Of a DNA stretch of 64,000 bases, positions 1-64,000 are shown piece after piece. The DNA lies in NCBI RefSeq assembly GCF_000585995.1, contig NZ_CP007410.1, positions 372,001 to 436,000 on the forward strand, read 5' to 3'. Made by a program: the position numbers and the translations under genes. The notes under the pieces were generated by a model. The model saw only the letters and a program-made list of their open reading frames with translations. It was not told the DNA's origin and made no database searches. The stretch comes from Pseudomonas brassicacearum (GTDB lineage: Bacteria > Pseudomonadota > Gammaproteobacteria > Pseudomonadales > Pseudomonadaceae). Position 1 is the stretch's first letter; each line of letters begins with the position of its first letter.

Positions 1-997
1 TCACGCCGTCCCACTTGGTGCGGGTGTCGTCGCCACGGGTTTCACCGAAGCGCGCAAGTAATCGACCATTAACCGGCCATGGAAGTTTGCCCCGGGCCGA
101 ACCAAAAGCGCCGCCGAAGGTTTCGCCATCACTGGAAACCAGTGCGCCGGGGCTGGATTTCACCGGCTTGCGCGGCGCATCGCCGGAGTCTGCTTCGGCC
201 TGGGCTTCACGCAAACGCTTTTTTTCGGCTTCCTGCTGGGCGATCAGCGCTTTCTGGCGCGCTTCTTCTGCCTCTCGAGCCTGGCGGGCCAGGGTTTCCT
301 CAATGGTTTTCAACACGTTTGCCAGCTCAGCCTGATCCTGCTCGCGGGCCTTGAGCTTGCTGTCGCGGGCTTTCACATCGTCGTTCAGCTTGGCCAGGGC
401 CACCTGGCGCTCCTTGCGAACCTTATCGAGTTCATCGCGCTGGGTGTCGAGGCTGCTTTTCTGCACCAGCAACTGGGCTTGCTGCAATTCGATGTCTTTT
501 TCGACATTGGCCAGTTGGCGCAGGGTTTCGTTGAAGCTCTTGAGTTGTTCCAGGCGGGCCTGGCTCAGGTAATCGTAATAGGTGAGGGTACGAGCGAATT
601 TTTCGGGGTTCTGCTGGTTGAGCAGCAGCTTGAGATATTCCTGGCGGCCGTTCTGATAAGCGGCCCGGGCCTGGATGGCGATCAGCTTTTGCTGTTCAGC
701 GCGCGCGCTCTGGAGTTTTTTTTTCTCTCCATCGAGTCGCTGCAGCTCGGATTCGCTTTTCTTCAGCTCTTTTTGCAGGGCGTCGACCTGTTTCTCCAGC
801 TTGCCCATCTCGGTCTCGGTGCCGCGCAGGTCTTTCTGTACGCTGGATTTCTCTTCCTGCAACTTGCCCAGCAGTTTTTTCAGCTCGGCAATGTCCTGAC
901 GCGTGGCGTCCAACTGCTGTTGGGTTTGTGCGCGCTCGTCAGCAAAGGCTGGTTGGAGCAGGCAGGTCAGAGCAAGGGCTATCAGGACGCGAAGCAT
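1..997 (-). CDS. envC: EnvC-like murein hydrolase activator (3' end beyond window)
   Basis: The reading frame starts at the ATG whose first base is 997 and runs off the left edge, so only the N-terminal ~330 residues are visible. It opens with a signal peptide (MLRVLIALALTCLL, then an Ala-rich cleavage region). A long Gln/Glu/Lys/Leu-rich coiled coil follows (about residues 25-250), as in EnvC/NlpD-type activators. After a Pro/Ser linker the start of a LytM/M23 domain appears (PWPVNGRLLARFGE). Known EnvC proteins sit in the periplasm and activate N-acetylmuramyl-L-alanine amidases at the division septum; their LytM domain is itself catalytically degenerate. That degeneracy cannot be checked here because the domain is cut. 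The gene is co-oriented with gpmI, about 215 bp downstream of it, with a REP pair between them. Confidence 0.88.
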   Translation of the reverse strand, partial: MLRVLIALALTCLLQPAFADERAQTQQQLDATRQDIAELKKLLGKLQEEKSSVQKDLRGTETEMGKLEKQVDALQKELKKSESELQRLDGEKKKLQSARAEQQKLIAIQARAAYQNGRQEYLKLLLNQQNPEKFARTLTYYDYLSQARLEQLKSFNETLRQLANVEKDIELQQAQLLVQKSSLDTQRDELDKVRKERQVALAKLNDDVKARDSKLKAREQDQAELANVLKTIEETLARQAREAEEARQKALIAQQEAEKKRLREAQAEADSGDAPRKPVKSSPGALVSSDGETFGGAFGSARGKLPWPVNGRLLARFGETRGDDTRTKWDGV

Positions 998-1110
998 AGA
1001 GGCGGGCGACACCAGGGAAAGGGACGGCCTAGTATGCCCGCCCCACGCTGCAAAAAAAACGCCCATTTGGGGCTGTGTGATAACTGGCCTGAAAAACACC
1101 AAGAACCAAT

Positions 1111-1198
1111 GTGGGAGCGGGCTTGCTCGCGAATGCGGCGTGCCAGTCGACAGTTATGTGTCTGATGCACCGCATTCGCGAGCAAGCCCGCTCCCACA
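1111..1198. repeat. REP pair (REPIN), type A
   Basis: Two inverted copies of the type A palindrome (GTGGGAGCGGGCTTGCTCGCGA and its complement) enclose a ~45-bp loop. This is the commonest repeat of the window. It lies between the 3' end of gpmI and the start of envC. Confidence 0.93.
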
Positions 1199-1212
1199 GG
1201 GGACGTGTTTCG

Positions 1213-2742
1213 TCAGACCAGGATCGAAGTACCGGTCATTTCCGCCGGCTTCTCCATCCCCAGCAACATCAGCATGGTCGGCGCCACGTCAGCCAGTACA
1301 CCGCCGTCGCGGACCTTGAAGTCGCGCTTACCGACATAAATGAACGGCACCGGCTCGGTGGTGTGGGCGGTGTGGGCCTGGCCGGTGGATTCGTCTGACA
1401 TTTGCTCGACGTTGCCATGGTCGGCCGTGATCAACGCTTCGCCGCCGACTTTCTCCAAGGCCTCGACGATGCGGCCCACACAGGTGTCCAGGCATTCCAC
1501 GGCCTTGACCGCCGCGTCGAACACGCCGCTGTGGCCCACCATGTCGCCGTTGGCGTAGTTGACCACGATCACGTCGTAACGCTGGTTCTCAATGGCCTCG
1601 ACGATGCGGTCGGTCACTTCCGGCGCGCTCATCTCTGGTTGCAGGTCGTAGGTGGCGACTTTCGGCGAGGGGATCAGGATGCGTTCTTCGCCCGGGAAGG
1701 GCTCTTCGCGGCCACCGGAGAAAAAGAACGTCACGTGGGCGTACTTTTCGGTTTCAGCGATGCGCAGTTGGGTCTTGCCGTTTTTCGCCAGGTAGTCGCC
1801 CAGCACGTTTTCCAGGCTGCCGGCGGCGAAGGCCGATGGCGCGGGGATGCTGGCCGCGTATTGGGTCAGCATGACGAAGCCGGCCAGTTTTGGCTGGCGG
1901 GCACGCTCGAATTCCTTGAAATCGTCTTCGACGAAAACGCGGGTCAGCTCGCGGGCGCGGTCGGCACGGAAGTTCATGAACACCACGGCGTCGCCGTCTT
2001 CCACTTTTACCGGCTCGCCGATGGTGGTGGCCTTGACGAACTCGTCGCTTTCGCCGCGTTCATAGGCGGCTTGCAGGCCTTCCTGGGCGGTGGCGGCGTT
2101 GAACTCGGCGCTGCCGTCGACGATCAGGTTGTAGGCCTGGGCCACGCGGTCCCAACGGTTGTCGCGGTCCATGGCGTAGTAACGGCCGACAATACTGGCG
2201 ATACGGCCTTTGCCGAGGGCCTGGAAGGTGGCGTCCAGCAGCTCGATCGACGAGGTGGCGCTTTTGGGCGGCGTGTCGCGGCCATCAAGGAAAGCGTGCA
2301 GGTAGATCTTCTCGGCGCCGCGCTTGAAGGCCAGCTCGGCCATGGCAATCAGGTGATCCTGGTGGCTGTGAACGCCACCGTCGGACAGCAGACCCATGAA
2401 ATGCACGGCCTTGCCGGCGGCCACGGCTTTATCCACGGCGGCGCAGATGGTCGGGTTTTCGAAGAATTCGCCGTCGCGGATCGATTTGGTCACGCGGGTG
2501 AAGTCCTGGTACACCACGCGGCCTGCGCCGAGGTTCATGTGGCCGACTTCGGAGTTGCCCATCTGCCCGTCCGGCAGGCCGACGTCCATGCCGCTGCCGG
2601 AGATCAGGCCGTTCGGCACGGAGGCCCACAGGCGGTCCAGCACAGGCTTCTTGGCCGCATACACGGCGTTGGATTCGTGGCTGTCACTGTGACCGAAGCC
2701 GTCGAGAATCATCAGGACCAAAGGTTTAGGCGTGGTAGTCAT
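1213..2742 (-). CDS. gpmI: 2,3-bisphosphoglycerate-independent phosphoglycerate mutase
   Basis: This 509-residue protein has the family's usual length. It interconverts 3- and 2-phosphoglycerate in glycolysis and gluconeogenesis in the cytoplasm, using two metal ions and a phosphoserine. Visible motifs are LMILDGFG near the N-terminus (metal-binding Asp), [14 protein letters not shown] (the catalytic Ser region), a central insertion domain with [11 protein letters not shown], and [11 protein letters not shown] and HTTEPVPF near the C-terminus. The frame stays open 26 codons further upstream, but the ATG at 2742 gives the [15 protein letters not shown] start normal for the family and was chosen. 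It is divergent from the rhodanese gene. Confidence 0.96.
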
Positions 2743-2833
2743 GGAATCCACTCGTGGCTGGTTAAAAGAAGACGATGGAAAAGGGACGGGCAGTTTAAAG
2801 GTAAGTTCCGACGGCGTCACCGCCGGGCGGGGT

Positions 2834-2861
2834 TTGGCCGGCCTTGCGTGCTGTGTATACT
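2834..2861 (+). promoter_or_regulatory. Candidate sigma-70 promoter for the rhodanese-grxC-secB cluster
   Basis: TTGGCC (2834-2839) and TATACT (2856-2861) are separated by 16 bp. They lie 33 bp upstream of the ATG at 2895, in the divergent region shared with gpmI. The assignment rests on sequence match only. Confidence 0.5.
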
Positions 2862-2894
2862 GGCCGACATTTTAACGCCCTGGAACCTCCTTCG

Positions 2895-3308
2895 ATGGTT
2901 GCTCACCTGATTGAATTTGCCACTAACCACTACATTCTCGTCGGTATCTTCGTCGTACTGCTGGCGTTGCTGGTCGCCCATACGATGCAGGGCGGCGGCC
3001 GTAGCCTGAGCACTGGCGAGCTGACCGCGCTGGTCAACAAGGATGCCGGCGTGGTGGTGGATATCCGCCCGAGCAAGGATTACGCCGCTGGTCACATTGT
3101 CGGGGCGGTGAACATTCCCCAGGACAAACTGATCGCGCGTATCGGCGAACTGGAAAAACACAAGGCCAAGACGCTGATCCTGGTGGACGCCCAAGGCCAG
3201 CACGCCGGTACCCTTGCCCGCGAGTTGATGAAGTCCGGTTTCACCGCCGCCAAGCTGTCCGGTGGCGTTTCCAGTTGGAAAGCCGACAATCTGCCGCTGG
3301 TGAAGTGA
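2895..3308 (+). CDS. Membrane-anchored single-domain rhodanese (YibN type)
   Basis: This 137-residue protein has one N-terminal membrane segment (HYILVGIFVVLLALLVAHTM, about residues 12-31) followed by a rhodanese domain (VVVDIRPSKDYAAGHIVGAVNIP). The catalytic loop position reads LVDAQGQHAGTLA, so the usual active-site Cys of sulfurtransferases is replaced. That makes enzymatic sulfur transfer unlikely, and the YibN group is known for such inactive domains. The ATG at 2895 was preferred over an upstream in-frame ATG (2844) because it puts the membrane segment near the N-terminus. It is followed after one base by grxC and then secB, the same order as in other pseudomonads. The function is unknown; a role at the inner membrane near the Sec pathway is only a context guess. 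Confidence 0.85.
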   Translation: MVAHLIEFATNHYILVGIFVVLLALLVAHTMQGGGRSLSTGELTALVNKDAGVVVDIRPSKDYAAGHIVGAVNIPQDKLIARIGELEKHKAKTLILVDAQGQHAGTLARELMKSGFTAAKLSGGVSSWKADNLPLVK

Positions 3309-3309
3309 G

Positions 3310-3564
3310 ATGGCCCACGTCGTTGTCTATTCCAGCGATTACTGCCCCTATTGCTCCAGAGCCAAGTTCCTGCTCCAGAACAAAGGTGTGGCTTTCGAAG
3401 AGATCAAGGTCGACGGCAAGCCGCAACTGCGCGCCGAAATGACCCAAAAGGCCGGACGTACCTCCGTGCCGCAGATCTGGATCGGCAGCACCCACGTAGG
3501 CGGCTGCGATGATCTGTTCGCCCTGGAGCGCGCCGGCAAGCTCGACGCGCTGCTCAAGGCCTGA
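3310..3564 (+). CDS. grxC: Glutaredoxin 3 (GrxC)
   Basis: This 84-residue dithiol glutaredoxin carries the CPYC active site in YSSDYCPYCSRAK (about residues 6-18). The cis-proline loop TSVPQIWIG and the GGCDDL glutathione-binding segment are also present. It reduces disulfides and glutathionylated proteins in the cytoplasm with glutathione as electron donor. It begins one base after the rhodanese stop and is followed by secB after 39 bp, so the three genes probably share a transcript. Confidence 0.95.
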   Translation: MAHVVVYSSDYCPYCSRAKFLLQNKGVAFEEIKVDGKPQLRAEMTQKAGRTSVPQIWIGSTHVGGCDDLFALERAGKLDALLKA

Positions 3565-3603
3565 ATTTCCCACTAAAGAACCTGAAAGTAAGAAGGATCT
3601 GCG

Positions 3604-4086
3604 ATGACTGACCAACAGAACACAGCTGCCAGCGAAGAAGAAGCCGCACCGCAATTCTCCTTGCAGCGCATTTATGTACGTGACCTGTCCTTCGAAGCCC
3701 CGAAAAGCCCGGCGATCTTTCGCCAGCAGTGGGAACCGAGCGTAGGCCTGGACCTGAACACCCGCCAGAAGGCCCTGGAAGACGACTTCCATGAAGTGGT
3801 GCTGACCCTGTCGGTGACCGTGAAGAACGGTGACGAAGTGGCATTCATCGCCGAAGTGCAGCAGGCCGGGATCTTCCTGATCAAGAACCTGGATGCCGCT
3901 TCGATGAGCCACACCCTGGGCGCGTTTTGCCCAAACATCCTGTTCCCCTACGCCCGCGAAACCCTGGACAGCCTGGTGACCCGCGGTTCGTTCCCGGCCC
4001 TGATGCTGGCTCCGGTGAACTTCGATGCGCTGTACGCGCAAGAACTGCAGCGCATGCAGCAAGAAGGCGGCGCGACCGTTCAGTAA
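3604..4086 (+). CDS. secB: Protein-export chaperone SecB
   Basis: This 160-residue acidic protein shows the SecB signatures [16 protein letters not shown] and [19 protein letters not shown]. SecB works as a tetramer that keeps preproteins unfolded and delivers them to SecA at the inner membrane. The start ATG at 3604 is preceded by AGAAGGATCTGCG, which contains a good ribosome-binding site. It is the third gene of the rhodanese-grxC-secB cluster, and a REP pair follows its stop. Confidence 0.96.
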
Positions 4087-4101
4087 GTCGACGCAAACCC
4101 T

Positions 4102-4189
4102 GTGGGAGCGGGCTTGCCCGCGAAAGCGGTGTGTCAGGCGACATTGATGTCAACTGACACTCCCTATTCGCGAGCAAGCCCGCTCCCAC
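4102..4189. repeat. REP pair (REPIN), type A
   Basis: Inverted type A palindromes lie between the convergent 3' ends of secB and trmL. The left copy has the CCCGCGA variant also found in the tandem array near 54.4 kb. Confidence 0.93.
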
Positions 4190-4204
4190 ATTTGTTATGG
4201 GGTG

Positions 4205-4660
4205 TTATTGGAACCCGTTCTGCCGCCACGCCTCATAAACCGCCACCGCCACGGTGTTGGACAGGTTCAGGCTGCGACAACCTTCGCGCATTGGTAGACG
4301 CAGGCGTTGCTCGGCGGGCAGGGCGTCCAGCACCTCGGCTGGCAGGCCTCGGCTTTCCGGACCGAACACAAACGCATCGCCGGCGACGAAACGGGCGTCA
4401 TGGAACGGCCGCGAACCCTTGGTGGTGAAGGCAAACAAGCGCGGATGCCCGAGGCTTTCCAGACAACTGGCGAGGTCGGCGTGACGCTGCAAGGTGGCAT
4501 ACTCGTGATAGTCGAGGCCGGCACGGCGCAGGCGCTTGTCGTCCATCTCGAAGCCCAGCGGTTCGATCAAATGCAGGTGGCAGCCGCTGTTGGCGCACAG
4601 CCTGATGACGTTGCCGGTATTCGGCGGGATTTCCGGTTGAAAAAGGATGACGTGAAACAT
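4205..4660 (-). CDS. trmL: tRNA (cytidine/uridine-34-2'-O)-methyltransferase TrmL
   Basis: This 151-residue SPOUT-fold methyltransferase uses S-adenosylmethionine to methylate the 2'-OH of the wobble nucleotide of tRNA-Leu isoacceptors. Diagnostic segments are NTGNVIRLCANSG near the N-terminus, the LIEPLGF strand, FVFGPESRGLP, and the knot motif RSLNLSNTVAVAVYEAWRQ at the C-terminus. The length is that of the minimal TrmL family. The 5' end overlaps the proposed start of the divergent small membrane protein by two bases, so both genes must be served by promoters lying inside each other's leader or coding region. Confidence 0.95.
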   Translation of the reverse strand: MFHVILFQPEIPPNTGNVIRLCANSGCHLHLIEPLGFEMDDKRLRRAGLDYHEYATLQRHADLASCLESLGHPRLFAFTTKGSRPFHDARFVAGDAFVFGPESRGLPAEVLDALPAEQRLRLPMREGCRSLNLSNTVAVAVYEAWRQNGFQ

Positions 4661-5099
4661 GCACGGCTCCGCAGATAAAGATGAGCGGCATTCTACGCCG
4701 CAAACCGATCAGCGTTCGAAGCTAATGCCTCGGGTGATGGGCTCTTTGGCGATCGTCGGCGTGATGGTCGGGCTGATGATCGGGCGCCTGACCACGCCCG
4801 AACCGAGCGAGTTGCAGCAGATCGAGGTGGCCGATGGGGCGTTGGTGGCCTGGTTCAACAACGAACCCAAGTTGCATGGGGAAGTCATCGATGGCTCAGT
4901 GGCGCTGTTGTTCGAAGCCGAAGGCCGGGCGCAGAAAGGCCAGCTCAAGCTCAACGGCAAGGATGTGAACTGGCGGGTGCGTTTGAGTGATAAGGGCTTG
5001 TTGCTGACGCTGGTGGCGGCGCGTCCGTTGCGGGGGGAGTGGACCGGCAGCGAGGTCGATGACCGCTGGCGGCTGGAGGTCCGTCTCCAGGAGCAATAA
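4659..5099 (+). CDS. Small membrane-anchored protein of unknown function
   Basis: This 146-residue protein has a polar N-terminal tail, one membrane helix (VMGSLAIVGVMVGLMIG, about residues 26-42) and a ~100-residue soluble part that should face the periplasm. No known domain was recognised. A gene of unknown function occupies this same place between trmL and ntrC in other pseudomonads. The start is uncertain: the ATG at 4659 overlaps the divergent trmL start, while an ATG at 4725 would place the helix nearer the N-terminus and give 124 residues. A strong terminator lies downstream at 5361-5393, beyond the oppositely oriented NrsZ-like RNA. Confidence 0.7.
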   Translation: MHGSADKDERHSTPQTDQRSKLMPRVMGSLAIVGVMVGLMIGRLTTPEPSELQQIEVADGALVAWFNNEPKLHGEVIDGSVALLFEAEGRAQKGQLKLNGKDVNWRVRLSDKGLLLTLVAARPLRGEWTGSEVDDRWRLEVRLQEQ

Positions 5100-5295
5100 A
5101 AGAGGGAATCCCCGGCCTGCCTGTACCAAGGTCCCCAAAACGGGAGGGCTTGCGCTGAGCGCACGGCCCTGGTGTAAAGAAGGGAAACCTTGACCTGCCT
5201 GTATCAAGGCCCCCAAAACAGTGGGCTCGATGAGCCCGGTATAAAATGGGGAATCCCCGGCCTGCCTGTACCAAGGTCCCCGAAACTGGGTAGTG
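5095..5295 (-). ncRNA. nrsZ: NrsZ-like nitrogen-regulated small RNA
   Basis: Three related units (cores about 5248-5281, 5182-5214 and 5103-5136) lie downstream of ntrC and co-oriented with it. A near-perfect sigma-54 promoter precedes them. On the minus strand each unit folds as an outer G-rich/C-rich stem, an inner 6-bp stem and the invariant loop UACAGGCAGG, followed by a U-rich run. The inner stem is CCUUGG/CCGGGG in units 1 and 3 and CCUUGA/UCAAGG in unit 2. These are compensatory changes, and the G-U pairs exist only in minus-strand RNA. Two further hairpins (GGGCTC-GAT-GAGCCC, and one around 5146-5170) separate the units. In P. aeruginosa the processed RNA NrsZ occupies the ntrC-downstream position, is NtrC/RpoN dependent and has a repeated-hairpin layout. 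The identity is inferred from position, promoter and architecture. The exact ends are estimates. Confidence 0.8.
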
Positions 5296-5305
5296 ATCTA
5301 GCTAT

Positions 5306-5321
5306 TGCAGGGGGCGTGCCA
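5306..5321 (-). promoter_or_regulatory. Sigma-54 promoter of the NrsZ-like RNA
   Basis: The minus strand reads TGGCACGCCCCCTGCA, which matches TGGCACG-N4-TTGCA at all but one position and has the correct GG/GC spacing. The predicted start is near 5295, just before the first RNA hairpin unit. Confidence 0.85.
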
Positions 5322-5360
5322 GTTTTAAATTATTTGTCACAAAAACGCTTTCTGTGACGC

Positions 5361-5393
5361 AAAAGCCCCGTATTCCGGGGTTTTTGCTTTTTT
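5361..5393 (+). terminator. Rho-independent terminator
   Basis: The hairpin CCCCG-TATTC-CGGGG is followed on the plus strand by TTTTTGCTTTTTTG, ending the 4659-5099 transcript. On the minus strand it is followed by only CTTTTG, so it could also weakly stop ntrBC read-through upstream of the small-RNA promoter. Confidence 0.8.
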
Positions 5394-5460
5394 GTGCGAT
5401 TTTTTTCGAGTTGGATCGATGGGTTTTGGCGGGTGGGGCATGTGCAATTGCGGTTCGTAG

Positions 5461-5477
5461 TGCATTGATGCGGTGCA
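5461..5477. promoter_or_regulatory. Candidate NtrC enhancer site for the NrsZ-like RNA
   Basis: The minus strand reads TGCACCGCATCAATGCA, an imperfect dyad matching the NtrC pattern TGCACC-N5-GGTGCA in its outer positions. It lies about 166-182 bp upstream of the predicted start near 5295. Confidence 0.5.
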
Positions 5478-5493
5478 TGAAGCCTTTAAAAGC

Positions 5494-5559
5494 ATCGCGA
5501 GCAAGCTCGCTCCCACAGTAATTGCGTTTCCCTTGTGGGAGCGAGCTTGCTCGCGATTG
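5494..5559. repeat. REP pair (REPIN), type A, short loop
   Basis: Inverted copies of GCGAGCAAGCTCGCTCCCAC are separated by only about 20 bp. They lie directly downstream of ntrC. Confidence 0.92.
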
Positions 5560-5590
5560 GCCCTACAGCTCAGCGAAGAACCAAGGCCTT

Positions 5591-7027
5591 TCAGCCCTCT
5601 TCGCCGTCATCATCATCCCCACCATCGACCTTCATCCCCAACTCCTTGATCTTGCGGGTCAAGGTGTTGCGGCCCCAGCCCAGCAGCACGGCGGCATCGC
5701 GGCGGCGGCCGGCGGTGTGTTTGAGGGCGGTTTCGATCATGATCCGCTCGAAACTCGGCACGGCGCTGTCCAGCAGGCTCGACTGGCCACGGGCCAGGGC
5801 CTGGTCGGCCCATTGGCGCAGTGCCTGTTCCCAGTTGGTCACGGGCGCCGAATCCTGCGGCAGGCTCAACAGTTCCGGCGGCAGGTCGCTGATGTGCACT
5901 TCACGACCCGAAGCCATCACCGTGATCCAGCGACAGGTGTTCTCCAGCTGGCGCACGTTGCCGGGCCACGGCAGGTTCTTGAGGTATTCCTCGGTTTCGC
6001 TCTTGAGCAGCTTGGGCTCCACCGCCAGTTCCTGGGCTGCGCGGCTGAGGAAGTGCCGGGCCAGGGTCGGGATGTCTTCGCGACGGTCGGCCATGCGCGG
6101 GATATGGATGCGGATCACGTTCAGGCGGTGGAACAAGTCTTCGCGGAATTTGCCCGCGTGAACCAGGGTTTCCAGGTTCTGGTGGGTCGCGGCAATGATG
6201 CGCACATCGACCTTGACCGGCGTATGCCCGCCCACGCGATAAAACTCGCCGTCGGCCAGCACGCGCAGCAGGCGGGTCTGGGTGTCGGCCGGCATGTCGC
6301 CGATCTCATCGAGGAACAACGTGCCGCCGTCCGCTTGTTCGAAGCGCCCGCGTCGCAGGTTGGCCGCGCCGGTGAACGCACCTTTTTCGTGACCGAACAA
6401 CTCGGATTCCATCAAGTCCTTGGGAATCGCCGCCATGTTCAGCGCGATGAACGGCGATGCCGCTCGTGGACTGTGGCGATGCAGGGCATGGGCAACCAGT
6501 TCTTTACCGGTGCCCGACTCGCCGTTGATCAGCACGGTGATGTTGGAGTGGCTCAAGCGCCCGATGGCGCGAAACACTTCCTGCATCGCCGGCGCTTCGC
6601 CGATGATTTCCGGGGTACGGGCCAAGGCCGGCACCTCTTCCATGCCCTGCTGTTCCTGGGCGTGCTGGTTGGCGCGCTTGACCAGCGACACCGCTTCATC
6701 GACGTCGAACGGCTTGGGCAGGTATTCGAAGGCGCCGCCCTGGTAGGACGCCACGGCGCTGTCCAGGTCTGAATGGGCGGTCATGATGATCACCGGCAGC
6801 CGTGGATGCTGCTCGCGAATCCGCGCCAGCAGGTCCAGGCCGCTGGCGCCGGGCATGCGGATGTCGGAGATGATGACGTCCGGTTGCTGACGCGCCAGGC
6901 GACTCATCACCCCGTCGGCGCTGTCGAAGCTCTGGGTGGTCATGCCTTCTTGTTGCAAGGCTTTCTCCAGGACCCAACGGATAGAACGGTCGTCATCGAC
7001 GATCCACACGGTTTCACTACGGCTCAT
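5591..7027 (-). CDS. ntrC: Nitrogen regulator NtrC (sigma-54 activator)
   Basis: This 478-residue response regulator has three domains. The receiver domain (about 1-120) has the phospho-acceptor Asp at 55 in [12 protein letters not shown]. The AAA+ sigma-54 interaction domain (about 140-375) has Walker A GESGTGKE and the sigma-54 contact loop GAFTGA. The C-terminal Fis-type helix-turn-helix contains [18 protein letters not shown]. Phosphorylated by NtrB under nitrogen limitation, it activates sigma-54 promoters such as glnA. The start overlaps the ntrB stop by 4 bp, so the pair is translationally coupled. Confidence 0.97.
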
Positions 7028-8109
7028 GTCGATGTGGCTCCTTGTTCCAGTGGCAGGAAGATCGAGAAAGTGGTGTGGCCGGGGTGGCTTTCACACTCGA
7101 TCAAGCCCTGATGCTGACTGATGATGTTCTGGGTAATGGACAGGCCCAGCCCGGTACCGTCCGGACGACCGCTGACCATGGGAAAGAAGATGGTTTCCTG
7201 CAGCTCGGTGGGGATGCCCGGGCCGTTGTCGATGATTTCGATCTTGGTCACCAGGCGATGACGCACGTGGCCGATGGTGAACTGGCGCATGGCGCGGGTG
7301 CGCAGGCTGATGCGGCCCAGGCGCAGCTCGTTCTGGCTGCTGATGGCTTGCATCGCGTTGCGCACGATGTTCAGCACGGCCTGGATCATTTGTTCGCGGT
7401 CGATCAATACGTCGGGAATGCTTGGGTCGTAGTCGCGCACCAAGGTGATGCAGCCCTGGCTTTCGGCTTCCACGAGGCTGCTGACGCGCTCCAGCACCTC
7501 ATGGACGTTGCACATCGCCAGGGACGGCAGCTTGTTCGAGCCGAGCATGCGGTCCACCAGGTTTCGCAGGCGGTCAGCTTCCTCGATGATGACGTTGGTG
7601 TAGTCCTTGAGGCTTTCTTCCGGCAGCTCGCGGGCGAGTAACTGCGCGGCGCCGCGAATCCCGCCGAGGGGGTTCTTGATCTCGTGGGCCAGGCCGCGCA
7701 CCAACATCTTGCTGGTTTCCTGCTTGGACAGCTGGGCCTCTTCCTTGGTGATGCGCAGCAGGCGATCACGAGGGTGGACTTCCAGCAGCAGCAAGGTGGC
7801 GCCGTTGTTCAGGATCGGGGTGACGGCGTAGTCCACGGTCAGGGTCTGGCCGGTCAGGGCGGTGAGCATCGCTTCGCGCTTGGTGAAGGGATGAGCCTGT
7901 TCCACCGCTTGGCGCAAGGAGTTGAGGGCCTCGGCGGATTCAGTAAACAACTCGCTGATGAACTGCCCATGGCTGCGCTGGCCGCTGACGGCCAGGAGCA
8001 TCTCCGCCGCCGGGTTCATGTACTCGAGGCGCAATTGGGCGTCGAGCAGGATGGTCGCGGTGGTGAGGTTATCGAGTAGCAAGCGGTGTAGTGCGTCGCT
8101 AATGGTCAT
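7024..8109 (-). CDS. ntrB: Nitrogen sensor kinase NtrB
   Basis: This 361-residue cytoplasmic histidine kinase/phosphatase has an N-terminal PAS domain (about 10-110), a dimerisation/phosphoacceptor helix with the His in RGLAHEIKNPLGGIRGAAQLL, and an ATPase domain with N, G1 and G2 boxes (NIVRNAMQA, IDNGPGIP, GTGLGLSI). Family members respond to PII protein and glutamine status and set the phosphorylation of NtrC. There is no membrane segment. The promoter should lie in the 230 bp upstream, which contains an NtrC-like dyad at 8310-8324. No correctly spaced sigma-54 site was seen there, so transcription is probably sigma-70 dependent with NtrC feedback. Confidence 0.97.
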   Translation of the reverse strand: MTISDALHRLLLDNLTTATILLDAQLRLEYMNPAAEMLLAVSGQRSHGQFISELFTESAEALNSLRQAVEQAHPFTKREAMLTALTGQTLTVDYAVTPILNNGATLLLLEVHPRDRLLRITKEEAQLSKQETSKMLVRGLAHEIKNPLGGIRGAAQLLARELPEESLKDYTNVIIEEADRLRNLVDRMLGSNKLPSLAMCNVHEVLERVSSLVEAESQGCITLVRDYDPSIPDVLIDREQMIQAVLNIVRNAMQAISSQNELRLGRISLRTRAMRQFTIGHVRHRLVTKIEIIDNGPGIPTELQETIFFPMVSGRPDGTGLGLSITQNIISQHQGLIECESHPGHTTFSIFLPLEQGATST

Positions 8110-8309
8110 CAGGACCTCTTTTGGAGCGTAGCAAGCACGCGTATGACGCGCCGGTACAAGGAAAATGCAAAAAACAAACCAAGGCTCCGAAAAGAAGCGT
8201 TTAGAGCCCTAAAAAGGCTTTATCCGCCCATTTGCGTGGCGTTTTGCCAGTTTTTACGGGTACTTTCGAACCAGAATGGGATGAGGCCTGGGTATCCGTG
8301 CAAGCATGC

Positions 8310-8324
8310 GCACCAATATAGTGC
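8310..8324. promoter_or_regulatory. Candidate NtrC binding site upstream of ntrBC
   Basis: GCACCAATATAGTGC matches the NtrC dyad GCACC-N5-GGTGC at 9 of 10 specified positions. It lies about 200 bp upstream of the ntrB start and 17 bp beyond the end of the upstream DUF4124 gene. Confidence 0.5.
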
Positions 8325-8340
8325 GTCTGCCTGGGCGGTG

Positions 8341-8961
8341 TTAGAAGAACGGCAGGATGCTGCTTTCTTCTTCTTTGGGTTTGTCGGCGAGGGGGCATTC
8401 GGGGCGCTGGCCGTAATCAGCGCTGACACAAGGTTTGACACGGCGTTTCTGCGCCAGGGACATGCGCTGCATATGGAAGGGCTGGTTGGCGGTGCGTTCG
8501 ACGATGCGGTCTTGCTCATCGAGGATTTCCACCGCCAGATGATGGGTGCCTCGATCAATGTTGCTCAGGGCAAACACCGGGCTTGGCCCCGGTGCGCCCG
8601 TGGGTTGGCCGTCGAGCAGCAGGCGGTAGCGGTGGCCTTTTTGCAGCTGGGGTTCGCTGGTGGCGCTGACGATCAGCTCCCCGGCAGTGCTGCGTATCGT
8701 GGCGTCTGGTTCGGGGATCAATAGGCGCAGCATTTCGTAATGGAACAGCGGCTCGGACGGCGCTTTGGGCGTTGGCGTCGGGGCAGTACCTGGGGGTGAC
8801 GGCATCCGGTTGCCGGGTGGCAGCTGCACTTTCTTCGCATTGCCGGGGCGCGGCTGATCGGTGAAGACGCGATTGCCTTGGGCATCGATGTAGGTATAGA
8901 CCTGCGCCACGCCCGGCAGCGCGACCAGCGAGAGGCTCAGGGCGAGCAGCCAGCGGATCAC
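8341..8961 (-). CDS. DUF4124-domain exported protein (second of pair)
   Basis: This 206-residue protein has a signal peptide (MIRWLLALSLSLVALPGVAQ) followed by the DUF4124 signature VYTYIDAQGNRVFTDQPRPG, a Pro-rich linker, and a beta-rich domain with the motif YRLLLDGQPTGAPGPSPVFALSNIDRGTHHLAVEILD. Its neighbour at 8958-9479 has the same architecture, so the two probably arose by duplication. The 4-bp ATGA overlap between them implies one transcript. The molecular function is not known; export to the periplasm is inferred from the signal peptide. Confidence 0.85.
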   Translation of the reverse strand: MIRWLLALSLSLVALPGVAQVYTYIDAQGNRVFTDQPRPGNAKKVQLPPGNRMPSPPGTAPTPTPKAPSEPLFHYEMLRLLIPEPDATIRSTAGELIVSATSEPQLQKGHRYRLLLDGQPTGAPGPSPVFALSNIDRGTHHLAVEILDEQDRIVERTANQPFHMQRMSLAQKRRVKPCVSADYGQRPECPLADKPKEEESSILPFF

Positions 8962-9479
8962 GGCTGGTGCACCCGTTGCACGGTGAAAGTCACGGTTTCG
9001 CTCTGTTGCACGAGATGTTCCCCGTCGATGACTTGCACCGCCAGGCTGTGCTCGCCCCGATCGATGTTCACCAATTGCAGGCGCGGCACGTTGGTCGACT
9101 GGCCATAGGGTTGCCCATCCAGCAGCAGCCGGAACAGATGGGGACTTTGCAGGCGCGGTTGAGCCCGAACGCCAACGGTGAACGTGCCGTTATTGGCGCG
9201 CAGGGCCTCCTCGGTAGGAATGTCCGTCAATTCCAGCACCTCATAGGCGTTGCGTGGTTCGTCCTTGGCTGCGGGCGCGGGTGCTGTGGGCGCGTTCGGG
9301 CTGGCAGGGGGCTGGCGTTCGATGCTGTTGAGCGGCGGCAATTCTACCGTCTGGGCCGGTACGCCTTGGGGCGGCTGGTTGCTGTAGGCGGTATTGCCTT
9401 CGGCGTCGGTGTACTTGTAGATCTGGGCAGCGGCAGGCAGCGCCAATAGCAGCAACAACATTGGAAAACTACGACCCAT
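8958..9479 (-). CDS. DUF4124-domain exported protein (first of pair)
   Basis: This 173-residue protein has a signal peptide (MLLLLLALPAAAQ region), the DUF4124 motif IYKYTDAEGNTAYSNQPPQG, and a C-terminal beta domain with HLFRLLLDGQPYGQS and LVNIDRGEHSLAVQVIDGE. These parallel the corresponding segments of the downstream paralogue. It precedes that gene with a 4-bp overlap and lies between the chorismate mutase gene and ntrBC, all on the minus strand. The function is unknown. Confidence 0.85.
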   Translation of the reverse strand: MGRSFPMLLLLLALPAAAQIYKYTDAEGNTAYSNQPPQGVPAQTVELPPLNSIERQPPASPNAPTAPAPAAKDEPRNAYEVLELTDIPTEEALRANNGTFTVGVRAQPRLQSPHLFRLLLDGQPYGQSTNVPRLQLVNIDRGEHSLAVQVIDGEHLVQQSETVTFTVQRVHQP

Positions 9480-9561
9480 AAAATCGACCGAAAACTAAAA
9501 GTGTTGGGTTGCAGCATAGGTCAGGGAGGGTCATTGGCCCAAGTTGTTGCACGCAACGCCT

Positions 9562-9648
9562 GTGGGAGCGGGCTTGCTCGCGAAAGCGGTGTGTCAGTCA
9601 CCTGGATGTTGGCTGTACTGGCCCCTTCGCGAGCAAGCCCGCTCCCAC
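9562..9648. repeat. REP pair (REPIN), type A
   Basis: Inverted type A palindromes lie between the chorismate mutase gene and the DUF4124 pair. Confidence 0.93.
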
Positions 9649-9669
9649 ATTGGCTCGGTGTCGTTTGTC

Positions 9670-10227
9670 TCAGACTTTTGGAGCGATACACAGCTCTGCG
9701 GTCGCCCGGATCAGGGCAAGCCGGTGCACCGGGTGTTGCTTGTTGCTGTGGGTGGCCTGGGCCAGCCATTGCGGGCACTGCGGGTCGGTGCGGTAGGGGG
9801 CGAAGTCGGCCAGTTGCTGCAGCAGGCGCTTTTGCAATCGGTCAAGCTGCGGACGAATCTGTCCCACCAGGTCCGGGCGTGGCAGGTCCGGGGCCTTGCC
9901 TTCCAAAGTCCAGTCGGACAAGTTGATGTATTGCACCAGTTTGTTGGCTTCTATCTGGGCGGCGAAAAAAGCTTCCACGGTTTCGCTCGTCAGCTTGTAG
10001 GCCGGCGCCTGGGCGACGGCGGCAGCAATGACTTCACGCTCGCGCTGACGGTCTTCTACCGGTTTATGACTGTCCCATTTGCTCAAGGCTACCTGGTCGG
10101 CGATGGCCAGGCGTTCGCCAATGGCGTTCAGCAGCGGGGTCAGGGCTTCGGGGGCGGGAGCGGCTTGCGCGGCGGTGGACAGCAGCGCGGCACAGAGGGC
10201 AAGGCCAAGTTTGAAGCGCAAAGTCAT
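9670..10227 (-). CDS. Exported chorismate mutase (AroQ gamma class)
   Basis: This 185-residue protein begins with a signal peptide (MTLRFKLGLALCAALLSTAAQAA). It then matches the periplasmic gamma class of AroQ chorismate mutases: the helix-1 motif ERLAIADQVALSKWDSHKPVEDRQREREV contains the catalytic Arg/Lys positions, and AFFAAQIEANKLVQY belongs to the second catalytic helix. Chorismate mutase converts chorismate to prephenate. In this class the enzyme is exported, and why it is needed outside the cytoplasm is unresolved. It is a single gene between glnA and the DUF4124 pair. It is distinct from the cytoplasmic PheA-fused enzyme expected elsewhere. Confidence 0.85.
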   Translation of the reverse strand: MTLRFKLGLALCAALLSTAAQAAPAPEALTPLLNAIGERLAIADQVALSKWDSHKPVEDRQREREVIAAAVAQAPAYKLTSETVEAFFAAQIEANKLVQYINLSDWTLEGKAPDLPRPDLVGQIRPQLDRLQKRLLQQLADFAPYRTDPQCPQWLAQATHSNKQHPVHRLALIRATAELCIAPKV

Positions 10228-10285
10228 GGGCAGTCTCGTCTTCTAGGGAGGAACAACGAGCCATCATGCACGCAACCTGTGCCCA

Positions 10286-10311
10286 TAAAAAAGGCCTCCC
10301 GAAGGAGGCCT
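10286..10311 (-). terminator. Terminator of glnA
   Basis: On the minus strand GGCCTCC-TTCG-GGAGGCC is followed by TTTTTTA, about 40 bp after the glnA stop. Confidence 0.9.
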
Positions 10312-10347
10312 CTCTTTATTCACGCCGCGTGTTGCGACGCTACCGGA

Positions 10348-11754
10348 TCAGCAGCTGTAGTACAGCTCGTATTCCAGTGGGTGTACGAAGGTGCGAACCT
10401 TGATTTCTTCTTCGCTTTTCAGTGCGATGTAAGCATCGATGAAGTCATCGCTGAATACGCCGCCCTTGGTCAGGAACGCACGGCCCTTGTCCAACTCTTC
10501 CAGGGCTTCTTTCAGGCTGCCGCAAACCTGTGGGATTTCCTTGGCCTCTTCAGGCGGCAGGTCATACAGGTTTTTGTCAGCGGCATCGCCAGGGTGGATC
10601 TTGTTCTGGATACCGTCCAGGCCGGCCATCATCAGAGCAGCGAAGGCCAGGTATGGGTTGGCAGCCGGATCCGGGAAGCGAGCTTCGATACGGCGAGCTT
10701 TAGGGCTGTTCACGTAAGGAATACGGATCGAGGCGGAACGGTTACGAGCCGAGTAGGCCAGCATGACCGGTGCTTCGAAGCCTGGTACCAGACGCTTGTA
10801 GGAGTTGGTCGACGGGTTGGTGAAGCCGTTCAGGGCCTTACCGTGCTTGATGATACCGCCGATGAAGTACAGGGCGGTGTCCGACAGGCCGGCATAGCCT
10901 TCGCCTGCGAAGGTGTTCTTGCCGTCTTTGGAGATCGACATGTGAACGTGCATGCCCGAACCGTTATCGCCGTACAGAGGCTTAGGCATGAAGGTCGCGG
11001 TACGACCGTATGCATCGGCAACGTTGTGTACGCAGTACTTCAGGGTCTGGACTTCGTCAGCCTTCTTGACCAGCGTGTTGAATTTCACGCCGATTTCGTT
11101 CTGGCCGGCAGTCGCCACTTCGTGGTGGTGAACTTCGACGGTCTGGCCCATCTCTTCCAGTGCGTTGCACATGGAGGTACGGATTTCGTGGTCGAAATCG
11201 AACGGAGGAACCGGGAAGTACCCGCCTTTGATGCCTGGGCGGTGGCCTTTGTTGCCGCCTTCCACGTCCTGGTCGGACATCCACGAACCTTGTTCGGAGA
11301 AGATCTTGAACATGGAGCCGGAGATGTCGGACTTGAATTTGACCGAGTCGAAGATGAAGAACTCAGGCTCCGGACCGAAGAAAGCGGTGTCGCCGATACC
11401 GGTGGACTTCAGGTATTCCTCGGCGCGGTGGGCGATGGCGCGTGGGTCGCGGTCATAGCCTTGCATGGTGGACGGTTCGATGATGTCGCAGACCAGGATC
11501 AGGGTCGGCTCTTCGGTGAACGGGTCCAGGACGGCGGTTTCGTCGTCCGGCATCAGGATCATGTCGGAGGCTTCGATGCCTTTCCAGCCAGAGATGGAGG
11601 AGCCGTCGAACATTTTCCCGATTTCAAAGAATTCGTCGTCCAGCGCATCACGGGCCGGCATGGTCACGTGATGTTGAGTACCTTTGGTGTCAGTGAAGCG
11701 CAGATCAATCCACTTGACGTCATGATCTTTGATGAGTTGAACCGACTTCGACAT
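10348..11754 (-). CDS. glnA: Glutamine synthetase type I
   Basis: This 468-residue enzyme has the GS-I length and motifs: [11 protein letters not shown] and [11 protein letters not shown] (metal site), GYFPVPP, the [14 protein letters not shown] segment, [16 protein letters not shown], and [16 protein letters not shown]. The adenylylation loop NLYDLPPEE carries the Tyr that GlnE modifies. It makes glutamine from glutamate, ammonia and ATP. A sigma-54 promoter and two NtrC-like sites lie upstream, and the gene has its own terminator. It is therefore a separate nitrogen-controlled unit, although it lies on the same strand as ntrBC. Confidence 0.98.
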
Positions 11755-11850
11755 ATGTCCTCCGGGTGGCTTCGGGCGGGTAGTGGAGTGCCCTTAGATA
11801 TGGGTGATGCCGGCGCGAATACTCTGCCATGGCAACCTGCCTCACAAGGG

Positions 11851-11866
11851 AGCAATTTGCATGCCA
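11851..11866 (-). promoter_or_regulatory. Sigma-54 promoter of glnA
   Basis: The minus strand reads TGGCATGCAAATTGCT, with GG and GC correctly spaced. The predicted start is near 11840, leaving an ~85-nt leader before the glnA ATG. Confidence 0.88.
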
Positions 11867-11938
11867 GTGCCCCAGCATGGGTTTTTTGCACCAAATCCAC
11901 GCTTTTAAAGGCCTGAATCGAAGATTGTCAGACAATCA

Positions 11939-11985
11939 TGCACTGCAATGTGGCATTAGATATGAGTAACGACCTGTTTTGGTGC
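11939..11985. promoter_or_regulatory. Two NtrC-like enhancer sites of glnA
   Basis: On the minus strand TGCCACATTGCAGTGCA (11939-11955) and GCACCAAAACAGGTC (11971-11985) resemble TGCACC-N5-GGTGCA. They are centred about 107 and 138 bp upstream of the predicted start, close to the -108/-140 arrangement known for enteric glnA. The second overlaps a perfect palindrome, GTTTTG-GTGCGCA-CAAAAC (11976-11994). Confidence 0.6.
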
Positions 11986-12034
11986 GCACAAAACCATCTG
12001 CACATTAACTGGTTAAACCTTGAGCAATTTCCGC

Positions 12035-12040
12035 TATAAT
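12035..12040 (+). promoter_or_regulatory. -10 element of thiI promoter
   Basis: A consensus TATAAT lies 42 bp upstream of the thiI ATG in the region divergent from glnA. The corresponding -35 region (GTTAAA) is poor. Confidence 0.5.
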
Positions 12041-12082
12041 CCGCGCCCCCCTTTTTCGGCTGGCCGTTCGCGCGCTGTTTTC

Positions 12083-13537
12083 ATGAAACTAATCGTAAAA
12101 GTCTTCCCCGAGATCACCATCAAGAGCCGCCCGGTACGGATGCGTTTCATCCGCCAGTTGGCCAAGAACATCCGTACCGTGCTCCGAGATCTGGATCCGG
12201 TCGTGGTGGTGAACGGCGTGTGGGACAACCTCGAGCTGGAAACCCGCGTCAGCGAACCCAAGGTCCTGAAGGAAATGACCGAGCGCCTGAGCTGCATGCC
12301 GGGCATCGCGCATTTCCTGCAGGTCGATGAATATCCGCTGGGGGATTTCGACGACATCCTGGCCAAGTGCAAGCTTCATTATGGCGACGCCCTGGCCGGC
12401 AAGATTTTTTCGGTGCGCTGCAAGCGTGCCGGCAAGCACCCGTTCAGTTCGATGGACGTGGAGAAATACGTCGGTAGCCAGTTGCGCCAACAGTGCGGTG
12501 CCGCCGGTATTTCGTTGAAAGACCCGCAGGTCGAAGTGCGCATCGAAATTCGCGACCAGCGGCTGTTCGTGATCCACAGCCAGCACAACAGCATCGGTGG
12601 TTATCCGCTGGGTTCGCTGGAGCAGACCCTGGTGCTGATGTCCGGTGGCTTCGACTCCACGGTGGCGGCCTACCAGATCATGCGTCGCGGATTGATGAGC
12701 CATTTCTGCTTCTTCAACCTCGGCGGGCGCGCCCATGAACTGGGCGTGATGGAAGTGGCGCACTTCATCTGGAAGAAGTACGGCAGCTCCCAACGCGTGT
12801 TATTTGTGAGTGTGCCGTTCGAAGAAGTGCTGGGCGAGATTCTCGGCAAAGTCGATAACAGTCATATGGGCGTCATTTTGAAGCGTATGATGTTGCGCGC
12901 TGCTTCACGAATTGCCGACCGCCTGCAAATCGACGCGCTGGTGACCGGCGAGGCGATCTCCCAGGTATCGAGCCAGACGTTGCCGAACCTGTCGGTAATC
13001 GACTGCGTGACCGAGAAGCTGGTCTTGCGTCCACTGATCGCCAGCCACAAGCAGGACATCATCGACCAGGCCAACGACATCGGCACCGCCGATTTCGCCA
13101 AGCACATGCCCGAGTATTGCGGGGTCATCTCGGTGAACCCCAAGACCCATGCCAAGCGCGGGCGCGTGGAGCATGAAGAGAAAGAATTCGACATGGCGAT
13201 CCTCGAGCGTGCGCTCGAAAACGCCAGGCTGGTGCCGATCGATCGCGTCATCGATGAATTGGGCCAGGACATCCAAATTGAAGAAGTCGGCGAAGCGCTT
13301 GCCGGTCAGATCATCATCGACATCCGTCACCCGGACGATGCTGAAGACGACCCGCTGAGCATCGCCGGCATCGAGGTAAAAACGATGCCGTTCTATGCAG
13401 TGAACGCGCGTTTCAAGGAACTGGACCCTACTCGCCAGTACCTGCTGTATTGCGACAAAGGCGTGATGAGTCGCCTGCATGCCCACCATTTGCTCAGTGA
13501 GGGGCATGCCAATGTGCGCGTTTATCGACCGAGCTAA
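12083..13537 (+). CDS. thiI: tRNA 4-thiouridine synthetase ThiI
   Basis: This 484-residue enzyme activates U8 of tRNA with ATP and transfers sulfur to it; it also supplies sulfur for thiamine thiazole synthesis. The order is an N-terminal ferredoxin-like domain plus THUMP domain (to about 165), a PP-loop ATP pyrophosphatase domain (signature SGGFDST in [14 protein letters not shown]), and a C-terminal rhodanese domain with the active-site Cys in [10 protein letters not shown]. The rhodanese extension is the enterobacterial/pseudomonad form. The ATG at 12083 gives the standard [15 protein letters not shown] start and was chosen over an upstream in-frame codon. Confidence 0.96.
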
Positions 13538-13675
13538 GTGCCCGGGGCTGTTTGCCTGTGGCCTGCGTCACCGGCCCCCCGACGCCGCCGACAGGCTGTA
13601 ACGGCTTTGTCGGACTCAACGTAAATCGCTGCCACGACCTGTCAGCACACCGAATCCTCTGATCGAGATACACAA

Positions 13676-15496
13676 GTGATCGAAAATCTACGCAACATCG
13701 CCATCATTGCTCACGTTGACCATGGTAAGACCACCCTGGTAGACAAACTCTTGCGTCAATCCGGCACCCTGGAGCGCAACGAGCTCAACGACGAGCGCGT
13801 GATGGACTCCAACGACCAGGAGAAAGAGCGCGGTATTACCATCCTGGCGAAAAACACCGCCATCAACTGGAACGGCTACCACATCAACATCGTGGACACC
13901 CCGGGCCACGCCGACTTCGGTGGTGAAGTAGAGCGCGTGATGTCGATGGTCGACTCCGTGCTGCTGCTGGTCGATGCCCAGGACGGCCCTATGCCGCAAA
14001 CCCGCTTCGTGACCAAGAAGGCTTTCGAAGCCGGCCTGCGTCCGATCGTGGTCATCAACAAGGTTGACCGTCCAGGCGCGCGTCCGGACTGGGTCCTGGA
14101 CCAGATCTTCGACCTGTTCGACAACCTGGGTGCCACCGAAGAACAGCTGGACTTCAAAGTCGTCTACGCCTCGGCCCTGAACGGTATTGCCGGTCTGGAC
14201 CACACCGACATGGCCGAAGACATGACCCCGCTGTACCAGTCGATCGTCGACGACGTACCCGCGCCGAAAGTCGACCGTGACGGTCCGTTCCAGATGCAAA
14301 TCTCGGCCCTGGACTACAACAGCTTCCTGGGTGTGATCGGCGTTGGCCGTATCGCCCGTGGTCGCATCAAGCCGAACACCCCGGTTGTGGCGATCGACGC
14401 CGACGGCAAGAAGCGCAACGGTCGTATCCTCAAGCTGATGGGTCACCACGGTCTGCACCGTATCGACGTTGAAGAAGCGGCAGCCGGCGACATCGTCTGC
14501 ATCAGCGGCTTCGACCAGCTGTTCATCTCCGACACCCTGTGCGACCCGATGAACGTCGAAGCGATGAAGCCGTTGACCGTCGACGAGCCAACCGTTTCCA
14601 TGACCTTCCAGGTCAACGACTCGCCATTCTGCGGTAAAGAAGGCAAGTTCGTGACCAGCCGTAACATCAAGGAACGCCTGGACAAAGAGCTGCTCTACAA
14701 CGTGGCCCTGCGCGTTGAAGAAGGCGATTCGGCCGACAAGTTCAAGGTTTCCGGCCGTGGTGAGCTGCACCTTTCGGTTCTGATCGAAACCATGCGTCGC
14801 GAAGGCTTCGAAATGGGCGTGGGTCGTCCTGAAGTGATCATCCGTATGGTTGACGGCGTCAAGCACGAACCGTACGAAAACGTGACCATCGACCTGCCGG
14901 AAGAATCCCAGGGCGCGATCATGGAGCAAATGGGCCTGCGTAAGGGCGACCTGACCAACATGGTTCCGGATGGCAAGGGCCGTGTGCGCCTTGAGTACAA
15001 CATCCCGGCCCGTGGCCTGATCGGTTTCCGTAACGAGTTCCTGACCCTGACCTCCGGTGGCGGCATCCTGACTTCGATCTTCGATCGTTACGACGTGATG
15101 AAGTCCGGCGACATGTCCGGCCGTCAGAACGGCGTGCTGGTATCGGTTGCGACCGGCAAGGCACTGACCTACTCGCTGGAAACCCTGCAAGCCCGTGGCA
15201 AGCTGTTCGTTGAACACGGCCAGGATATCTACGAAGGTCAAATCGTCGGCCTGAACAGCCGCGACAACGACCTGGGTGTGAACCCGACCAAAGGCAAGAA
15301 GCTCGACAACATGCGTGCTTCGGGCAAAGACGAAACCATCGCCCTGGTTCCGCCGGTCAAGTTCACCCTGGAGCAGGCGCTGGAGTTCGTGCAAGAAGAC
15401 GAACTGTGCGAAGTGACGCCGAAGTCCATCCGTCTTCGTAAGAAGATCCTGGGCGAAAGCGAGCGTACCCGCGCTGCCAAGAAAAGCGGTAACTGA
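13676..15496 (+). CDS. typA: Ribosome-associated GTPase TypA/BipA
   Basis: This 606-residue translational GTPase has G1 AHVDHGKT, G3 [10 protein letters not shown] and G4 NKVD, followed by EF-G-like domains and the BipA-specific C-terminal domain ([18 protein letters not shown]). It binds the ribosome and supports subunit assembly and stress adaptation. The start is a GTG at 13676, giving [17 protein letters not shown] as in homologues. It is a monocistronic gene closed by a strong terminator. Confidence 0.97.
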
Positions 15497-15517
15497 GTTT
15501 CGACTTAGTTAGTGGCT

Positions 15518-15557
15518 GAAAAAAACGCCCCTGATTGTGAGATCAGGGGCGTTTTTT
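15518..15557 (+). terminator. Terminator of typA
   Basis: AAAAAAACGCCCCTGAT-TGTG-ATCAGGGGCGTTTTTTTG is a near-perfect hairpin with A and T tracts on its two sides, so it may act on both strands. Confidence 0.93.
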
Positions 15558-15592
15558 TGTGCCTGGGATTTGTGTGTCGCTTGTCAGGGCCT

Positions 15593-15688
15593 CATCGCGA
15601 GCAAGCTCGCTCCCACAGTTGATTTTCGGTGGGTACAGATTTTGTGTCCGGCATGGGGCCACTGTGGGAGCGAGCTTGCTCGCGATGG
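15593..15688. repeat. REP pair (REPIN), type A
   Basis: Outward-facing copies of GCGAGCAAGCTCGCTCCCAC lie between the convergent typA and YkgJ-family genes. Confidence 0.93.
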
Positions 15689-15721
15689 CGCCGGATCAGG
15701 CACCGCTGAACCGGCAGCCGA

Positions 15722-16162
15722 TCAGAATTTGTCCAACGTCCGCGGATTCCGCTCGCGCTCCACTTCCTTGGGCTTGTAGGCACAATACCCCGGCCGTGGC
15801 CCAATCCGCGGATGGTTGCGGCAGGTGTCCGGGCGCTTCTCATAAATGGTGCACAGCCGGCTCTTGCGGTCCAGATAAAGGCAATCGTTGTTGCTCATGC
15901 GCTGGAGCGTGAAGATTTCCGACTTCTGGTTATAGCGCTCGACGATCCCTTCCTTTTGCAGGCGCTTGGCGATGTTTTTTGGCGGGTCGCCCAGTTCGAA
16001 CTCATCGACGATGCCGATCCGGATCAGGTCCTTGATCTTGGCCTCCACCGGCAGCGTGCAGCAGCTCGATACGCAGGAACCGCACATCGGGGCGGAGTAC
16101 TTGGCCCAGGTATCGAGTCGGTCGATCTCCGCGGCGGCGATCAGGTTGGGCTTCATCATCAA
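15722..16162 (-). CDS. YkgJ-family cysteine-cluster protein
   Basis: This 146-residue protein has a Cys pattern typical of the YkgJ/UPF0153 family of putative metal- or iron-sulfur-binding proteins: MCGSCVSSCCTLPVEAKIKD near the N-terminus, and NDCLYLD, CTIYEKRPDTCR and GYCAY further on. Three consecutive ATG codons begin the frame (16162, 16159, 16156), so the exact start is undetermined. It is a single gene with no operon partner. The function is not known. Confidence 0.85.
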   Translation of the reverse strand: MMMKPNLIAAAEIDRLDTWAKYSAPMCGSCVSSCCTLPVEAKIKDLIRIGIVDEFELGDPPKNIAKRLQKEGIVERYNQKSEIFTLQRMSNNDCLYLDRKSRLCTIYEKRPDTCRNHPRIGPRPGYCAYKPKEVERERNPRTLDKF

Positions 16163-16411
16163 GGTTTACCAGCATGCATCAGGGCGCGCGATCATACCGG
16201 GACTGGTGAAATTTTGAACGACCATCTGCCGGTTTTTTTTCATCTGCGCTAAAACGCCCGAGGACCGGCACGGCCCCTGCATTCATTCGCTCATCCGGCA
16301 ATTCTCTGACGACGATTCTCCGTCGCAGGGAAAAACCACCGAACCAGAGCCTGTGCCGTCTGTCAGACCGACTAGGCTCAGACAATTCCATGCTCGTTCG
16401 AGGTCTCATCA

Positions 16412-18862
16412 ATGACTCAAGAACCACTTGTTCGCGAAGCCGAAGTCGCTGCTTTTCGCGATGCCGTGTTGACCAAACTCACTTATGCCGTTGGCAAGGA
16501 CCCGGATCATGCGTTTGATCACGATTGGTTCGAAGCCATTGCCCTTGCCGCCCGCGACCACATGGTCGAACACTGGATGGACCATACGCGGCAGATCTAC
16601 CGCAAGGGCCAGAAGCGCGTCTATTACCTCTCCCTGGAATTCCTTATCGGTCGCTTGCTCTATGACAGCCTGAGCAACCTGGGCCTGCTGGACACTGCCC
16701 GTGAAGCCTTGACCGAACTGGGCGTGGACCTGGAGCGCATCCGTCTGCTCGAGCCCGACGCGGCGCTGGGTAACGGCGGCCTCGGCCGGTTGGCGGCGTG
16801 TTTCATGGAAAGCATGTCCACCCTCGGTATCGCCGGCCATGGCTATGGCATTCGTTATGAGCATGGCTTGTTTCGCCAGGCCATCGTTGACGGTTGGCAG
16901 CAGGAGCAGACCGAGCACTGGCTGGATTTCGGCAACCCGTGGGAGTTCGAACGGCCAGAGGTGGTTTACCCGATTGGCTTTGGCGGCGGCGTCGAGACCG
17001 TGACTGATGATACTGGCAACACCCGGCAAGTCTGGACGCCGGGCGAAACCGTGCGCGCCATCGCCTATGACACGCCGGTGGTGGGTTGGCGCGGTGCCAG
17101 CGTCAACACCCTGCGCCTGTGGCGCGCCCGAGCGGTGGAAGACCTGCACCTGGAACGCTTCAATGCCGGCGATCACCTGGGCGCGGTAGCGGAAGTGGCC
17201 CGGGCCGAAAGTATTTCCCGCGTGCTCTACCCGGCCGACAGCACCGAAGCCGGCCAGGAACTGCGCCTGCGCCAGGAATATTTCTTCGTCGCCGCCTCGT
17301 TGCAGGATTTGCTGCGTCGCCATCGCAACATGCACACCTCGGTGCTGACCTTGGGCGACCATGCGGCGATCCAGCTCAACGACACCCACCCGTCGATCGC
17401 CGTGGCGGAGCTAATGCGTCAGCTGGTGGACGTCTACGACGTGGCCTGGGACGCCGCCTGGCAGATTACCCAGGACACGCTGTCCTATACCAACCACACG
17501 CTGCTGCCCGAGGCCCTGGAAACCTGGCCGGTAGGGCTGATGGAGCGCATGTTGCCCCGGCACATGCAGATCATTTACCTGATCAACGCCCAGCACATTG
17601 ATTCGCTGCGGGCCAAGGGCGTGCATGATTTCGACGTGCTGCGCTCGGTTTCGCTGATCGAAGAAGACAACGGGCGGCGGGTGCGCATGGGCAACCTGGC
17701 ATTCCTCGGGTCCCACAGCGTCAACGGGGTGTCCGGGTTGCACACGCAGCTGATGCGCAGCACGGTGTTCTCCGAGCTGCATAAGCTCTATCCGGACCGG
17801 ATCAACAACAAGACCAACGGCATTACCTTCCGCCGCTGGCTGTTCCAGGCCAACGCCGAATTGACGTCGATGATGGTCGATGCCCTGGGCCCGAGCGTGC
17901 TCGACAATCCCGAGGAGCGCCTGATCGAACTGGAGCCGTTCGCCGACAAACCGGCGTTCCGCAAGCAATTCGCCGAGCAGCGCCTGCACAGCAAGAAGGC
18001 CCTGGCGTACCTGATCCACGAACGACTGGGCATCGCGGTGAACCCGGCGGCGATGTTCGACGTGCAGGTCAAGCGGATCCACGAATACAAACGTCAATTG
18101 CTCAACCTGATGCACACCGTGGCGCTGTACCAGGCGATCCGCGCCGAACCGGAAGTGGACTGGGTGCCGCGGGTGAAGATCTTCGCCGGCAAGGCCGCCG
18201 CCAGCTATCACCAGGCCAAGCTGATCATCAAGCTGACCAACGACATCGCCCGGGTGGTTAACAACGACCCGACCGTGCGTGGCTTGCTCAAAGTGGTGTT
18301 CCTGCCCAACTACAACGTCAGCCTGGCCGAAAGCATCATCCCGGCGGCGGACCTGTCGGAACAGATTTCCACGGCCGGTTTCGAAGCGTCGGGCACCAGT
18401 AACATGAAATTCGGCCTCAACGGCGCGCTGACCATCGGCACCATGGACGGCGCCAACGTGGAGATGCATGAGCGCGTGGGCGGTGAGCACATGTTCATCT
18501 TTGGCCTGACTGCCGAGCAGGTGGAGGCCCGCAAGCAAAACGGCGAATTCAGCGCCGCGCCGGACATCGCTGCGTCCCATCGACTCAATGATGTGTTGCA
18601 GGCGATTCGCGGCGGGGTGTTCTCGCCGGATGATCCAATGCGCTATACCGGGCTCGTGGACTCGCTGGTGGACTATGACCGCTTCCTGGTCTGCGCCGAC
18701 TTCGACTCGTACTGGCATGCCCAGCTCAAGGTCGAGGAGCGCTGGCACGACTCCAAGCAGTGGTGGCGTTCGGCGGTGCTCAACACCGCGCGCATGGGCT
18801 GGTTCTCCTCGGACCGGACCATCCGTGAGTACGCCACCGACATCTGGAAAGCCCTGGAGTAG
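16412..18862 (+). CDS. glgP: Glycogen/alpha-glucan phosphorylase
   Basis: This 816-residue GT35 phosphorylase releases glucose-1-phosphate from alpha-1,4-glucan chains. The pyridoxal-phosphate Lys lies in ASGTSNMKFGLNGALTIG and is followed by TMDGANVEM. The N-terminal half has ALGNGGLGRLAACFMES and the substrate-site region QLNDTHPSIAVAELMR. The length is normal for the bacterial enzyme. It stands alone here, away from other glycogen genes, between the YkgJ-family gene and the DUF2339 gene. Confidence 0.95.
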   Translation: MTQEPLVREAEVAAFRDAVLTKLTYAVGKDPDHAFDHDWFEAIALAARDHMVEHWMDHTRQIYRKGQKRVYYLSLEFLIGRLLYDSLSNLGLLDTAREALTELGVDLERIRLLEPDAALGNGGLGRLAACFMESMSTLGIAGHGYGIRYEHGLFRQAIVDGWQQEQTEHWLDFGNPWEFERPEVVYPIGFGGGVETVTDDTGNTRQVWTPGETVRAIAYDTPVVGWRGASVNTLRLWRARAVEDLHLERFNAGDHLGAVAEVARAESISRVLYPADSTEAGQELRLRQEYFFVAASLQDLLRRHRNMHTSVLTLGDHAAIQLNDTHPSIAVAELMRQLVDVYDVAWDAAWQITQDTLSYTNHTLLPEALETWPVGLMERMLPRHMQIIYLINAQHIDSLRAKGVHDFDVLRSVSLIEEDNGRRVRMGNLAFLGSHSVNGVSGLHTQLMRSTVFSELHKLYPDRINNKTNGITFRRWLFQANAELTSMMVDALGPSVLDNPEERLIELEPFADKPAFRKQFAEQRLHSKKALAYLIHERLGIAVNPAAMFDVQVKRIHEYKRQLLNLMHTVALYQAIRAEPEVDWVPRVKIFAGKAAASYHQAKLIIKLTNDIARVVNNDPTVRGLLKVVFLPNYNVSLAESIIPAADLSEQISTAGFEASGTSNMKFGLNGALTIGTMDGANVEMHERVGGEHMFIFGLTAEQVEARKQNGEFSAAPDIAASHRLNDVLQAIRGGVFSPDDPMRYTGLVDSLVDYDRFLVCADFDSYWHAQLKVEERWHDSKQWWRSAVLNTARMGWFSSDRTIREYATDIWKALE

Positions 18863-18883
18863 CATTTGCTGTAAGAAATGTGA

Positions 18884-18911
18884 GCGAAGCCCAACGGTGA
18901 TTGGGCTTCGT
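18884..18911 (+). terminator. Hairpin after glgP, possible terminator
   Basis: GCGAAGCCCAA-CGGTGA-TTGGGCTTCGT forms a stable hairpin 22 bp after the glgP stop. It has no T tract behind it, so intrinsic termination is doubtful. Confidence 0.4.
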
Positions 18912-18985
18912 CGATATACTAAGCGTCAGTTTCGCCGGGCTAGGTCGTGGCCAGGCTCAGTCAGTGGGGGCGCCGACAATCCACT

Positions 18986-19074
18986 GTGGGAGCGGGCTTG
19001 CTCGCGAAAGCGATGTATCAGGCAGGAAAGATGTCGCCTGACACACCGCTTTCGCGAGCAAGCCCGCTCCCACA
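18986..19074. repeat. REP pair (REPIN), type A
   Basis: Inverted type A palindromes lie between glgP and the DUF2339 gene. Confidence 0.93.
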
Positions 19075-19156
19075 AGGTTTGTGCTGTTCCACCAGACTGA
19101 TCCAGGAGCCACCTTCCCCGGTCATGCCCGCAACGGGCCGCTTAGGGATATCGACC

Positions 19157-22100
19157 ATGCAATGGATCTTGACGTTGTTGGGCCTGGCACTCGGCTGGGT
19201 GGTGGATGAGTCGTTCGCCGATGCGCTGATAGGTGCGTTGGTGGGGCTAGGCATTGCCCAGACGTTTCGCCTGAGTCGCCTTGGGGCTCAGGCCACCAAG
19301 CAGCAGAGCCTGTTGCAGGAGGCTCAGCAGGACCTGATCACGCTGCAAGCGCGATTGTCTGTGCTCGAGCGCAGCAGTGCTCCTGCGCCGAGTGATCCGG
19401 CGCCCGCGCCGGAAATCGTTGTGGCCCAGGCGCCCGAGCCGAAGCCCGAGGCTCGAACCGAGCCTGAGCTGGTCTGGGAGCTGCCGTCAGACCTTGAACC
19501 AATTTCTGCGATGGCTACGCAAGCCAGCCAGCCGTTGCCCGATGAGGTTTGGCGTTCCGCGCCAATTGCCCCGAGAGCGACTGCCCGCAAACCGGCTCCG
19601 GCGGAACCGGTGGTTGCTGAACCTGTTGCTCCCCGTGGACCGAATCTGTTCGACCGGGCCTTGCTGGGCGCGCGCAACTGGCTGTTTGGCGGCAACACCG
19701 TGCTGCGGGTCGGCGTGGTCTTGTTGTTCCTCGGCCTGGCGTTTCTGCTGCGCTATGCCACTGAAGGCATGGTGGTGCCGATCGAATTGCGTTACGCCGG
19801 CGTCGCGGCCAGCGCGTTGGGCCTGCTGGGCCTGGGTTGGTGGCTGCGTCAGCGCAACAACAACTATGCGCTGATGCTGCAAGGCACCGGGATCGCGGTG
19901 CTGTACCTGACGGTGTTCGCCGCGATGCGCCTGCATCCGCTGCTCGATTCGAAAGCCGCCCTGGGCTTGCTGGTGGCCGTCACGGTGTTCTCGGCGATCC
20001 TGGCGGTGACCCAGAACGCCTTGGGCCTGGCCGCGGCCGCTGCGTTGGGCGGGTTTGCCGCGCCGATCCTGACCTCCACCGGCAGCGGCAACCACGTTGC
20101 CCTGTTCAGTTATTTCATCCTGCTCAATGCCGGCATCCTCGCGATTGCCTGGTTCAAGGCCTGGCGCCTGCTCAACCTGATCGGTTTTGTCGGCACCTTC
20201 GGCATCGGCTTCGCCTGGGGCCTGCGGTCATATGCGCCGGAACTGCTCTGGAGCACCGAGCCGTTCCTGATTGTCTTCTTCCTCATCTACCTGGCGATAG
20301 GCTTGCTGTTCACTCGCCGCAAACTGTTGGAAATGAACGACGCCCCCGAGGACGACAGTCGGGACGCGCTGCTGCGTTGGTCGGCACGCAAGGGCGATTA
20401 CGTGGACGGCACGATGTTGTTCGCCCCACCGCTGGTGGGCTTCGGCTTGCAGTTCGCGCTGGTGCAGCATCTGGAGTTCGCCGCGGCGTTCAGCGCCCTG
20501 GCCCTGGGCATGATCTACATGGGCCTGGCCCGCTTGCTGATGGGCGGCCGCGCGCTGTTGCTGGCCGAAACCTGTCTGGCCCTGGGGGTGATTTTTTCCA
20601 GCCTGGCGATTCCCTTGGGGCTCGACGCCCGTTGGACCGCAGCGGCCTGGGCCGTGGAGGGCGCGGGGATCTTCTGGCTGGGTCTGCGTCAGCAACGACC
20701 TCTCGCGCGAGCCTTTGCCTTGCTGTTGCAACTGGGTTCGGCGCTGGCGTTCCTCAGCGAATTGCGATCTGGCGAAAGCAGCCTGCTCGACGGCTCACCG
20801 TTGGGGGCGTTGATGCTCGGCGGCGCGTTGCTGTTCACCTTTTACCAGTTGCGCAAGGCTGAGCCTGAACACACGGCGGCTTGGGAGCGCCAAGGCCTGC
20901 CGGTGCTGGCTGTGCTGGGGTTGAGTTTCCTCTACCTGCTGGCACCGCTGTTTTTATTCACCCACGGCACCGCCATCGCCTGGGCCCTGGCCGGACTGGC
21001 GACGCTGTTTGTTGGCCTGCGCCTGCAATCGCGCAGCTTCCTGTTCACCGCGTTCGCGGTGCAACTGCTCGGTGGTGCGCTGTTTCTGTTGCGCCTGCAA
21101 GGTGCCGAGGGCGATTCGGCGGCGGTGTTCAGTGCCGGCTGGAGCGGTCTGCTCAGCGCCTCGCTGATCGGCCTGGCATTGATTGGCGGCATGTTGCTGG
21201 CGGCGCGCGACGACATGGTGCGCAACGATGTCCGATTGCTGCGCGGGTTGTCGGTGGTGTTGCTGGCGGGGCTGGTGCTGATCAACCTCGCGGTGCTGTT
21301 CGTCCTGCCTTGGCAAACCGCGAGCGGTGTATGGGCGGCCAGCGGTCTGTTGATCATCTGGCTGAGCCTGTACCTGAAGCAGCGCGTGAGCTTTGTCTTC
21401 GGCCTGCTGCTGCAACTGCTCGGCGGCGCGTCGTTCCTGATGGCGGGGCCAGCGCTGCTGGGGCCGCTCAATGCCGAGGGTCTGCGACCCCTGGCCCATA
21501 GTGGTTTCTGGACGCCATTGGTATTGGGGTTTGCAGCGCTGGTGGGCGCATGGCGCCTGCAACGGGCACACGCGGCGCAGGAGCTGGATGTCTTGAGCTT
21601 GCAACGCCTGTCTGAGCTGTTGCTGATCTGGGGCGCCGGTTGGTGGGCGCTGGCGTGGGTCAGCGAAGTGTTGCGCTTTGCCCCGGCGAACCTGCAGGGC
21701 AGCTTGCTACTGCTGGTTGCGGCGATCAGCGTGGCAGTGTGGACCGTCCTGTCGCTGCGTTTGAAATGGCCGGCACTGGGACTGCTGTGCACCTTGCTGA
21801 TCCCGGCGGCGGGCTGCGTACTGGTGGCGACGGGGCACAGCCACTATCACCCGGCCGCGAATTTCGGCTGGCTGGCCTGGCTGGCGGTATTTGCCGTGCA
21901 TTTCCTCTCTCTCAAGCGCCTCGCGCCAGTGCTGCCGGCCCAGGCGCGCAGTACGGCCCACGTACTCGGTTGCTGGTTGCTGATGGCGGTATTGATGCTG
22001 GAGTTGCGTTACGGCCTGCTGTTGCTGTCGGAGCAGTACAACGCTTGGCGCTGGCTGGCCTGGGCGATCCTGCCAGGTCTTTATCTGGTGCTGATGGCCA

Positions 22101-22777
22101 CGCCGCGTACCTTGCCATGGCCGGTGTCGGCACAACCACGGGAATATCGTGTCTATGCGGCGGCGCCCATGGCGCTGTTGATGCTCGGTTGGTTCTGGCT
22201 GACCAACACCTTCAGTGATGGCAACTCAGAGCCACTGCCTTATGTGCCGTTGCTCAATCCCTTGGAGCTGGGCCTGTTGTTCGCCTTGTTCGGTATCTAT
22301 GTGTGGGCTCGCAACGCCGTGGAACAATCGACGAACCATTGGAATCGCGTCGGGCACATCGCCCAGTTGATCGCCGGTGTGTCGCTGTTCGCGTTCTTCA
22401 CCGCCCTGGTGATGCGCACTGCCCACCAGTGGATGGGGGTGCCATACGAGCTGGACGCGCTGCTCGAGTCGATGTTCGTCCAGGCCGGGCTGTCCATCGT
22501 CTGGACGCTGATCGCCCTGGGCCTGATGATTGGCGGGCATCTGCGGCACCGGCGTGAAGTGTGGCTGATCGGTGCGGCGTTGATTGCCGTGGTCGTGGCC
22601 AAGCTGTTCTTTGTTGAATTGAGTAACCGTGGCGGTTTGGCGCGGATCGTGTCGTTTATCGGCGTGGGCGTATTGCTGCTGGTGGTGGGCTACTTCGCGC
22701 CGCTGCCGCCAAAACGTCCGGAAACGGCCGTCGAGGCCGAGCCGCCGATGCCTGTCAGTGAGGGAGTGTCATCTTGA
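19157..22777 (+). CDS. DUF2339 polytopic membrane protein
   Basis: This 1206-residue protein belongs to the DUF2339 family. After a short N-terminal membrane segment there is a predicted coiled-coil stretch and a Pro/Ala/Glu-rich linker (about residues 40-170). More than twenty hydrophobic helices follow, starting at LRVGVVLLFLGLAFLLRY. The frame is open for 70 more codons upstream, but that part is translated REP sequence. The ATG at 19157, preceded by TTAGGGATATCGACC, is the credible start. It overlaps the next gene (DUF3999) by 4 bp, and the two families are usually found together. The function is unknown; an envelope role is an inference from topology. Confidence 0.88.
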   Translation: MQWILTLLGLALGWVVDESFADALIGALVGLGIAQTFRLSRLGAQATKQQSLLQEAQQDLITLQARLSVLERSSAPAPSDPAPAPEIVVAQAPEPKPEARTEPELVWELPSDLEPISAMATQASQPLPDEVWRSAPIAPRATARKPAPAEPVVAEPVAPRGPNLFDRALLGARNWLFGGNTVLRVGVVLLFLGLAFLLRYATEGMVVPIELRYAGVAASALGLLGLGWWLRQRNNNYALMLQGTGIAVLYLTVFAAMRLHPLLDSKAALGLLVAVTVFSAILAVTQNALGLAAAAALGGFAAPILTSTGSGNHVALFSYFILLNAGILAIAWFKAWRLLNLIGFVGTFGIGFAWGLRSYAPELLWSTEPFLIVFFLIYLAIGLLFTRRKLLEMNDAPEDDSRDALLRWSARKGDYVDGTMLFAPPLVGFGLQFALVQHLEFAAAFSALALGMIYMGLARLLMGGRALLLAETCLALGVIFSSLAIPLGLDARWTAAAWAVEGAGIFWLGLRQQRPLARAFALLLQLGSALAFLSELRSGESSLLDGSPLGALMLGGALLFTFYQLRKAEPEHTAAWERQGLPVLAVLGLSFLYLLAPLFLFTHGTAIAWALAGLATLFVGLRLQSRSFLFTAFAVQLLGGALFLLRLQGAEGDSAAVFSAGWSGLLSASLIGLALIGGMLLAARDDMVRNDVRLLRGLSVVLLAGLVLINLAVLFVLPWQTASGVWAASGLLIIWLSLYLKQRVSFVFGLLLQLLGGASFLMAGPALLGPLNAEGLRPLAHSGFWTPLVLGFAALVGAWRLQRAHAAQELDVLSLQRLSELLLIWGAGWWALAWVSEVLRFAPANLQGSLLLLVAAISVAVWTVLSLRLKWPALGLLCTLLIPAAGCVLVATGHSHYHPAANFGWLAWLAVFAVHFLSLKRLAPVLPAQARSTAHVLGCWLLMAVLMLELRYGLLLLSEQYNAWRWLAWAILPGLYLVLMATPRTLPWPVSAQPREYRVYAAAPMALLMLGWFWLTNTFSDGNSEPLPYVPLLNPLELGLLFALFGIYVWARNAVEQSTNHWNRVGHIAQLIAGVSLFAFFTALVMRTAHQWMGVPYELDALLESMFVQAGLSIVWTLIALGLMIGGHLRHRREVWLIGAALIAVVVAKLFFVELSNRGGLARIVSFIGVGVLLLVVGYFAPLPPKRPETAVEAEPPMPVSEGVSS

Positions 22778-24150
22778 GTCGTACGTTGAGTCGGATCGGG
22801 CTGGGAGTGGTCGGGTTGTGGGTGGCATTGTCGGCCACGGCCCAGGAGCAACCGGCGGACTTCACCCATCAGGTGCCATTGTCCTTGAGCGGCGAGGGGC
22901 CGTGGTATCGCCTCCCGTTGCCGCTGGACGTCCAGTTGCAAGCGCGGCAGACCGACCTGAGCGATCTGCGGGTCTTCAACGCGGCCGGGCAGCCCCAGGC
23001 CTATGCGTTGGTGCGTGAGTCGGCCCAGAGCCGGGAAAACCGCACCCTCACCGACGTGAAGTGGTTCCCGCTGTATAACGCCGCCGACGACAGCGAGCGC
23101 GCGCCCAGCGTACGTGTGCAGTCGAACGCCAATGGCACGCTGGTGGAAGTCCAGCCATCGAGTCGGCTCGAAGCGGGGGAAGAGGAGCTGCGCGGTTGGT
23201 TGCTGGATGCCAGCGCGATCAAGGCGCCGTTGCAGCAGTTGGTCCTCGACTGGACCAGTGAGCGCGACGGCTTCCAGCGGTTCACCATCGAAGCCAGTGA
23301 CGACTTGCAGCATTGGCAATCCTGGGGAGAAGGTCAGGTGGCGCGCTTGACCTTTGCCGATGAGCGGGTCGAGCAGCATGAAGTGAGCCTGCCAGGGCAA
23401 TCGGCGCGCTATCTGCGGTTGCTGTGGGATTCGCCGTCCTCCGCGCCAGTGCTGACCTCGGCCCAGCTGCACAGCGCCAGCCGCGAAAGCCTGCCGCTGC
23501 CGCTGGTCTGGTCGCAACCGTTGGCCGGCAGCACCACGAAGGCCGGTGAATACACCTGGCAGTTGCCCATGGGGCTGAACATCGAGCAGGTGCAGGTCGA
23601 GCTGAGCCAGGCCAACAGCCTGGCGCCGGTGACCCTGGCCGGGCGCCGTGAAAGCAGCCATCCGTGGCAGCCGATGGGCAGTGGCTTGCTGTATCGCCTG
23701 ACCCAGAACGGCCAGGATGTGCTGCAAAACCAACTGCAGCTGTCCGGCCAGACCGTCCAGCAATTGAAGCTGACGGTGGACGAGCGTGGCGGCGGCCTGG
23801 GCACCGAAGCCCCGGCCCTGCGCTTTGCCGTGCGCCCGACCCAGGTGGTGTTCCTGGCGCGCGGCGAAGGACCTTATAGCCTGGCATTGGGCAGCGCGAC
23901 GGTGAAAGCCGCCAGCTTGCCATTGAGCACGCTGGTGCCCGATTACAAACCGTCGCGCCTGGCGACGCTGGGCACGGCGACAGTGAACGGCATGGCCACT
24001 TCGACACCGGCTGCCGCCGCCGCAACCACGCCGGTCACGGTGGATACCAACTGGAAGAAAATCGGCTTGTGGGCAGTGTTGCTGCTCAGCGTGCTGTTCC
24101 TTGCGGCGATGGCGTTCAGCTTGCTGCGCAAGCCGCCGGTCAAGAGTTGA
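22774..24150 (+). CDS. DUF3999 exported, membrane-tethered protein
   Basis: This 458-residue protein has an N-terminal signal sequence (LGVVGLWVALSATAQ), a long beta-rich extracytoplasmic domain, and a C-terminal membrane helix (IGLWAVLLLSVLFLAAMAFSLL) ending in a short basic tail. The start is a TTG at 22774 inside the TTGA overlap with the DUF2339 stop, with GAGGGAG upstream as ribosome-binding site. Translational coupling to the DUF2339 protein and one helix anchoring suggest a two-component membrane complex. The biochemical role is not known. Confidence 0.85.
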   Translation: MSRTLSRIGLGVVGLWVALSATAQEQPADFTHQVPLSLSGEGPWYRLPLPLDVQLQARQTDLSDLRVFNAAGQPQAYALVRESAQSRENRTLTDVKWFPLYNAADDSERAPSVRVQSNANGTLVEVQPSSRLEAGEEELRGWLLDASAIKAPLQQLVLDWTSERDGFQRFTIEASDDLQHWQSWGEGQVARLTFADERVEQHEVSLPGQSARYLRLLWDSPSSAPVLTSAQLHSASRESLPLPLVWSQPLAGSTTKAGEYTWQLPMGLNIEQVQVELSQANSLAPVTLAGRRESSHPWQPMGSGLLYRLTQNGQDVLQNQLQLSGQTVQQLKLTVDERGGGLGTEAPALRFAVRPTQVVFLARGEGPYSLALGSATVKAASLPLSTLVPDYKPSRLATLGTATVNGMATSTPAAAAATTPVTVDTNWKKIGLWAVLLLSVLFLAAMAFSLLRKPPVKS

Positions 24151-24158
24151 GGTGGTTT

Positions 24159-24241
24159 CATCGCGAGCAAGCTCGCTCCCACAATAGGCCGCGTTCGTCG
24201 AAACAACTCGGTCAACGGTGGGAGCGAGCTTGCTCGCGATT
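24159..24241. repeat. REP pair (REPIN), type A
   Basis: Outward-facing type A palindromes lie directly after the DUF3999 gene. Confidence 0.93.
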
Positions 24242-24383
24242 CGGTCTGCCAGCGGCCCAAAACCCACAAGCGACCACCACCCCGTGAACTCAATCCTCCA
24301 TTCCCCGTCTCATAGGAGGAATTAAGTCCCGACTCGCGCTAAACTGCGCTGGTTTTTCCGCCCCTTATCCTTCGGAGCCGTCC

Positions 24384-25394
24384 ATGTCCCGCGTTACCTT
24401 GAGTCGCTATTTGATTGAGCAGACCCGTAGCAACAACACCCCTGCCGATCTGCGCTTTTTGATCGAAGTGGTGGCGCGTGCATGCAAGGAGATCAGCCAC
24501 GCCGTTTCCAAAGGCGCCCTGGGTGGTGTCCTGGGCAGCATGGGTACCGAAAACGTGCAGGGCGAAGTGCAGAAGAAGCTCGACGTGCTTTCCAACGAAA
24601 TCCTGCTCGAAGCCAACGAATGGGGCGGTCACCTGGCCGGCATGGCGTCCGAGGAAATGGACAATGCCTATCAGATCCCGGGCAAATACCCCAAGGGTGC
24701 CTACCTGCTGGTGTTCGACCCGCTGGACGGTTCGTCGAACATCGATATCAACGCGCCGGTCGGTACCATCTTCTCGGTACTGCGTTGCCCGAACGAATAC
24801 CTGAGCCAGAACGAAGCCTTGAATGAAAAGGCTTTCCTGCAACCGGGCACCGAGCAGGTCGCCGCCGGTTATGCCATCTACGGTCCTCAGACCATGCTGG
24901 TGCTGACCCTGGGCGACGGCGTCAAAGGCTTCACCCTGGATCGCGAGATGGGCAGCTTCGTCCTGACCCACGAAGACATCACCATTCCTGAAACCACCCA
25001 GGAATTCGCCATCAACATGTCCAACCAGCGGCACTGGGAAGCCCCGGTTCAACGCTACGTCAACGAATTGCTGGCTGGCGAAGAAGGCCCGCTGAAAAAG
25101 AACTACAACATGCGCTGGGTCGCCGCGATGGTGGCCGACGTGCACCGTATCCTGACCCGTGGCGGTCTGTTCATGTACCCGCGCGACAGCCGCGAACCGT
25201 CCAAGCCGGGCAAACTGCGCCTGATGTACGAAGCCAATCCGATGTCGTTCCTGGTTGAGCAGGCCGGCGGCGCTTCCACCGACGGTCACCAGCGGATCCT
25301 CGACATCCAGCCTGAAGGTCTGCACCAGCGTGTGGCGGTATTCCTCGGTTCCAAGGAAGAAGTCGCCCGCGCCACGGCCTATCACAAGGAATAA
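24384..25394 (+). CDS. fbp: Fructose-1,6-bisphosphatase class I
   Basis: This 336-residue enzyme hydrolyses fructose-1,6-bisphosphate to fructose-6-phosphate, the committed gluconeogenic step. Diagnostic are the metal/substrate motif [16 protein letters not shown] (about residues 112-127), the substrate-binding [20 protein letters not shown] and the nearby [14 protein letters not shown]. The length is typical. It is followed after 3 bp by the DUF924 gene, so the two are probably co-transcribed. Confidence 0.97.
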
Positions 25395-25397
25395 CCC

Positions 25398-25994
25398 ATG
25401 GCCGAGCCCTGGCAGCCTTTGCTCGATTGGTGGTTTGGTTCAGCCGGTACGCCGGACGAAATAGCTGCTGAGAAGGGCAAACTGTGGTTCGGCAAACGCC
25501 ATGATCGTCAGGCGCACGAGCGCTTCGGCGATCTGGTCGAGCAGGCCCTGGCCGGCGGATTGACCGACTGGGCGCAACGCCCGGAAGGTTGGCTGGCCCT
25601 GGTGCTGCTGCTCGATCAACTCCCGCGGATGATCTTTCGCGACACCCCCAAGGCTTTTTCCGGCGACCTGCGTGCCCAAGCGCTCGTGGCCCAAGGCATG
25701 GCGGCGGGTTTCGACCGGCAACTCAAACCCATCCAACGCGTCTTCATCTACCTGGTACTCGAGCACTGCGAAAACCTGGCGGTGCAGAACGAGGCCGTGT
25801 CGCGGTTCATCGACCTGGTCCGGGAGCAACCGGAGACGGAGCGGGCGGTGTTTGAAGACAATCTGGATTATGCCGAACGGCACCAGAAGATCATTTCGCG
25901 GTTTGGACGGTTTCCCCATCGCAATGCGGTGTTGGGGCGCGAGTCCACGGCTGAGGAAATTGAGTTTTTGAACAGGCCTGGGTCGCGATTTTAG
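25398..25994 (+). CDS. DUF924-family protein
   Basis: This 198-residue protein has the DUF924 (YPO2471-like) signatures WLALVLLLDQLPRMIFRDTPKAFSGD and KPIQRVFIYLVLEHCENLAVQ, and a C-terminal HRNAVLGRESTAEEIEFL. The family is all-helical with a TPR-like fold, and its function is unknown. It starts 3 bp after fbp (ATAACCCATGG) and ends 8 bp from the end of the convergent toxin gene. Confidence 0.9.
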   Translation: MAEPWQPLLDWWFGSAGTPDEIAAEKGKLWFGKRHDRQAHERFGDLVEQALAGGLTDWAQRPEGWLALVLLLDQLPRMIFRDTPKAFSGDLRAQALVAQGMAAGFDRQLKPIQRVFIYLVLEHCENLAVQNEAVSRFIDLVREQPETERAVFEDNLDYAERHQKIISRFGRFPHRNAVLGRESTAEEIEFLNRPGSRF

Positions 25995-26001
25995 CGAAGT
26001 T

Positions 26002-26334
26002 CTAAGAGTCGCTTCGAAGCAAGCGTTTCATTAGCAACGCGGGCAAGCTCTTACGGCTGTCGGCAATGATGTGGATGTAGATCGTTTGGCCTCGCACTTC
26101 ATAAATGATCCTATTCATTCCTGAAAGGATCTGTCGATATTGACCGAGATTAAGCCTTTCGATTTCTTCCGGGATCGATCCCGCATAAGGCAGTGTTGCT
26201 AGATGACGGATCGCTGCTTTCAGACTGGCATAGGTGTTTTGCCATGTTTGAGAAGAAAACCGCTCGATTAGATAAACGCGGAGCTCTTTAAGATCTGTTT
26301 CGGCCGATTGAAGGATGACAACCTTTAAGCTCAT
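26002..26334 (-). CDS. RelE/ParE-family toxin
   Basis: This 110-residue protein matches the RelE/ParE toxin superfamily: KVVILQSAETDLKELRVYLIERF at the N-terminus, the middle HLATLPYAGSIPEEIERLNLGQYRQIL, and the C-terminal NRIIYEVRGQTIYIHIIADSRKSLPALLMKRLL. It is smaller and less GC-rich than its neighbours, which suggests acquisition. Its start overlaps the antitoxin stop by 4 bp. Whether the target is mRNA on the ribosome (RelE-like) or gyrase (ParE-like) cannot be decided from sequence alone. Confidence 0.88.
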   Translation of the reverse strand: MSLKVVILQSAETDLKELRVYLIERFSSQTWQNTYASLKAAIRHLATLPYAGSIPEEIERLNLGQYRQILSGMNRIIYEVRGQTIYIHIIADSRKSLPALLMKRLLRSDS

Positions 26335-26603
26335 TGAATGTCAGCCCTGTCCAGCTCAGTGAAGACATCCTCAACATCCCGATAATTACCTTCTTCAATT
26401 TCCCGGTTGCCCATAGCCAACAGCTTCAACAGCGCCATGGTGTCTTCTTGCTCTTCAAAACTTTTCACATCCATGACTACGAGCTTGGCTTCACCGTTTT
26501 GGGTGATGATCAAAGGCTCCCTGCTCTCTGTGATGGTCTTTACGATTTCAGCAGTGTGGCTTTTCAAATAGCTGATGGGTTTGATTTGTGATGACAGCTT
26601 CAT
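26331..26603 (-). CDS. Phd/YefM-family antitoxin
   Basis: This 90-residue protein has the Phd/YefM DNA-binding N-terminus (PISYLKSHTAEIVKTITESREPLIITQNGEAKLVVMDVKSFEEQ) and an acidic C-terminal tail (YRDVEDVFTELDRADI) likely to wrap the toxin. It precedes the toxin gene with a 4-bp overlap, the standard order. A set of GACT/AGTC repeats just upstream (26629-26660) is a candidate autoregulatory operator. Confidence 0.88.
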   Translation of the reverse strand: MKLSSQIKPISYLKSHTAEIVKTITESREPLIITQNGEAKLVVMDVKSFEEQEDTMALLKLLAMGNREIEEGNYRDVEDVFTELDRADIQ

Positions 26604-26628
26604 GGCGTAAGCCTCGAAAGATTGAATG

Positions 26629-26660
26629 GACTGAGTTTAGTCTTAATTCAGTCTTGAGTC
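26629..26660. promoter_or_regulatory. Candidate toxin-antitoxin operator
   Basis: GACTGA (26629-26634) and TCAGTC (26648-26653) form an inverted repeat. Further AGTC and GAGTC motifs within it give GACT-N6-AGTC spacing. It lies 26-57 bp upstream of the antitoxin start. Confidence 0.4.
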
Positions 26661-26699
26661 AGGTGGCACTGACCAAATGTCTATTGGCTTAGGCTGACA

Positions 26700-26731
26700 C
26701 ACCCCATCGCGAGCAAGCTCGCGATGGGGCC
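26700..26731. repeat. Single REP-derived palindrome
   Basis: CCCCATCGCGAGC-AAGCTCGCGATGGGG is a compact palindrome made from the head of type A elements. It lies at the 3' end of the chemoreceptor gene. Confidence 0.8.
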
Positions 26732-26741
26732 TGTCCAGGCA

Positions 26742-28634
26742 CTAGATCCGGAAGCTACCCACCAACTGCTTCAACCGCGCCGCTTGCTGCTCCAGGTCGG
26801 CACAGGCGCGCAAGGTGGCTTGCAGGTTTTCCACGCCTTCCTGGTTCAGCGTGTTGATCTCGGTGATGTCGACGTTGATCGACTCCACCACGGCGGTTTG
26901 TTCTTCGGTGGCGGTGGCCACGGATTGGTTCATGCCATCGATTTCACCGATGCGCTGGGTCACGCTGCCCAGGCGTTCGCCGGCCTGGTTGGCGATGCCG
27001 ACGCTGCTTTCGCTCTGGCGCTGGCTGTCGGTCATGGTCAGCACCGCTTCCCGTGCGCCGACTTGCAGCTCTTCGATCATCTTCTGCACTTGCTGCGCCG
27101 AATCCTGGGTGCGGTGGGCCAGGTTGCGCACTTCATCGGCCACCACCGCGAAGCCGCGCCCGGCTTCACCGGCGCGGGCGGCTTCGATGGCGGCGTTGAG
27201 GGCGAGTAGGTTGGTCTGCTGGGAAATACTGGTGATCACCTCGAGAATCTGGCCGATGTTCACCGTATTGCTGTTCAGGACTTCAATGTTGCCGCACGAG
27301 TCGCTGATCTTGGCCGACAGCTGCTGCATGGCCGCGATGGTTTTATCCACCACGTGCTGACCGTCTTCGGCCAGGCTGCGGGCATCGCTGGAATGCTGCG
27401 AGGCGAGGGCGGCGTTCTGGGCGATTTCCTGGGCGGCGGCGCCGAGTTGGTTGATGGCCGCAGCCACGCTGCTGGTGCGCGAAGCCTGCTGGTCGGAGTT
27501 GAACATCGACGAGTTGGACGCACTGACCACCCGCAGGGCGACTTCGTTGACCTGGCCGGTGGCCGAGGCCACTTCGCGGATCGAGGTATGGATGCGCTCG
27601 ACAAACCGGTTGAAGGATGTGCCCAGTGCGCCAAATTCATCCTGGCCGTGGATGACCAGGCGCCGGGTCAGGTCGCCTTCGCCTTCAGCGATGTCGTGCA
27701 TGGCGCGGCCCATGGTCAGCAGCGGTTGCATCAGCACACGGATGAGCATGCCCAGCAGGGCGATGATGAACACCACGGCAATGGTCATGGCGATCAGCGC
27801 CGAGGTACGGAACTCGCTGAGCATCGCCAGGGCGGTGTCTTTGTCGAGCACCAGCGCGACATACCAGTTGGCTCCCGGCACGCCATTGACCTGCGTGAAG
27901 GAGATGAATTGGGTTTTGCCGTCGAGCTCCACTTCCTTCATGCCCGGGCTGACTTGCAGCCCGCCGTTGGGGTAGGCCTCGGCCAGGGTCTTGAGTACGC
28001 GCTTGCTGTCGGGGTGGATCAGGATCTTGCCGTCGGCGCTGACGATGAACGCGTGGCCGTGGCCGCCGAAGTTCAGCGAGTTGATGATGGCGCTGACGCT
28101 CGACAGGTCGATATCCGCACCGGCCACGCCGATCATCTGACCCTGGTGCTGTACCGGCGTGGCGACGGTGATCACCAGTTTGCCCGACGAAGCGGCGATG
28201 TAGGGTTCGGTGACGATGGCTTGTTGGGCGCTGTTGGCAGCTTTGTACCAGCCACGGGCGCGCGGGTCGTAGTCGGCGGCGCGATTGCCGGCCGGTACCG
28301 AGAACATTACGCCGTCAGTGCCACCGAAATAGCTGAGCTGAAAGTTGCTGGTGTACGCTGGCAGGCCCACGGCGCGTTTGAGGCTGTCGGCTCTACTGCC
28401 GTCCACGGCGATCTGTTGGGCCAGCGATTGCAGCAGTTGGGTGCGGCCTTCGACCCACGTCTGAATGTTGCGACTGGTCAGGCTGCCGAGCTCCTGCATG
28501 GAGGTTTCCGTGCTGGCGTGCAGGCTTTGGCGTTGACGATAGTCGTTGAACAGGATGAAACAGGCGAATGCAACGGCTACCACGAGCGCAGCAGCCAGCA
28601 GGATTTTGTGGCTGAATTTCATGTTTCTGGTCAT
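26742..28634 (-). CDS. Methyl-accepting chemotaxis protein, PctA/dCache type
   Basis: This ~630-residue chemoreceptor has TM1 ([20 protein letters not shown]), a periplasmic dCache_1 domain (about 35-275), TM2 ([20 protein letters not shown]), HAMP, and a signalling domain whose tip reads [20 protein letters not shown]. The dCache domain contains [29 protein letters not shown] and GVAGADIDL. These correspond to the amino-acid-binding motif (Arg, Trp, Tyr, Asp contacts) known from PctA-like receptors, so amino acids are the expected ligands. The start is uncertain: ATG at 28634 ([10 protein letters not shown]) or 28622 (MKFSHK). The frame is open further upstream to 28769. Confidence 0.9.
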
Positions 28635-28917
28635 TAAGAACGCTACCGCACAGGAGCTGGTCAGGAAGGGGTGCCAATGTGCCATAGCGCAGGTCTTCGC
28701 GCTGTTCTTTTTATCGGCGTGAAAGCGCCGGGGATCAGGCTGCGCCGGGCTGATCCCGACGAAATGCACGATCGTGTCACAAACTGACTGTTCAACCGAT
28801 GAAACACCTGCCGGGAGCCCAATAAATACTGGGGTCCTCGGGGAACCAGATAGGGGTTTTCTCTTCTAAGGTTCTGGTTGGCAGCCAGCCAACCCCTTCT
28901 GCTCCAGGAGTTACACC

Positions 28918-29172
28918 ATGTCGCTGCGATCTATCGCCTTGTTGTCGTTGTGCGTCTTATTGACTGCATGCAGCAAGGTCAACCAGGAAAACTATTCGAA
29001 ACTGTCGGCCGGCATGCCCAAGGCCGAAGTCGAGACGTTACTGGGGAAACCGACCGATTGTTCGGGTGCGCTCGGCATGTCCAGTTGCACCTGGGGCGAC
29101 CAGAAAAGCTTTATCAGCGTGCAGTACGCCGGTGACAAAGTGTTGATGTTTTCCGGCCAAGGCCTGAAGTAA
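28918..29172 (+). CDS. Small outer-membrane-type lipoprotein
   Basis: This 84-residue protein has a lipoprotein signal peptide with lipobox LTAC (Cys at 19). The mature ~65 residues contain YSKLSAGMPKAEVETLLGKPTDC, a SmpA/OmlA-like fold motif. The ribosome-binding site CAGGAG precedes the ATG. It is followed after 31 bp by the lipocalin gene, so the two lipoproteins may be co-expressed. The specific function is unknown. Confidence 0.85.
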   Translation: MSLRSIALLSLCVLLTACSKVNQENYSKLSAGMPKAEVETLLGKPTDCSGALGMSSCTWGDQKSFISVQYAGDKVLMFSGQGLK

Positions 29173-29203
29173 ACCGGGGCCAAGTGCCCGCGGGAGAAAA
29201 ATA

Positions 29204-29773
29204 ATGATGCGGTTATTGTTAGTGCTTTTAGCTGGCCTGGTTTTGGCTGGCTGTGCCACTTCTGGCGAAGATCCGTTGGCGCCCAAGACTGTCGATAGTG
29301 TCAACCTCAAGCGTTACCAAGGGACCTGGTACGAGTTGGCCCGCCTGCCCATGTATTTCCAGCGCAACTGTGCGCAATCCGAGGCTCACTACACCCTCAA
29401 GCCTGACGGCGATGTGGGTGTGCTCAATCGCTGCCTGACGTCTGACTGGCAGTGGGAAGAAGCCAGGGGCACTGCTACCCCGCAAGTGCCGGGCAAGACC
29501 GACAAGCTTTGGGTCGAGTTCGACAACTGGTTTTCGCGGATCGTGCCGGGCGTGGCGAAAGGGCAGTACTGGGTGCTGTACGTCAGCGACGACTACAAGA
29601 CCGCCATCGTCGGCGACCCGAGCCGTCGCTACATGTGGCTGCTGTCCCGTACACCGACCGTCAATAGCGTGGTGCGTGAAGAACTGCTGAGCAAGGCGCG
29701 TCAGCAGGGCTATGACACGACACGGTTGATCTGGCGTGCGTCGGATCGGCAGATGGCCAAGACCTCGGATTGA
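29204..29773 (+). CDS. blc: Outer-membrane lipoprotein lipocalin Blc
   Basis: This 189-residue lipocalin has a lipobox LAGC (Cys about 18) and the lipocalin signatures KRYQGTWYELARLPMYFQ and YWVLYVSDDYKTAIVGDPSRRYMWLLSRTP. Bacterial lipocalins are anchored to the outer membrane and bind fatty acids or lysophospholipids. The length and both structurally conserved regions are complete. It lies downstream of the small lipoprotein and is followed by a REP pair. Confidence 0.93.
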   Translation: MMRLLLVLLAGLVLAGCATSGEDPLAPKTVDSVNLKRYQGTWYELARLPMYFQRNCAQSEAHYTLKPDGDVGVLNRCLTSDWQWEEARGTATPQVPGKTDKLWVEFDNWFSRIVPGVAKGQYWVLYVSDDYKTAIVGDPSRRYMWLLSRTPTVNSVVREELLSKARQQGYDTTRLIWRASDRQMAKTSD

Positions 29774-29792
29774 TTGCCTCCCAATAGCCAAT

Positions 29793-29880
29793 GTGGGAGC
29801 GGGCTTGCTCGCGAAGACGGACTTGCAGTCAACATCTCTGTTGAATGTGAAGGCCTCTTCGCGAGCAAGCCCGCTCCCAC
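29793..29880. repeat. REP pair (REPIN), type A
   Basis: Inverted type A palindromes lie between the convergent blc and hutF genes. Confidence 0.93.
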
Positions 29881-29894
29881 ATTTTTTATCCGTG

Positions 29895-31259
29895 TCAGCC
29901 CAGAAGTTCGCGCAATACCTGGGTAAACGCCCGAGCGCTTTCCTCTTCCACGGCATGACGCCCGTCCCGCACAACCCACTGTCCGCCGACCATCACGTCG
30001 CGCACCTGACGGTCCCCGCCGGCAAATAACCAGCGGTTGAGGATCCCGTCGCCTTGGGCCGTTGCCAGGTACGGATCGTTGCCATCGAGCACCAGCCAGT
30101 CGGCGCGCTTGCCGATCTCGAGGGCGCCGATCGGTTGCCCCAGGGCCTGGGCGCCACCGTCCAGCGCCGCATCGAACAAGGTGCGACCGACCATCGGCTG
30201 ATCCGTCCGGTACAAGCGGTTGCGCCGTTGATCCCGCAGCCGTTGGCCATATTCCAGCCAGCGTAATTCTTCCACCACGCTCAATGACACATGGCTGTCG
30301 GAACCGATGCCCAGGCGTCCACCCTGAGCGAGGAAGTCCACGGCCGGGAAGATACCGTCGCCCAGATTGGCCTCGGTGGTCAGGCACAGGCCGGCAATCG
30401 CCCGGCTTTTGGCCATGAGGCTGACTTCGTGGGCGTTGGCGTGGGTGGCGTGGACCAGGCACCAGCGCTGGTCCACCTCGGTATTTTCGTACAACCATTG
30501 CAGCGGACGGGCGCCGCTCCAGCTCAGGCAGTCATCCACCTCTTTCTGCTGCTCGGCGATGTGAATGTGCACCGGGCAATCGCGGTCGCTCGCGGCCAGC
30601 ACCTCTTGGATCTGCCCAGGCGTCACGGCGCGCAAAGAGTGGAAGCACAAACCCAGTGCCTGGACCGGTTGCCCGGCCAGGATCGGCTGCAAGCGTGACT
30701 GAAGCTTCAGGTAGTTTTCGGTGCTGTTGATGAAGCGTCGCTGTCCGTCATTGGGTGCCTGGCCGCCAAAACCGGAATGGCTGTAGAGCACCGGCAACAG
30801 CGTCAGGCCGATGCCGGCGGCGCTGGCGGCATGGCTGATGCGCAAGGCCAGCTCCGCTGGGTCGGCGTAAGGCGTGCCGTCGGTGTCGTGATGCACATAG
30901 TGGAACTCGGCGACCGAGGTGTAACCGGCCTTGAGCATTTCGATGTACAGCTGTCGAGCGATGATGCCGAGTTGATCGGGGCTGATTTTTCCGACGAGAC
31001 GGTACATCAAGTCGCGCCAGGTCCAGAAGCTGTCGTTGGGATTGCCCGCCACTTCCGCCAATCCGGCCATGGCGCGCTGGAAGGCGTGGGAGTGCAGGTT
31101 CGGCATGCCCGGCAGCAGGGGCCCCCTCAACCGTTCGGCGCCGTCTGCGTGAGAATCGGCCTGGACATGAGTCAGGACGCCCTTGGCGTCGACTTCAAGA
31201 CGTACAGCATTGGCCCATCCACTAGGCAGCAGTGCGCGTTCGGCAAAGAAGGCGGACAT
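29895..31259 (-). CDS. hutF: Formimidoylglutamate deiminase HutF
   Basis: This 454-residue amidohydrolase-superfamily enzyme removes ammonia from N-formimidoyl-L-glutamate to give N-formyl-L-glutamate, the fourth step of the five-step histidine pathway. Metal ligands are visible in MPNLHSHAFQRAM, VHIHIAEQQKEVDDC and LVHATHAN, and in the GSDSHVS segment. It is transcribed away from hutC, with GAGG seven bases before its ATG. A HutC-type operator lies at 31283-31301 in the shared region, so it is probably repressed together with the main operon. Confidence 0.95.
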   Translation of the reverse strand: MSAFFAERALLPSGWANAVRLEVDAKGVLTHVQADSHADGAERLRGPLLPGMPNLHSHAFQRAMAGLAEVAGNPNDSFWTWRDLMYRLVGKISPDQLGIIARQLYIEMLKAGYTSVAEFHYVHHDTDGTPYADPAELALRISHAASAAGIGLTLLPVLYSHSGFGGQAPNDGQRRFINSTENYLKLQSRLQPILAGQPVQALGLCFHSLRAVTPGQIQEVLAASDRDCPVHIHIAEQQKEVDDCLSWSGARPLQWLYENTEVDQRWCLVHATHANAHEVSLMAKSRAIAGLCLTTEANLGDGIFPAVDFLAQGGRLGIGSDSHVSLSVVEELRWLEYGQRLRDQRRNRLYRTDQPMVGRTLFDAALDGGAQALGQPIGALEIGKRADWLVLDGNDPYLATAQGDGILNRWLFAGGDRQVRDVMVGGQWVVRDGRHAVEEESARAFTQVLRELLG

Positions 31260-31282
31260 GGTTCAACCTCATCGTGCGTAAT

Positions 31283-31301
31283 TTGTATATACATATACAG
31301 A
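31283..31301. promoter_or_regulatory. HutC-type operator between hutF and hutC
   Basis: TTTGTATATACATATACAG contains the palindrome TGTATATACA and a second TATACA half-site. It resembles the stronger site near hutU (CTTGTA-CA-TACAAG). It lies 24-42 bp upstream of the hutF start and inside the leader of hutC, fitting repression of hutF and autoregulation. Confidence 0.65.
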
Positions 31302-31363
31302 CGTTTGCCTGGCCGGTAAACTCCGGCAAGCTAGCAACCTTATTCGCAGAACAGGGAACCGCC

Positions 31364-32113
31364 GTGCCGACTCCGCCTGCCAAACCGCCGCTGGCCGCAA
31401 ACATGGGTGACAGTCCGGCGCCCTTGTACGCCCGCGTCAAACAGATGATCACCCAGCAGATCGACAGTGGAAACTGGCCGCCGCATTACCGCGTGCCGTC
31501 GGAAAGCGAGCTGGTCAGCCAGCTGGGTTTCAGCCGCATGACCATCAACCGCGCCCTGCGGGAAATGACCGCCGACGGCCTGTTGGTGCGTATGCAGGGT
31601 GTCGGCACTTTCGTGGCCGAGCCCAAGAGCCAGTCCGCGTTGTTCGAAGTGCATAACATCGCCGACGAAATTGCCTCCCGTGGGCATCGCCACACGTGCC
31701 AGGTCATCACCCTGGAAGAAGAGGCCGCCGGTTCCGAGCGCGCCCTGGCCCTGGACATGCGGGAAGGGCAGAAGGTGTTCCACTCGCTGATCGTGCATTT
31801 TGAAAACGACATTCCCGTGCAAATCGAAGACCGCTTCGTCAATGCGCTGGTGGCACCTGATTACCTCAAGCAAGACTTCACTTTGCAAACGCCTTACGCC
31901 TATCTGAACCAGGTCGCACCGCTGACCGAAGGCGAGCATGTGGTCGAAGCGATCCTTGCCGAGCCGAGCGAATGCAAACTGCTGCAGATCGAACGGGGCG
32001 AGCCGTGCCTGTTGATCCGCCGCCGGACCTGGTCCGGCCGCCAGCCAGTGACCGCCGCGCGGCTGATTCACCCCGGTTCCCGTCATCGTCTGGAAGGTCG
32101 GTTTCATAAATGA
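31364..32113 (+). CDS. hutC: Histidine utilization repressor HutC (GntR family)
   Basis: This 249-residue GntR/HutC-subfamily regulator has an N-terminal winged helix (YARVKQMITQQIDSGNW, then SELVSQLGFSRMTINRALREM) and a C-terminal UTRA effector domain (from about 95). The UTRA domain binds urocanate in known HutC proteins and releases the repressor from DNA. The start is a GTG at 31364 preceded by AGGGAACCGCC; the frame is open further upstream but would run into the operator. The stop overlaps hutD by 4 bp. Confidence 0.95.
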   Translation: MPTPPAKPPLAANMGDSPAPLYARVKQMITQQIDSGNWPPHYRVPSESELVSQLGFSRMTINRALREMTADGLLVRMQGVGTFVAEPKSQSALFEVHNIADEIASRGHRHTCQVITLEEEAAGSERALALDMREGQKVFHSLIVHFENDIPVQIEDRFVNALVAPDYLKQDFTLQTPYAYLNQVAPLTEGEHVVEAILAEPSECKLLQIERGEPCLLIRRRTWSGRQPVTAARLIHPGSRHRLEGRFHK

Positions 32114-32679
32114 GTGACTTGAAGGTTTTACGCGCTGCGGATTACCCACGCATGCCGTGGAAAAACGGCGGCGGCAGCACCGAAGAAATCACCCGCGATG
32201 CGGGTACCGGCCTGGAAGGTTTCGGCTGGCGTCTGTCGATCGCCGATATCGCTGAGTCGGGTGGCTTTTCCACGTTCGCCGGTTACGAACGAGTCATCAG
32301 CGTCTTGCAGGGTGACGGCATGAGCCTGAGCGTCGATGGCCAGGTCACGCGGCCTCTGCATCCGCTGGACCCCTTTGCGTTCAGCGGCGAGAGCCATGTG
32401 TTTTGCACGTTGCTGGGTGGACCGATTCGTGACTTTAACCTGATCTATGCGCCGCAACGTTACCGGGCGCGGTTGCAGTGGTTGGGCGGCCAGCAGCGGT
32501 TTTTCAGTGACGCGGAAACGGTGCTGGTGTTCAGTGCCGCCCCGGGACTGGCTATCAAGATTGGTGAGTCCGCTGTGGACTTGGGTCTCTACGACTGTTT
32601 GCAACTGAGCGGTAACACCGGGTTGGTGGATGTCTCCACTCACGGTCAATGCTGCGTGATTGAGCTGACGCCCCATTGA
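32110..32679 (+). CDS. hutD: HutD-family protein
   Basis: This 189-residue cupin-fold protein has the HutD signature RMPWKNGGGSTEEITR at the N-terminus and FGWRLSIADIAESGGFSTFAGYERVI. In P. fluorescens HutD is thought to limit hut expression, possibly by binding urocanate; the mechanism is unsettled. It is coupled to hutC by a 4-bp overlap. The next gene, hutU, has its own promoter 300 bp downstream. Confidence 0.93.
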   Translation: MSDLKVLRAADYPRMPWKNGGGSTEEITRDAGTGLEGFGWRLSIADIAESGGFSTFAGYERVISVLQGDGMSLSVDGQVTRPLHPLDPFAFSGESHVFCTLLGGPIRDFNLIYAPQRYRARLQWLGGQQRFFSDAETVLVFSAAPGLAIKIGESAVDLGLYDCLQLSGNTGLVDVSTHGQCCVIELTPH

Positions 32680-32698
32680 TTTCCGGCTAACACACTCT

Positions 32699-32792
32699 CG
32701 TGGCGAGGGAGCTTGCTCCCGCTCGGGTGCGCAGCGCCCGTGGTTTTTTGGGGCCGCTGCGCAGCCCAGCGGGAGCAAGCTCCCTCGCCACA
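32699..32792. repeat. REP pair, type B
   Basis: The second repeat family of the window is GTGGCGAGGGAGCTTGCTCC-CGC and its inverted copy, around a loop rich in GGGCGCTGCGC. It separates hutD from the hutU promoter. Confidence 0.92.
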
Positions 32793-32993
32793 AAAAGCCT
32801 TGTCCTCGCTGTTTCCTCTTTGCGCACCAATTTGTTACCGAATGCCCCAGCGTGGCGCAATACCATGCTTCTGTGACCCTCCGATTGCCCTCTCGAAAAC
32901 CCTCTTAAAAAATTTCATGCCGCTCAGCAGCCCTGAAATCACAAGGCTTTCAGCCAATTCCCCAACCGTTTCTGAACGCCACCTCCAACAACT

Positions 32994-33009
32994 TGGCCGC
33001 TTGATTGCA
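32994..33009 (+). promoter_or_regulatory. Sigma-54 promoter of hutU
   Basis: TGGCCGCTTGATTGCA fits TGGCAC-N5-TTGCA with correct GG/GC spacing. The predicted start is near 33020, about 110 nt before the hutU start codon. Known hut control in Pseudomonas uses RpoN with CbrB or NtrC; no convincing CbrB site was identified by eye. Confidence 0.8.
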
Positions 33010-33013
33010 TATG

Positions 33014-33027
33014 CTTGTACATACAAG
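33014..33027. promoter_or_regulatory. HutC operator on the hutU start site
   Basis: CTTGTA-CA-TACAAG is a perfect 6-bp inverted repeat covering the predicted +1 of the sigma-54 promoter. Bound HutC would block open-complex formation or escape. Confidence 0.82.
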
Positions 33028-33129
33028 TAAAGACGTATGCGTATGAGTCACCGATCTTCTACGCAACGTTCGCTAAATCGCTGCCCACCGCCCGGGCTGG
33101 TCTGGATTGATCGCTGAGGAGTTTTTGCT

Positions 33130-34818
33130 GTGACCGACGCTACCCGCAAACCCGAAAAATACCGTGATGTTGTCATTCGCGCCCCACGCGGTAACACGCT
33201 GACCGCCAAGAGCTGGCTGACTGAAGCACCGCTGCGCATGTTGATGAACAACCTTGATCCGGAAGTGGCCGAGAACCCCAAGGAACTGGTGGTCTACGGT
33301 GGCATCGGCCGTGCGGCGCGTAACTGGGAGTGCTACGACAAGATCGTCGAAAGCCTGACCAACCTGAATGACGACGAGACCCTGCTGGTGCAATCCGGCA
33401 AGCCGGTCGGCGTGTTCAAGACCCACACCAACGCTCCGCGCGTACTGATCGCCAACTCCAACCTGGTACCGCACTGGGCCACCTGGGAACACTTCAACGA
33501 GCTGGATGCCAAGGGCCTGGCCATGTACGGCCAGATGACCGCCGGCAGCTGGATCTACATCGGCAGCCAGGGCATCGTCCAGGGCACCTACGAAACCTTC
33601 GTCGAAGCCGGTCGCCAGCACTACGACAACAATCTCAAGGGCCGTTGGGTCCTGACCGCCGGTCTCGGCGGCATGGGTGGCGCCCAGCCGCTGGCCGCCA
33701 CCCTGGCCGGTGCCTGCTCGCTGAACATCGAGTGCCAGCAGGTGAGCATCGATTTCCGTCTCAAGACCCGCTACGTCGACGAGCAGGCCACCGACCTGGA
33801 CGACGCCCTGGCCCGTATCGAAAAATACACCGCCGAAGGCAAGGCCATTTCCATCGCCCTGTGTGGGAACGCCGCTGAAATCCTGCCGGAAATGGTTCGT
33901 CGTGGTGTGCGCCCGGACATGGTCACCGACCAGACCAGTGCCCACGACCCGCTCAACGGTTACCTGCCGGCCGGCTGGACCTGGGACGAATACCGTGCCC
34001 GCGCCAAGACCGAACCGGCTGCCGTGGTGAAGGCCGCCAAGCAATCGATGGCTGTCCACGTCAAAGCCATGCTGGCCTTCCAGAAAATGGGCGTGCCGAC
34101 CTTCGACTACGGCAACAACATCCGCCAGATGGCCCAGGAAGAGGGCGTCGAAAATGCCTTCGACTTCCCAGGCTTCGTCCCGGCCTACATCCGTCCGCTG
34201 TTCTGCCGCGGCATCGGTCCGTTCCGCTGGGCCGCGCTGTCCGGCGATCCCCAGGACATCTACAAGACCGACGCCAAGGTCAAGGAACTGATCCCCGACG
34301 ACGCCCACCTGCACAACTGGCTGGACATGGCCCGCGAGCGCATCAGCTTCCAGGGTCTGCCGGCGCGGATCTGCTGGGTCGGCCTGGGCCAGCGCGCCAA
34401 GCTGGGCCTGGCCTTCAACGAAATGGTGCGCAGCGGCGAATTGTCGGCGCCTATCGTCATCGGTCGCGACCACCTGGACTCCGGTTCCGTGGCCAGCCCC
34501 AACCGTGAAACCGAATCCATGCAGGACGGCTCCGATGCAGTCTCTGACTGGCCGCTGCTCAACGCCTTGCTCAACACCGCCAGCGGCGCGACCTGGGTGT
34601 CGCTGCACCACGGTGGCGGCGTCGGCATGGGCTTCTCCCAGCATTCGGGCATGGTGATTGTCTGTGACGGTACCGACGAAGCGGCCGAGCGCATTGCTCG
34701 TGTGCTGCACAACGACCCGGGTACTGGCGTGATGCGCCATGCCGATGCCGGTTACCAGATCGCCATCGATTGCGCGAAAGAGCAGGGGCTGAATCTGCCG
34801 ATGATCACTGGCAAATAA
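33130..34818 (+). CDS. hutU: Urocanate hydratase (urocanase)
   Basis: This 562-residue NAD-dependent enzyme converts urocanate to 4-imidazolone-5-propionate. The motifs [17 protein letters not shown] (NAD binding), [14 protein letters not shown] and the C-terminal [15 protein letters not shown] are complete, and the Cys in [12 protein letters not shown] is in the expected position. The start is a GTG at 33130 with GAGG upstream. It is the first gene behind the sigma-54 promoter and HutC operator. Transport genes, hutH1/H2, hutI and hutG follow on the same strand. Confidence 0.97.
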
Positions 34819-34831
34819 CCCGAATTCCCCG

Positions 34832-34920
34832 GTGGGAGCGGGCTTGCTCGCGAAGGCGGTTTTACATCCGACACATGTGTTGAATGACACACCGCATTCG
34901 CGAGCAAGCCCGCTCCCACA
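34832..34920. repeat. REP pair (REPIN), type A
   Basis: Inverted type A palindromes lie between hutU and hutT, inside the presumed operon, where they could affect read-through or mRNA stability. Confidence 0.93.
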
Positions 34921-34969
34921 GGGGGCTGTTCCACCATAGAGCCCCAAAACAATCCACAGAGGTTGAACC

Positions 34970-36436
34970 ATGGCTGTCACCCGCACACGTGCAAGCAGCA
35001 AGCCGTTGATCGAGAAACGTTCGATCGACTACATCCCGGAAGCGGAGAGACACGGCCGATTGTTGAGCCAGTTCACCCTCTGGATGGGGGCCAACCTGCA
35101 AATCACTGCCATTGTCACCGGTGCCTTGGCGGTGGTGCTGGGCGGTGATGTGTTCTGGTCGTTGATCGGGTTGCTGATCGGCCAACTGCTCGGCGGTGGC
35201 GTCATGGCGTTGCATGCCGCACAAGGACCCAAGCTTGGCCTGCCGCAGATGATCTCCAGCCGGGTGCAGTTTGGTGTGTATGGCGCGGCCATCCCGATCG
35301 TGCTGGTGTGCCTGATGTACCTGGGTTTCACCGCAACGGGAACGGTGCTTTCCGGCCAGGCGCTGGGCCAGTTGTTTGGCGTCAGCGACAGTGTCGGCAT
35401 TCTCATTTTCGCCAGTGTCATCGTGCTGGTCACGGTGCTCGGGTATCGAGTGATTCACTTCATTGGCCGTGTCGCCAGCATCATTGGTGTCATTGCCTTC
35501 GTTTACCTGTTCGCCCGCCTGATCAGCCAGACGGACGTTGGCGCACTCCTGCAAATCCGCCATTTCAGCTGGAGCAGCTTCCTGCTGGCGGTGTCGCTCG
35601 CGGCCTCCTGGCAGATCGCCTTCGGCCCCTACGTGGCTGACTATTCGCGTTACCTGCCGAGCAAGACGTCCTCGGTGAAAACTTTTTTTGCCGCAGGCGC
35701 AGGTTCAGTCATCGGCGCACAGGTGGCGATGATCCTCGGCGTGTTTGCCGCCGCCTCGGCCAACGGGCAGTTCGCCGGCCACGAAGTGGCCTACATCGTT
35801 GGCCTGGGTGGTACCGGCGCCACCGCTGCGCTGCTGTACTTCAGCATCGCGTTCGGCAAGGTCACCATTTCCACGCTGAACTCCTACGGCAGCTTCATGT
35901 GCATTGCCACCATCATCAGCGGTTTCCGTGGCCACCTGAACGTAACGCGCTTGCAGCGTCTGGTCTTTGTGCTGGTCATCGTCGGCGCCGCGACCCTGAT
36001 CGCGCTGCTCGGCCAGCACTCGTTCCTAGGTGCGTTCAAGTCTTTCATCTTGTTCTTGCTAGCGTTCTTTACGCCTTGGAGCGCGATCAACCTGGTGGAC
36101 TACTACTGCATCACTCGCGAGCGCTACGACGTGCCGGCACTGGCCGACCCGAACGGTCGCTATGGGCGCTGGAACGCCCTCGGTATCAGCGTCTATGTAG
36201 TAGGCGTACTGGTTCAATTGCCGTTCATCGCCACCAAGTTCTATACCGGTCCGCTGGTGGAGGCGATGGGGGGTGTGGATATTTCCTGGATCATCGGCCT
36301 GGTGGTTCCGGCGGCGCTGTATTACCTCGCCGCCAGGAAGTGGCACAGCGCAGTACCCGATCAATTGATCCTGCCGATCGAGCAGGACGCGGTTGACGCA
36401 CAACCGAGCAGGGCGGGCCGCATTCAAGCGGTCTGA
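34970..36436 (+). CDS. hutT: NCS1-family permease, likely urocanate/histidine transporter
   Basis: This 488-residue protein has about 12 membrane helices and belongs to the cytosine/purine (NCS1, CodB-like) permeases. Typical segments are RSIDYIPEAERHG before the first helix, FTLWMGANLQITAIVTGAL and ADYSRYLPSKTSS between helices. In P. fluorescens a permease of this family in the hut operon was assigned to urocanate uptake. The same substrate is inferred here from position between hutU and hutXWV, with histidine as an alternative. The ATG follows AGAGGTTGAACC. Confidence 0.85.
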   Translation: MAVTRTRASSKPLIEKRSIDYIPEAERHGRLLSQFTLWMGANLQITAIVTGALAVVLGGDVFWSLIGLLIGQLLGGGVMALHAAQGPKLGLPQMISSRVQFGVYGAAIPIVLVCLMYLGFTATGTVLSGQALGQLFGVSDSVGILIFASVIVLVTVLGYRVIHFIGRVASIIGVIAFVYLFARLISQTDVGALLQIRHFSWSSFLLAVSLAASWQIAFGPYVADYSRYLPSKTSSVKTFFAAGAGSVIGAQVAMILGVFAAASANGQFAGHEVAYIVGLGGTGATAALLYFSIAFGKVTISTLNSYGSFMCIATIISGFRGHLNVTRLQRLVFVLVIVGAATLIALLGQHSFLGAFKSFILFLLAFFTPWSAINLVDYYCITRERYDVPALADPNGRYGRWNALGISVYVVGVLVQLPFIATKFYTGPLVEAMGGVDISWIIGLVVPAALYYLAARKWHSAVPDQLILPIEQDAVDAQPSRAGRIQAV

Positions 36437-36506
36437 TGGGACGTTGACAGGGCTGGATGCCTCTTGACTGCCGTAAGCCAATCCAACTGATTAGGAGCGT
36501 CACATA

Positions 36507-37475
36507 ATGAAGTCGAACAAGACCCTGCTGACCACATTGCTTTCCATGGGCCTGCTGGCCAGCGCCGGCGCTACGCAAGCGGCGGGTTGGTGCGAGTCGG
36601 GCAAACCGGTGAAGTTCGCCGGCCTGAACTGGGAAAGCGCCATGCTGCTGACCGACGTCCTGCAAGTGGTGCTGGAAAAAGGCTACGACTGCAAAACCGA
36701 TAGCCTGCCAGGCAACTCCATCACCATGGAGAATGCCCTGAGCAGCAACGACATCCAGGTGTTTGCCGAAGAGTGGGTCGGCCGCAGTGAAGTCTGGAAC
36801 AAGGCCGAGAAGGCCGGCAAAGTGGTTGGCGTCGGCGCCCCGGTCGTGGGCGCCATCGAAGGCTGGTACGTGCCGCGCTACGTGATTGAAGGCGACGCCA
36901 AGCGCAAGCTTGAAGCCAAGGCGCCGGGCCTGAAGAACATCGCCGACCTGGGCCAGTACGCCGCCGTGTTCAAGGATCAGGAGGAACCGTCCAAGGGCCG
37001 TTTCTACAACTGCCCAGCCGGCTGGACCTGCGAGCTGGACAACAGCGAAATGCTGAAAAGCTATGGCCTGGAAAAAACCTACACTAACTTCCGTCCAGGC
37101 ACCGGCCCGGCCCTGGATGCGGCGGTGCTGTCGAGCTACAAGCGTGGCGAGCCGATCCTGTTCTACTACTGGTCGCCAACGCCGCTGATGGGCCAGGTGG
37201 ACCTGGTGAAACTGGAAGAGAAACCTGGCGTGGATAAAAGCGTGAGCATCAAGGTCGGCCTGTCCAAGACCTTCCACGACGAAGCTCCAGAGCTGGTGGC
37301 GGTACTGGAAAAGGTCAATCTGCCGATCGATATCCTGAACCAGAACCTCGGGCGCATGGCCAAGGAGCGGATCGAGTCGCCGAAACTGGCGAAGATCTTC
37401 TTGAAGGAACATCCTGAAGTCTGGCACGCCTGGGTCAGTGCAGACGCTGCCAAGAAAATCGACGCGGCTCTGTAG
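36507..37475 (+). CDS. hutX: ABC transporter periplasmic binding protein HutX
   Basis: This 322-residue OpuAC-domain binding protein has a signal peptide (LLTTLLSMGLLASAGATQAA). The mature part begins WCESGKPVKFAGLNWESA, and aromatic residues in EEWVGRSEVWN, EGWYVPRY and FYYWSPTP probably line the ligand pocket. The family binds quaternary amines or proline/histidine. Its place between hutT and hutWV, all on one strand, points to histidine. An AGGAG box precedes the ATG. Confidence 0.88.
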   Translation: MKSNKTLLTTLLSMGLLASAGATQAAGWCESGKPVKFAGLNWESAMLLTDVLQVVLEKGYDCKTDSLPGNSITMENALSSNDIQVFAEEWVGRSEVWNKAEKAGKVVGVGAPVVGAIEGWYVPRYVIEGDAKRKLEAKAPGLKNIADLGQYAAVFKDQEEPSKGRFYNCPAGWTCELDNSEMLKSYGLEKTYTNFRPGTGPALDAAVLSSYKRGEPILFYYWSPTPLMGQVDLVKLEEKPGVDKSVSIKVGLSKTFHDEAPELVAVLEKVNLPIDILNQNLGRMAKERIESPKLAKIFLKEHPEVWHAWVSADAAKKIDAAL

Positions 37476-37546
37476 GTCGAATCTTTCCCGGCCAACCGTG
37501 GGGCTGGCCGGGACGTTCACCGCATCCACTTGATCGAGAGTCTCTT

Positions 37547-38394
37547 ATGTTTCCCGAAAGCTTTACCTTCTCCATCGCCGATTGGGTCAACGGTTGGGTC
37601 GACTCCCTGGTGACCAACTATGGCGATGTGTTCCGGCACATCTCCGACACCCTGCTGTGGGCCATCGTCAACCTCGAAGGCCTGCTGCGCATGGCGCCTT
37701 GGTGGCTGATGCTGGCCATCGTCGGCGGTATTGCCTGGCACGCCACCCGCAAGGTCGTGGCCACGGCAGTCATCGTCGGCCTGTTGTTCCTGGTGGGTGC
37801 GGTAGGCCTGTGGGACAAACTGATGCAGACCCTCGCGCTGATGCTGGTGGCGACGCTGATCTCGGTGTTGATCGGCATTCCCCTGGGCATCCTCTCGGCG
37901 CGCAGCAATCGCCTGCGTTCGGTGCTGATGCCATTGCTGGACATCATGCAGACCATGCCGAGCTTCGTGTACCTGATTCCGGTGTTGATGTTGTTCGGCC
38001 TGGGTAAGGTCCCGGCGATTTTCGCCACGGTGATCTACGCCGCGCCGCCGTTGATTCGCTTGACCGACCTGGGGATTCGCCAGGTCGACGGCGAAGTGAT
38101 GGAAGCCATCAACGCCTTCGGCGCCAACCGCTGGCAGCAGCTGTTCGGCGTGCAATTGCCCCTGGCCCTGCCGAGCATCATGGCCGGGATCAACCAGACC
38201 ACCATGATGGCCCTGTCGATGGTGGTCATCGCCTCGATGATCGGCGCCCGTGGCCTGGGCGAAGACGTACTGGTGGGCATCCAGACCCTCAACGTCGGAC
38301 GTGGCCTGGAGGCCGGGCTGGCCATCGTGATTCTCGCCGTGGTCATCGACCGCATTACCCAGGCCTATGGTCGTCCTCGGCATGAGGTGAGCAA

Positions 38395-38398
<4 letters not shown>
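37547..38398 (+). CDS. hutW: ABC transporter permease HutW
   Basis: This 283-residue permease has about six membrane helices and the BPD_transp_1 domain. The cytoplasmic EAA loop is [33 protein letters not shown]. It is the OpuAB/ProW type, with a long N-terminal amphipathic segment before TM1 ([29 protein letters not shown]). The stop overlaps the hutV start by 4 bp, so subunits are made in a coupled way. Confidence 0.92.
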
Positions 38399-39225
<827 letters not shown>

Positions 39226-39246
39226 GGCTGTGGTGGGCGTGCTTTT

Positions 39247-39341
39247 GTGGCGAGGGAGCTTGCTCCCGCTGGGTGGCGCAGCCGCCCCACAAATCTTGTG
39301 AGCGCTGCGCACTCAAGCGGGAGCAAGCTCCCTCGCCACAA
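39247..39341. repeat. REP pair, type B
   Basis: Inverted GTGGCGAGGGAGCTTGCTCC elements lie between hutV and hutH1. Confidence 0.92.
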
Positions 39342-39396
39342 GGGCTATGCCTTGAGCCAGATGTGCTGCTGAGATGAATTTTCCATGAGGTTGAGG

Positions 39397-40920
39397 ATGT
39401 CCCAGGCTAAAAAAATCGTAATCGCCGACACCCCCCTGCGTTGGCAGGACGTGGTCGCCGTCGCTCGTTTCGGCGCTGTGCTTGAGCTATCGGCCCAAGC
39501 CTGGGCGCGGATCGACAATGCCCAGGCCATCGTCCAGCGTATCGTCGAAAGCGGTGAGCGCGCCTATGGCGTCAACACCGGCCTGGGGGCCTTGTGCAAT
39601 GTCTCGCTCAAGGACGAACAACTCAGCCAACTGTCACGCAACACCCTGCTCAGCCATGCCTGTGGCGTCGGCGCGCCGCTGACCGATGAACAGACCCGGG
39701 CGATTCTCTGCGCCGCCATCCTCAACTACAGCCAGGGCAAATCCGGCATCCATCGTCGGGTGGTCGAGGCGTTGCTCGCGCTGCTCAACCAGGGCATCAC
39801 ACCGCAAGTGCCGTCCCAGGGTTCGGTGGGTTACCTGACCCACATGGCCCACATCAGTATCGCGCTGCTGGGCGTCGGCCAGGTCAGCTATCGCGGGCAA
39901 ATCATGCCGGCGCAACAGGCCCTGGCTGCCGAAGGCTTGCAACCGGTGCAGTTGGGCGCCAAGGACGGTTTGTGCCTGGTCAACGGCACCCCATGCATGA
40001 CCGGCCTCAGCTGCCTGGCCCTGGCCGATGCGACGCGCCTGGTGCAATGGGCCGACGTAATAGGCGCCATGAGCTTCGAGGCCCAGCGCGGGCAGATTGC
40101 CGCGTTCGATGCCGAGATCATCGCCCTCAAGCCGCACCCAGGCATGCAACAGGTCGGGATCAACTTGCGGGCCGTGCTCGACGGTAGCGAAGTCATCGCC
40201 TCGAGCCTGGGCATTCGTACCCAGGATGCCTTGAGCATCCGCTCGATCCCCCAGGTGCACGGTGCTGCTCGCGATCAGTTGGCGCACGCACGGCAACAGA
40301 TCGAAACCGAGCTCAACGCCGCCACCGATAACCCGCTGTTGCTCGGCACGCCTGAAAGTTTCCGGGTGATGTCCCAGGCCAATCCCCACGGCCAGTCAGT
40401 GGCGATGGCGGCGGACCTGCTGGCGATTGCCATGGCCGAGATTGGCTCCATCGCCGAACGCCGCCTCGACCGCCTGATCAACCCCCACGTCAGCGGCCTG
40501 CCGGCGTTCCTGGTGGCCAATCCCGGCGTGAACTCGGGAATGATGATCGTGCAATACGTGGCGGCGTCGCTGTGTGCGGAAAATCGCCAACTGGCGCAAC
40601 CGGCGGTGCTCGACAACTTCGTCACCTCGGGCCTGCAAGAAGATCATTTGAGCATGGGCACCAATGCTGCCTTGAAGCTGCACAGGGCGCTGGAAAACTG
40701 CACGCAGATCCTGGCCATCGAATACCTGCTGGCGGCCCAGGCTTTTGAATTTCTCAAGGCGCAGCGCTTCGGCGCCGGCACCGATGTCGCCTGGAAACTG
40801 CTGCGCGAGCGCGTTCCGGCCTATGACCAGGACCGCTGGTTGGCGCCGGATATCGCCAGCGCCGCCGCGCTGCTCAAAGATCCCTTTGTGCTGCACGATG
40901 CTTTACCAAATTTGAATTGA
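39397..40920 (+). CDS. hutH1: HutH-family protein lacking the MIO triplet (probable pseudoenzyme)
   Basis: This ~507-residue member of the histidine/aromatic ammonia-lyase family is full length and uninterrupted. At the cofactor site, however, GSVG is followed directly by YLTHMAHISIALLG (from 39829). The Ala-Ser-Gly that cyclises to MIO in HutH2 ([21 protein letters not shown]) is cleanly absent. The conserved Tyr of the YSLRCQPQV segment is Leu here (DALSIRSIPQV, residue 279). YGVNTGLG, the Arg of that segment and QEDHLSM remain. Without MIO the usual ammonia elimination is not expected. A regulatory or scaffolding role, perhaps in mixed tetramers with HutH2, is inference. The ATG at 39397 has GAGG six bases upstream; an in-frame ATG exists at 39385. 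Confidence 0.88.
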   Translation: MSQAKKIVIADTPLRWQDVVAVARFGAVLELSAQAWARIDNAQAIVQRIVESGERAYGVNTGLGALCNVSLKDEQLSQLSRNTLLSHACGVGAPLTDEQTRAILCAAILNYSQGKSGIHRRVVEALLALLNQGITPQVPSQGSVGYLTHMAHISIALLGVGQVSYRGQIMPAQQALAAEGLQPVQLGAKDGLCLVNGTPCMTGLSCLALADATRLVQWADVIGAMSFEAQRGQIAAFDAEIIALKPHPGMQQVGINLRAVLDGSEVIASSLGIRTQDALSIRSIPQVHGAARDQLAHARQQIETELNAATDNPLLLGTPESFRVMSQANPHGQSVAMAADLLAIAMAEIGSIAERRLDRLINPHVSGLPAFLVANPGVNSGMMIVQYVAASLCAENRQLAQPAVLDNFVTSGLQEDHLSMGTNAALKLHRALENCTQILAIEYLLAAQAFEFLKAQRFGAGTDVAWKLLRERVPAYDQDRWLAPDIASAAALLKDPFVLHDALPNLN

Positions 40921-41050
40921 TCAAAAAACCGACAGCGTGCCAAGGCACCTATTGCCCATAAAGCATCGCTCAAAAAGCGAAGGTGACGGATAACGGAACA
41001 TTCCGGAGCGATTGGCGGGTGAATAAAAACACTCTCAAAAGGAGCATGAA

Positions 41051-42583
41051 ATGACAGCTTTGAACTTGATCCCCGGCCAACTGAGCCTGGCTCAATTACG
41101 TGAGATCTATCAGCAACCGGTGACCTTGAGTCTCGACGCCAGTGCCTCGGCGCAGATCGAGGCCAGTGTGGCCTGCGTGGAGCAGATCCTCGCCGAGAAC
41201 CGCACCGCCTACGGCATCAACACCGGTTTCGGCTTGCTGGCCTCGACCCGCATCGCCAGTGAAGACCTGGAAAACCTGCAGCGTTCCCTGGTGCTGTCCC
41301 ATGCCGCGGGCGTGGGTGAGCCGATCAGCGATGCACTGGTCCGACTGGTCATGGTGCTCAAGGTCAACAGCCTGAGCCGGGGTTTTTCCGGCATCCGTCG
41401 GCAGGTGATCGATGCGCTGATTGCGCTGATCAATGCCGAGGTCTATCCGCATATTCCGCTTAAAGGTTCGGTCGGTGCTTCCGGCGACTTGGCCCCGCTG
41501 GCCCACATGTCCCTGGTGCTGCTGGGCGAAGGCAAGGCGCGCTATAAAGGCGAATGGCTGCCTGCCGTCGATGCCCTGAAAGTGGCCGGCCTTGCGCCGC
41601 TGACCCTGGCGGCGAAAGAAGGCTTGGCGCTGCTCAACGGCACCCAGGTGTCCACCGCGTTTGCCCTTCGTGGCCTGTTCGAAGGTGAAGACCTGTTCGC
41701 CGCCGCCCTGTCCCTGGGCAGCCTGACGGTGGAAGCGGTGCTCGGTTCGCGCTCGCCGTTCGACGCGCGCATCCATGCCGCTCGCGGCCAGAAAGGCCAG
41801 ATTGATGCCGCCGCTGCTTACCGCGATCTGCTGGGCGAGCGCAGCGAAGTGTCTGATTCGCACCAGAACTGCGACAAGGTCCAGGACCCGTATTCCCTGC
41901 GCTGCCAACCGCAAGTCATGGGCGCCTGCCTGACCCAGTTCCGCCAGGCCGCCGAGGTGCTGGTGATCGAAGCCAACGCCGTGTCGGACAACCCGTTGGT
42001 GTTCGCCGCCGAGGGCGACGTGATTTCCGGCGGCAACTTCCACGCCGAACCGGTGGCCATGGCCGCCGACAACATGGCCTTGGCGATTGCCGAAATCGGC
42101 TCCCTGAGCGAGCGGCGGATTTCGTTGATGATGGACAAGCACATGTCGCAACTGCCGCCGTTCCTGGTGGCCAATGGAGGAGTGAATTCCGGCTTCATGA
42201 TTGCCCAGGTCACCGCTGCCGCCCTGGCCAGCGAAAACAAGGCACTGTCCCATCCGCATTCGGTGGACAGCCTGCCGACCTCGGCCAACCAGGAAGACCA
42301 CGTCTCCATGGCCCCGGCCGCTGGCAAGCGTTTGTGGGAAATGGCCGAGAACACCCGTGGGATCCTGGCGGTGGAATGGCTGGCGGCGTGTCAGGGGTTG
42401 GACCTGCGGGGCGGTTTGAAGACCTCCGCGAAACTGGAACAGGCGCGAGCCCTTTTGCGTGCAGACGTACCGTTTTATGAGAAGGACCGGTTCTTTGCGC
42501 CGGACATCAATGCGGCCAGTGAGTTGTTGGCCAGCCGTTGCCTGAATGAACTGATCACGGCGAAGTTGTTGCCGAGCCTGTAA
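41051..42583 (+). CDS. hutH2: Histidine ammonia-lyase (histidase)
   Basis: This 510-residue enzyme carries out the first step, histidine to urocanate plus ammonia. The MIO triplet Ala143-Ser144-Gly145 is in [17 protein letters not shown]. The catalytic Tyr of YGINTGFG, Tyr281 and the Arg of [11 protein letters not shown], and the Glu of [10 protein letters not shown] are all present, so this copy is the competent histidase. AGGAGCATGAA precedes and overlaps the start region. It lies 130 bp after hutH1, to which it is clearly related. Confidence 0.97.
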
Positions 42584-42589
42584 GGGCCT

Positions 42590-42681
42590 CATCGCGAGCA
42601 AGCTCGCTCCCACAGGGGTAGGGGTTGAACATTCATTTGGGGTACACCCTGACCCTTGTGGGAGCGAGCTTGCTCGCGATT
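42590..42681. repeat. REP pair (REPIN), type A
   Basis: Outward-facing type A palindromes start within 10 bp of the hutH2 stop and end about 30 bp before the hutI start. Confidence 0.93.
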
Positions 42682-42709
42682 CGATTTTGAACGCGACGAG
42701 GAAACCGGG

Positions 42710-43912
42710 ATGAAAACCCTCTGGCAAAACTGCCACGCCGCCACCATGGCCCAGGGCGTCTACTCGATCATCGAAGACGCCGCCATCGTCACCCAGGGCG
42801 AGCACATTCAATGGATCGGCCCGCGTGCCCAACTGCCGGCCGGTGACTACCCGGCGGTCAACGACCTCAAGGGCGCCTGGGTCACCCCGGGGCTGATCGA
42901 CTGCCACACCCACACGGTGTTCGGCGGCAACCGCAGCGGTGAATTCGAGCAGCGCCTGCAAGGCGTCAGCTACGCCGAGATCGCCGCGGCCGGCGGCGGC
43001 ATCGCCAGCACCGTGCGCGCCACCCGGGCCGCCAGCGAAGACGAGCTGTTCGCCAGCGCCGCCAAGCGCCTGAAAAGCCTGATGCACGACGGTGTGACCA
43101 CAGTAGAAATCAAGTCCGGCTATGGCCTCGACCTGGTGAGCGAGCGCAAGATCCTGCGGGTTATCCGCCGTCTCGGCGCCGAGTTGCCGGTCAGCGTGCG
43201 CAGCACCTGCCTGGCGGCCCACGCCTTGCCACCGGAATACAAAGATCGCGCCGATGACTACATCGAACATATCTGCGCCGAGATGCTGCCGGCCCTGGCG
43301 GCCGAAGGGCTGGTGGACGCGGTAGATGCCTTTTGCGAATACCTGGCGTTTTCCCCGGCGCAGGTCGAGCGGGTGTTTATCTGCGCGCAACAACTGGGGC
43401 TGCCGGTGAAGCTGCATGCCGAGCAATTGTCGTCGCTGCACGGCTCAAGCCTGGCAGCCCGTTATCAGGCGTTGTCGGCCGATCACCTGGAATTCATGAC
43501 CGAGGACGACGCCAAGGCCATGGCTGAATCCGGCACCGTGGCCGTGTTGCTGCCGGGGGCCTTTTATTTCCTGCGGGAAACCCAGCTGCCGCCCATGGAC
43601 GCCCTGCGCAAGCACGGCGTGAAGATCGCCGTGGCCAGCGACCTCAACCCCGGGACTTCGCCGGCGTTGTCGTTGCGCCTGATGTTGAACATGGCCTGCA
43701 CCTGTTTCCGGATGACGCCCGAAGAAGCCTTGGCCGGGACGACGATTCATGCGGCCCAGGCCTTGGGCATGGCGCAAACCCACGGTTCGCTGGAGGTCGG
43801 CAAGGTGGCGGATTTTGTTGCCTGGCACATCGACCGCCCGGCCGACCTGGCGTACTGGCTCGGTGGCGATCTGGAAAAACGCGTCGTGCGTCACGGCGTT
43901 GAAATCGATTGA
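42710..43912 (+). CDS. hutI: Imidazolonepropionase
   Basis: This 400-residue amidohydrolase opens the ring of 4-imidazolone-5-propionate to give N-formimidoyl-glutamate. Metal ligands appear in [30 protein letters not shown] and [10 protein letters not shown], and [13 protein letters not shown] is characteristic. The ATG at 42710 was chosen because the upstream open frame is translated REP sequence. Its stop region overlaps the Shine-Dalgarno of hutG (GAGGAG). Confidence 0.96.
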
Positions 43913-43923
43913 GGAGAACGGTT

Positions 43924-44727
43924 GTGGAGAAGGTTCTGAATTTCAAGCAAGGGCGCGTGCCGCTGTTGATCAGCATGCCCCACGCCGGCCTGCGCCTGAC
44001 CCCGGCGGTGCAGGCCGGGCTGATCCCCGAGGCGCAAAGCCTGCCAGACACCGATTGGCACATTCCCAGGCTCTACGAGTTCGCCGCTGAACTGGGCGCC
44101 AGCACCCTGGCCGCTGAGTATTCACGGTTTGTCATCGACCTGAACCGTCCCTCTGACGACAAGCCGATGTACGTCGGCGCCACCACCGGTTTGTACCCGG
44201 CGACGCTGTTCGATGGCGTGCCGTTGTTTCGCCAAGGGTTGGAGCCGTCGGCTGAGGAGCGGGCGACTTACCTGCAACAGGTCTGGATGCCGTATCACCA
44301 AACGCTGCAACAGGAACTGGCGCGGCTCAAGGCCGAGTTCGGCTATGCCTTGCTGTTCGATGCCCACTCGATTCGCTCGGTGATCCCGCACCTGTTCGAC
44401 GGCAAGCTGCCGGACTTCAACCTCGGCACCTTCAACGGCGCCAGTTGCGACCCGACGCTGGCCAGCCAGCTCGAAGCCATCTGCGCCCGCCATGATGAAT
44501 TCACCCATGTGCTCAACGGGCGGTTCAAGGGCGGACACATCACCCGGCACTATGGCAACCCGGCCGAAGACATCCACGCGGTGCAGCTGGAGCTGTGCCA
44601 GAGCACCTACATGGAAGAGTTCGAACCGTTCAACTACCGCGCCGACCTGGCGGAGCCGACCCAGGTGGTGCTCAAGCAATTGCTGGAAGGCTTGTTGGCG
44701 TGGGGGCGGAAGACCTACAAAAAATAA
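43924..44727 (+). CDS. hutG: N-formylglutamate amidohydrolase
   Basis: This 267-residue enzyme hydrolyses N-formyl-L-glutamate to glutamate and formate, completing the HutF/HutG branch of histidine breakdown. Characteristic are VPLLISMPHAGLRLTP, FVIDLNRPSDDKPMY and LLFDAHSIRSVIPHLFDG, with His and Asp metal ligands. The start is a GTG at 43924, seven bases after GAGGAG; a TTG at 43909 in frame has no such site. It is the last gene of the catabolic run. Confidence 0.95.
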   Translation: MEKVLNFKQGRVPLLISMPHAGLRLTPAVQAGLIPEAQSLPDTDWHIPRLYEFAAELGASTLAAEYSRFVIDLNRPSDDKPMYVGATTGLYPATLFDGVPLFRQGLEPSAEERATYLQQVWMPYHQTLQQELARLKAEFGYALLFDAHSIRSVIPHLFDGKLPDFNLGTFNGASCDPTLASQLEAICARHDEFTHVLNGRFKGGHITRHYGNPAEDIHAVQLELCQSTYMEEFEPFNYRADLAEPTQVVLKQLLEGLLAWGRKTYKK

Positions 44728-44744
44728 ACGGTGCGCGTACCTCT

Positions 44745-44878
44745 GTGGCGAGGGGATTTATCCCCGCTGGACTGCGCAGCAGTCCCAAAAACCTGAAGGC
44801 ACCTTGTAGAGCCGGTGTAGATCATCCATTTTTTGGGGCCGCTTCGCGGCCCAGCGGGGATAAATCCCCTCGCCACAG
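44745..44878. repeat. REP pair, type B variant
   Basis: Inverted GTGGCGAGGGGATTTATCCC elements differ from the common type B by GATTTATC in place of AGCTTGCT. They enclose a longer loop of about 80 bp with its own short palindromes. The rest of 44728-45037 shows no gene or clear promoter. Confidence 0.88.
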
Positions 44879-45037
44879 GATTGTGTTTGTCCTGGAGCCT
44901 CGTACGAGATCTGTCGCCACCGTGCAAAACCGAGTCGCCACAGGTCACCTTCACCCCCTCGGCGCTGCGTAATGTCTCGGACACGGTGCACAAAGACACC
45001 GGCCCACAATAATCCGCTGCCGCACGAGACCCTCCCG

Positions 45038-45985
45038 ATGAAAAGACTGTTCAAACGCTGTCTGTCGACCCTCTGCGGTACCGTCATTTTGAGCACCGGG
45101 GCGATGGCGGCCGAGCCGGCATCCTGCCAGACCGTGCGCATGGGCGTGGTCAACTGGACCGACGTGATCGCCACCAGCGGCATGGCCGATGTATTGCTCA
45201 CGGGCCTGGGCTACGACAGCAAACAGACCAGCGCCGTGCAGCAGATCATCTTCGCCGGCATCCGCGACAAGCGCCTCGACATTTTCCTGGGCTACTGGAA
45301 ACCGGCGATGGACAAGAACATCGCCCCATTCCTGGCCGCCAACCAAGTGAAGGTGCTGGACAAGCCGAGCCTGGCCGACGCCCAGGCCACCCTGGCGGTA
45401 CCCGACTACGTGGCGGCGGCAGGGCTCAAGACCTTTGCCGACATCGCCCGGTTCAGGGACCAACTGGGCGGCAAGATTTATGGCATCGAGCCGGGCAGTG
45501 GAGCCAACACCACCATCAAGACCATGATCGAAACCAATCACTTCGGCCTCAAGGACTTCAAGCTGATCGAATCCGGTGAGGCGGGCATGCTGGCTGCGGT
45601 GCAGCGAGCGGTCAATCGCAAGGAGTTCGTGGTGTTCGTTGGCTGGACTCCGCACCCGATGAACATCAACATGAACATCGCCTACCTGACCGGCAGCGAA
45701 GACGTCTACGGCCCGAACGAAGGCGCCGCGACCGTTTCCACGGTGACCGCGCCGGACTACGCCCAGCGGTGCCCGAACGTGAATCGGCTGTTGGAAAACC
45801 TGACCTTCACCGCCGCCCAGGAAAGCCAGTTGATGGTGCCGATCATGGAGCGCAAGACACCCCAGGAGGTCGCCCGGCAATGGCTGCGTGATCATCCCGA
45901 GGATCTTCAGCGTTGGCTGGCCGGCGTGACCAGTTTTGATGGCAAGGATGGCGTGGCGGCGGTGCAGGCCAGTCTCAAGAACTGA
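45038..45985 (+). CDS. Choline-type ABC transporter binding protein (orphan)
   Basis: This 315-residue OpuAC-domain protein is of the ChoX type. It has a signal peptide (LFKRCLSTLCGTVILSTGAMAA), then VRMGVVNWTDVIATSGMADVLL, DIFLGYWKPAMDKN, YGIEPGSGANT and VFVGWTPHPMNINMNI. The last three segments contain the Trp/Tyr positions that form the aromatic box for quaternary ammonium in choline-binding proteins. No permease or ATPase gene adjoins it, so it must share a core transporter encoded elsewhere, as is known for pseudomonad choline/betaine systems. The ATG at 45038 was chosen over an upstream in-frame start. Confidence 0.85.
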   Translation: MKRLFKRCLSTLCGTVILSTGAMAAEPASCQTVRMGVVNWTDVIATSGMADVLLTGLGYDSKQTSAVQQIIFAGIRDKRLDIFLGYWKPAMDKNIAPFLAANQVKVLDKPSLADAQATLAVPDYVAAAGLKTFADIARFRDQLGGKIYGIEPGSGANTTIKTMIETNHFGLKDFKLIESGEAGMLAAVQRAVNRKEFVVFVGWTPHPMNINMNIAYLTGSEDVYGPNEGAATVSTVTAPDYAQRCPNVNRLLENLTFTAAQESQLMVPIMERKTPQEVARQWLRDHPEDLQRWLAGVTSFDGKDGVAAVQASLKN

Positions 45986-46013
45986 GGCAATTTTCTGGCC
46001 ACTGATAACCCCT

Positions 46014-46108
46014 GTGGCGAGGGAGCTTGCTCCCGCTGGGTGGCGAAGCCGCCCCAAGAATCTTGTGAGCGCTGCGCGCTCAAGCGGGAGCAAGCTCCCT
46101 CGCCACAA
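46014..46108. repeat. REP pair, type B
   Basis: Inverted GTGGCGAGGGAGCTTGCTCC elements lie between the binding-protein and esterase genes. Confidence 0.92.
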
Positions 46109-46148
46109 AGCCTCCGAGCCACATCTTGGCGATCTACGGCAAACCACG

Positions 46149-47060
46149 ATGACCTACCCAATCTCCCAGGCAATGTCAGCCTTCATCGACAAAACCCTGA
46201 GCTTCAACAGCCCAGACGAGAGCCTCACCGGCTTGCGCCAGGCCTACAGCCAAATGTGCCGGGCGTTCACCCCACCGTGCCCGGAGGCGTTGCAGGTCGA
46301 GGATTTCGAGCTGGCCGGCGTGGTCGTGCGGGCTTATCACCCTCGGATCGAGCCACCCTGCGAAGGCTGGCCGTGCGTGCTCTACCTGCACGGAGGCGGT
46401 TGGGTGGTGGGGGACCTGGACTCCCATGACTTCATCTGCATGGAGCTGGCTTCCACCCTCGACGCGCTGGTGGTGGCGGTGGATTATCGGCTGGCCCCGG
46501 AGTATCCGTTTCCGGCGGGCTTCGACGATTGCTTGGCGGTGTGGCTCCATCTGGCGTCCGCCCCTTTTGTTATCGACCCTCACCGCCGGTTGGTGGTCGG
46601 CGACAGCGCCGGGGGTAACCTCGCCGCTGCGTTATGCCTGGCTTTGCGCGATGCCGGGCAGCCGTTGCCCCAGGCCCAGGTGCTGATTTATCCCGCCCTC
46701 GGTGGTCCTGTGGATTTGCCCTCGCGACACGAATGTGCCGACGCGCCACTGCTGAGCAGCCGCGACCTGGACGACTATCACCGGCTTTACCTGGGCGGCG
46801 CTCCTGCGTCGCCCTACGCCATGCCGCTGCTCGCCGATGACCTGAACGGCTTGCCGCCAGCGCTGGTCATCGTGGCGCAATGGGACCCGCTGCGCGACGA
46901 CGGTGTCCTCTACAGCGAGCGGTTGAACGCCGCAGGCGTGGACGCTGTGCTGTATATAGGCGGAGGATTGGTTCACGGCTGTTTGCGGGGCCGGGGCCAG
47001 GTGCCAGAGGTCGATCAGATGTATCGCGCACTGTTGGCATACCTCACTGACACGCTTTGA
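46149..47060 (+). CDS. Alpha/beta hydrolase, HSL-type esterase
   Basis: This 303-residue protein of the hormone-sensitive-lipase family has the oxyanion motif YLHGGGWVVGDL, nucleophile motif VVGDSAGGNLAAAL, acid residue region IVAQWDPLRDDG and catalytic His in GGGLVHGCL. Substrates are probably short-chain carboxyl esters. It has no signal peptide, so it is cytoplasmic. The frame is open upstream through the REP element, and the ATG at 46149 gives the natural N-terminus MTYPISQAMSAF. There is no operon partner. Confidence 0.88.
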   Translation: MTYPISQAMSAFIDKTLSFNSPDESLTGLRQAYSQMCRAFTPPCPEALQVEDFELAGVVVRAYHPRIEPPCEGWPCVLYLHGGGWVVGDLDSHDFICMELASTLDALVVAVDYRLAPEYPFPAGFDDCLAVWLHLASAPFVIDPHRRLVVGDSAGGNLAAALCLALRDAGQPLPQAQVLIYPALGGPVDLPSRHECADAPLLSSRDLDDYHRLYLGGAPASPYAMPLLADDLNGLPPALVIVAQWDPLRDDGVLYSERLNAAGVDAVLYIGGGLVHGCLRGRGQVPEVDQMYRALLAYLTDTL

Positions 47061-47165
47061 CTGCGCAGGGGACATGCTCATTAAGGTAATTCGGGTTTAT
47101 GATGCCGGACGGCAGACTAAATAGATGTCCCTACAGGGATGACTCGACCCCTTACGGAGCGCTCA

Positions 47166-48137
47166 ATGCAGACTTTGTACCCGCAGATCAAACCCCATGC
47201 CCGGCACGATCTGGCTGTCGATGACACCCACACGCTCTATGTCGATGAAAGCGGTTCCCCCGAAGGCCTGCCAGTGGTGTTCATCCACGGCGGCCCGGGT
47301 GCGGGTTGCGATGCGCAGAGCCGTCGCTACTTCGATCCGAACCTCTATCGCATCGTCACCTTCGATCAGCGCGGCTGCGGTCGTTCTACCCCCCATGCCA
47401 GCCTTGAGAACAACACCACCTGGGATCTGGTCGAAGACCTGGAGCGCATCCGTAAGCACCTGGGCATCGAAAAGTGGGTGCTGTTTGGCGGCTCCTGGGG
47501 CTCGACCCTGGCCCTGGCCTACGCCCAGACCCATCCGGAACGGGTACACGGCCTGATTCTGCGTGGGATCTTTCTCTGCCGTCCGCAGGAAATCGAGTGG
47601 TTCTATCAGGCTGGCGCCAGTCGCCTGTTCCCCGATTACTGGCAGGACTACATCGCCCCCATTCCCTTGGACGAACGCGACGACCTGCTGAGCGCCTTCC
47701 ACAAGCGCCTCACCGGGAACGACCAGATCGCCCAGATGCACGCGGCCAAGGCCTGGTCCACCTGGGAAGGTCGCACCGCGACCCTGCGTCCGAACCCGCT
47801 GGTGGTCGATCGCTTCTCCGAGCCGCAGCGGGCGCTGTCGATTGCCCGGATCGAATGCCACTATTTCACTAACAACGCCTTCCTCGAGCCGAACCAGCTG
47901 ATTCGCGACATGGGCAAGATCGCCCATTTGCCGGGTGTCATCGTGCACGGCCGCTACGACGTGATCTGCCCGCTGGACAATGCCTGGGAACTGCATCAGA
48001 ACTGGCCCAATAGTGAATTGCAGGTGATCCGCGACGCCGGTCACGCCGCGTCTGAGCCGGGTATCACCGACGCCCTGGTGCGCGCCGCTGCGCAAATGGC
48101 CCGGCGCTTGCTTGATTTGCCGCCCGAAGAAGCATGA
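47166..48137 (+). CDS. pip: Proline iminopeptidase
   Basis: This 323-residue S33 peptidase releases N-terminal proline from peptides in the cytoplasm. HGGPGAGCD forms the oxyanion loop, [12 protein letters not shown] holds the nucleophile Ser, and [10 protein letters not shown] and [10 protein letters not shown] hold the Asp and His. The ATG at 47166 follows GGAGCGCTCA. The stop overlaps dtd by 4 bp (ATGA), so the two are coupled. Confidence 0.95.
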
Positions 48138-48571
48138 AGGGTTTGTTGCAACGAGTTCGCGGCGCCCGGGTCGAAGTAGCAGGAGAAGTCGTCGGTGCCG
48201 TGGACCAGGGCTTGCTGGTGCTGGTGGCTGTCGAGCCCGAGGATACCCGGGCCAGCGCCGACAAACTCCTGCATAAGCTGCTTAACTATCGGGTGTTCAG
48301 CGATGCCGAGGGCAAGATGAACCTGTCCTTGGCTGACGTCGGTGGCGGTTTGCTGCTGGTTTCACAGTTCACCCTGGCGGCGGACACCAAAAGCGGTTTG
48401 CGCCCGAGCTTTTCGACGGCCGCGCCGCCGATCCTGGGAGAAGAGTTGTTCAACTATTTGGTTAGCCAAGCGAAACAGGTGCATGGCACTGTGGCATCAG
48501 GTAGATTCGGCGCCGACATGCAGGTGCATCTGGTCAACGACGGCCCGGTAACCTTCTTGTTACAGGTCTGA
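48134..48571 (+). CDS. dtd: D-aminoacyl-tRNA deacylase
   Basis: This 145-residue DTD hydrolyses D-amino acids (and glycine mischarged on tRNA-Ala) from tRNA. The signature [23 protein letters not shown] and the C-terminal [11 protein letters not shown], which holds the cross-subunit Gly-cisPro motif, are complete. Size and start are standard. It is translated together with pip. Confidence 0.96.
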
Positions 48572-48891
48572 AAGCGTTTGAAACATCTTTTCGGGTCTGT
48601 TTCGAGGCTAAACAGAGAGTTTTCTCGATAAATACTTCGCTGTCCCTGATGCGTTGTCACGCGGCCTACTAGATAATCGCGCGCTACGGGGGATCAGCGT
48701 TCGCTGGTCCATTTGACTTAGGTAGAGACTTGTCCTGGTCCGTTTGGGGAATCATTTTCTCCCACCGGAGTCGGAACAATGCTCGCCAACTTGGCAAGAG
48801 TGGTCGGCAGGGTCGGTTTTTCAATGCCGATACCGTGCAGATACTTTATCTGGCCGTTGGTTTTTTGATCTGTTTTCGGCGAGGGTTGCTC
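48572..48891. other. 320-bp intergenic leader of opgG, no feature recognised
   Basis: The region is slightly AT-richer than the genes. The perfect inverted repeat GCCAA-C-TTGGC (about 48787-48797) is the only structure seen. The opgG frame is open through much of it, but without a plausible start. No convincing promoter was found by eye. Confidence 0.5.
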
Positions 48892-50670
48892 GTGATTGTT
48901 AGTCCCTGTAATGCACAAAAAATGTCTGCCAAACGGTTTAGAAACGCTCTGGTAGCGGGCTCGGCCCTGTTGTGCCTGTTCGGTGCGGGCCAACTGTGGG
49001 CATTCAGCCTGGATGATGTATCGGCGAAAGCTCAAGAACTGGCTGGGCAAAAATTTGAAGCCCCGCGCAGCAATCTGCCGAACGAATTCCGCGAAATGAA
49101 ATTCGCTGACTATCAAAAAATTCGTTTCCGTACCGAAAAAGCCGAATGGGCCGACCAGAAGACACCGTTCAGGCTGTCCTTCTACCACCAGGGCATGCAT
49201 TTCGACACCCCGGTGAAAATCAACGAAATCACCGCGACCACCGTCGAAGAGATCAAGTACGACCCGTCGCGCTTCGATTTCGGTGACGTGAAGTTCGATC
49301 CCAAGGCCACCGAGCAGTTGGGCTACGCGGGCTTTCGCGTGTTGTACCCGATCAACAAGGCCGACAAGCAAGACGAAATCATGACCATGCTGGGCGCGAG
49401 CTACTTCCGCGTCATCGGCAAGGGTCAGACTTACGGCTTGTCCGCCCGCGGCATGGCCATCGACACCGCATTGCCATCCGGTGAGGAATTCCCGCGTTTT
49501 CGCGAGTTCTGGATCCAACGCCCGAAACCGACCGACAAGCACCTGGTGATCTTCGCCCTGCTGGATTCGCCACGGGCCACCGGCGCCTATCGCCTGACCC
49601 TGCGTCCGGGCACCGATACCATCGTTGACGTGAAATCGCGCATGTTCCTGCGTGATCGCGTGACCAAGCTGGGCGTTGCCCCGCTGACCAGCATGTTCCT
49701 GTTTGGCGCCAACCAGCCGTCCAAAGTGCTGAACTACCGTCGCGAATTGCACGATTCCAGTGGCCTGTCGATCCATGCCGGCAACGGCGAGTGGATCTGG
49801 CGCCCGCTGAACAACCCGAAACACCTGGCTGTGAGCAACTTCTCGGTAGAAAACCCACGTGGTTTCGGCCTGCTGCAACGTGGTCGTGACTTCAGCCACT
49901 ACGAAGACCTGGACGACCGTTACGAAAAACGTCCAAGCGCCTGGATCGAACCGAAAGGCGATTGGGGCAAGGGCTCTGTCGATCTGGTGGAGATTCCGAC
50001 CGCCGACGAAACCAACGACAACATCGTAGCGTTCTGGAGCCCGGAAAAACTGCCGGAGCCAGGCCAGCCGCTGGACTTCGCCTACCGTCTGCACTGGACC
50101 CTCGACGAAGCCAACCTGCATTCGCCGGATAGCGCCTGGGTCAAGCAGACCCTGCGTTCCACCGGTGACGTGAAGCAATCCAACCTGATCCGTCAACCGG
50201 ACGGCAGCGTGGCTTACCTGGTGGATTTCGAAGGTCCTTCCCTGCAAGCCCTGCCGGAAAGCGCTGATGTGCGCAGCCAGGTGAGCGTCGGCGACAACGC
50301 CGAGATCGTCGAGAACAGTGTGCGCTACAACCCCGAAACCAAGGGCTGGCGCCTGACGCTGCGGATGAAGATCAAAGACCCGAGCAAGGCGACCGAGATG
50401 CGCGCCGCCCTGGTCCGGCCGCTGGTTCCGGTCGAGGAACCTGCTACGTCGCATTCGGTGACCACCCTGGCCAAGGCCGACAAGATCGCCAAGCAGCAGA
50501 ACGAGAGAGAGAAAGAAAAAGAGCAAGGAACCGAGACGGAAAAAGAAGCCAAGGCCGTCAAGGCAGCGTCCGCCGCCGCCGTTGAAGCCTCCTCAACCCC
50601 GCAGGAACCGGAACAGACTGAGCAAGTCCTGACCGAGACCTGGAGCTATCAGTTGCCTGCCGATGAGTAA
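48892..50670 (+). CDS. opgG: Periplasmic glucan biosynthesis protein OpgG
   Basis: This 592-residue protein is needed to make osmoregulated periplasmic glucans. An N-terminal signal segment ([23 protein letters not shown]) leads to the MdoG beta-sandwich domain (about 45-530). The C-terminus carries a low-complexity Lys/Glu/Ala extension ([15 protein letters not shown] onward) that is not in the enteric protein. The start is a GTG at 48892 with GAGGG eight bases upstream; an internal ATG ten codons later is an alternative. It overlaps opgH by 8 bp. Confidence 0.94.
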
Positions 50671-53233
50671 TACTTCAGTACAGCCAGAGTCTCTTAGCGA
50701 GTATCTGGCACATTTGCCCATGACCGACGAGCAGCGCGCCGAGCTGGCGGGTTGCACGTCTTTCAGCGAATTGCACCAACGCCTGTCGTCTTCGACCTTC
50801 GACGCACCCACCGAGGCGGCGCAAGCCTCGGTGGGCCGTCGCCTGACCCTGAGCACCGCCGAGGAGCTCCAGGATGCCGAGATGCTGGCGGTCGATGCCA
50901 GCGGCCGTGTGTGCCTGAAGGCTACACCGCCGATTCGTCGGACCAAGGTCGTGCCGGAACCGTGGCGCACTAACATCCTGGTGCGCGGTTGGCGGCGGTT
51001 GACAGGCCGGACCAACCCGCCGAAGCCACCCAAGGATGAGCGTGTGCTGCCGCATGCGCGCTGGCGTACCGTGGGGTCGACCCGCCGCTACATCCTGCTG
51101 ATATTGATGCTCGGCCAGACCATCGTCGCCGGCTGGTACATGAAAGGCATCATGCCGTACCAGGGCTGGTCGTTCGTGGACCTGGAAGAAGTCCTGCACC
51201 AACCGCTGTTGCAGACTGCTACGCAAGTGCTGCCCTATGCGCTGCAAACCAGCATCCTGATCCTGTTCGGGATCCTGTTCTGCTGGGTGTCGGCGGGTTT
51301 CTGGACGGCGCTGATGGGCTTTCTCGAATTGCTCACCGGCCACGACAAATACCGTATCTCCGGTGCCAGTGCCGGCAACGAGCCGATCCCCAAGGAAGCC
51401 CGTACCGCCCTGGTGATGCCGATCTGTAACGAAGACGTGCCGCGGGTATTTGCCGGTTTGCGTGCGACCTTCGAGTCGGTGGCCGCCACCGGTGACCTGG
51501 ATCGTTTCGACTTCTTCGTGCTCAGCGACAGTAACGAAACCGATATATGCGTGGCCGAACAGCAGGCCTGGCTGGATGTCTGCCGAGAAGCCGGGGGCTT
51601 CGGCAAGATCTTCTATCGCCGCCGTCGCCGTCGCGTGAAACGCAAGAGCGGTAACCTCGACGACTTCTGCCGCCGTTGGGGCAGCGAGTACAAGTACATG
51701 GTCGTGCTCGACGCCGACAGCGTCATGAGCGGCACGTGCCTGACCAGCCTGGTACGCCTGATGGAAGCCACGCCGGACGCGGGCATCATCCAGACCGCGC
51801 CACGTGCCTCGGGCATGGACACGCTGTATGCCCGCATGCAGCAGTTCGCCACGCGAGTGTACGGTCCGTTGTTCACCGCCGGCCTGCACTTCTGGCAGTT
51901 GGGTGAATCCCACTACTGGGGCCACAACGCGATCATCCGCATGAAGCCATTCATCGAGCACTGCGCCCTGGCGCCGCTGCCGGGGAAAGGCGCGTTCGCC
52001 GGTGCCATCCTGTCCCATGACTTCGTCGAAGCCGCGCTGATGCGCCGTGCCGGCTGGGGCGTGTGGATTGCCTATGACCTGCCGGGCAGCTACGAAGAAC
52101 TGCCGCCGAACCTGCTGGACGAACTCAAGCGTGATCGTCGCTGGTGCCACGGCAACCTGATGAACTTCCGGCTGTTCCTGGTCAAGGGCATGCACCCGGT
52201 GCATCGTGCGGTGTTCCTGACCGGCGTGATGTCCTACCTGTCGGCGCCCCTGTGGTTCTTCTTCCTGGTGCTGTCCACTGCACTGCTGGCGGTGAACACG
52301 CTGATGGAGCCACAGTACTTCCTCGAACCGCGTCAGCTTTATCCGTTGTGGCCACAATGGCACCCGGAAAAAGCCATCGCCCTGTTCTCGACCACCGTGG
52401 TGCTGCTGTTCCTGCCCAAGTTGTTGAGCATCGTGCTGATCTGGGCCAAGGGTGCGAAGGAGTTCGGTGGCAAGTTCAAGGTAACGCTGTCGATGCTGCT
52501 GGAGATGCTGTTCTCCATGCTGCTGGCGCCGGTGCGGATGATTTTCCACACCCGTTTCGTGCTCGCCGCATTCCTGGGCTGGGCAGCGACCTGGAATTCG
52601 CCACAGCGTGACGACGACTCAACGCCATGGAGCGAAGCGGTCAAGCGCCACGGTCCGCAGACCTTGCTGGGCTTCTTCTGGGCCCTGTTGGTGATCTGGC
52701 TGAACCCGAGCTTCCTGTGGTGGCTGGTGCCGATCGTCGGCTCGTTGATGTTGTCGATCCCGGTGTCGGTGATTTCCAGCCGCGTGGGCCTGGGCTTGAA
52801 GTCCCGTGATGAAAGCCTGTTCCTGATCCCTGAGGAATACGCACCGCCACAGGAACTGGTGTCGACGGACCAGTACACCCATGAAAACCGTTGGCACGCG
52901 CTGAACGACGGCTTCATCCGGGCGGTGGTCGATCCACAACAGAACGCCTTGGCCTATGCGCTGGCGACCTCGCGTCACGGCCAGGCCGAGCCGATTGAAT
53001 GGCTGCGGGTCGAGCGCGTGCGTCATGCCCTGAAGGCGGGCCCGTCCGGGCTCAGCAACAGCGAGCGTCTGGCGCTGTTGAGCGATCCGGTGGCCCTGTC
53101 CCGCTTGCATGAGCAGGTCTGGAGCGAGGCTCATCCTGAGTGGCTGGCGGCGTGGCGGGAATCGGTCGAGGCCGATCCTCATGCACCGTTGCTACCGCTT
53201 CAGCCGTTGAGCGCACAGCCTCAAGTGGCCTGA
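50663..53233 (+). CDS. opgH: Glucans biosynthesis glucosyltransferase OpgH
   Basis: This 856-residue inner-membrane family 2 glycosyltransferase polymerises the beta-1,2 glucan backbone from UDP-glucose. A cytoplasmic N-terminus is followed by helices near [17 protein letters not shown] and [16 protein letters not shown]. The catalytic domain has [11 protein letters not shown], the acceptor-site [10 protein letters not shown] and [10 protein letters not shown] (the QxxRW equivalent), and then several C-terminal helices. Start and stop codons of opgG and opgH overlap, and a strong terminator ends the operon. Confidence 0.95.
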
Positions 53234-53235
53234 TA

Positions 53236-53275
53236 CACAAAAAGCCCCGCTTCTGAAAGGAAGCGGGGCTTTTTG
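53236..53275 (+). terminator. Terminator of opgGH
   Basis: AAAAAGCCCCGCTTC-TGAAAG-GAAGCGGGGCTTTTT begins three bases after the opgH stop. Its symmetry allows function on both strands. Confidence 0.95.
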
Positions 53276-53307
53276 TTGGGCGCTGTTTCAGTATGTGAAC
53301 ACGATCT

Positions 53308-53402
53308 GTGGCGAGGGAGCTTGCTCCCGCTGGGTGGCGTAGCCGCCCTCGCTTTTTGGGCGTCCGCTGCGCGGCCGAGCGGGAGCAAGCTCCCTCGCCA
53401 CA
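53308..53402. repeat. REP pair, type B
   Basis: Inverted GTGGCGAGGGAGCTTGCTCC elements lie between the convergent opgH and DUF6124-type genes. Confidence 0.92.
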
Positions 53403-53416
53403 GTTTTGTGGTGCGG

Positions 53417-53755
53417 TCAGGGTTGTGTGTTGACGTTGTCCAGTGCCCGATTTGCCAGCAATCCACTCAGTTCGATCAGTTGCTGGATGCCAAGGGCGAC
53501 ATGGCGTCGTGAGCCTTCCAGGTCGAATGCCAGGTCGCTGACCATGGCGTCGGCTGAAGCCAGGGTTTCGCTGAGGTTGGCCAACAGGCTTTCGGTGTCG
53601 ATGCCGTCGACGATGGTGAAGAGCTGGCCCGGCTGTTTGTTCTCGGGGTTGGTCTGTTTGGGCTTCAGGTAGTAGTCGAGCGCGCGGTCGGTGGCTTCCT
53701 GGAGTTTCTTGGGGTCGGTTTCGGGTTCTGGTGGGTTGGGTGTGGCCTTGAACAT
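53417..53755 (-). CDS. Small DUF6124-type (DUF3077-like) protein
   Basis: This 112-residue acidic protein begins MFKATPNPPE, continues LQEATDRALDYYLKP, and contains a helical ESLLANLSETLASADAMVSDLAFDLEGSRRHVALGIQQLIELS. This matches a small-protein family common and often multicopy in fluorescent pseudomonads. No signal peptide or catalytic motif is present, and the function is unknown. The ATG at 53755 lies 8 nt after GGAG and gives the family's usual N-terminus; an upstream ATG (53791) lies inside the structured leader. That leader can pair with the Shine-Dalgarno region and suggests translational control. Confidence 0.8.
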   Translation of the reverse strand: MFKATPNPPEPETDPKKLQEATDRALDYYLKPKQTNPENKQPGQLFTIVDGIDTESLLANLSETLASADAMVSDLAFDLEGSRRHVALGIQQLIELSGLLANRALDNVNTQP

Positions 53756-53762
53756 GGTTGAC

Positions 53763-53927
53763 GCTCCTTGATTGATGGAGCCGCCAGACATCGCTGCTAA
53801 ACGAAAAGGGTGGCGACTGTGCGCGGGTTAGCAGACCAGGAATCAAGGAACCCGGCGCACCGAAGTGCCCCACGCACAGCCGCCATAAGCGGACCTGCGT
53901 GCCTTGATATTGTGCCGAGCTGCTAAA
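53763..53927 (-). promoter_or_regulatory. Structured 5' leader with alternative pairings over the ribosome-binding site
   Basis: In minus-strand RNA a 16-bp stem forms between 53884-53869 and 53827-53812. Its two non-Watson-Crick positions are G-U here but A/C mismatches on the other strand. Inside it lies the tetraloop hairpin GCAC-UUCG-GUGC (53868-53857). The loop segment UCCUUGAUU (53849-53841) is complementary to AAUCAAGGA at the Shine-Dalgarno (53773-53765), and CUGCUAA (53834-53828) to UUAGCAG at 53800-53794. Copies of both partner motifs also occur upstream (UUAGCAG 53926-53920; AUCAAGG 53908-53902). The Shine-Dalgarno additionally sits in a small hairpin, GCUCC-N9-GGAGC (53781-53763). 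This is the layout of a switch; the function is inferred. Confidence 0.6.
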
Positions 53928-54057
53928 CCCGATCGCTGAACTGACAGCGACCTGCAAACGTTAGAGCCCAGGGCCAAGGCGCACAAGCCGGCGGATTCTG
54001 GCGTAGTTGTAGGCAATGGCGCAAGGTTGTGTAGCCCTGTGCTGAAGGGCAGATTTC
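53928..54057. other. Intergenic, no feature recognised
   Basis: This stretch lies between the structured leader and the left inverted arm of the repeat island. It should contain the promoter of the DUF6124-type gene, but no convincing -35/-10 or sigma-54 site was found. Confidence 0.4.
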
Positions 54058-54380
54058 GTGTGTATATCCGTTATTTAGGTAACGGCTACTTATGGTTCCG
54101 CTCTTACAGCGGCTCACTTTTGAGAAGCGCAAAAGTAAGCAAAACGCTTTAGCCCCACCACTCGGCACCTCGCCTAGGCTCGGTGTGCCCTCACTCCGGC
54201 ATTGCTCCGTGGGCCCGCTGCGAAGGGCCATCCATGGCCCAGCGCAGCTATCCCGGCATCCATGCCGGGATGCCCACTCCACAATGCCTGCGTTCGGCCA
54301 GCGTGGTTAACGGGGCGCCGAGATCAACGTCCACCGCGAGGCGGCCTAGTAGCCGACCTGGTTCTTGGTGGGACCGCGTT
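54058..54380. repeat. Left inverted arm of repeat island
   Basis: About 320 bp match the right arm (55264-55586) in inverse orientation at roughly 90% by eye. The arm contains two nested perfect palindromes, GGGCCAT-CC-ATGGCCC (54225-54240) and TCCCGGCAT-CC-ATGCCGGGA (54251-54270). No credible coding sequence is present. Confidence 0.9.
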
Positions 54381-54386
54381 TCCCCT

Positions 54387-55062
54387 GTGGGAGCGGGCTT
54401 GCCCGCGAAGGCGGCCTGATAGCCGGCCTGTCCCTTGCGGGTGTACCCCAATCCAACGGTGGGAGCGGGCTTGCCCGCGAAGGCGGCCTAGTAGCCGGCC
54501 TGTCTCTTGCGGGTGTACCCCAATCCAACTGTGGGAGCGGGCTTGCCCGCGAAGGCGGCCTAGTAGCCGGCCTGTCTCTTGCGGGTGTACCCCGATCCAA
54601 CGGTGGGAGCGGGCTTGCCCGCGAAGGCGGCCTAGTAGCCGACCTGTCTCTTGCGGGTGTACCCCGATCCAACGGTGGGAGCGGGCTTGCCCGCGAAGGC
54701 GGCCTAGTGTCCGGCCTGTCTCTTGCGGGGGGTACCCCAATCCAACTGTGGGAGCGGGCTTGCCCACGAAGGCGGCCTAGTAGCCGACCTGTCTCTTGCG
54801 GGTGTACCCCGATCCAACTGTGGGAGCGGGCTTGCCCGCGAAGGCGGCCTAGTAGCCGGCCTGTCTCTTGCGGGTGTACCCCAATCCAACTGTGGGAGCG
54901 GGCTTGCCCACGAAGGCGGCCTAGTAGCCGACCTGTCTCTTGCGGGTGTACCCCGATCCAACTGTGGGAGCGGGCTTGCCCGCGAAGGCGGCCTAGTGTC
55001 CGGCCTGTCTCTTGCGGGTGTACCCGATCCCACTGTGGGAGCGGGCTTGCCCGCGAAGGCGG
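54387..55062. repeat. Tandem array of ten 72-bp units each carrying a type A REP
   Basis: Units begin with GTGGGAGCGGGCTTGCCC at 54387, 54459, 54531, 54603, 54675, 54748, 54820, 54892, 54964 and 55035. The period is 72 bp, with one 73 and one 71. The remainder of each unit (GGCGGCCTAGTAGCCGGCCTG, then CTTGCGGGTGTACCCC) resembles the inner end of the left arm at 54341-54375. The units at 54748 and 54892 look identical, indicating 144-bp duplication. Frames on both strands stay open only because 72 is a multiple of three. Confidence 0.93.
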
Positions 55063-55122
55063 TGGTTCAGTCACATAGATGTTGGGCTTGCCGGCCTCAT
55101 CGCGAGCAAGCTCGCTCCCACA
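55035..55122. repeat. REP pair closing the array
   Basis: The last array REP pairs with an inverted GCGAGCAAGCTCGCTCCCAC copy at 55101-55122, restoring the ordinary REPIN layout with a ~40-bp loop. Confidence 0.85.
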
Positions 55123-55168
55123 GGGGGGCTGTGTTGGACATGAATTTTGTTTTCACTGGAGGTTGAAT

Positions 55169-55257
55169 GTGGGAGCAAGCTCGTTCGCGATGGCGGTGTG
55201 TCAGTTTGCGATGATGTTGGATGTGCCGGCCTCTTCGCGAGCAAGCCCGCTCCCACA
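55169..55257. repeat. REP pair (REPIN), type A
   Basis: Inverted type A palindromes (left copy GTGGGAGCAAGCTCGTTCGCGA) lie between the array and the right arm. Confidence 0.92.
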
Positions 55258-55263
55258 GGAGGA

Positions 55264-55586
55264 ATGCGGTCCCCATCAAGAACCAGGTCGGCTACTAGGC
55301 CGCCTTGCGGTGGACTTTGATCTCGGGCGCCCCGTTAACCACGATGGCCGAACGCAGGCATTGCGCAGTGGGCATCCCGGCATGGATGCCGGGATAGCCG
55401 CGCTGGGCCATGGATGGCCCTTCGCGGCGGCCCACGGAGCAATGCCGGAGTGAGGACATGCCGAGCCTAGGCGAGGCACCGAGTGGTGGGGCAAAAGCGC
55501 TTTGGTTACTTTCGCGCTTTTCGAAAGTGAGCCGCTGTAAGAGCGGAACCGTCAGCAGCCGTTACCTAAATAACGGATATACACAC
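55264..55586. repeat. Right inverted arm of repeat island
   Basis: This is the inverse of 54058-54380, with the same two nested palindromes (55375-55394 and 55405-55420). Its outer end stops 9 bp from the end of the first chemoreceptor gene. Confidence 0.9.
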
Positions 55587-55594
55587 AAAAACCA

Positions 55595-57499
55595 TCAAAC
55601 CCTAAACCGCCCCACCAACCCCTGCAAATGCCCCCCCAACCGCGCCAGTTCAGCACTGGAAGCAGCCGTTTCCTCACTGGACGACGCCGTCTGCTCCGAC
55701 ACATCACGCACATTCAACACGCTACGATTGATCTCCTCAGCCACCGAGCTCTGCTGCTCGGCCGCGGCGGCGATCTGTTGGTTCATCGACTGGATCGCCG
55801 AGACGGTGCGAGTGATGTTTTCCAGTGAACCACCCGCACGGCGGGTCAGTTGCACGCTGTTGTCGGTCAGGTTGCGGCTGTTGTCCAGGGTGGTCGCGAC
55901 TTGCTCGGTGCCTGATTGCAGGCCGAGGATCAGCTCCTCGATCTCCTCGGTGGATTTTTGGGTGCGCTGGGCCAGGCTGCGGACCTCGTCGGCCACCACC
56001 GCGAAACCACGTCCGGCTTCGCCCGCACGGGCCGCTTCAATGGCGGCGTTAAGCGCCAGCAGGTTGGTTTGCTGGGCCACGGACTTGATCACGTCCAGCA
56101 CGCTGCCAATCTTGTCGCTTTCGCGTTTCAGGTCGCCCATCGCTGCGGTGGAGTTACCCACCTCGAGGGCCAGACGTTCGATTTGGGCGATGGCTTCGCC
56201 GACCACTTTTTCACCTTCGCGAGCCTGCTGGTCAGCCGCGACGGCTGCTTCGGAAGCTTCCTCGGCATTGCGCGCGACTTCCTGCACCGTGGCGGTCATT
56301 TCATGCATGGCTGTGGCGACCTGGTCGGTTTCCACTTTCTGGCTGTTGACCCCGGCGCTGGTCTGTACGGTCACGGCCGAGAGCTGTTCGGCAGCGCTGG
56401 CGATCTGCGTGACGCCTTCGCTGATGCCGCCGATCAATTCCCGCAGGCCCACGGTCATGCTCTGCATGGCGCGTTGTAGCTGGCCCAGCTCGTCGCGGCG
56501 GTCGGAGCTGAGATTGTGGGTCAAGTCGCCCGCCGCCACGCGCTCGGCGATCTTGAGAGTCTGGCCCAAGGGGCCAACGATTTGCCGGGTGATGAGCAGG
56601 GCGGCGATTACACCGAACAAGAGCGCCAGCGCAGCAGCCGAGACCAGGAATATCTTGGCTTCGGCGGCGTCATGGTCGCGCACGGCGGTCTGGGAGACGG
56701 TCAGCTTTTGGCTGGTATCTATCAATACGTCGCCTTGCTCTGCCATGCGCTTGAGTGCTGCGGCGTTGTCAATCTGGGAGTCGCGGAACTGGCTGACCGC
56801 TGCGCGATAGGTATTGATCGAGTCGTTGGCCTGTTGCAGGTTGGCGGCATGTTCCTCGGGCAACTGATCCGGCAAGCGTGCGAGCAGTTTGAGGACATTG
56901 TCGATGGCCTCAAGGGCCGGTTGCTGGGCTTCGCTCTTGCCGCTGTAGGTGTAGCCGCGCACTTGATAGCGCGCTTGCTGGATCGCCTTGCTCAGGGTCA
57001 CGATACTGTTGAACTGGGCGACGCTATCGCCTTGCAACAACGATTTCTCTACTTCAGCGACGCGGGCCACCGCATTGTCTGCACTGGCACCGAGCTTGCT
57101 GCGAGCATCTTCTCGGCTGGTGGTCGCGCGGGTCATCTCGGCGAAGGCGTTTTTGTACTCGGCAACGGCGGCCAATTGTTTATCGATCAGTGCGACATCG
57201 GTCGGTTGCTCGATCAGTTGGCGGGAGGTCTTCAGCCCGGCTTCGAGTTTGGCAATCAGGTCGTTGACTTGCTGCGGGCCTTTTTCGCCCCGCGAGGTGT
57301 CGTAGTCCATGCGTGCCAGGCGCAAGTCCTTGGTCAAATCGTTCAGGCTGGCAATGAAACCCAGCTTGTCGCCACGGCTGATCACGTTACCCAAGCCGCT
57401 CCAGCCGGTGAAGGCGATTATCACGGTCAGGAACAGCACCAGGCCGAAGCCGAAACCCAGTTTTCGATTGACGCTTACATTGCCTAGCCATCGGAACAT
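55595..57499 (-). CDS. Methyl-accepting chemotaxis protein A of a tandem triplet
   Basis: This 634-residue chemoreceptor has TM1 ([20 protein letters not shown]), an all-helical periplasmic domain of ~240 residues, TM2 ([21 protein letters not shown]), HAMP, and a signalling domain with the tip [24 protein letters not shown]. The length and helical make-up of the sensor resemble the helical bimodular (HBM) domain of McpS-type receptors, which bind organic acids; the ligand here is unknown. The C-terminus (LVGRFRV) has no CheR-binding pentapeptide. The sensor is closest to protein C at 59843-61747, while the signalling half is nearly identical in all three. Confidence 0.92.
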
Positions 57500-57540
57500 G
57501 CTGTTACTCCCTGCAGCGCTGAATTTATTTGCTGGGAGCT

Positions 57541-57568
57541 ATATCGACCGGTTGGAAGGGATCTGTAG
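57541..57568 (-). promoter_or_regulatory. Conserved promoter-like motif of chemoreceptor A
   Basis: The minus strand has CTACAGATC, then GGTCGATAT 10 bp later. The same pair precedes gene B, and a diverged form precedes gene C. GGTCGATA resembles the GCCGATAA -10 of flagellar sigma-28 promoters. Confidence 0.45.
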
Positions 57569-57650
57569 AGAATAGGAGTCAGTCGCTTCTCATGGCGAGA
57601 GCGTTTGCTTGTGCTTGGCCGCGGAGCCTTTGCCAGCCCGAGTGCTGCAG

Positions 57651-57692
57651 GTGGCCGCTTCGCGCCCAAGCGGGAGCAAGCTCCCTCGTCAC
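57651..57692. repeat. Half REP element, type B
   Basis: AGCGGGAGCAAGCTCCCTCG-TCAC is one degenerate type B copy without an inverted partner, lying between chemoreceptor genes A and B. Confidence 0.75.
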
Positions 57693-57704
57693 GGGGTTCT
57701 GACG

Positions 57705-59621
57705 TTAGACCTTGAAGCGACCTACCAGCGTCTGCAAATGAACCCCCAATCGCGCCAGTTCAGCACTGGAGGCGGCAGTTTCTTCGCTGGAGGCGGCGGT
57801 TTGCTCGGAGACATCGCGCACGTTCACGACGCTGCGGTTGATCTCCTCGGCCACGGCGCTTTGCTGCTCGGCCGCGGCGGCGATCTGTTGGTTCATCGAC
57901 TGGATCGCCGAGACGGTGCGGGTGATGTTTTCCAGTGAGCCACCGGCGCGGCGGGTCAGTTCAACGCTGCTGTCGGTCAGGTTGCGGCTGTTGTCCAGGG
58001 TGGTCGCGACTTGCTCGGTGCCTGATTGCAGACCGAGGATCAGTTCCTCGATCTCCTCGGTGGATTTTTGGGTGCGCTGGGCCAGGCTGCGGACCTCGTC
58101 GGCCACCACCGCAAACCCACGCCCGGCTTCACCGGCCCGGGCCGCTTCGATGGCGGCGTTGAGGGCCAGCAGGTTGGTTTGCTGGGCCACGGATTTGATC
58201 ACATCCAGCACGCTGCCGATTTTGTCGCTCTCGCGCTTGAGATGGCCCATGGCTTCGGTGGAGTTGCCCACTTCTTTGGAAAGACGTTCGATCTGGGCGA
58301 TGGCTTCGCCGACCACTTTTTCGCCTTCGCGAGCCTGCTGGTCAGCGGCGACTGCGGCTTCGGAAGCTTCCTCGGCGTTACGCGCCACTTCCTGCACCGT
58401 GGCGGTCATTTCGTGCATGGCGGTGGCGACCTGGTCGGTCTCCACTTTCTGGCTGTTGACCCCGGCGCTGGTCTGCTCGGTGACGGCCGAGAGCTGTTCG
58501 GCGGCGCTGGCGATTTGCGTGACGCCTTCGCCGATACCACTGATCAGTTGCCGCAGGCTGATCACCATCCGCTGCAGGCTGCCTTGCAATTGGCCCATGT
58601 CGTCACGGCGGGTGACCACCAGGTTATAACTCAGGTCACCGGAGGCGACACGCTCGAGGGCGACCAGGGTCTGTTGCAGGGGAACCACGATCTGCCGGGT
58701 AATGATCCATGCGGCAAGCAGGCCAAACGCCAGCGCCAGGACGGTGACGATGATCAGCGTTTCTTTCGCTTGGACCGTCTCCTCGTTGCGTTTCTCAATC
58801 TGCGAGGCCGTCAGGTTACTGTTCAGCTCACTCAGGCGGGTGTCTTGCTCGACCATTCTCTTGAGGGCTGAGGCGCTGGCGACCTGCGATTCGCGGAACT
58901 GGCTGACGGCCGCGCGGTAGGCCTTCATCGATTCGGTGGCTTGTTGCAGGTTGCTGGTGTGTTGTTCCGGCAGTTTGGCCGGCAGGCTTTCAAGGTTTTT
59001 CAAGACGTTATCGATGGCATCCAGCGCCGGTTGCTCGGCATCGGCCTTGCCACTGTAGGTGTAGCCGCGGACTTGGTAGCGTGCTTGCTGGAGCAGTTTG
59101 CTCAGCTCGACCACGCTGTTGAATTGCGGGACGCTGTCGCCTTGGCGCAAGGCATTTTCGATGTCTGTCACCTTGGCCACGGCGTTGTCGGCGTTGGCGC
59201 CAAGCTTGGATCGGGCGCCTTCGCGGCTCTGCGTCGCTTGGGTCAGGTCGGCAAAGGCGCGCTTGTATTCACCGAGATTAGCCAGTTGCTGATTGAGCAA
59301 TTCCTGGTCTGCCGGTCGCACAAATCGTTGGAGGGCAGCTTGTATGCTCTCCTGAAGCTTGCCCATGAACTCGTTGACGGCTGTCGGCCCTTGTTCGCCG
59401 CGCCGCATCTCATACTCGAGACTGGCGACTCGCAAATCCTTGGCCAACTCATTGAGACTGGCGATGGCCGCCTGTTTGTCAGCGCGGCTGATCACACTGC
59501 TCAGGCTGTTCCAGCCGGCGTAGGTGCTCAGGAGGGTCATGAGCAGGACCAGGCCAAAACCAAAGCCCAATTTGCGATTGACGCTTACGTTTCCCAGCTT
59601 ATCGGTTAGCCAACTGAACAT
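57705..59621 (-). CDS. Methyl-accepting chemotaxis protein B of a tandem triplet
   Basis: This 638-residue receptor has TM1 ([18 protein letters not shown]), a helical sensor (~240 residues), TM2 ([20 protein letters not shown]), HAMP and the common signalling domain. Its sensor and TM2 differ most among the three, and HAMP-proximal residues ([27 protein letters not shown]) also differ, so it may sense a different ligand. From about residue 370 the sequence is almost the same as A and C, pointing to recombination or strong constraint. The start [17 protein letters not shown] has GGGAGTATCAGC upstream. Confidence 0.92.
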
Positions 59622-59663
59622 GCTGATACTCCCTCGAACCTTTTATAGGTCTTATGAAAAGAG

Positions 59664-59690
59664 TATCGACCATGTCACGCAGATCTGTAG
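59664..59690 (-). promoter_or_regulatory. Conserved promoter-like motif of chemoreceptor B
   Basis: The minus strand has CTACAGATC, then GGTCGATA 10 bp later, about 43 bp upstream of the start codon. The motif pair and its place match those of gene A. Confidence 0.45.
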
Positions 59691-59769
59691 AAATTAGGTG
59701 GGCATCTTGTCTGGCGAGAGGGCTTGCTTCTGGGCGGTTGCGAATGGGTCGCAAGTCCGTCCGCCACCG

Positions 59770-59812
59770 GTGGCCGCTGCGCGTCCAAGCGGGAGCAAGC
59801 TCCCTCGCCACG
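59770..59812. repeat. Half REP element, type B
   Basis: A single degenerate type B copy lies between chemoreceptor genes B and C, in the same place and orientation as the one between A and B. Confidence 0.75.
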
Positions 59813-59842
59813 GGGGGCTGTGCTCGCCGCTTTTTTCGGCGT

Positions 59843-61747
59843 TCAGACCTTGAAGCGGCCCACCAGCGTCTGCAAATGAACCCCCAATCGCGCCAGTTCG
59901 GCGCTGGAGGCGGCGGTTTCTTCGCTGGAGGCGGCAGTCTGTTCGGACACATCGCGAACATTCAGCACGCTGCGGTTGATCTCTTCGGCCACGGCGCTCT
60001 GTTGCTCGGCTGCGGCGGCGATCTGTTGGTTCATCGACTGGATCGCCGAGACGGTGCGGGTGATGTTTTCCAGTGAGCCACCGGCACGGCGGGTCAGCTC
60101 GACGCTGCTGTCGGTCAGGCTGCGACTGTTGTCCAGGCTGGTCGCGACCTGTTCGGTGCCGGTCTGCAAGCCGAGGACCAGTTGCTCGATCTCTTCGGTG
60201 GACTTCTGGGTGCGCTGGGCCAGGCTGCGAACCTCGTCGGCCACCACCGCGAAACCACGCCCGGCTTCACCGGCCCGGGCTGCCTCGATGGCCGCGTTGA
60301 GGGCCAGCAGGTTGGTTTGCTGGGCCACGGACTTGATCACGTCCAGTACGCTGCCGATCTTGTCGCTCTCGCGTTTGAGGTGGCCCATGGCTTCGGTGGA
60401 ATTGCCCACCGCGTTGGACAGGCGCTCGATCTGGGCGATGGCTTCGCCGACCACTTTTTCGCCTTCCCGAGCCTGTTGGTCCGCAGCGGTAGTGGCTTCG
60501 CTCGCTTGCTCGGCATTGCGCGCTACTTCCTGCACCGTGGCGGTCATTTCGTGCATGGCGGTGGCGACCTGGTCGGTCTCCACTTTCTGGCTGTTGACCC
60601 CGGCGCTGGTCTGCTCGGTGACGGCCGAGAGCTGTTCGGCGGCGCTGGCGATTTGCGTGACGCTGTCACTGATGCCGCCGATCAATTGCCGCAGGCCGAC
60701 GGTCATGCTCTGCATGGCTCGTTGCAGTTGGCCCAGTTCGTCGCGGCGCTCGGAGCTGAGGTTGTGGGTCAGGTCGCCTGCCGCCACGCGCTCGGCGACC
60801 TTGAGGGTCTGCTCCAGCGGGTTGACGATCTGCCGGGTGATCGCCACTGCGGCAATCACGCCGAAGAGGAAGGCCAGCGCGGCGGCCGATGCCAGCAAAA
60901 TCTTGGCATCGCTGGCTTCATGGTCGCGCACGATGGTCTGGGACTGGGTGAGATTTTTGCTGGCTTCGCGTAGCACCACCCCTAAGTCGGACATGCGCTT
61001 GACCGCGGCAGCGCTTGCGGTCTGGGCATCACGGAACTGGCCGAGCACTGCACGATAAGTCTTGAACGCTTCGTTGGCCTCCCGCAGGTTGGCGGCGTGT
61101 TCGTCTGGTAGTTGGGCCGGCAGGCTGGCGAGGGTTTTCAATGCGTTATCGATGGCATCCAGGGCAGGTTGTTCGGCGTCGGCCTGGCCGCTGTAGGTAT
61201 AGCCGCGAACCTGATAGCGGGCTTGCTGGATGGCCTTGCTGAGGCTGACCACGCTGTCAAATTGAGCGACGTCGGCGCTTTGCCGCATGGCGTTTTCAAC
61301 GTTGGCGACACGGGCTACGGCGTTATCGGCATTGGCGCCCAGTTTGCTGCGTGCATCCTCGCGACTGGCCATCGCGCGGGTCAAATCGGCGAAGGCAACC
61401 TTGTAGTCGGCGATAGCCCCCAGTTGTTTGTCGAGGAGCGCCATGTCGGCTGGCTGCTCGATCGATTGGCGGGCGGTTTGTAGCCCAGGCTCCAATTTTC
61501 CGAGCAGATCGTTGATTTCCCCTGGGCCCTTTTCACCGCGGGTCGAAAAATAATCCATGCGCGCGGTACGCAGGTCCTTGGTCTGGTCGTTCAGGCTGGC
61601 AATGAGCCCGAGCATGTCTCCGTGGGCAATCACGCGGCCCAGGCCGATCCATCCGGTGAAAGCGATCATCAAGGTTAAGAACAGCACCAGGCCGAAACCG
61701 AAGCCAAGTTTGCGATTAACGCCTACGTTACCTAGCCATTGGAACAT
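59843..61747 (-). CDS. Methyl-accepting chemotaxis protein C of a tandem triplet
   Basis: This 634-residue receptor has TM1 ([18 protein letters not shown]), a helical sensor, TM2 ([21 protein letters not shown]), HAMP ([26 protein letters not shown]) and the shared signalling domain ending LVGRFKV. The sensor is similar to A throughout (for example [40 protein letters not shown]). The frame is open 36 codons upstream, but the ATG at 61747 with GGGAGTATCAGC matches the starts of A and B. It is the most upstream of the triplet and follows rsmE on the same strand after about 110 bp. Confidence 0.92.
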
Positions 61748-61788
61748 GCTGATACTCCCTTGAAGGGCGGAACTGCTTTGTCTAAAGC

Positions 61789-61819
61789 CTATCGGCCCAT
61801 AAAGGGGGAACAGGAGAAA
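61789..61819 (-). promoter_or_regulatory. Candidate sigma-28-like promoter of chemoreceptor C
   Basis: GCCGATAG on the minus strand matches the flagellar -10 element at 7 of 8 positions. The upstream part (TTTCTCCTG) does not match the -35 consensus. Confidence 0.4.
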
Positions 61820-61859
61820 TGAGTTAGATGCGTTTGGAATACCGTGGCAAACCAAAGGC

Positions 61860-62567
61860 TCAGAACAGTCGTGCGAGCAGCGCCGTAACCGCGGTCTCGA
61901 CCCGCAGGATTCGCTCGCCCAGTTGAACCGGTTGCAGGCCGGCCTTGCCCAGCAGGTCGATCTCGTAGGGAATCCAACCGCCTTCGGGCCCGATGGCCAA
62001 GGTCACCGGCTCTGTTAACGCTCGCGGGCAGGGCGGGTGGTTGCCAGGGTGGCCGACCAGTCCGAGGGTGCCGTTCGTGATGGCCGGCAGGCGGTCCTCG
62101 ACGAAGGGTTTGAAGCGTTTTTCGATGATGATGTCTGGCAGCACGCTGTCCCGGGCTTGTTCCAGGCCCAGGATCAATTGCTCGCGAATCGCCTCGGGCT
62201 CCAGGAACGGCGTCTGCCAGAAGCTCTTTTCCACGCGATAACTGTTGACCAGCACCACCCGCGGCACGCCCATGGTGGCGATGGTCTGGAACACTCGGCG
62301 AAGCATTTTCGGGCGAGGCAGGGCCAGCACCAGGGTGAGCGGCAGTTTGGCCGGTGGTGGCTGGTCGAGGGTCACCTGCAGTTCGGCCTCGCGGGCTTCC
62401 AGGCGCAGTACCTGGGCGGTGCCCATCAAGCCGCCGATGCGCCCGACCCGCAGGCTGTCGCCGACGGCGCTGCGGTGGACTTCCTGCATGTGAGTCAACC
62501 GGCGATCACTCAGGACCACCCGGTCAGGCCCAATGAAATCGGCCTCTTCGAGCAGCAGCAGGTTCAC
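61860..62567 (-). CDS. rsmE: 16S rRNA (uracil-1498-N3)-methyltransferase RsmE
   Basis: This 235-residue enzyme methylates U1498 of 16S rRNA with S-adenosylmethionine. An N-terminal PUA-like domain ([22 protein letters not shown]) precedes the SPOUT domain with [27 protein letters not shown] and the knot segment [17 protein letters not shown], then [17 protein letters not shown]. The start is a GTG at 62567 overlapping the tatC stop (GTGA). A much longer open frame upstream overlaps tatC and was discarded. It is the last gene of the tatABC transcript. Confidence 0.95.
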
Positions 62568-63361
62568 GCTTGGGTCGCTGGCGGCTGGTCGTTGTGGTCG
62601 TCGACGGGCTGTTCCTCGGGCTCTTCTTCCCTGCGCTTGCGTACGAGGGCGCCGAACAGGATGCCGATTTCGAACAGCAGCCACATCGGCACGGCCAGCA
62701 GGGTCTGGGAGAAGATGTCCGGCGGGGTCAGGATCATGCCGACCACGAAGCAGCCGATGATCACGTAGGGGCGGATTTTCTTCAGGTACGCCACGTCAAC
62801 CACGCCGATCCACACCAGCAATACCACGGCCACCGGGATTTCGAACGCCACGCCGAAGGCGAAGAACAGCGTCATGACGAAGTCCAGGTAACTGGTGATG
62901 TCGGTCATCATCTCAACACCCGCCGGAGTGGCGGCGGCGAAGAACTTGAAGATCAGCGGGAACACGAAGAAATAGGCGAAGGCCATGCCGGTGTAGAACA
63001 GCAGGATGCTCGACACCAGCAGCGGCACGGCGATGCGTTTTTCATGCTTGTACAGGCCCGGTGCTATGAAACCCCAGATCTGGTGCAGGATCACCGGGAT
63101 CGCGAGGAACAGCGAGACCATCATCGTCAGCTTCAGTGGCGTCAGGAACGGCGACGACACGTCGGTGGCGATCATCGTTGCCCCTACCGGCAGGTACTGG
63201 CGCAGCGGCGTGGAGACGAAGGTGTAGATCTGCTGGGTGAAGGAAAACAGCCCGGCGAAGATGATGAAGACCGCCGCGACGCAACGCAGCAGGCGCGTGC
63301 GCAACTCGGTGAGGTGCGATACCAGCGGCATCGGCTGGTCGTTTTCAGGGAGATCGCTCAT
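62564..63361 (-). CDS. tatC: Twin-arginine translocase subunit TatC
   Basis: This 265-residue protein has six membrane helices and receives twin-arginine signal peptides together with TatB. Typical segments are [17 protein letters not shown] at the N-terminus, [12 protein letters not shown], and [18 protein letters not shown] with the conserved Glu. The C-terminal tail is longer than in E. coli and acidic ([19 protein letters not shown]). It overlaps tatB and rsmE by 4 bp each. Confidence 0.97.
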
Positions 63362-63780
63362 GGGGCTCGCGGCGGCAATGTAGGGTCGTTGGGCGCAGGG
63401 GCTGCGGGGGACGTTGCATCAGCCACCGTCGGTGTCACGGGCGTCGGCTCGGCCACCGGCACCGCGCCATCCACCGGTGCCTGGGGCGCTACCGTCGGCT
63501 CGACCGCAGGTTGGACTGGCGTCGGCTCCTGCTGGGTCGGCGTGAAGATTTTCCGCGCTTCCTGCTCCAGGGACAGAATGTGTTCGTTGTGCAGTTGCCG
63601 ACGGATGTCGTCGGCACCGATTTCACGTTCAACTTCCTGTTTGATCGCATTGAAGCTGCGCTTCAGTCGCCCGATCCAGAGACCGGCGGTGCGCGCAGCA
63701 CCCGGCAGACGCTCGGGGCCCAATACCAGCAGGGCGACGAGGCCGACGAGCAGCAGTTCAGTGAAGCTGATCCCAAACAT
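63358..63780 (-). CDS. tatB: Twin-arginine translocase subunit TatB
   Basis: This 140-residue protein starts [26 protein letters not shown], the TatB membrane helix and Gly-Pro hinge. An amphipathic helix ([26 protein letters not shown]) and a Pro/Ala/Val-rich disordered tail follow. It forms the receptor complex with TatC. It begins 10 bp after the tatA stop. Confidence 0.95.
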
Positions 63781-63790
63781 TAGTCAGTGC

Positions 63791-64000
63791 TCACGAGTCT
63801 TTGCGGGCGGGCTCTTCGACTTTCTGGGCCTGCACGTCGATGGTGTGCGGCGCATTCACAGGCTGGGCGGCCTGGGGGTGTACCGGTTGGGTCGGCTGCG
63901 CCGGTTGGGCGGGAGCTGCCGTTGGATCGGCCGGTTTTTCGTCATCGTTCATGGCCTTGCGAAAGCCCTTGATCGACTCGCCGACATCGGTGCCGAGGTT
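63791..64000 (-). CDS. tatA: Twin-arginine translocase subunit TatA (5' end beyond window)
   Basis: The last 69 codons are visible, ending with TGA at 63791. They read [23 protein letters not shown], the end of the amphipathic helix of TatA. A Pro/Ala/Gln-rich tail ([17 protein letters not shown]) and a charged C-terminus follow. TatA forms the pore oligomer. The membrane helix lies outside the window. Confidence 0.93.

Follow-up and report, generated by a model that had tools for sequence, protein, structure and literature searches.

C4, an immunity RNA of phages that acts as a brake on translation, was discovered in phage P1. There RNase P excises it from a longer transcript, and it works on its own as an antisense RNA that covers ribosome-binding sites; a difference of 4 nt between P1 and P7 already separates the specificities of their C4 RNAs, according to the accessible text of PMC5320573. 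The same text describes the Group 1 sRNAs of Acinetobacter baumannii AB5075, 21 C4-like RNAs with a varied a' loop in one genome, which appear to be cut out of longer transcripts at a GG motif (PMC5320573). A short upstream RNA that turns translation on has been shown for IsrK (RF01394) of the Salmonella prophage Gifsy-1, where the upstream RNA and the downstream leader form alternative structures (PMC4825925, in its available part), and in Burkholderia isrK and C4 make up one transcription unit, as stated in the available part of PMC4603805. Finally, the processed CI RNA of the satellite phage P4 pairs with sites upstream and downstream of itself (PMC4825925).

We analysed a stretch of 64,000 nt of the Pseudomonas brassicacearum chromosome (NZ_CP007410.1, positions 372,001 to 436,000; hereafter the window), in which a first-pass annotation had proposed a two-state RNA switch at 53763-53927, on the minus strand, in the leader of a gene for a DUF6124 protein. 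The annotation knew of no description of such an element. Its finding is real, and the kind of element is already known: in the window search, Rfam 15 identifies it as a C4 antisense RNA (RF01695; complete match at 53806-53890, minus strand; 78.5 bits against a cut-off of 45, E = 1.1e-13), preceded by the upstream target half, the c4-a1b1 RNA motif (RF03163; 53912-53964, minus strand), whose 46.8 bits lie only 0.1 bit above the cut-off of 46.7. A related logic is also described for IsrK and the P4 CI RNA in the available part of PMC4825925.

Re-reading the minus strand, on which all features of the module lie, we found every motif of the annotation in place. A 16-bp stem pairs 53884-53869 with 53827-53812, two of the 16 pairs being G-U, and holds the P2 hairpin GCAC(UUCG)GUGC (53857-53868). 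The middle strand (53849-53828) carries two loops identified by sequence reading and Rfam alignment, b' (UCCUUGAUU, 53841-53849) and a' (CUGCUAA, 53828-53834), the latter also by leader comparison. Their complements occur twice with the same motifs in the same order: upstream as a1 (UUAGCAG, 53920-53926) and b1 (AUCAAGG, 53902-53908), both confirmed by script, and downstream as a2 (TTAGCAG in the DNA, 53794-53800), supported by the leader comparison, and b2 (AATCAAGGA, 53765-53773). The b2 word overlaps the Shine-Dalgarno AAGGAG (53769-53764) ahead of the ATG at 53755, with which the proposed controlled gene begins (DUF6124, 53417-53755; PF19619, 107.1 bits, cut-off 27). The element extends further upstream than first proposed, the c4-a1b1 match running to 53964. 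The 16-bp stem is the body of the C4, and the choice of partner is made only by the loops a' and b'. A weak candidate promoter (TTGTGC-17-TAACGT, 53958-53986) was picked out by eye in a leader that is conserved in many paralogues; a scan for consensus promoters found none.

As a control, we read the annotated immI region of P1, in which a1, b1, c4, a2, b2 and icd follow one another and which scores 68.8 bits with the C4 model and 51 bits with c4-a1b1. The order a1-b1-C4-a2-b2-start is common to P1 and the window copy; b2 lies over the Shine-Dalgarno and specificity is set by the a'/b' loops, as in P1 and P7. The spacings are close: aligned to the annotated 77-nt P1 c4, the predicted mature C4 RNA measures 76 nt (53809-53884), a2 and b2 are 27 nt apart against 29 in P1, and b2 stands 18 nt from the start in both. 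In this alignment a GG stands at the corresponding position, 53884, where the predicted RNA would begin. The gap between a1 and C4 differs, at 42 nt in the window copy against 88 in P1 (80 in the counterpart in genome G010), and so do the setting, chromosomal with about 34 copies, and the target, DUF6124 or DUF3077 instead of icd-ant. Between DUF6124 and P1 Icd we detected no similarity and obtained no alignment.

The assignment to C4 rests on the score, on the long stem around two hairpins with covariation, on a' and b' each having a complement, a2 and b2, at the ribosome-binding site of the next gene, and on the upstream a1 and b1. We rejected a P1-type immI immunity operon as an identity for the locus, as the target is DUF6124, not Icd-like, and the neighbours are opgH and a chemotaxis receptor gene. 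Nor do we assign the a1b1 part to IsrK, whose model it matches weakly (26.8 bits, cut-off 50); the downstream genes in Gifsy-1 are orf45-anrP. The P4 CI RNA is likened to the element by its description, and it differs in acting on transcription termination (available part of PMC4825925). Nearly all the copies here have a matched target directly downstream, in contrast to the A. baumannii RNAs, for which the accessible text of PMC5320573 identifies no targets.

The minimum free energy fold of 53940-53740 includes the stem, the UUCG hairpin and the hairpin around the Shine-Dalgarno that the annotation had described. This energy stands out only slightly from that of shuffled sequences (z = -2.09, 9 of 200 doing equally well or better) and is too weak to serve as proof of the element, and we rejected it as such. 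Covariation in homologous leaders had been put forward as a check, its absence as a refutation, and it is present: across the 34 C4 paralogues of this genome, 96.3% of cells of the 26-pair structure are paired and 16 of the 26 pairs show double-sided changes, including all four pairs of the UUCG hairpin (helix 2). The structure scores 0.388 for covariation, and slid versions of it no more than 0.127, in a comparison that favours the unslid version because the structure was drawn from the window copy; none of 500 shuffles reached 0.388. Homology and covariation together are strong evidence for the C4 fold.

The best explanation, with a probability that we put at about 0.86, is a C4-type antisense RNA module that controls the DUF6124 gene. 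A single transcript would carry a1-b1, C4, a2-b2 over the Shine-Dalgarno and then the gene. C4 would fold on its long stem, exposing the loops a' and b', and would most likely be excised by RNase P; it would then most likely pair with a2 and b2, cover the Shine-Dalgarno and keep DUF6124 translation low. Having the same two words, a1-b1 would compete for C4 and relieve the block, in the window copy probably acting chiefly on its own transcript. The balance would probably be set by processing and by the supply of a1-b1 RNA, with no ligand, and each C4 would mainly silence its own gene through its own a'/b' words. We infer transcription and C4 processing at this locus and, by analogy with P1 C4 and IsrK, repression by C4 and its counteraction by a1-b1.

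The window copy is one of many. On the 6.65 Mb chromosome (one contig) there are 34 C4 matches, all above the cut-off, and 39 DUF6124 matches, 37 of them above it. In 27 of the 34, a DUF6124 sequence, in some cases truncated, follows the C4 within 400 nt on the same strand, and two further C4s precede DUF3077, which in one case is split across two frames. Downstream of the remaining five come either small ORFs that have no Pfam match above the cut-off, or an unrelated small ORF, or a deletion. The target leader has been lost at copies 711789, 2312090 and 6554466, and copy 208136 is truncated. Conversely, 11 DUF6124 matches have no C4; five of these are full-length genes (L072-L076), three of whose leaders still resemble c4-a1b1, one above the cut-off. 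Between a1b1 and C4, a terminator-like hairpin, through which a short a1-b1 RNA could be released, is present in 19 of the 34 copies, against a mean of 9.7 and a maximum of 12 in 15 spacer shuffles, a real but loose signal; the window copy has none there.

Two of these loci deserve mention for their rearrangements. At G000:C1:1396998-1397084 (L005), a C4 whose a1, a' and a2 are intact is followed by an unrelated 63-aa ORF with a poor b2; another gene seems to have taken the place of the target. At G000:C1:205600-209300 (L070), a truncated C4-DUF6124 module is accompanied by three near-identical DUF6124 fragments about 500 nt apart.

The recognition words differ between copies and are matched within them. 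We compared 162 distinct leaders, drawn, before removal of duplicates, from 34 modules of this genome, 30 each from genomes G010 (of 36 C4 matches) and G005 (of 42), and 74 named loci, the set being formed without L128, L130, L131 and L161. The a' word occurs in 27 versions, and a perfect 7/7 complement of it is present upstream in 150 of the 162 leaders, downstream in 150 and at both places in 146; among 300 permuted sets, at most 26 leaders had a perfect complement at both a1 and a2, a comparison uncorrected for the kinship of copies. Duplex energies were compared for 31 of the 34 modules, those with a leader. The a'/a2 plus b'/b2 duplexes average -23.9 kcal/mol for cognate and -15.9 for non-cognate pairs, and those with a1/b1 -23.1 and -16.2, none of 20000 permutations being as good in either case, again with relatedness uncorrected. 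Ranked by a2+b2 duplex energy, the cognate target comes first in 22 of the 31 rows and 17 of the 31 columns, and in a larger set, formed without four leaderless modules and the same four named loci, it is strictly the best for 37 of 60 modules.

A two-seed rule that asks for 7 or more contiguous Watson-Crick pairs in b' and 6 or more in a' is passed by 25 of the 31 cognate pairs and by three of the 930 non-cognate ones. Simple duplex energy is less sharp, as 100 of the 930 non-cognate pairs match the level reached by 90% of cognates. Most copies thus appear, from these words, to carry a private a'/b' code of imperfect privacy, and cross-silencing between modules is predicted to be rare, not absent. 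A pairing scan of this genome for control in trans of C4-less DUF6124 genes by other C4s gave no clear case; the gene L074 and C4 6556223+ have runs of 7 and 7.

Nine hand-picked modules with common flanking DNA were aligned between this genome and G010, and two of these pairs are uninformative, the copy in this genome having lost its target. The a' word of the window copy, CTGCTAA, reads CTGCGAA in the G010 counterpart, and a1 and a2 both differ to match. By eye, the a words of the pair 334731/L236 differ between species and are matched at three sites, as are the differing b words of 2802413/L260 and 5322087/L254. The pairs 1351887/L263 and 19787/L259 show joint differences in b' and b2, with b1 unchanged or just partly matched; in 6556223/L243 the words are identical. 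The middle strand and both partner sites change together between copies, in several cases between species, and in the G010 pairs the downstream partner is tracked more strictly than the upstream one.

Occupancy of the window site also varies. The module is flanked by opgH and a chemotaxis receptor gene, and opgH loci were found in 22 of the 38 genomes searched. Among the 18 loci scanned for C4, only those of this genome and of G010 have a C4 within the opgH stretch; seven other genomes have both opgH and the chemotaxis receptor gene in the stretch and no C4. The module has been gained at, or lost from, the opgH site within the genus.

The DUF6124 protein is maintained under purifying selection, because dN/dS of the window gene is 0.11-0.25 against 15 homologues; four comparisons outside the window gene gave 0.08-0.22, and that of L128 with L161, involving very few changes, gave 0.82. 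AlphaFold2 models the protein as a helical hairpin at moderate confidence (mean pLDDT 77, pTM 0.49). With this model, Foldseek returned nothing at E <= 0.001 in PDB or BFVD, and the protein matched neither the PADLOC defence models nor PHROGs. A kinship with NPr, the sole PDB sequence match (E 0.18; NCBIfam E 0.07), was discarded as a chance match because the DUF6124 model is helical. For the associated DUF3077 family, the available part of PMC9630843 describes a one-base insertion in a furfural-tolerant P. putida KT2440 by which a DUF3077 pseudogene becomes a normal protein-coding gene, a possible hint at a phenotype.

Several of these observations would also suit a chromosomal module of the type I toxin-antitoxin kind, in which the DUF6124 protein would be harmful, C4 would be its RNA antitoxin and the copies would have spread by addiction: the protein is small and follows an RNA predicted to cover its ribosome-binding site, the copies are many and their words private, and the site is occupied in some species and not in others. 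We nevertheless hold this to be unlikely. Five full-length DUF6124 genes do without a C4, the protein has no known toxin fold and no match to defence models, and C4 shares a transcript with its target, unlike classical type I antitoxins, which are not in the same transcript as theirs.

Less probable still is a purely cis-acting leader that flips between a1b1-C4 and C4-a2b2 pairing under a ligand, a protein or temperature and from which C4 is never released. Of the first-pass proposal, one strand with two competing partners, one of them at the ribosome-binding site, stands and gains from the joint change of the sites; the switch in cis fits less well, as does a ligand to set it, since the C4 model needs none and no Rfam riboswitch matches the leader. 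The two partner sites do share one transcript and vary in step with the middle strand, the missing terminator-like hairpin makes a separate short a1b1 RNA less likely in the window copy, and two alternative leader folds are described for Gifsy-1 IsrK (available part of PMC4825925). Against this, P1 C4 and the A. baumannii C4-like RNAs occur as processed RNAs (accessible text of PMC5320573), and the C4 stem shows covariation as an independent unit. Because P1 C4 RNA is released by RNase P and acts separately, an antisense RNA module would be a better label for the locus than a cis switch awaiting a ligand.

Antisense modules of this kind are widespread in the genus. Of 199 Pseudomonas genomes, the present one included, 183 have a C4 above the cut-off and 156 have DUF6124; G010 has 35 such C4s and G005 has 39. 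Among 79 loci of named Pseudomonas genomes that hold close DUF6124 relatives, 78 have a C4 upstream, which ends 44-97 nt before the protein match. A survey of 229 gammaproteobacterial genomes including this one, run with stricter filters than the Pseudomonas survey, found C4 in 12 and DUF6124 in one; among the other 228, C4 occurs in 11, with at most four matches per genome, and DUF6124 in none. The protein is matched by one of 50,697 phage records and by none of 72,556 plasmid records. The single phage record is the prophage-like DVM-2008 of P. fluorescens, at whose edge DUF6124 and a C4 lie next to prtR and a holin gene, and 27 IMG/VR contigs, predicted viral only, hold a DUF6124 relative, 26 of them with a C4 as well. 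Because these contigs and DVM-2008 hold DUF6124 with C4, some copies may ride on prophages.

That the module is a functionless relic of a P1-like prophage immunity region, as C4 being a phage immunity RNA, its presence beside DUF6124 on these viral contigs and DVM-2008, and the copies without a target might suggest, is very improbable given the chromosomal neighbours of the window copy, the near-absence of the protein from phage and plasmid records and from PHROGs, and the maintenance seen in its dN/dS and in the matched change at the partner sites.

We found no earlier description of genus-wide multiplication of C4 and DUF6124, or of private words, in the open-licence PMC literature, and one may exist elsewhere; the multiplication of C4 across a genus beside one gene family, with largely private co-evolving words, appears to be new. 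One bacterial genus seems to have adopted a phage-immunity RNA and expanded it to dozens of antisense channels on each chromosome, largely private ones. If it works as we propose, this would be an extensive natural collection of antisense RNA-target pairs that are nearly orthogonal to one another, with recognition words co-evolving at three sites, and a first handle on DUF6124 and DUF3077. More speculatively, and with more doubt than belief on our part, C4 and DUF6124/DUF3077 may form proliferating self-silencing modules whose words diversify as selection acts against cross-silencing, giving 25-30 channels per cell nearly blind to each other, either selfish and addiction-like or a repertoire serving the host, for example against phages with C4 immunity.

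Other repeats and RNAs lie near these genes. Between the module and the chemotaxis receptor gene, a 72-bp unit is repeated in tandem about 10 times in the window (54334-55062, 92% matches), the array being flanked by two matches to TwoAYGGAY RNA (RF01731) in opposite orientation (54211-54275, minus strand, and 55370-55433, plus strand). The TwoAYGGAY motif is also found near three C4-less DUF6124 matches (L072, L074 and L077). A PrrF sRNA match (166.1 bits; 1444-1591 of L076, plus strand) lies just downstream of the C4-less DUF6124 gene at 4584267, and the nitrogen-regulated small RNA NrsZ is encoded elsewhere in the window (5089-5292, minus strand; 146.7 bits).
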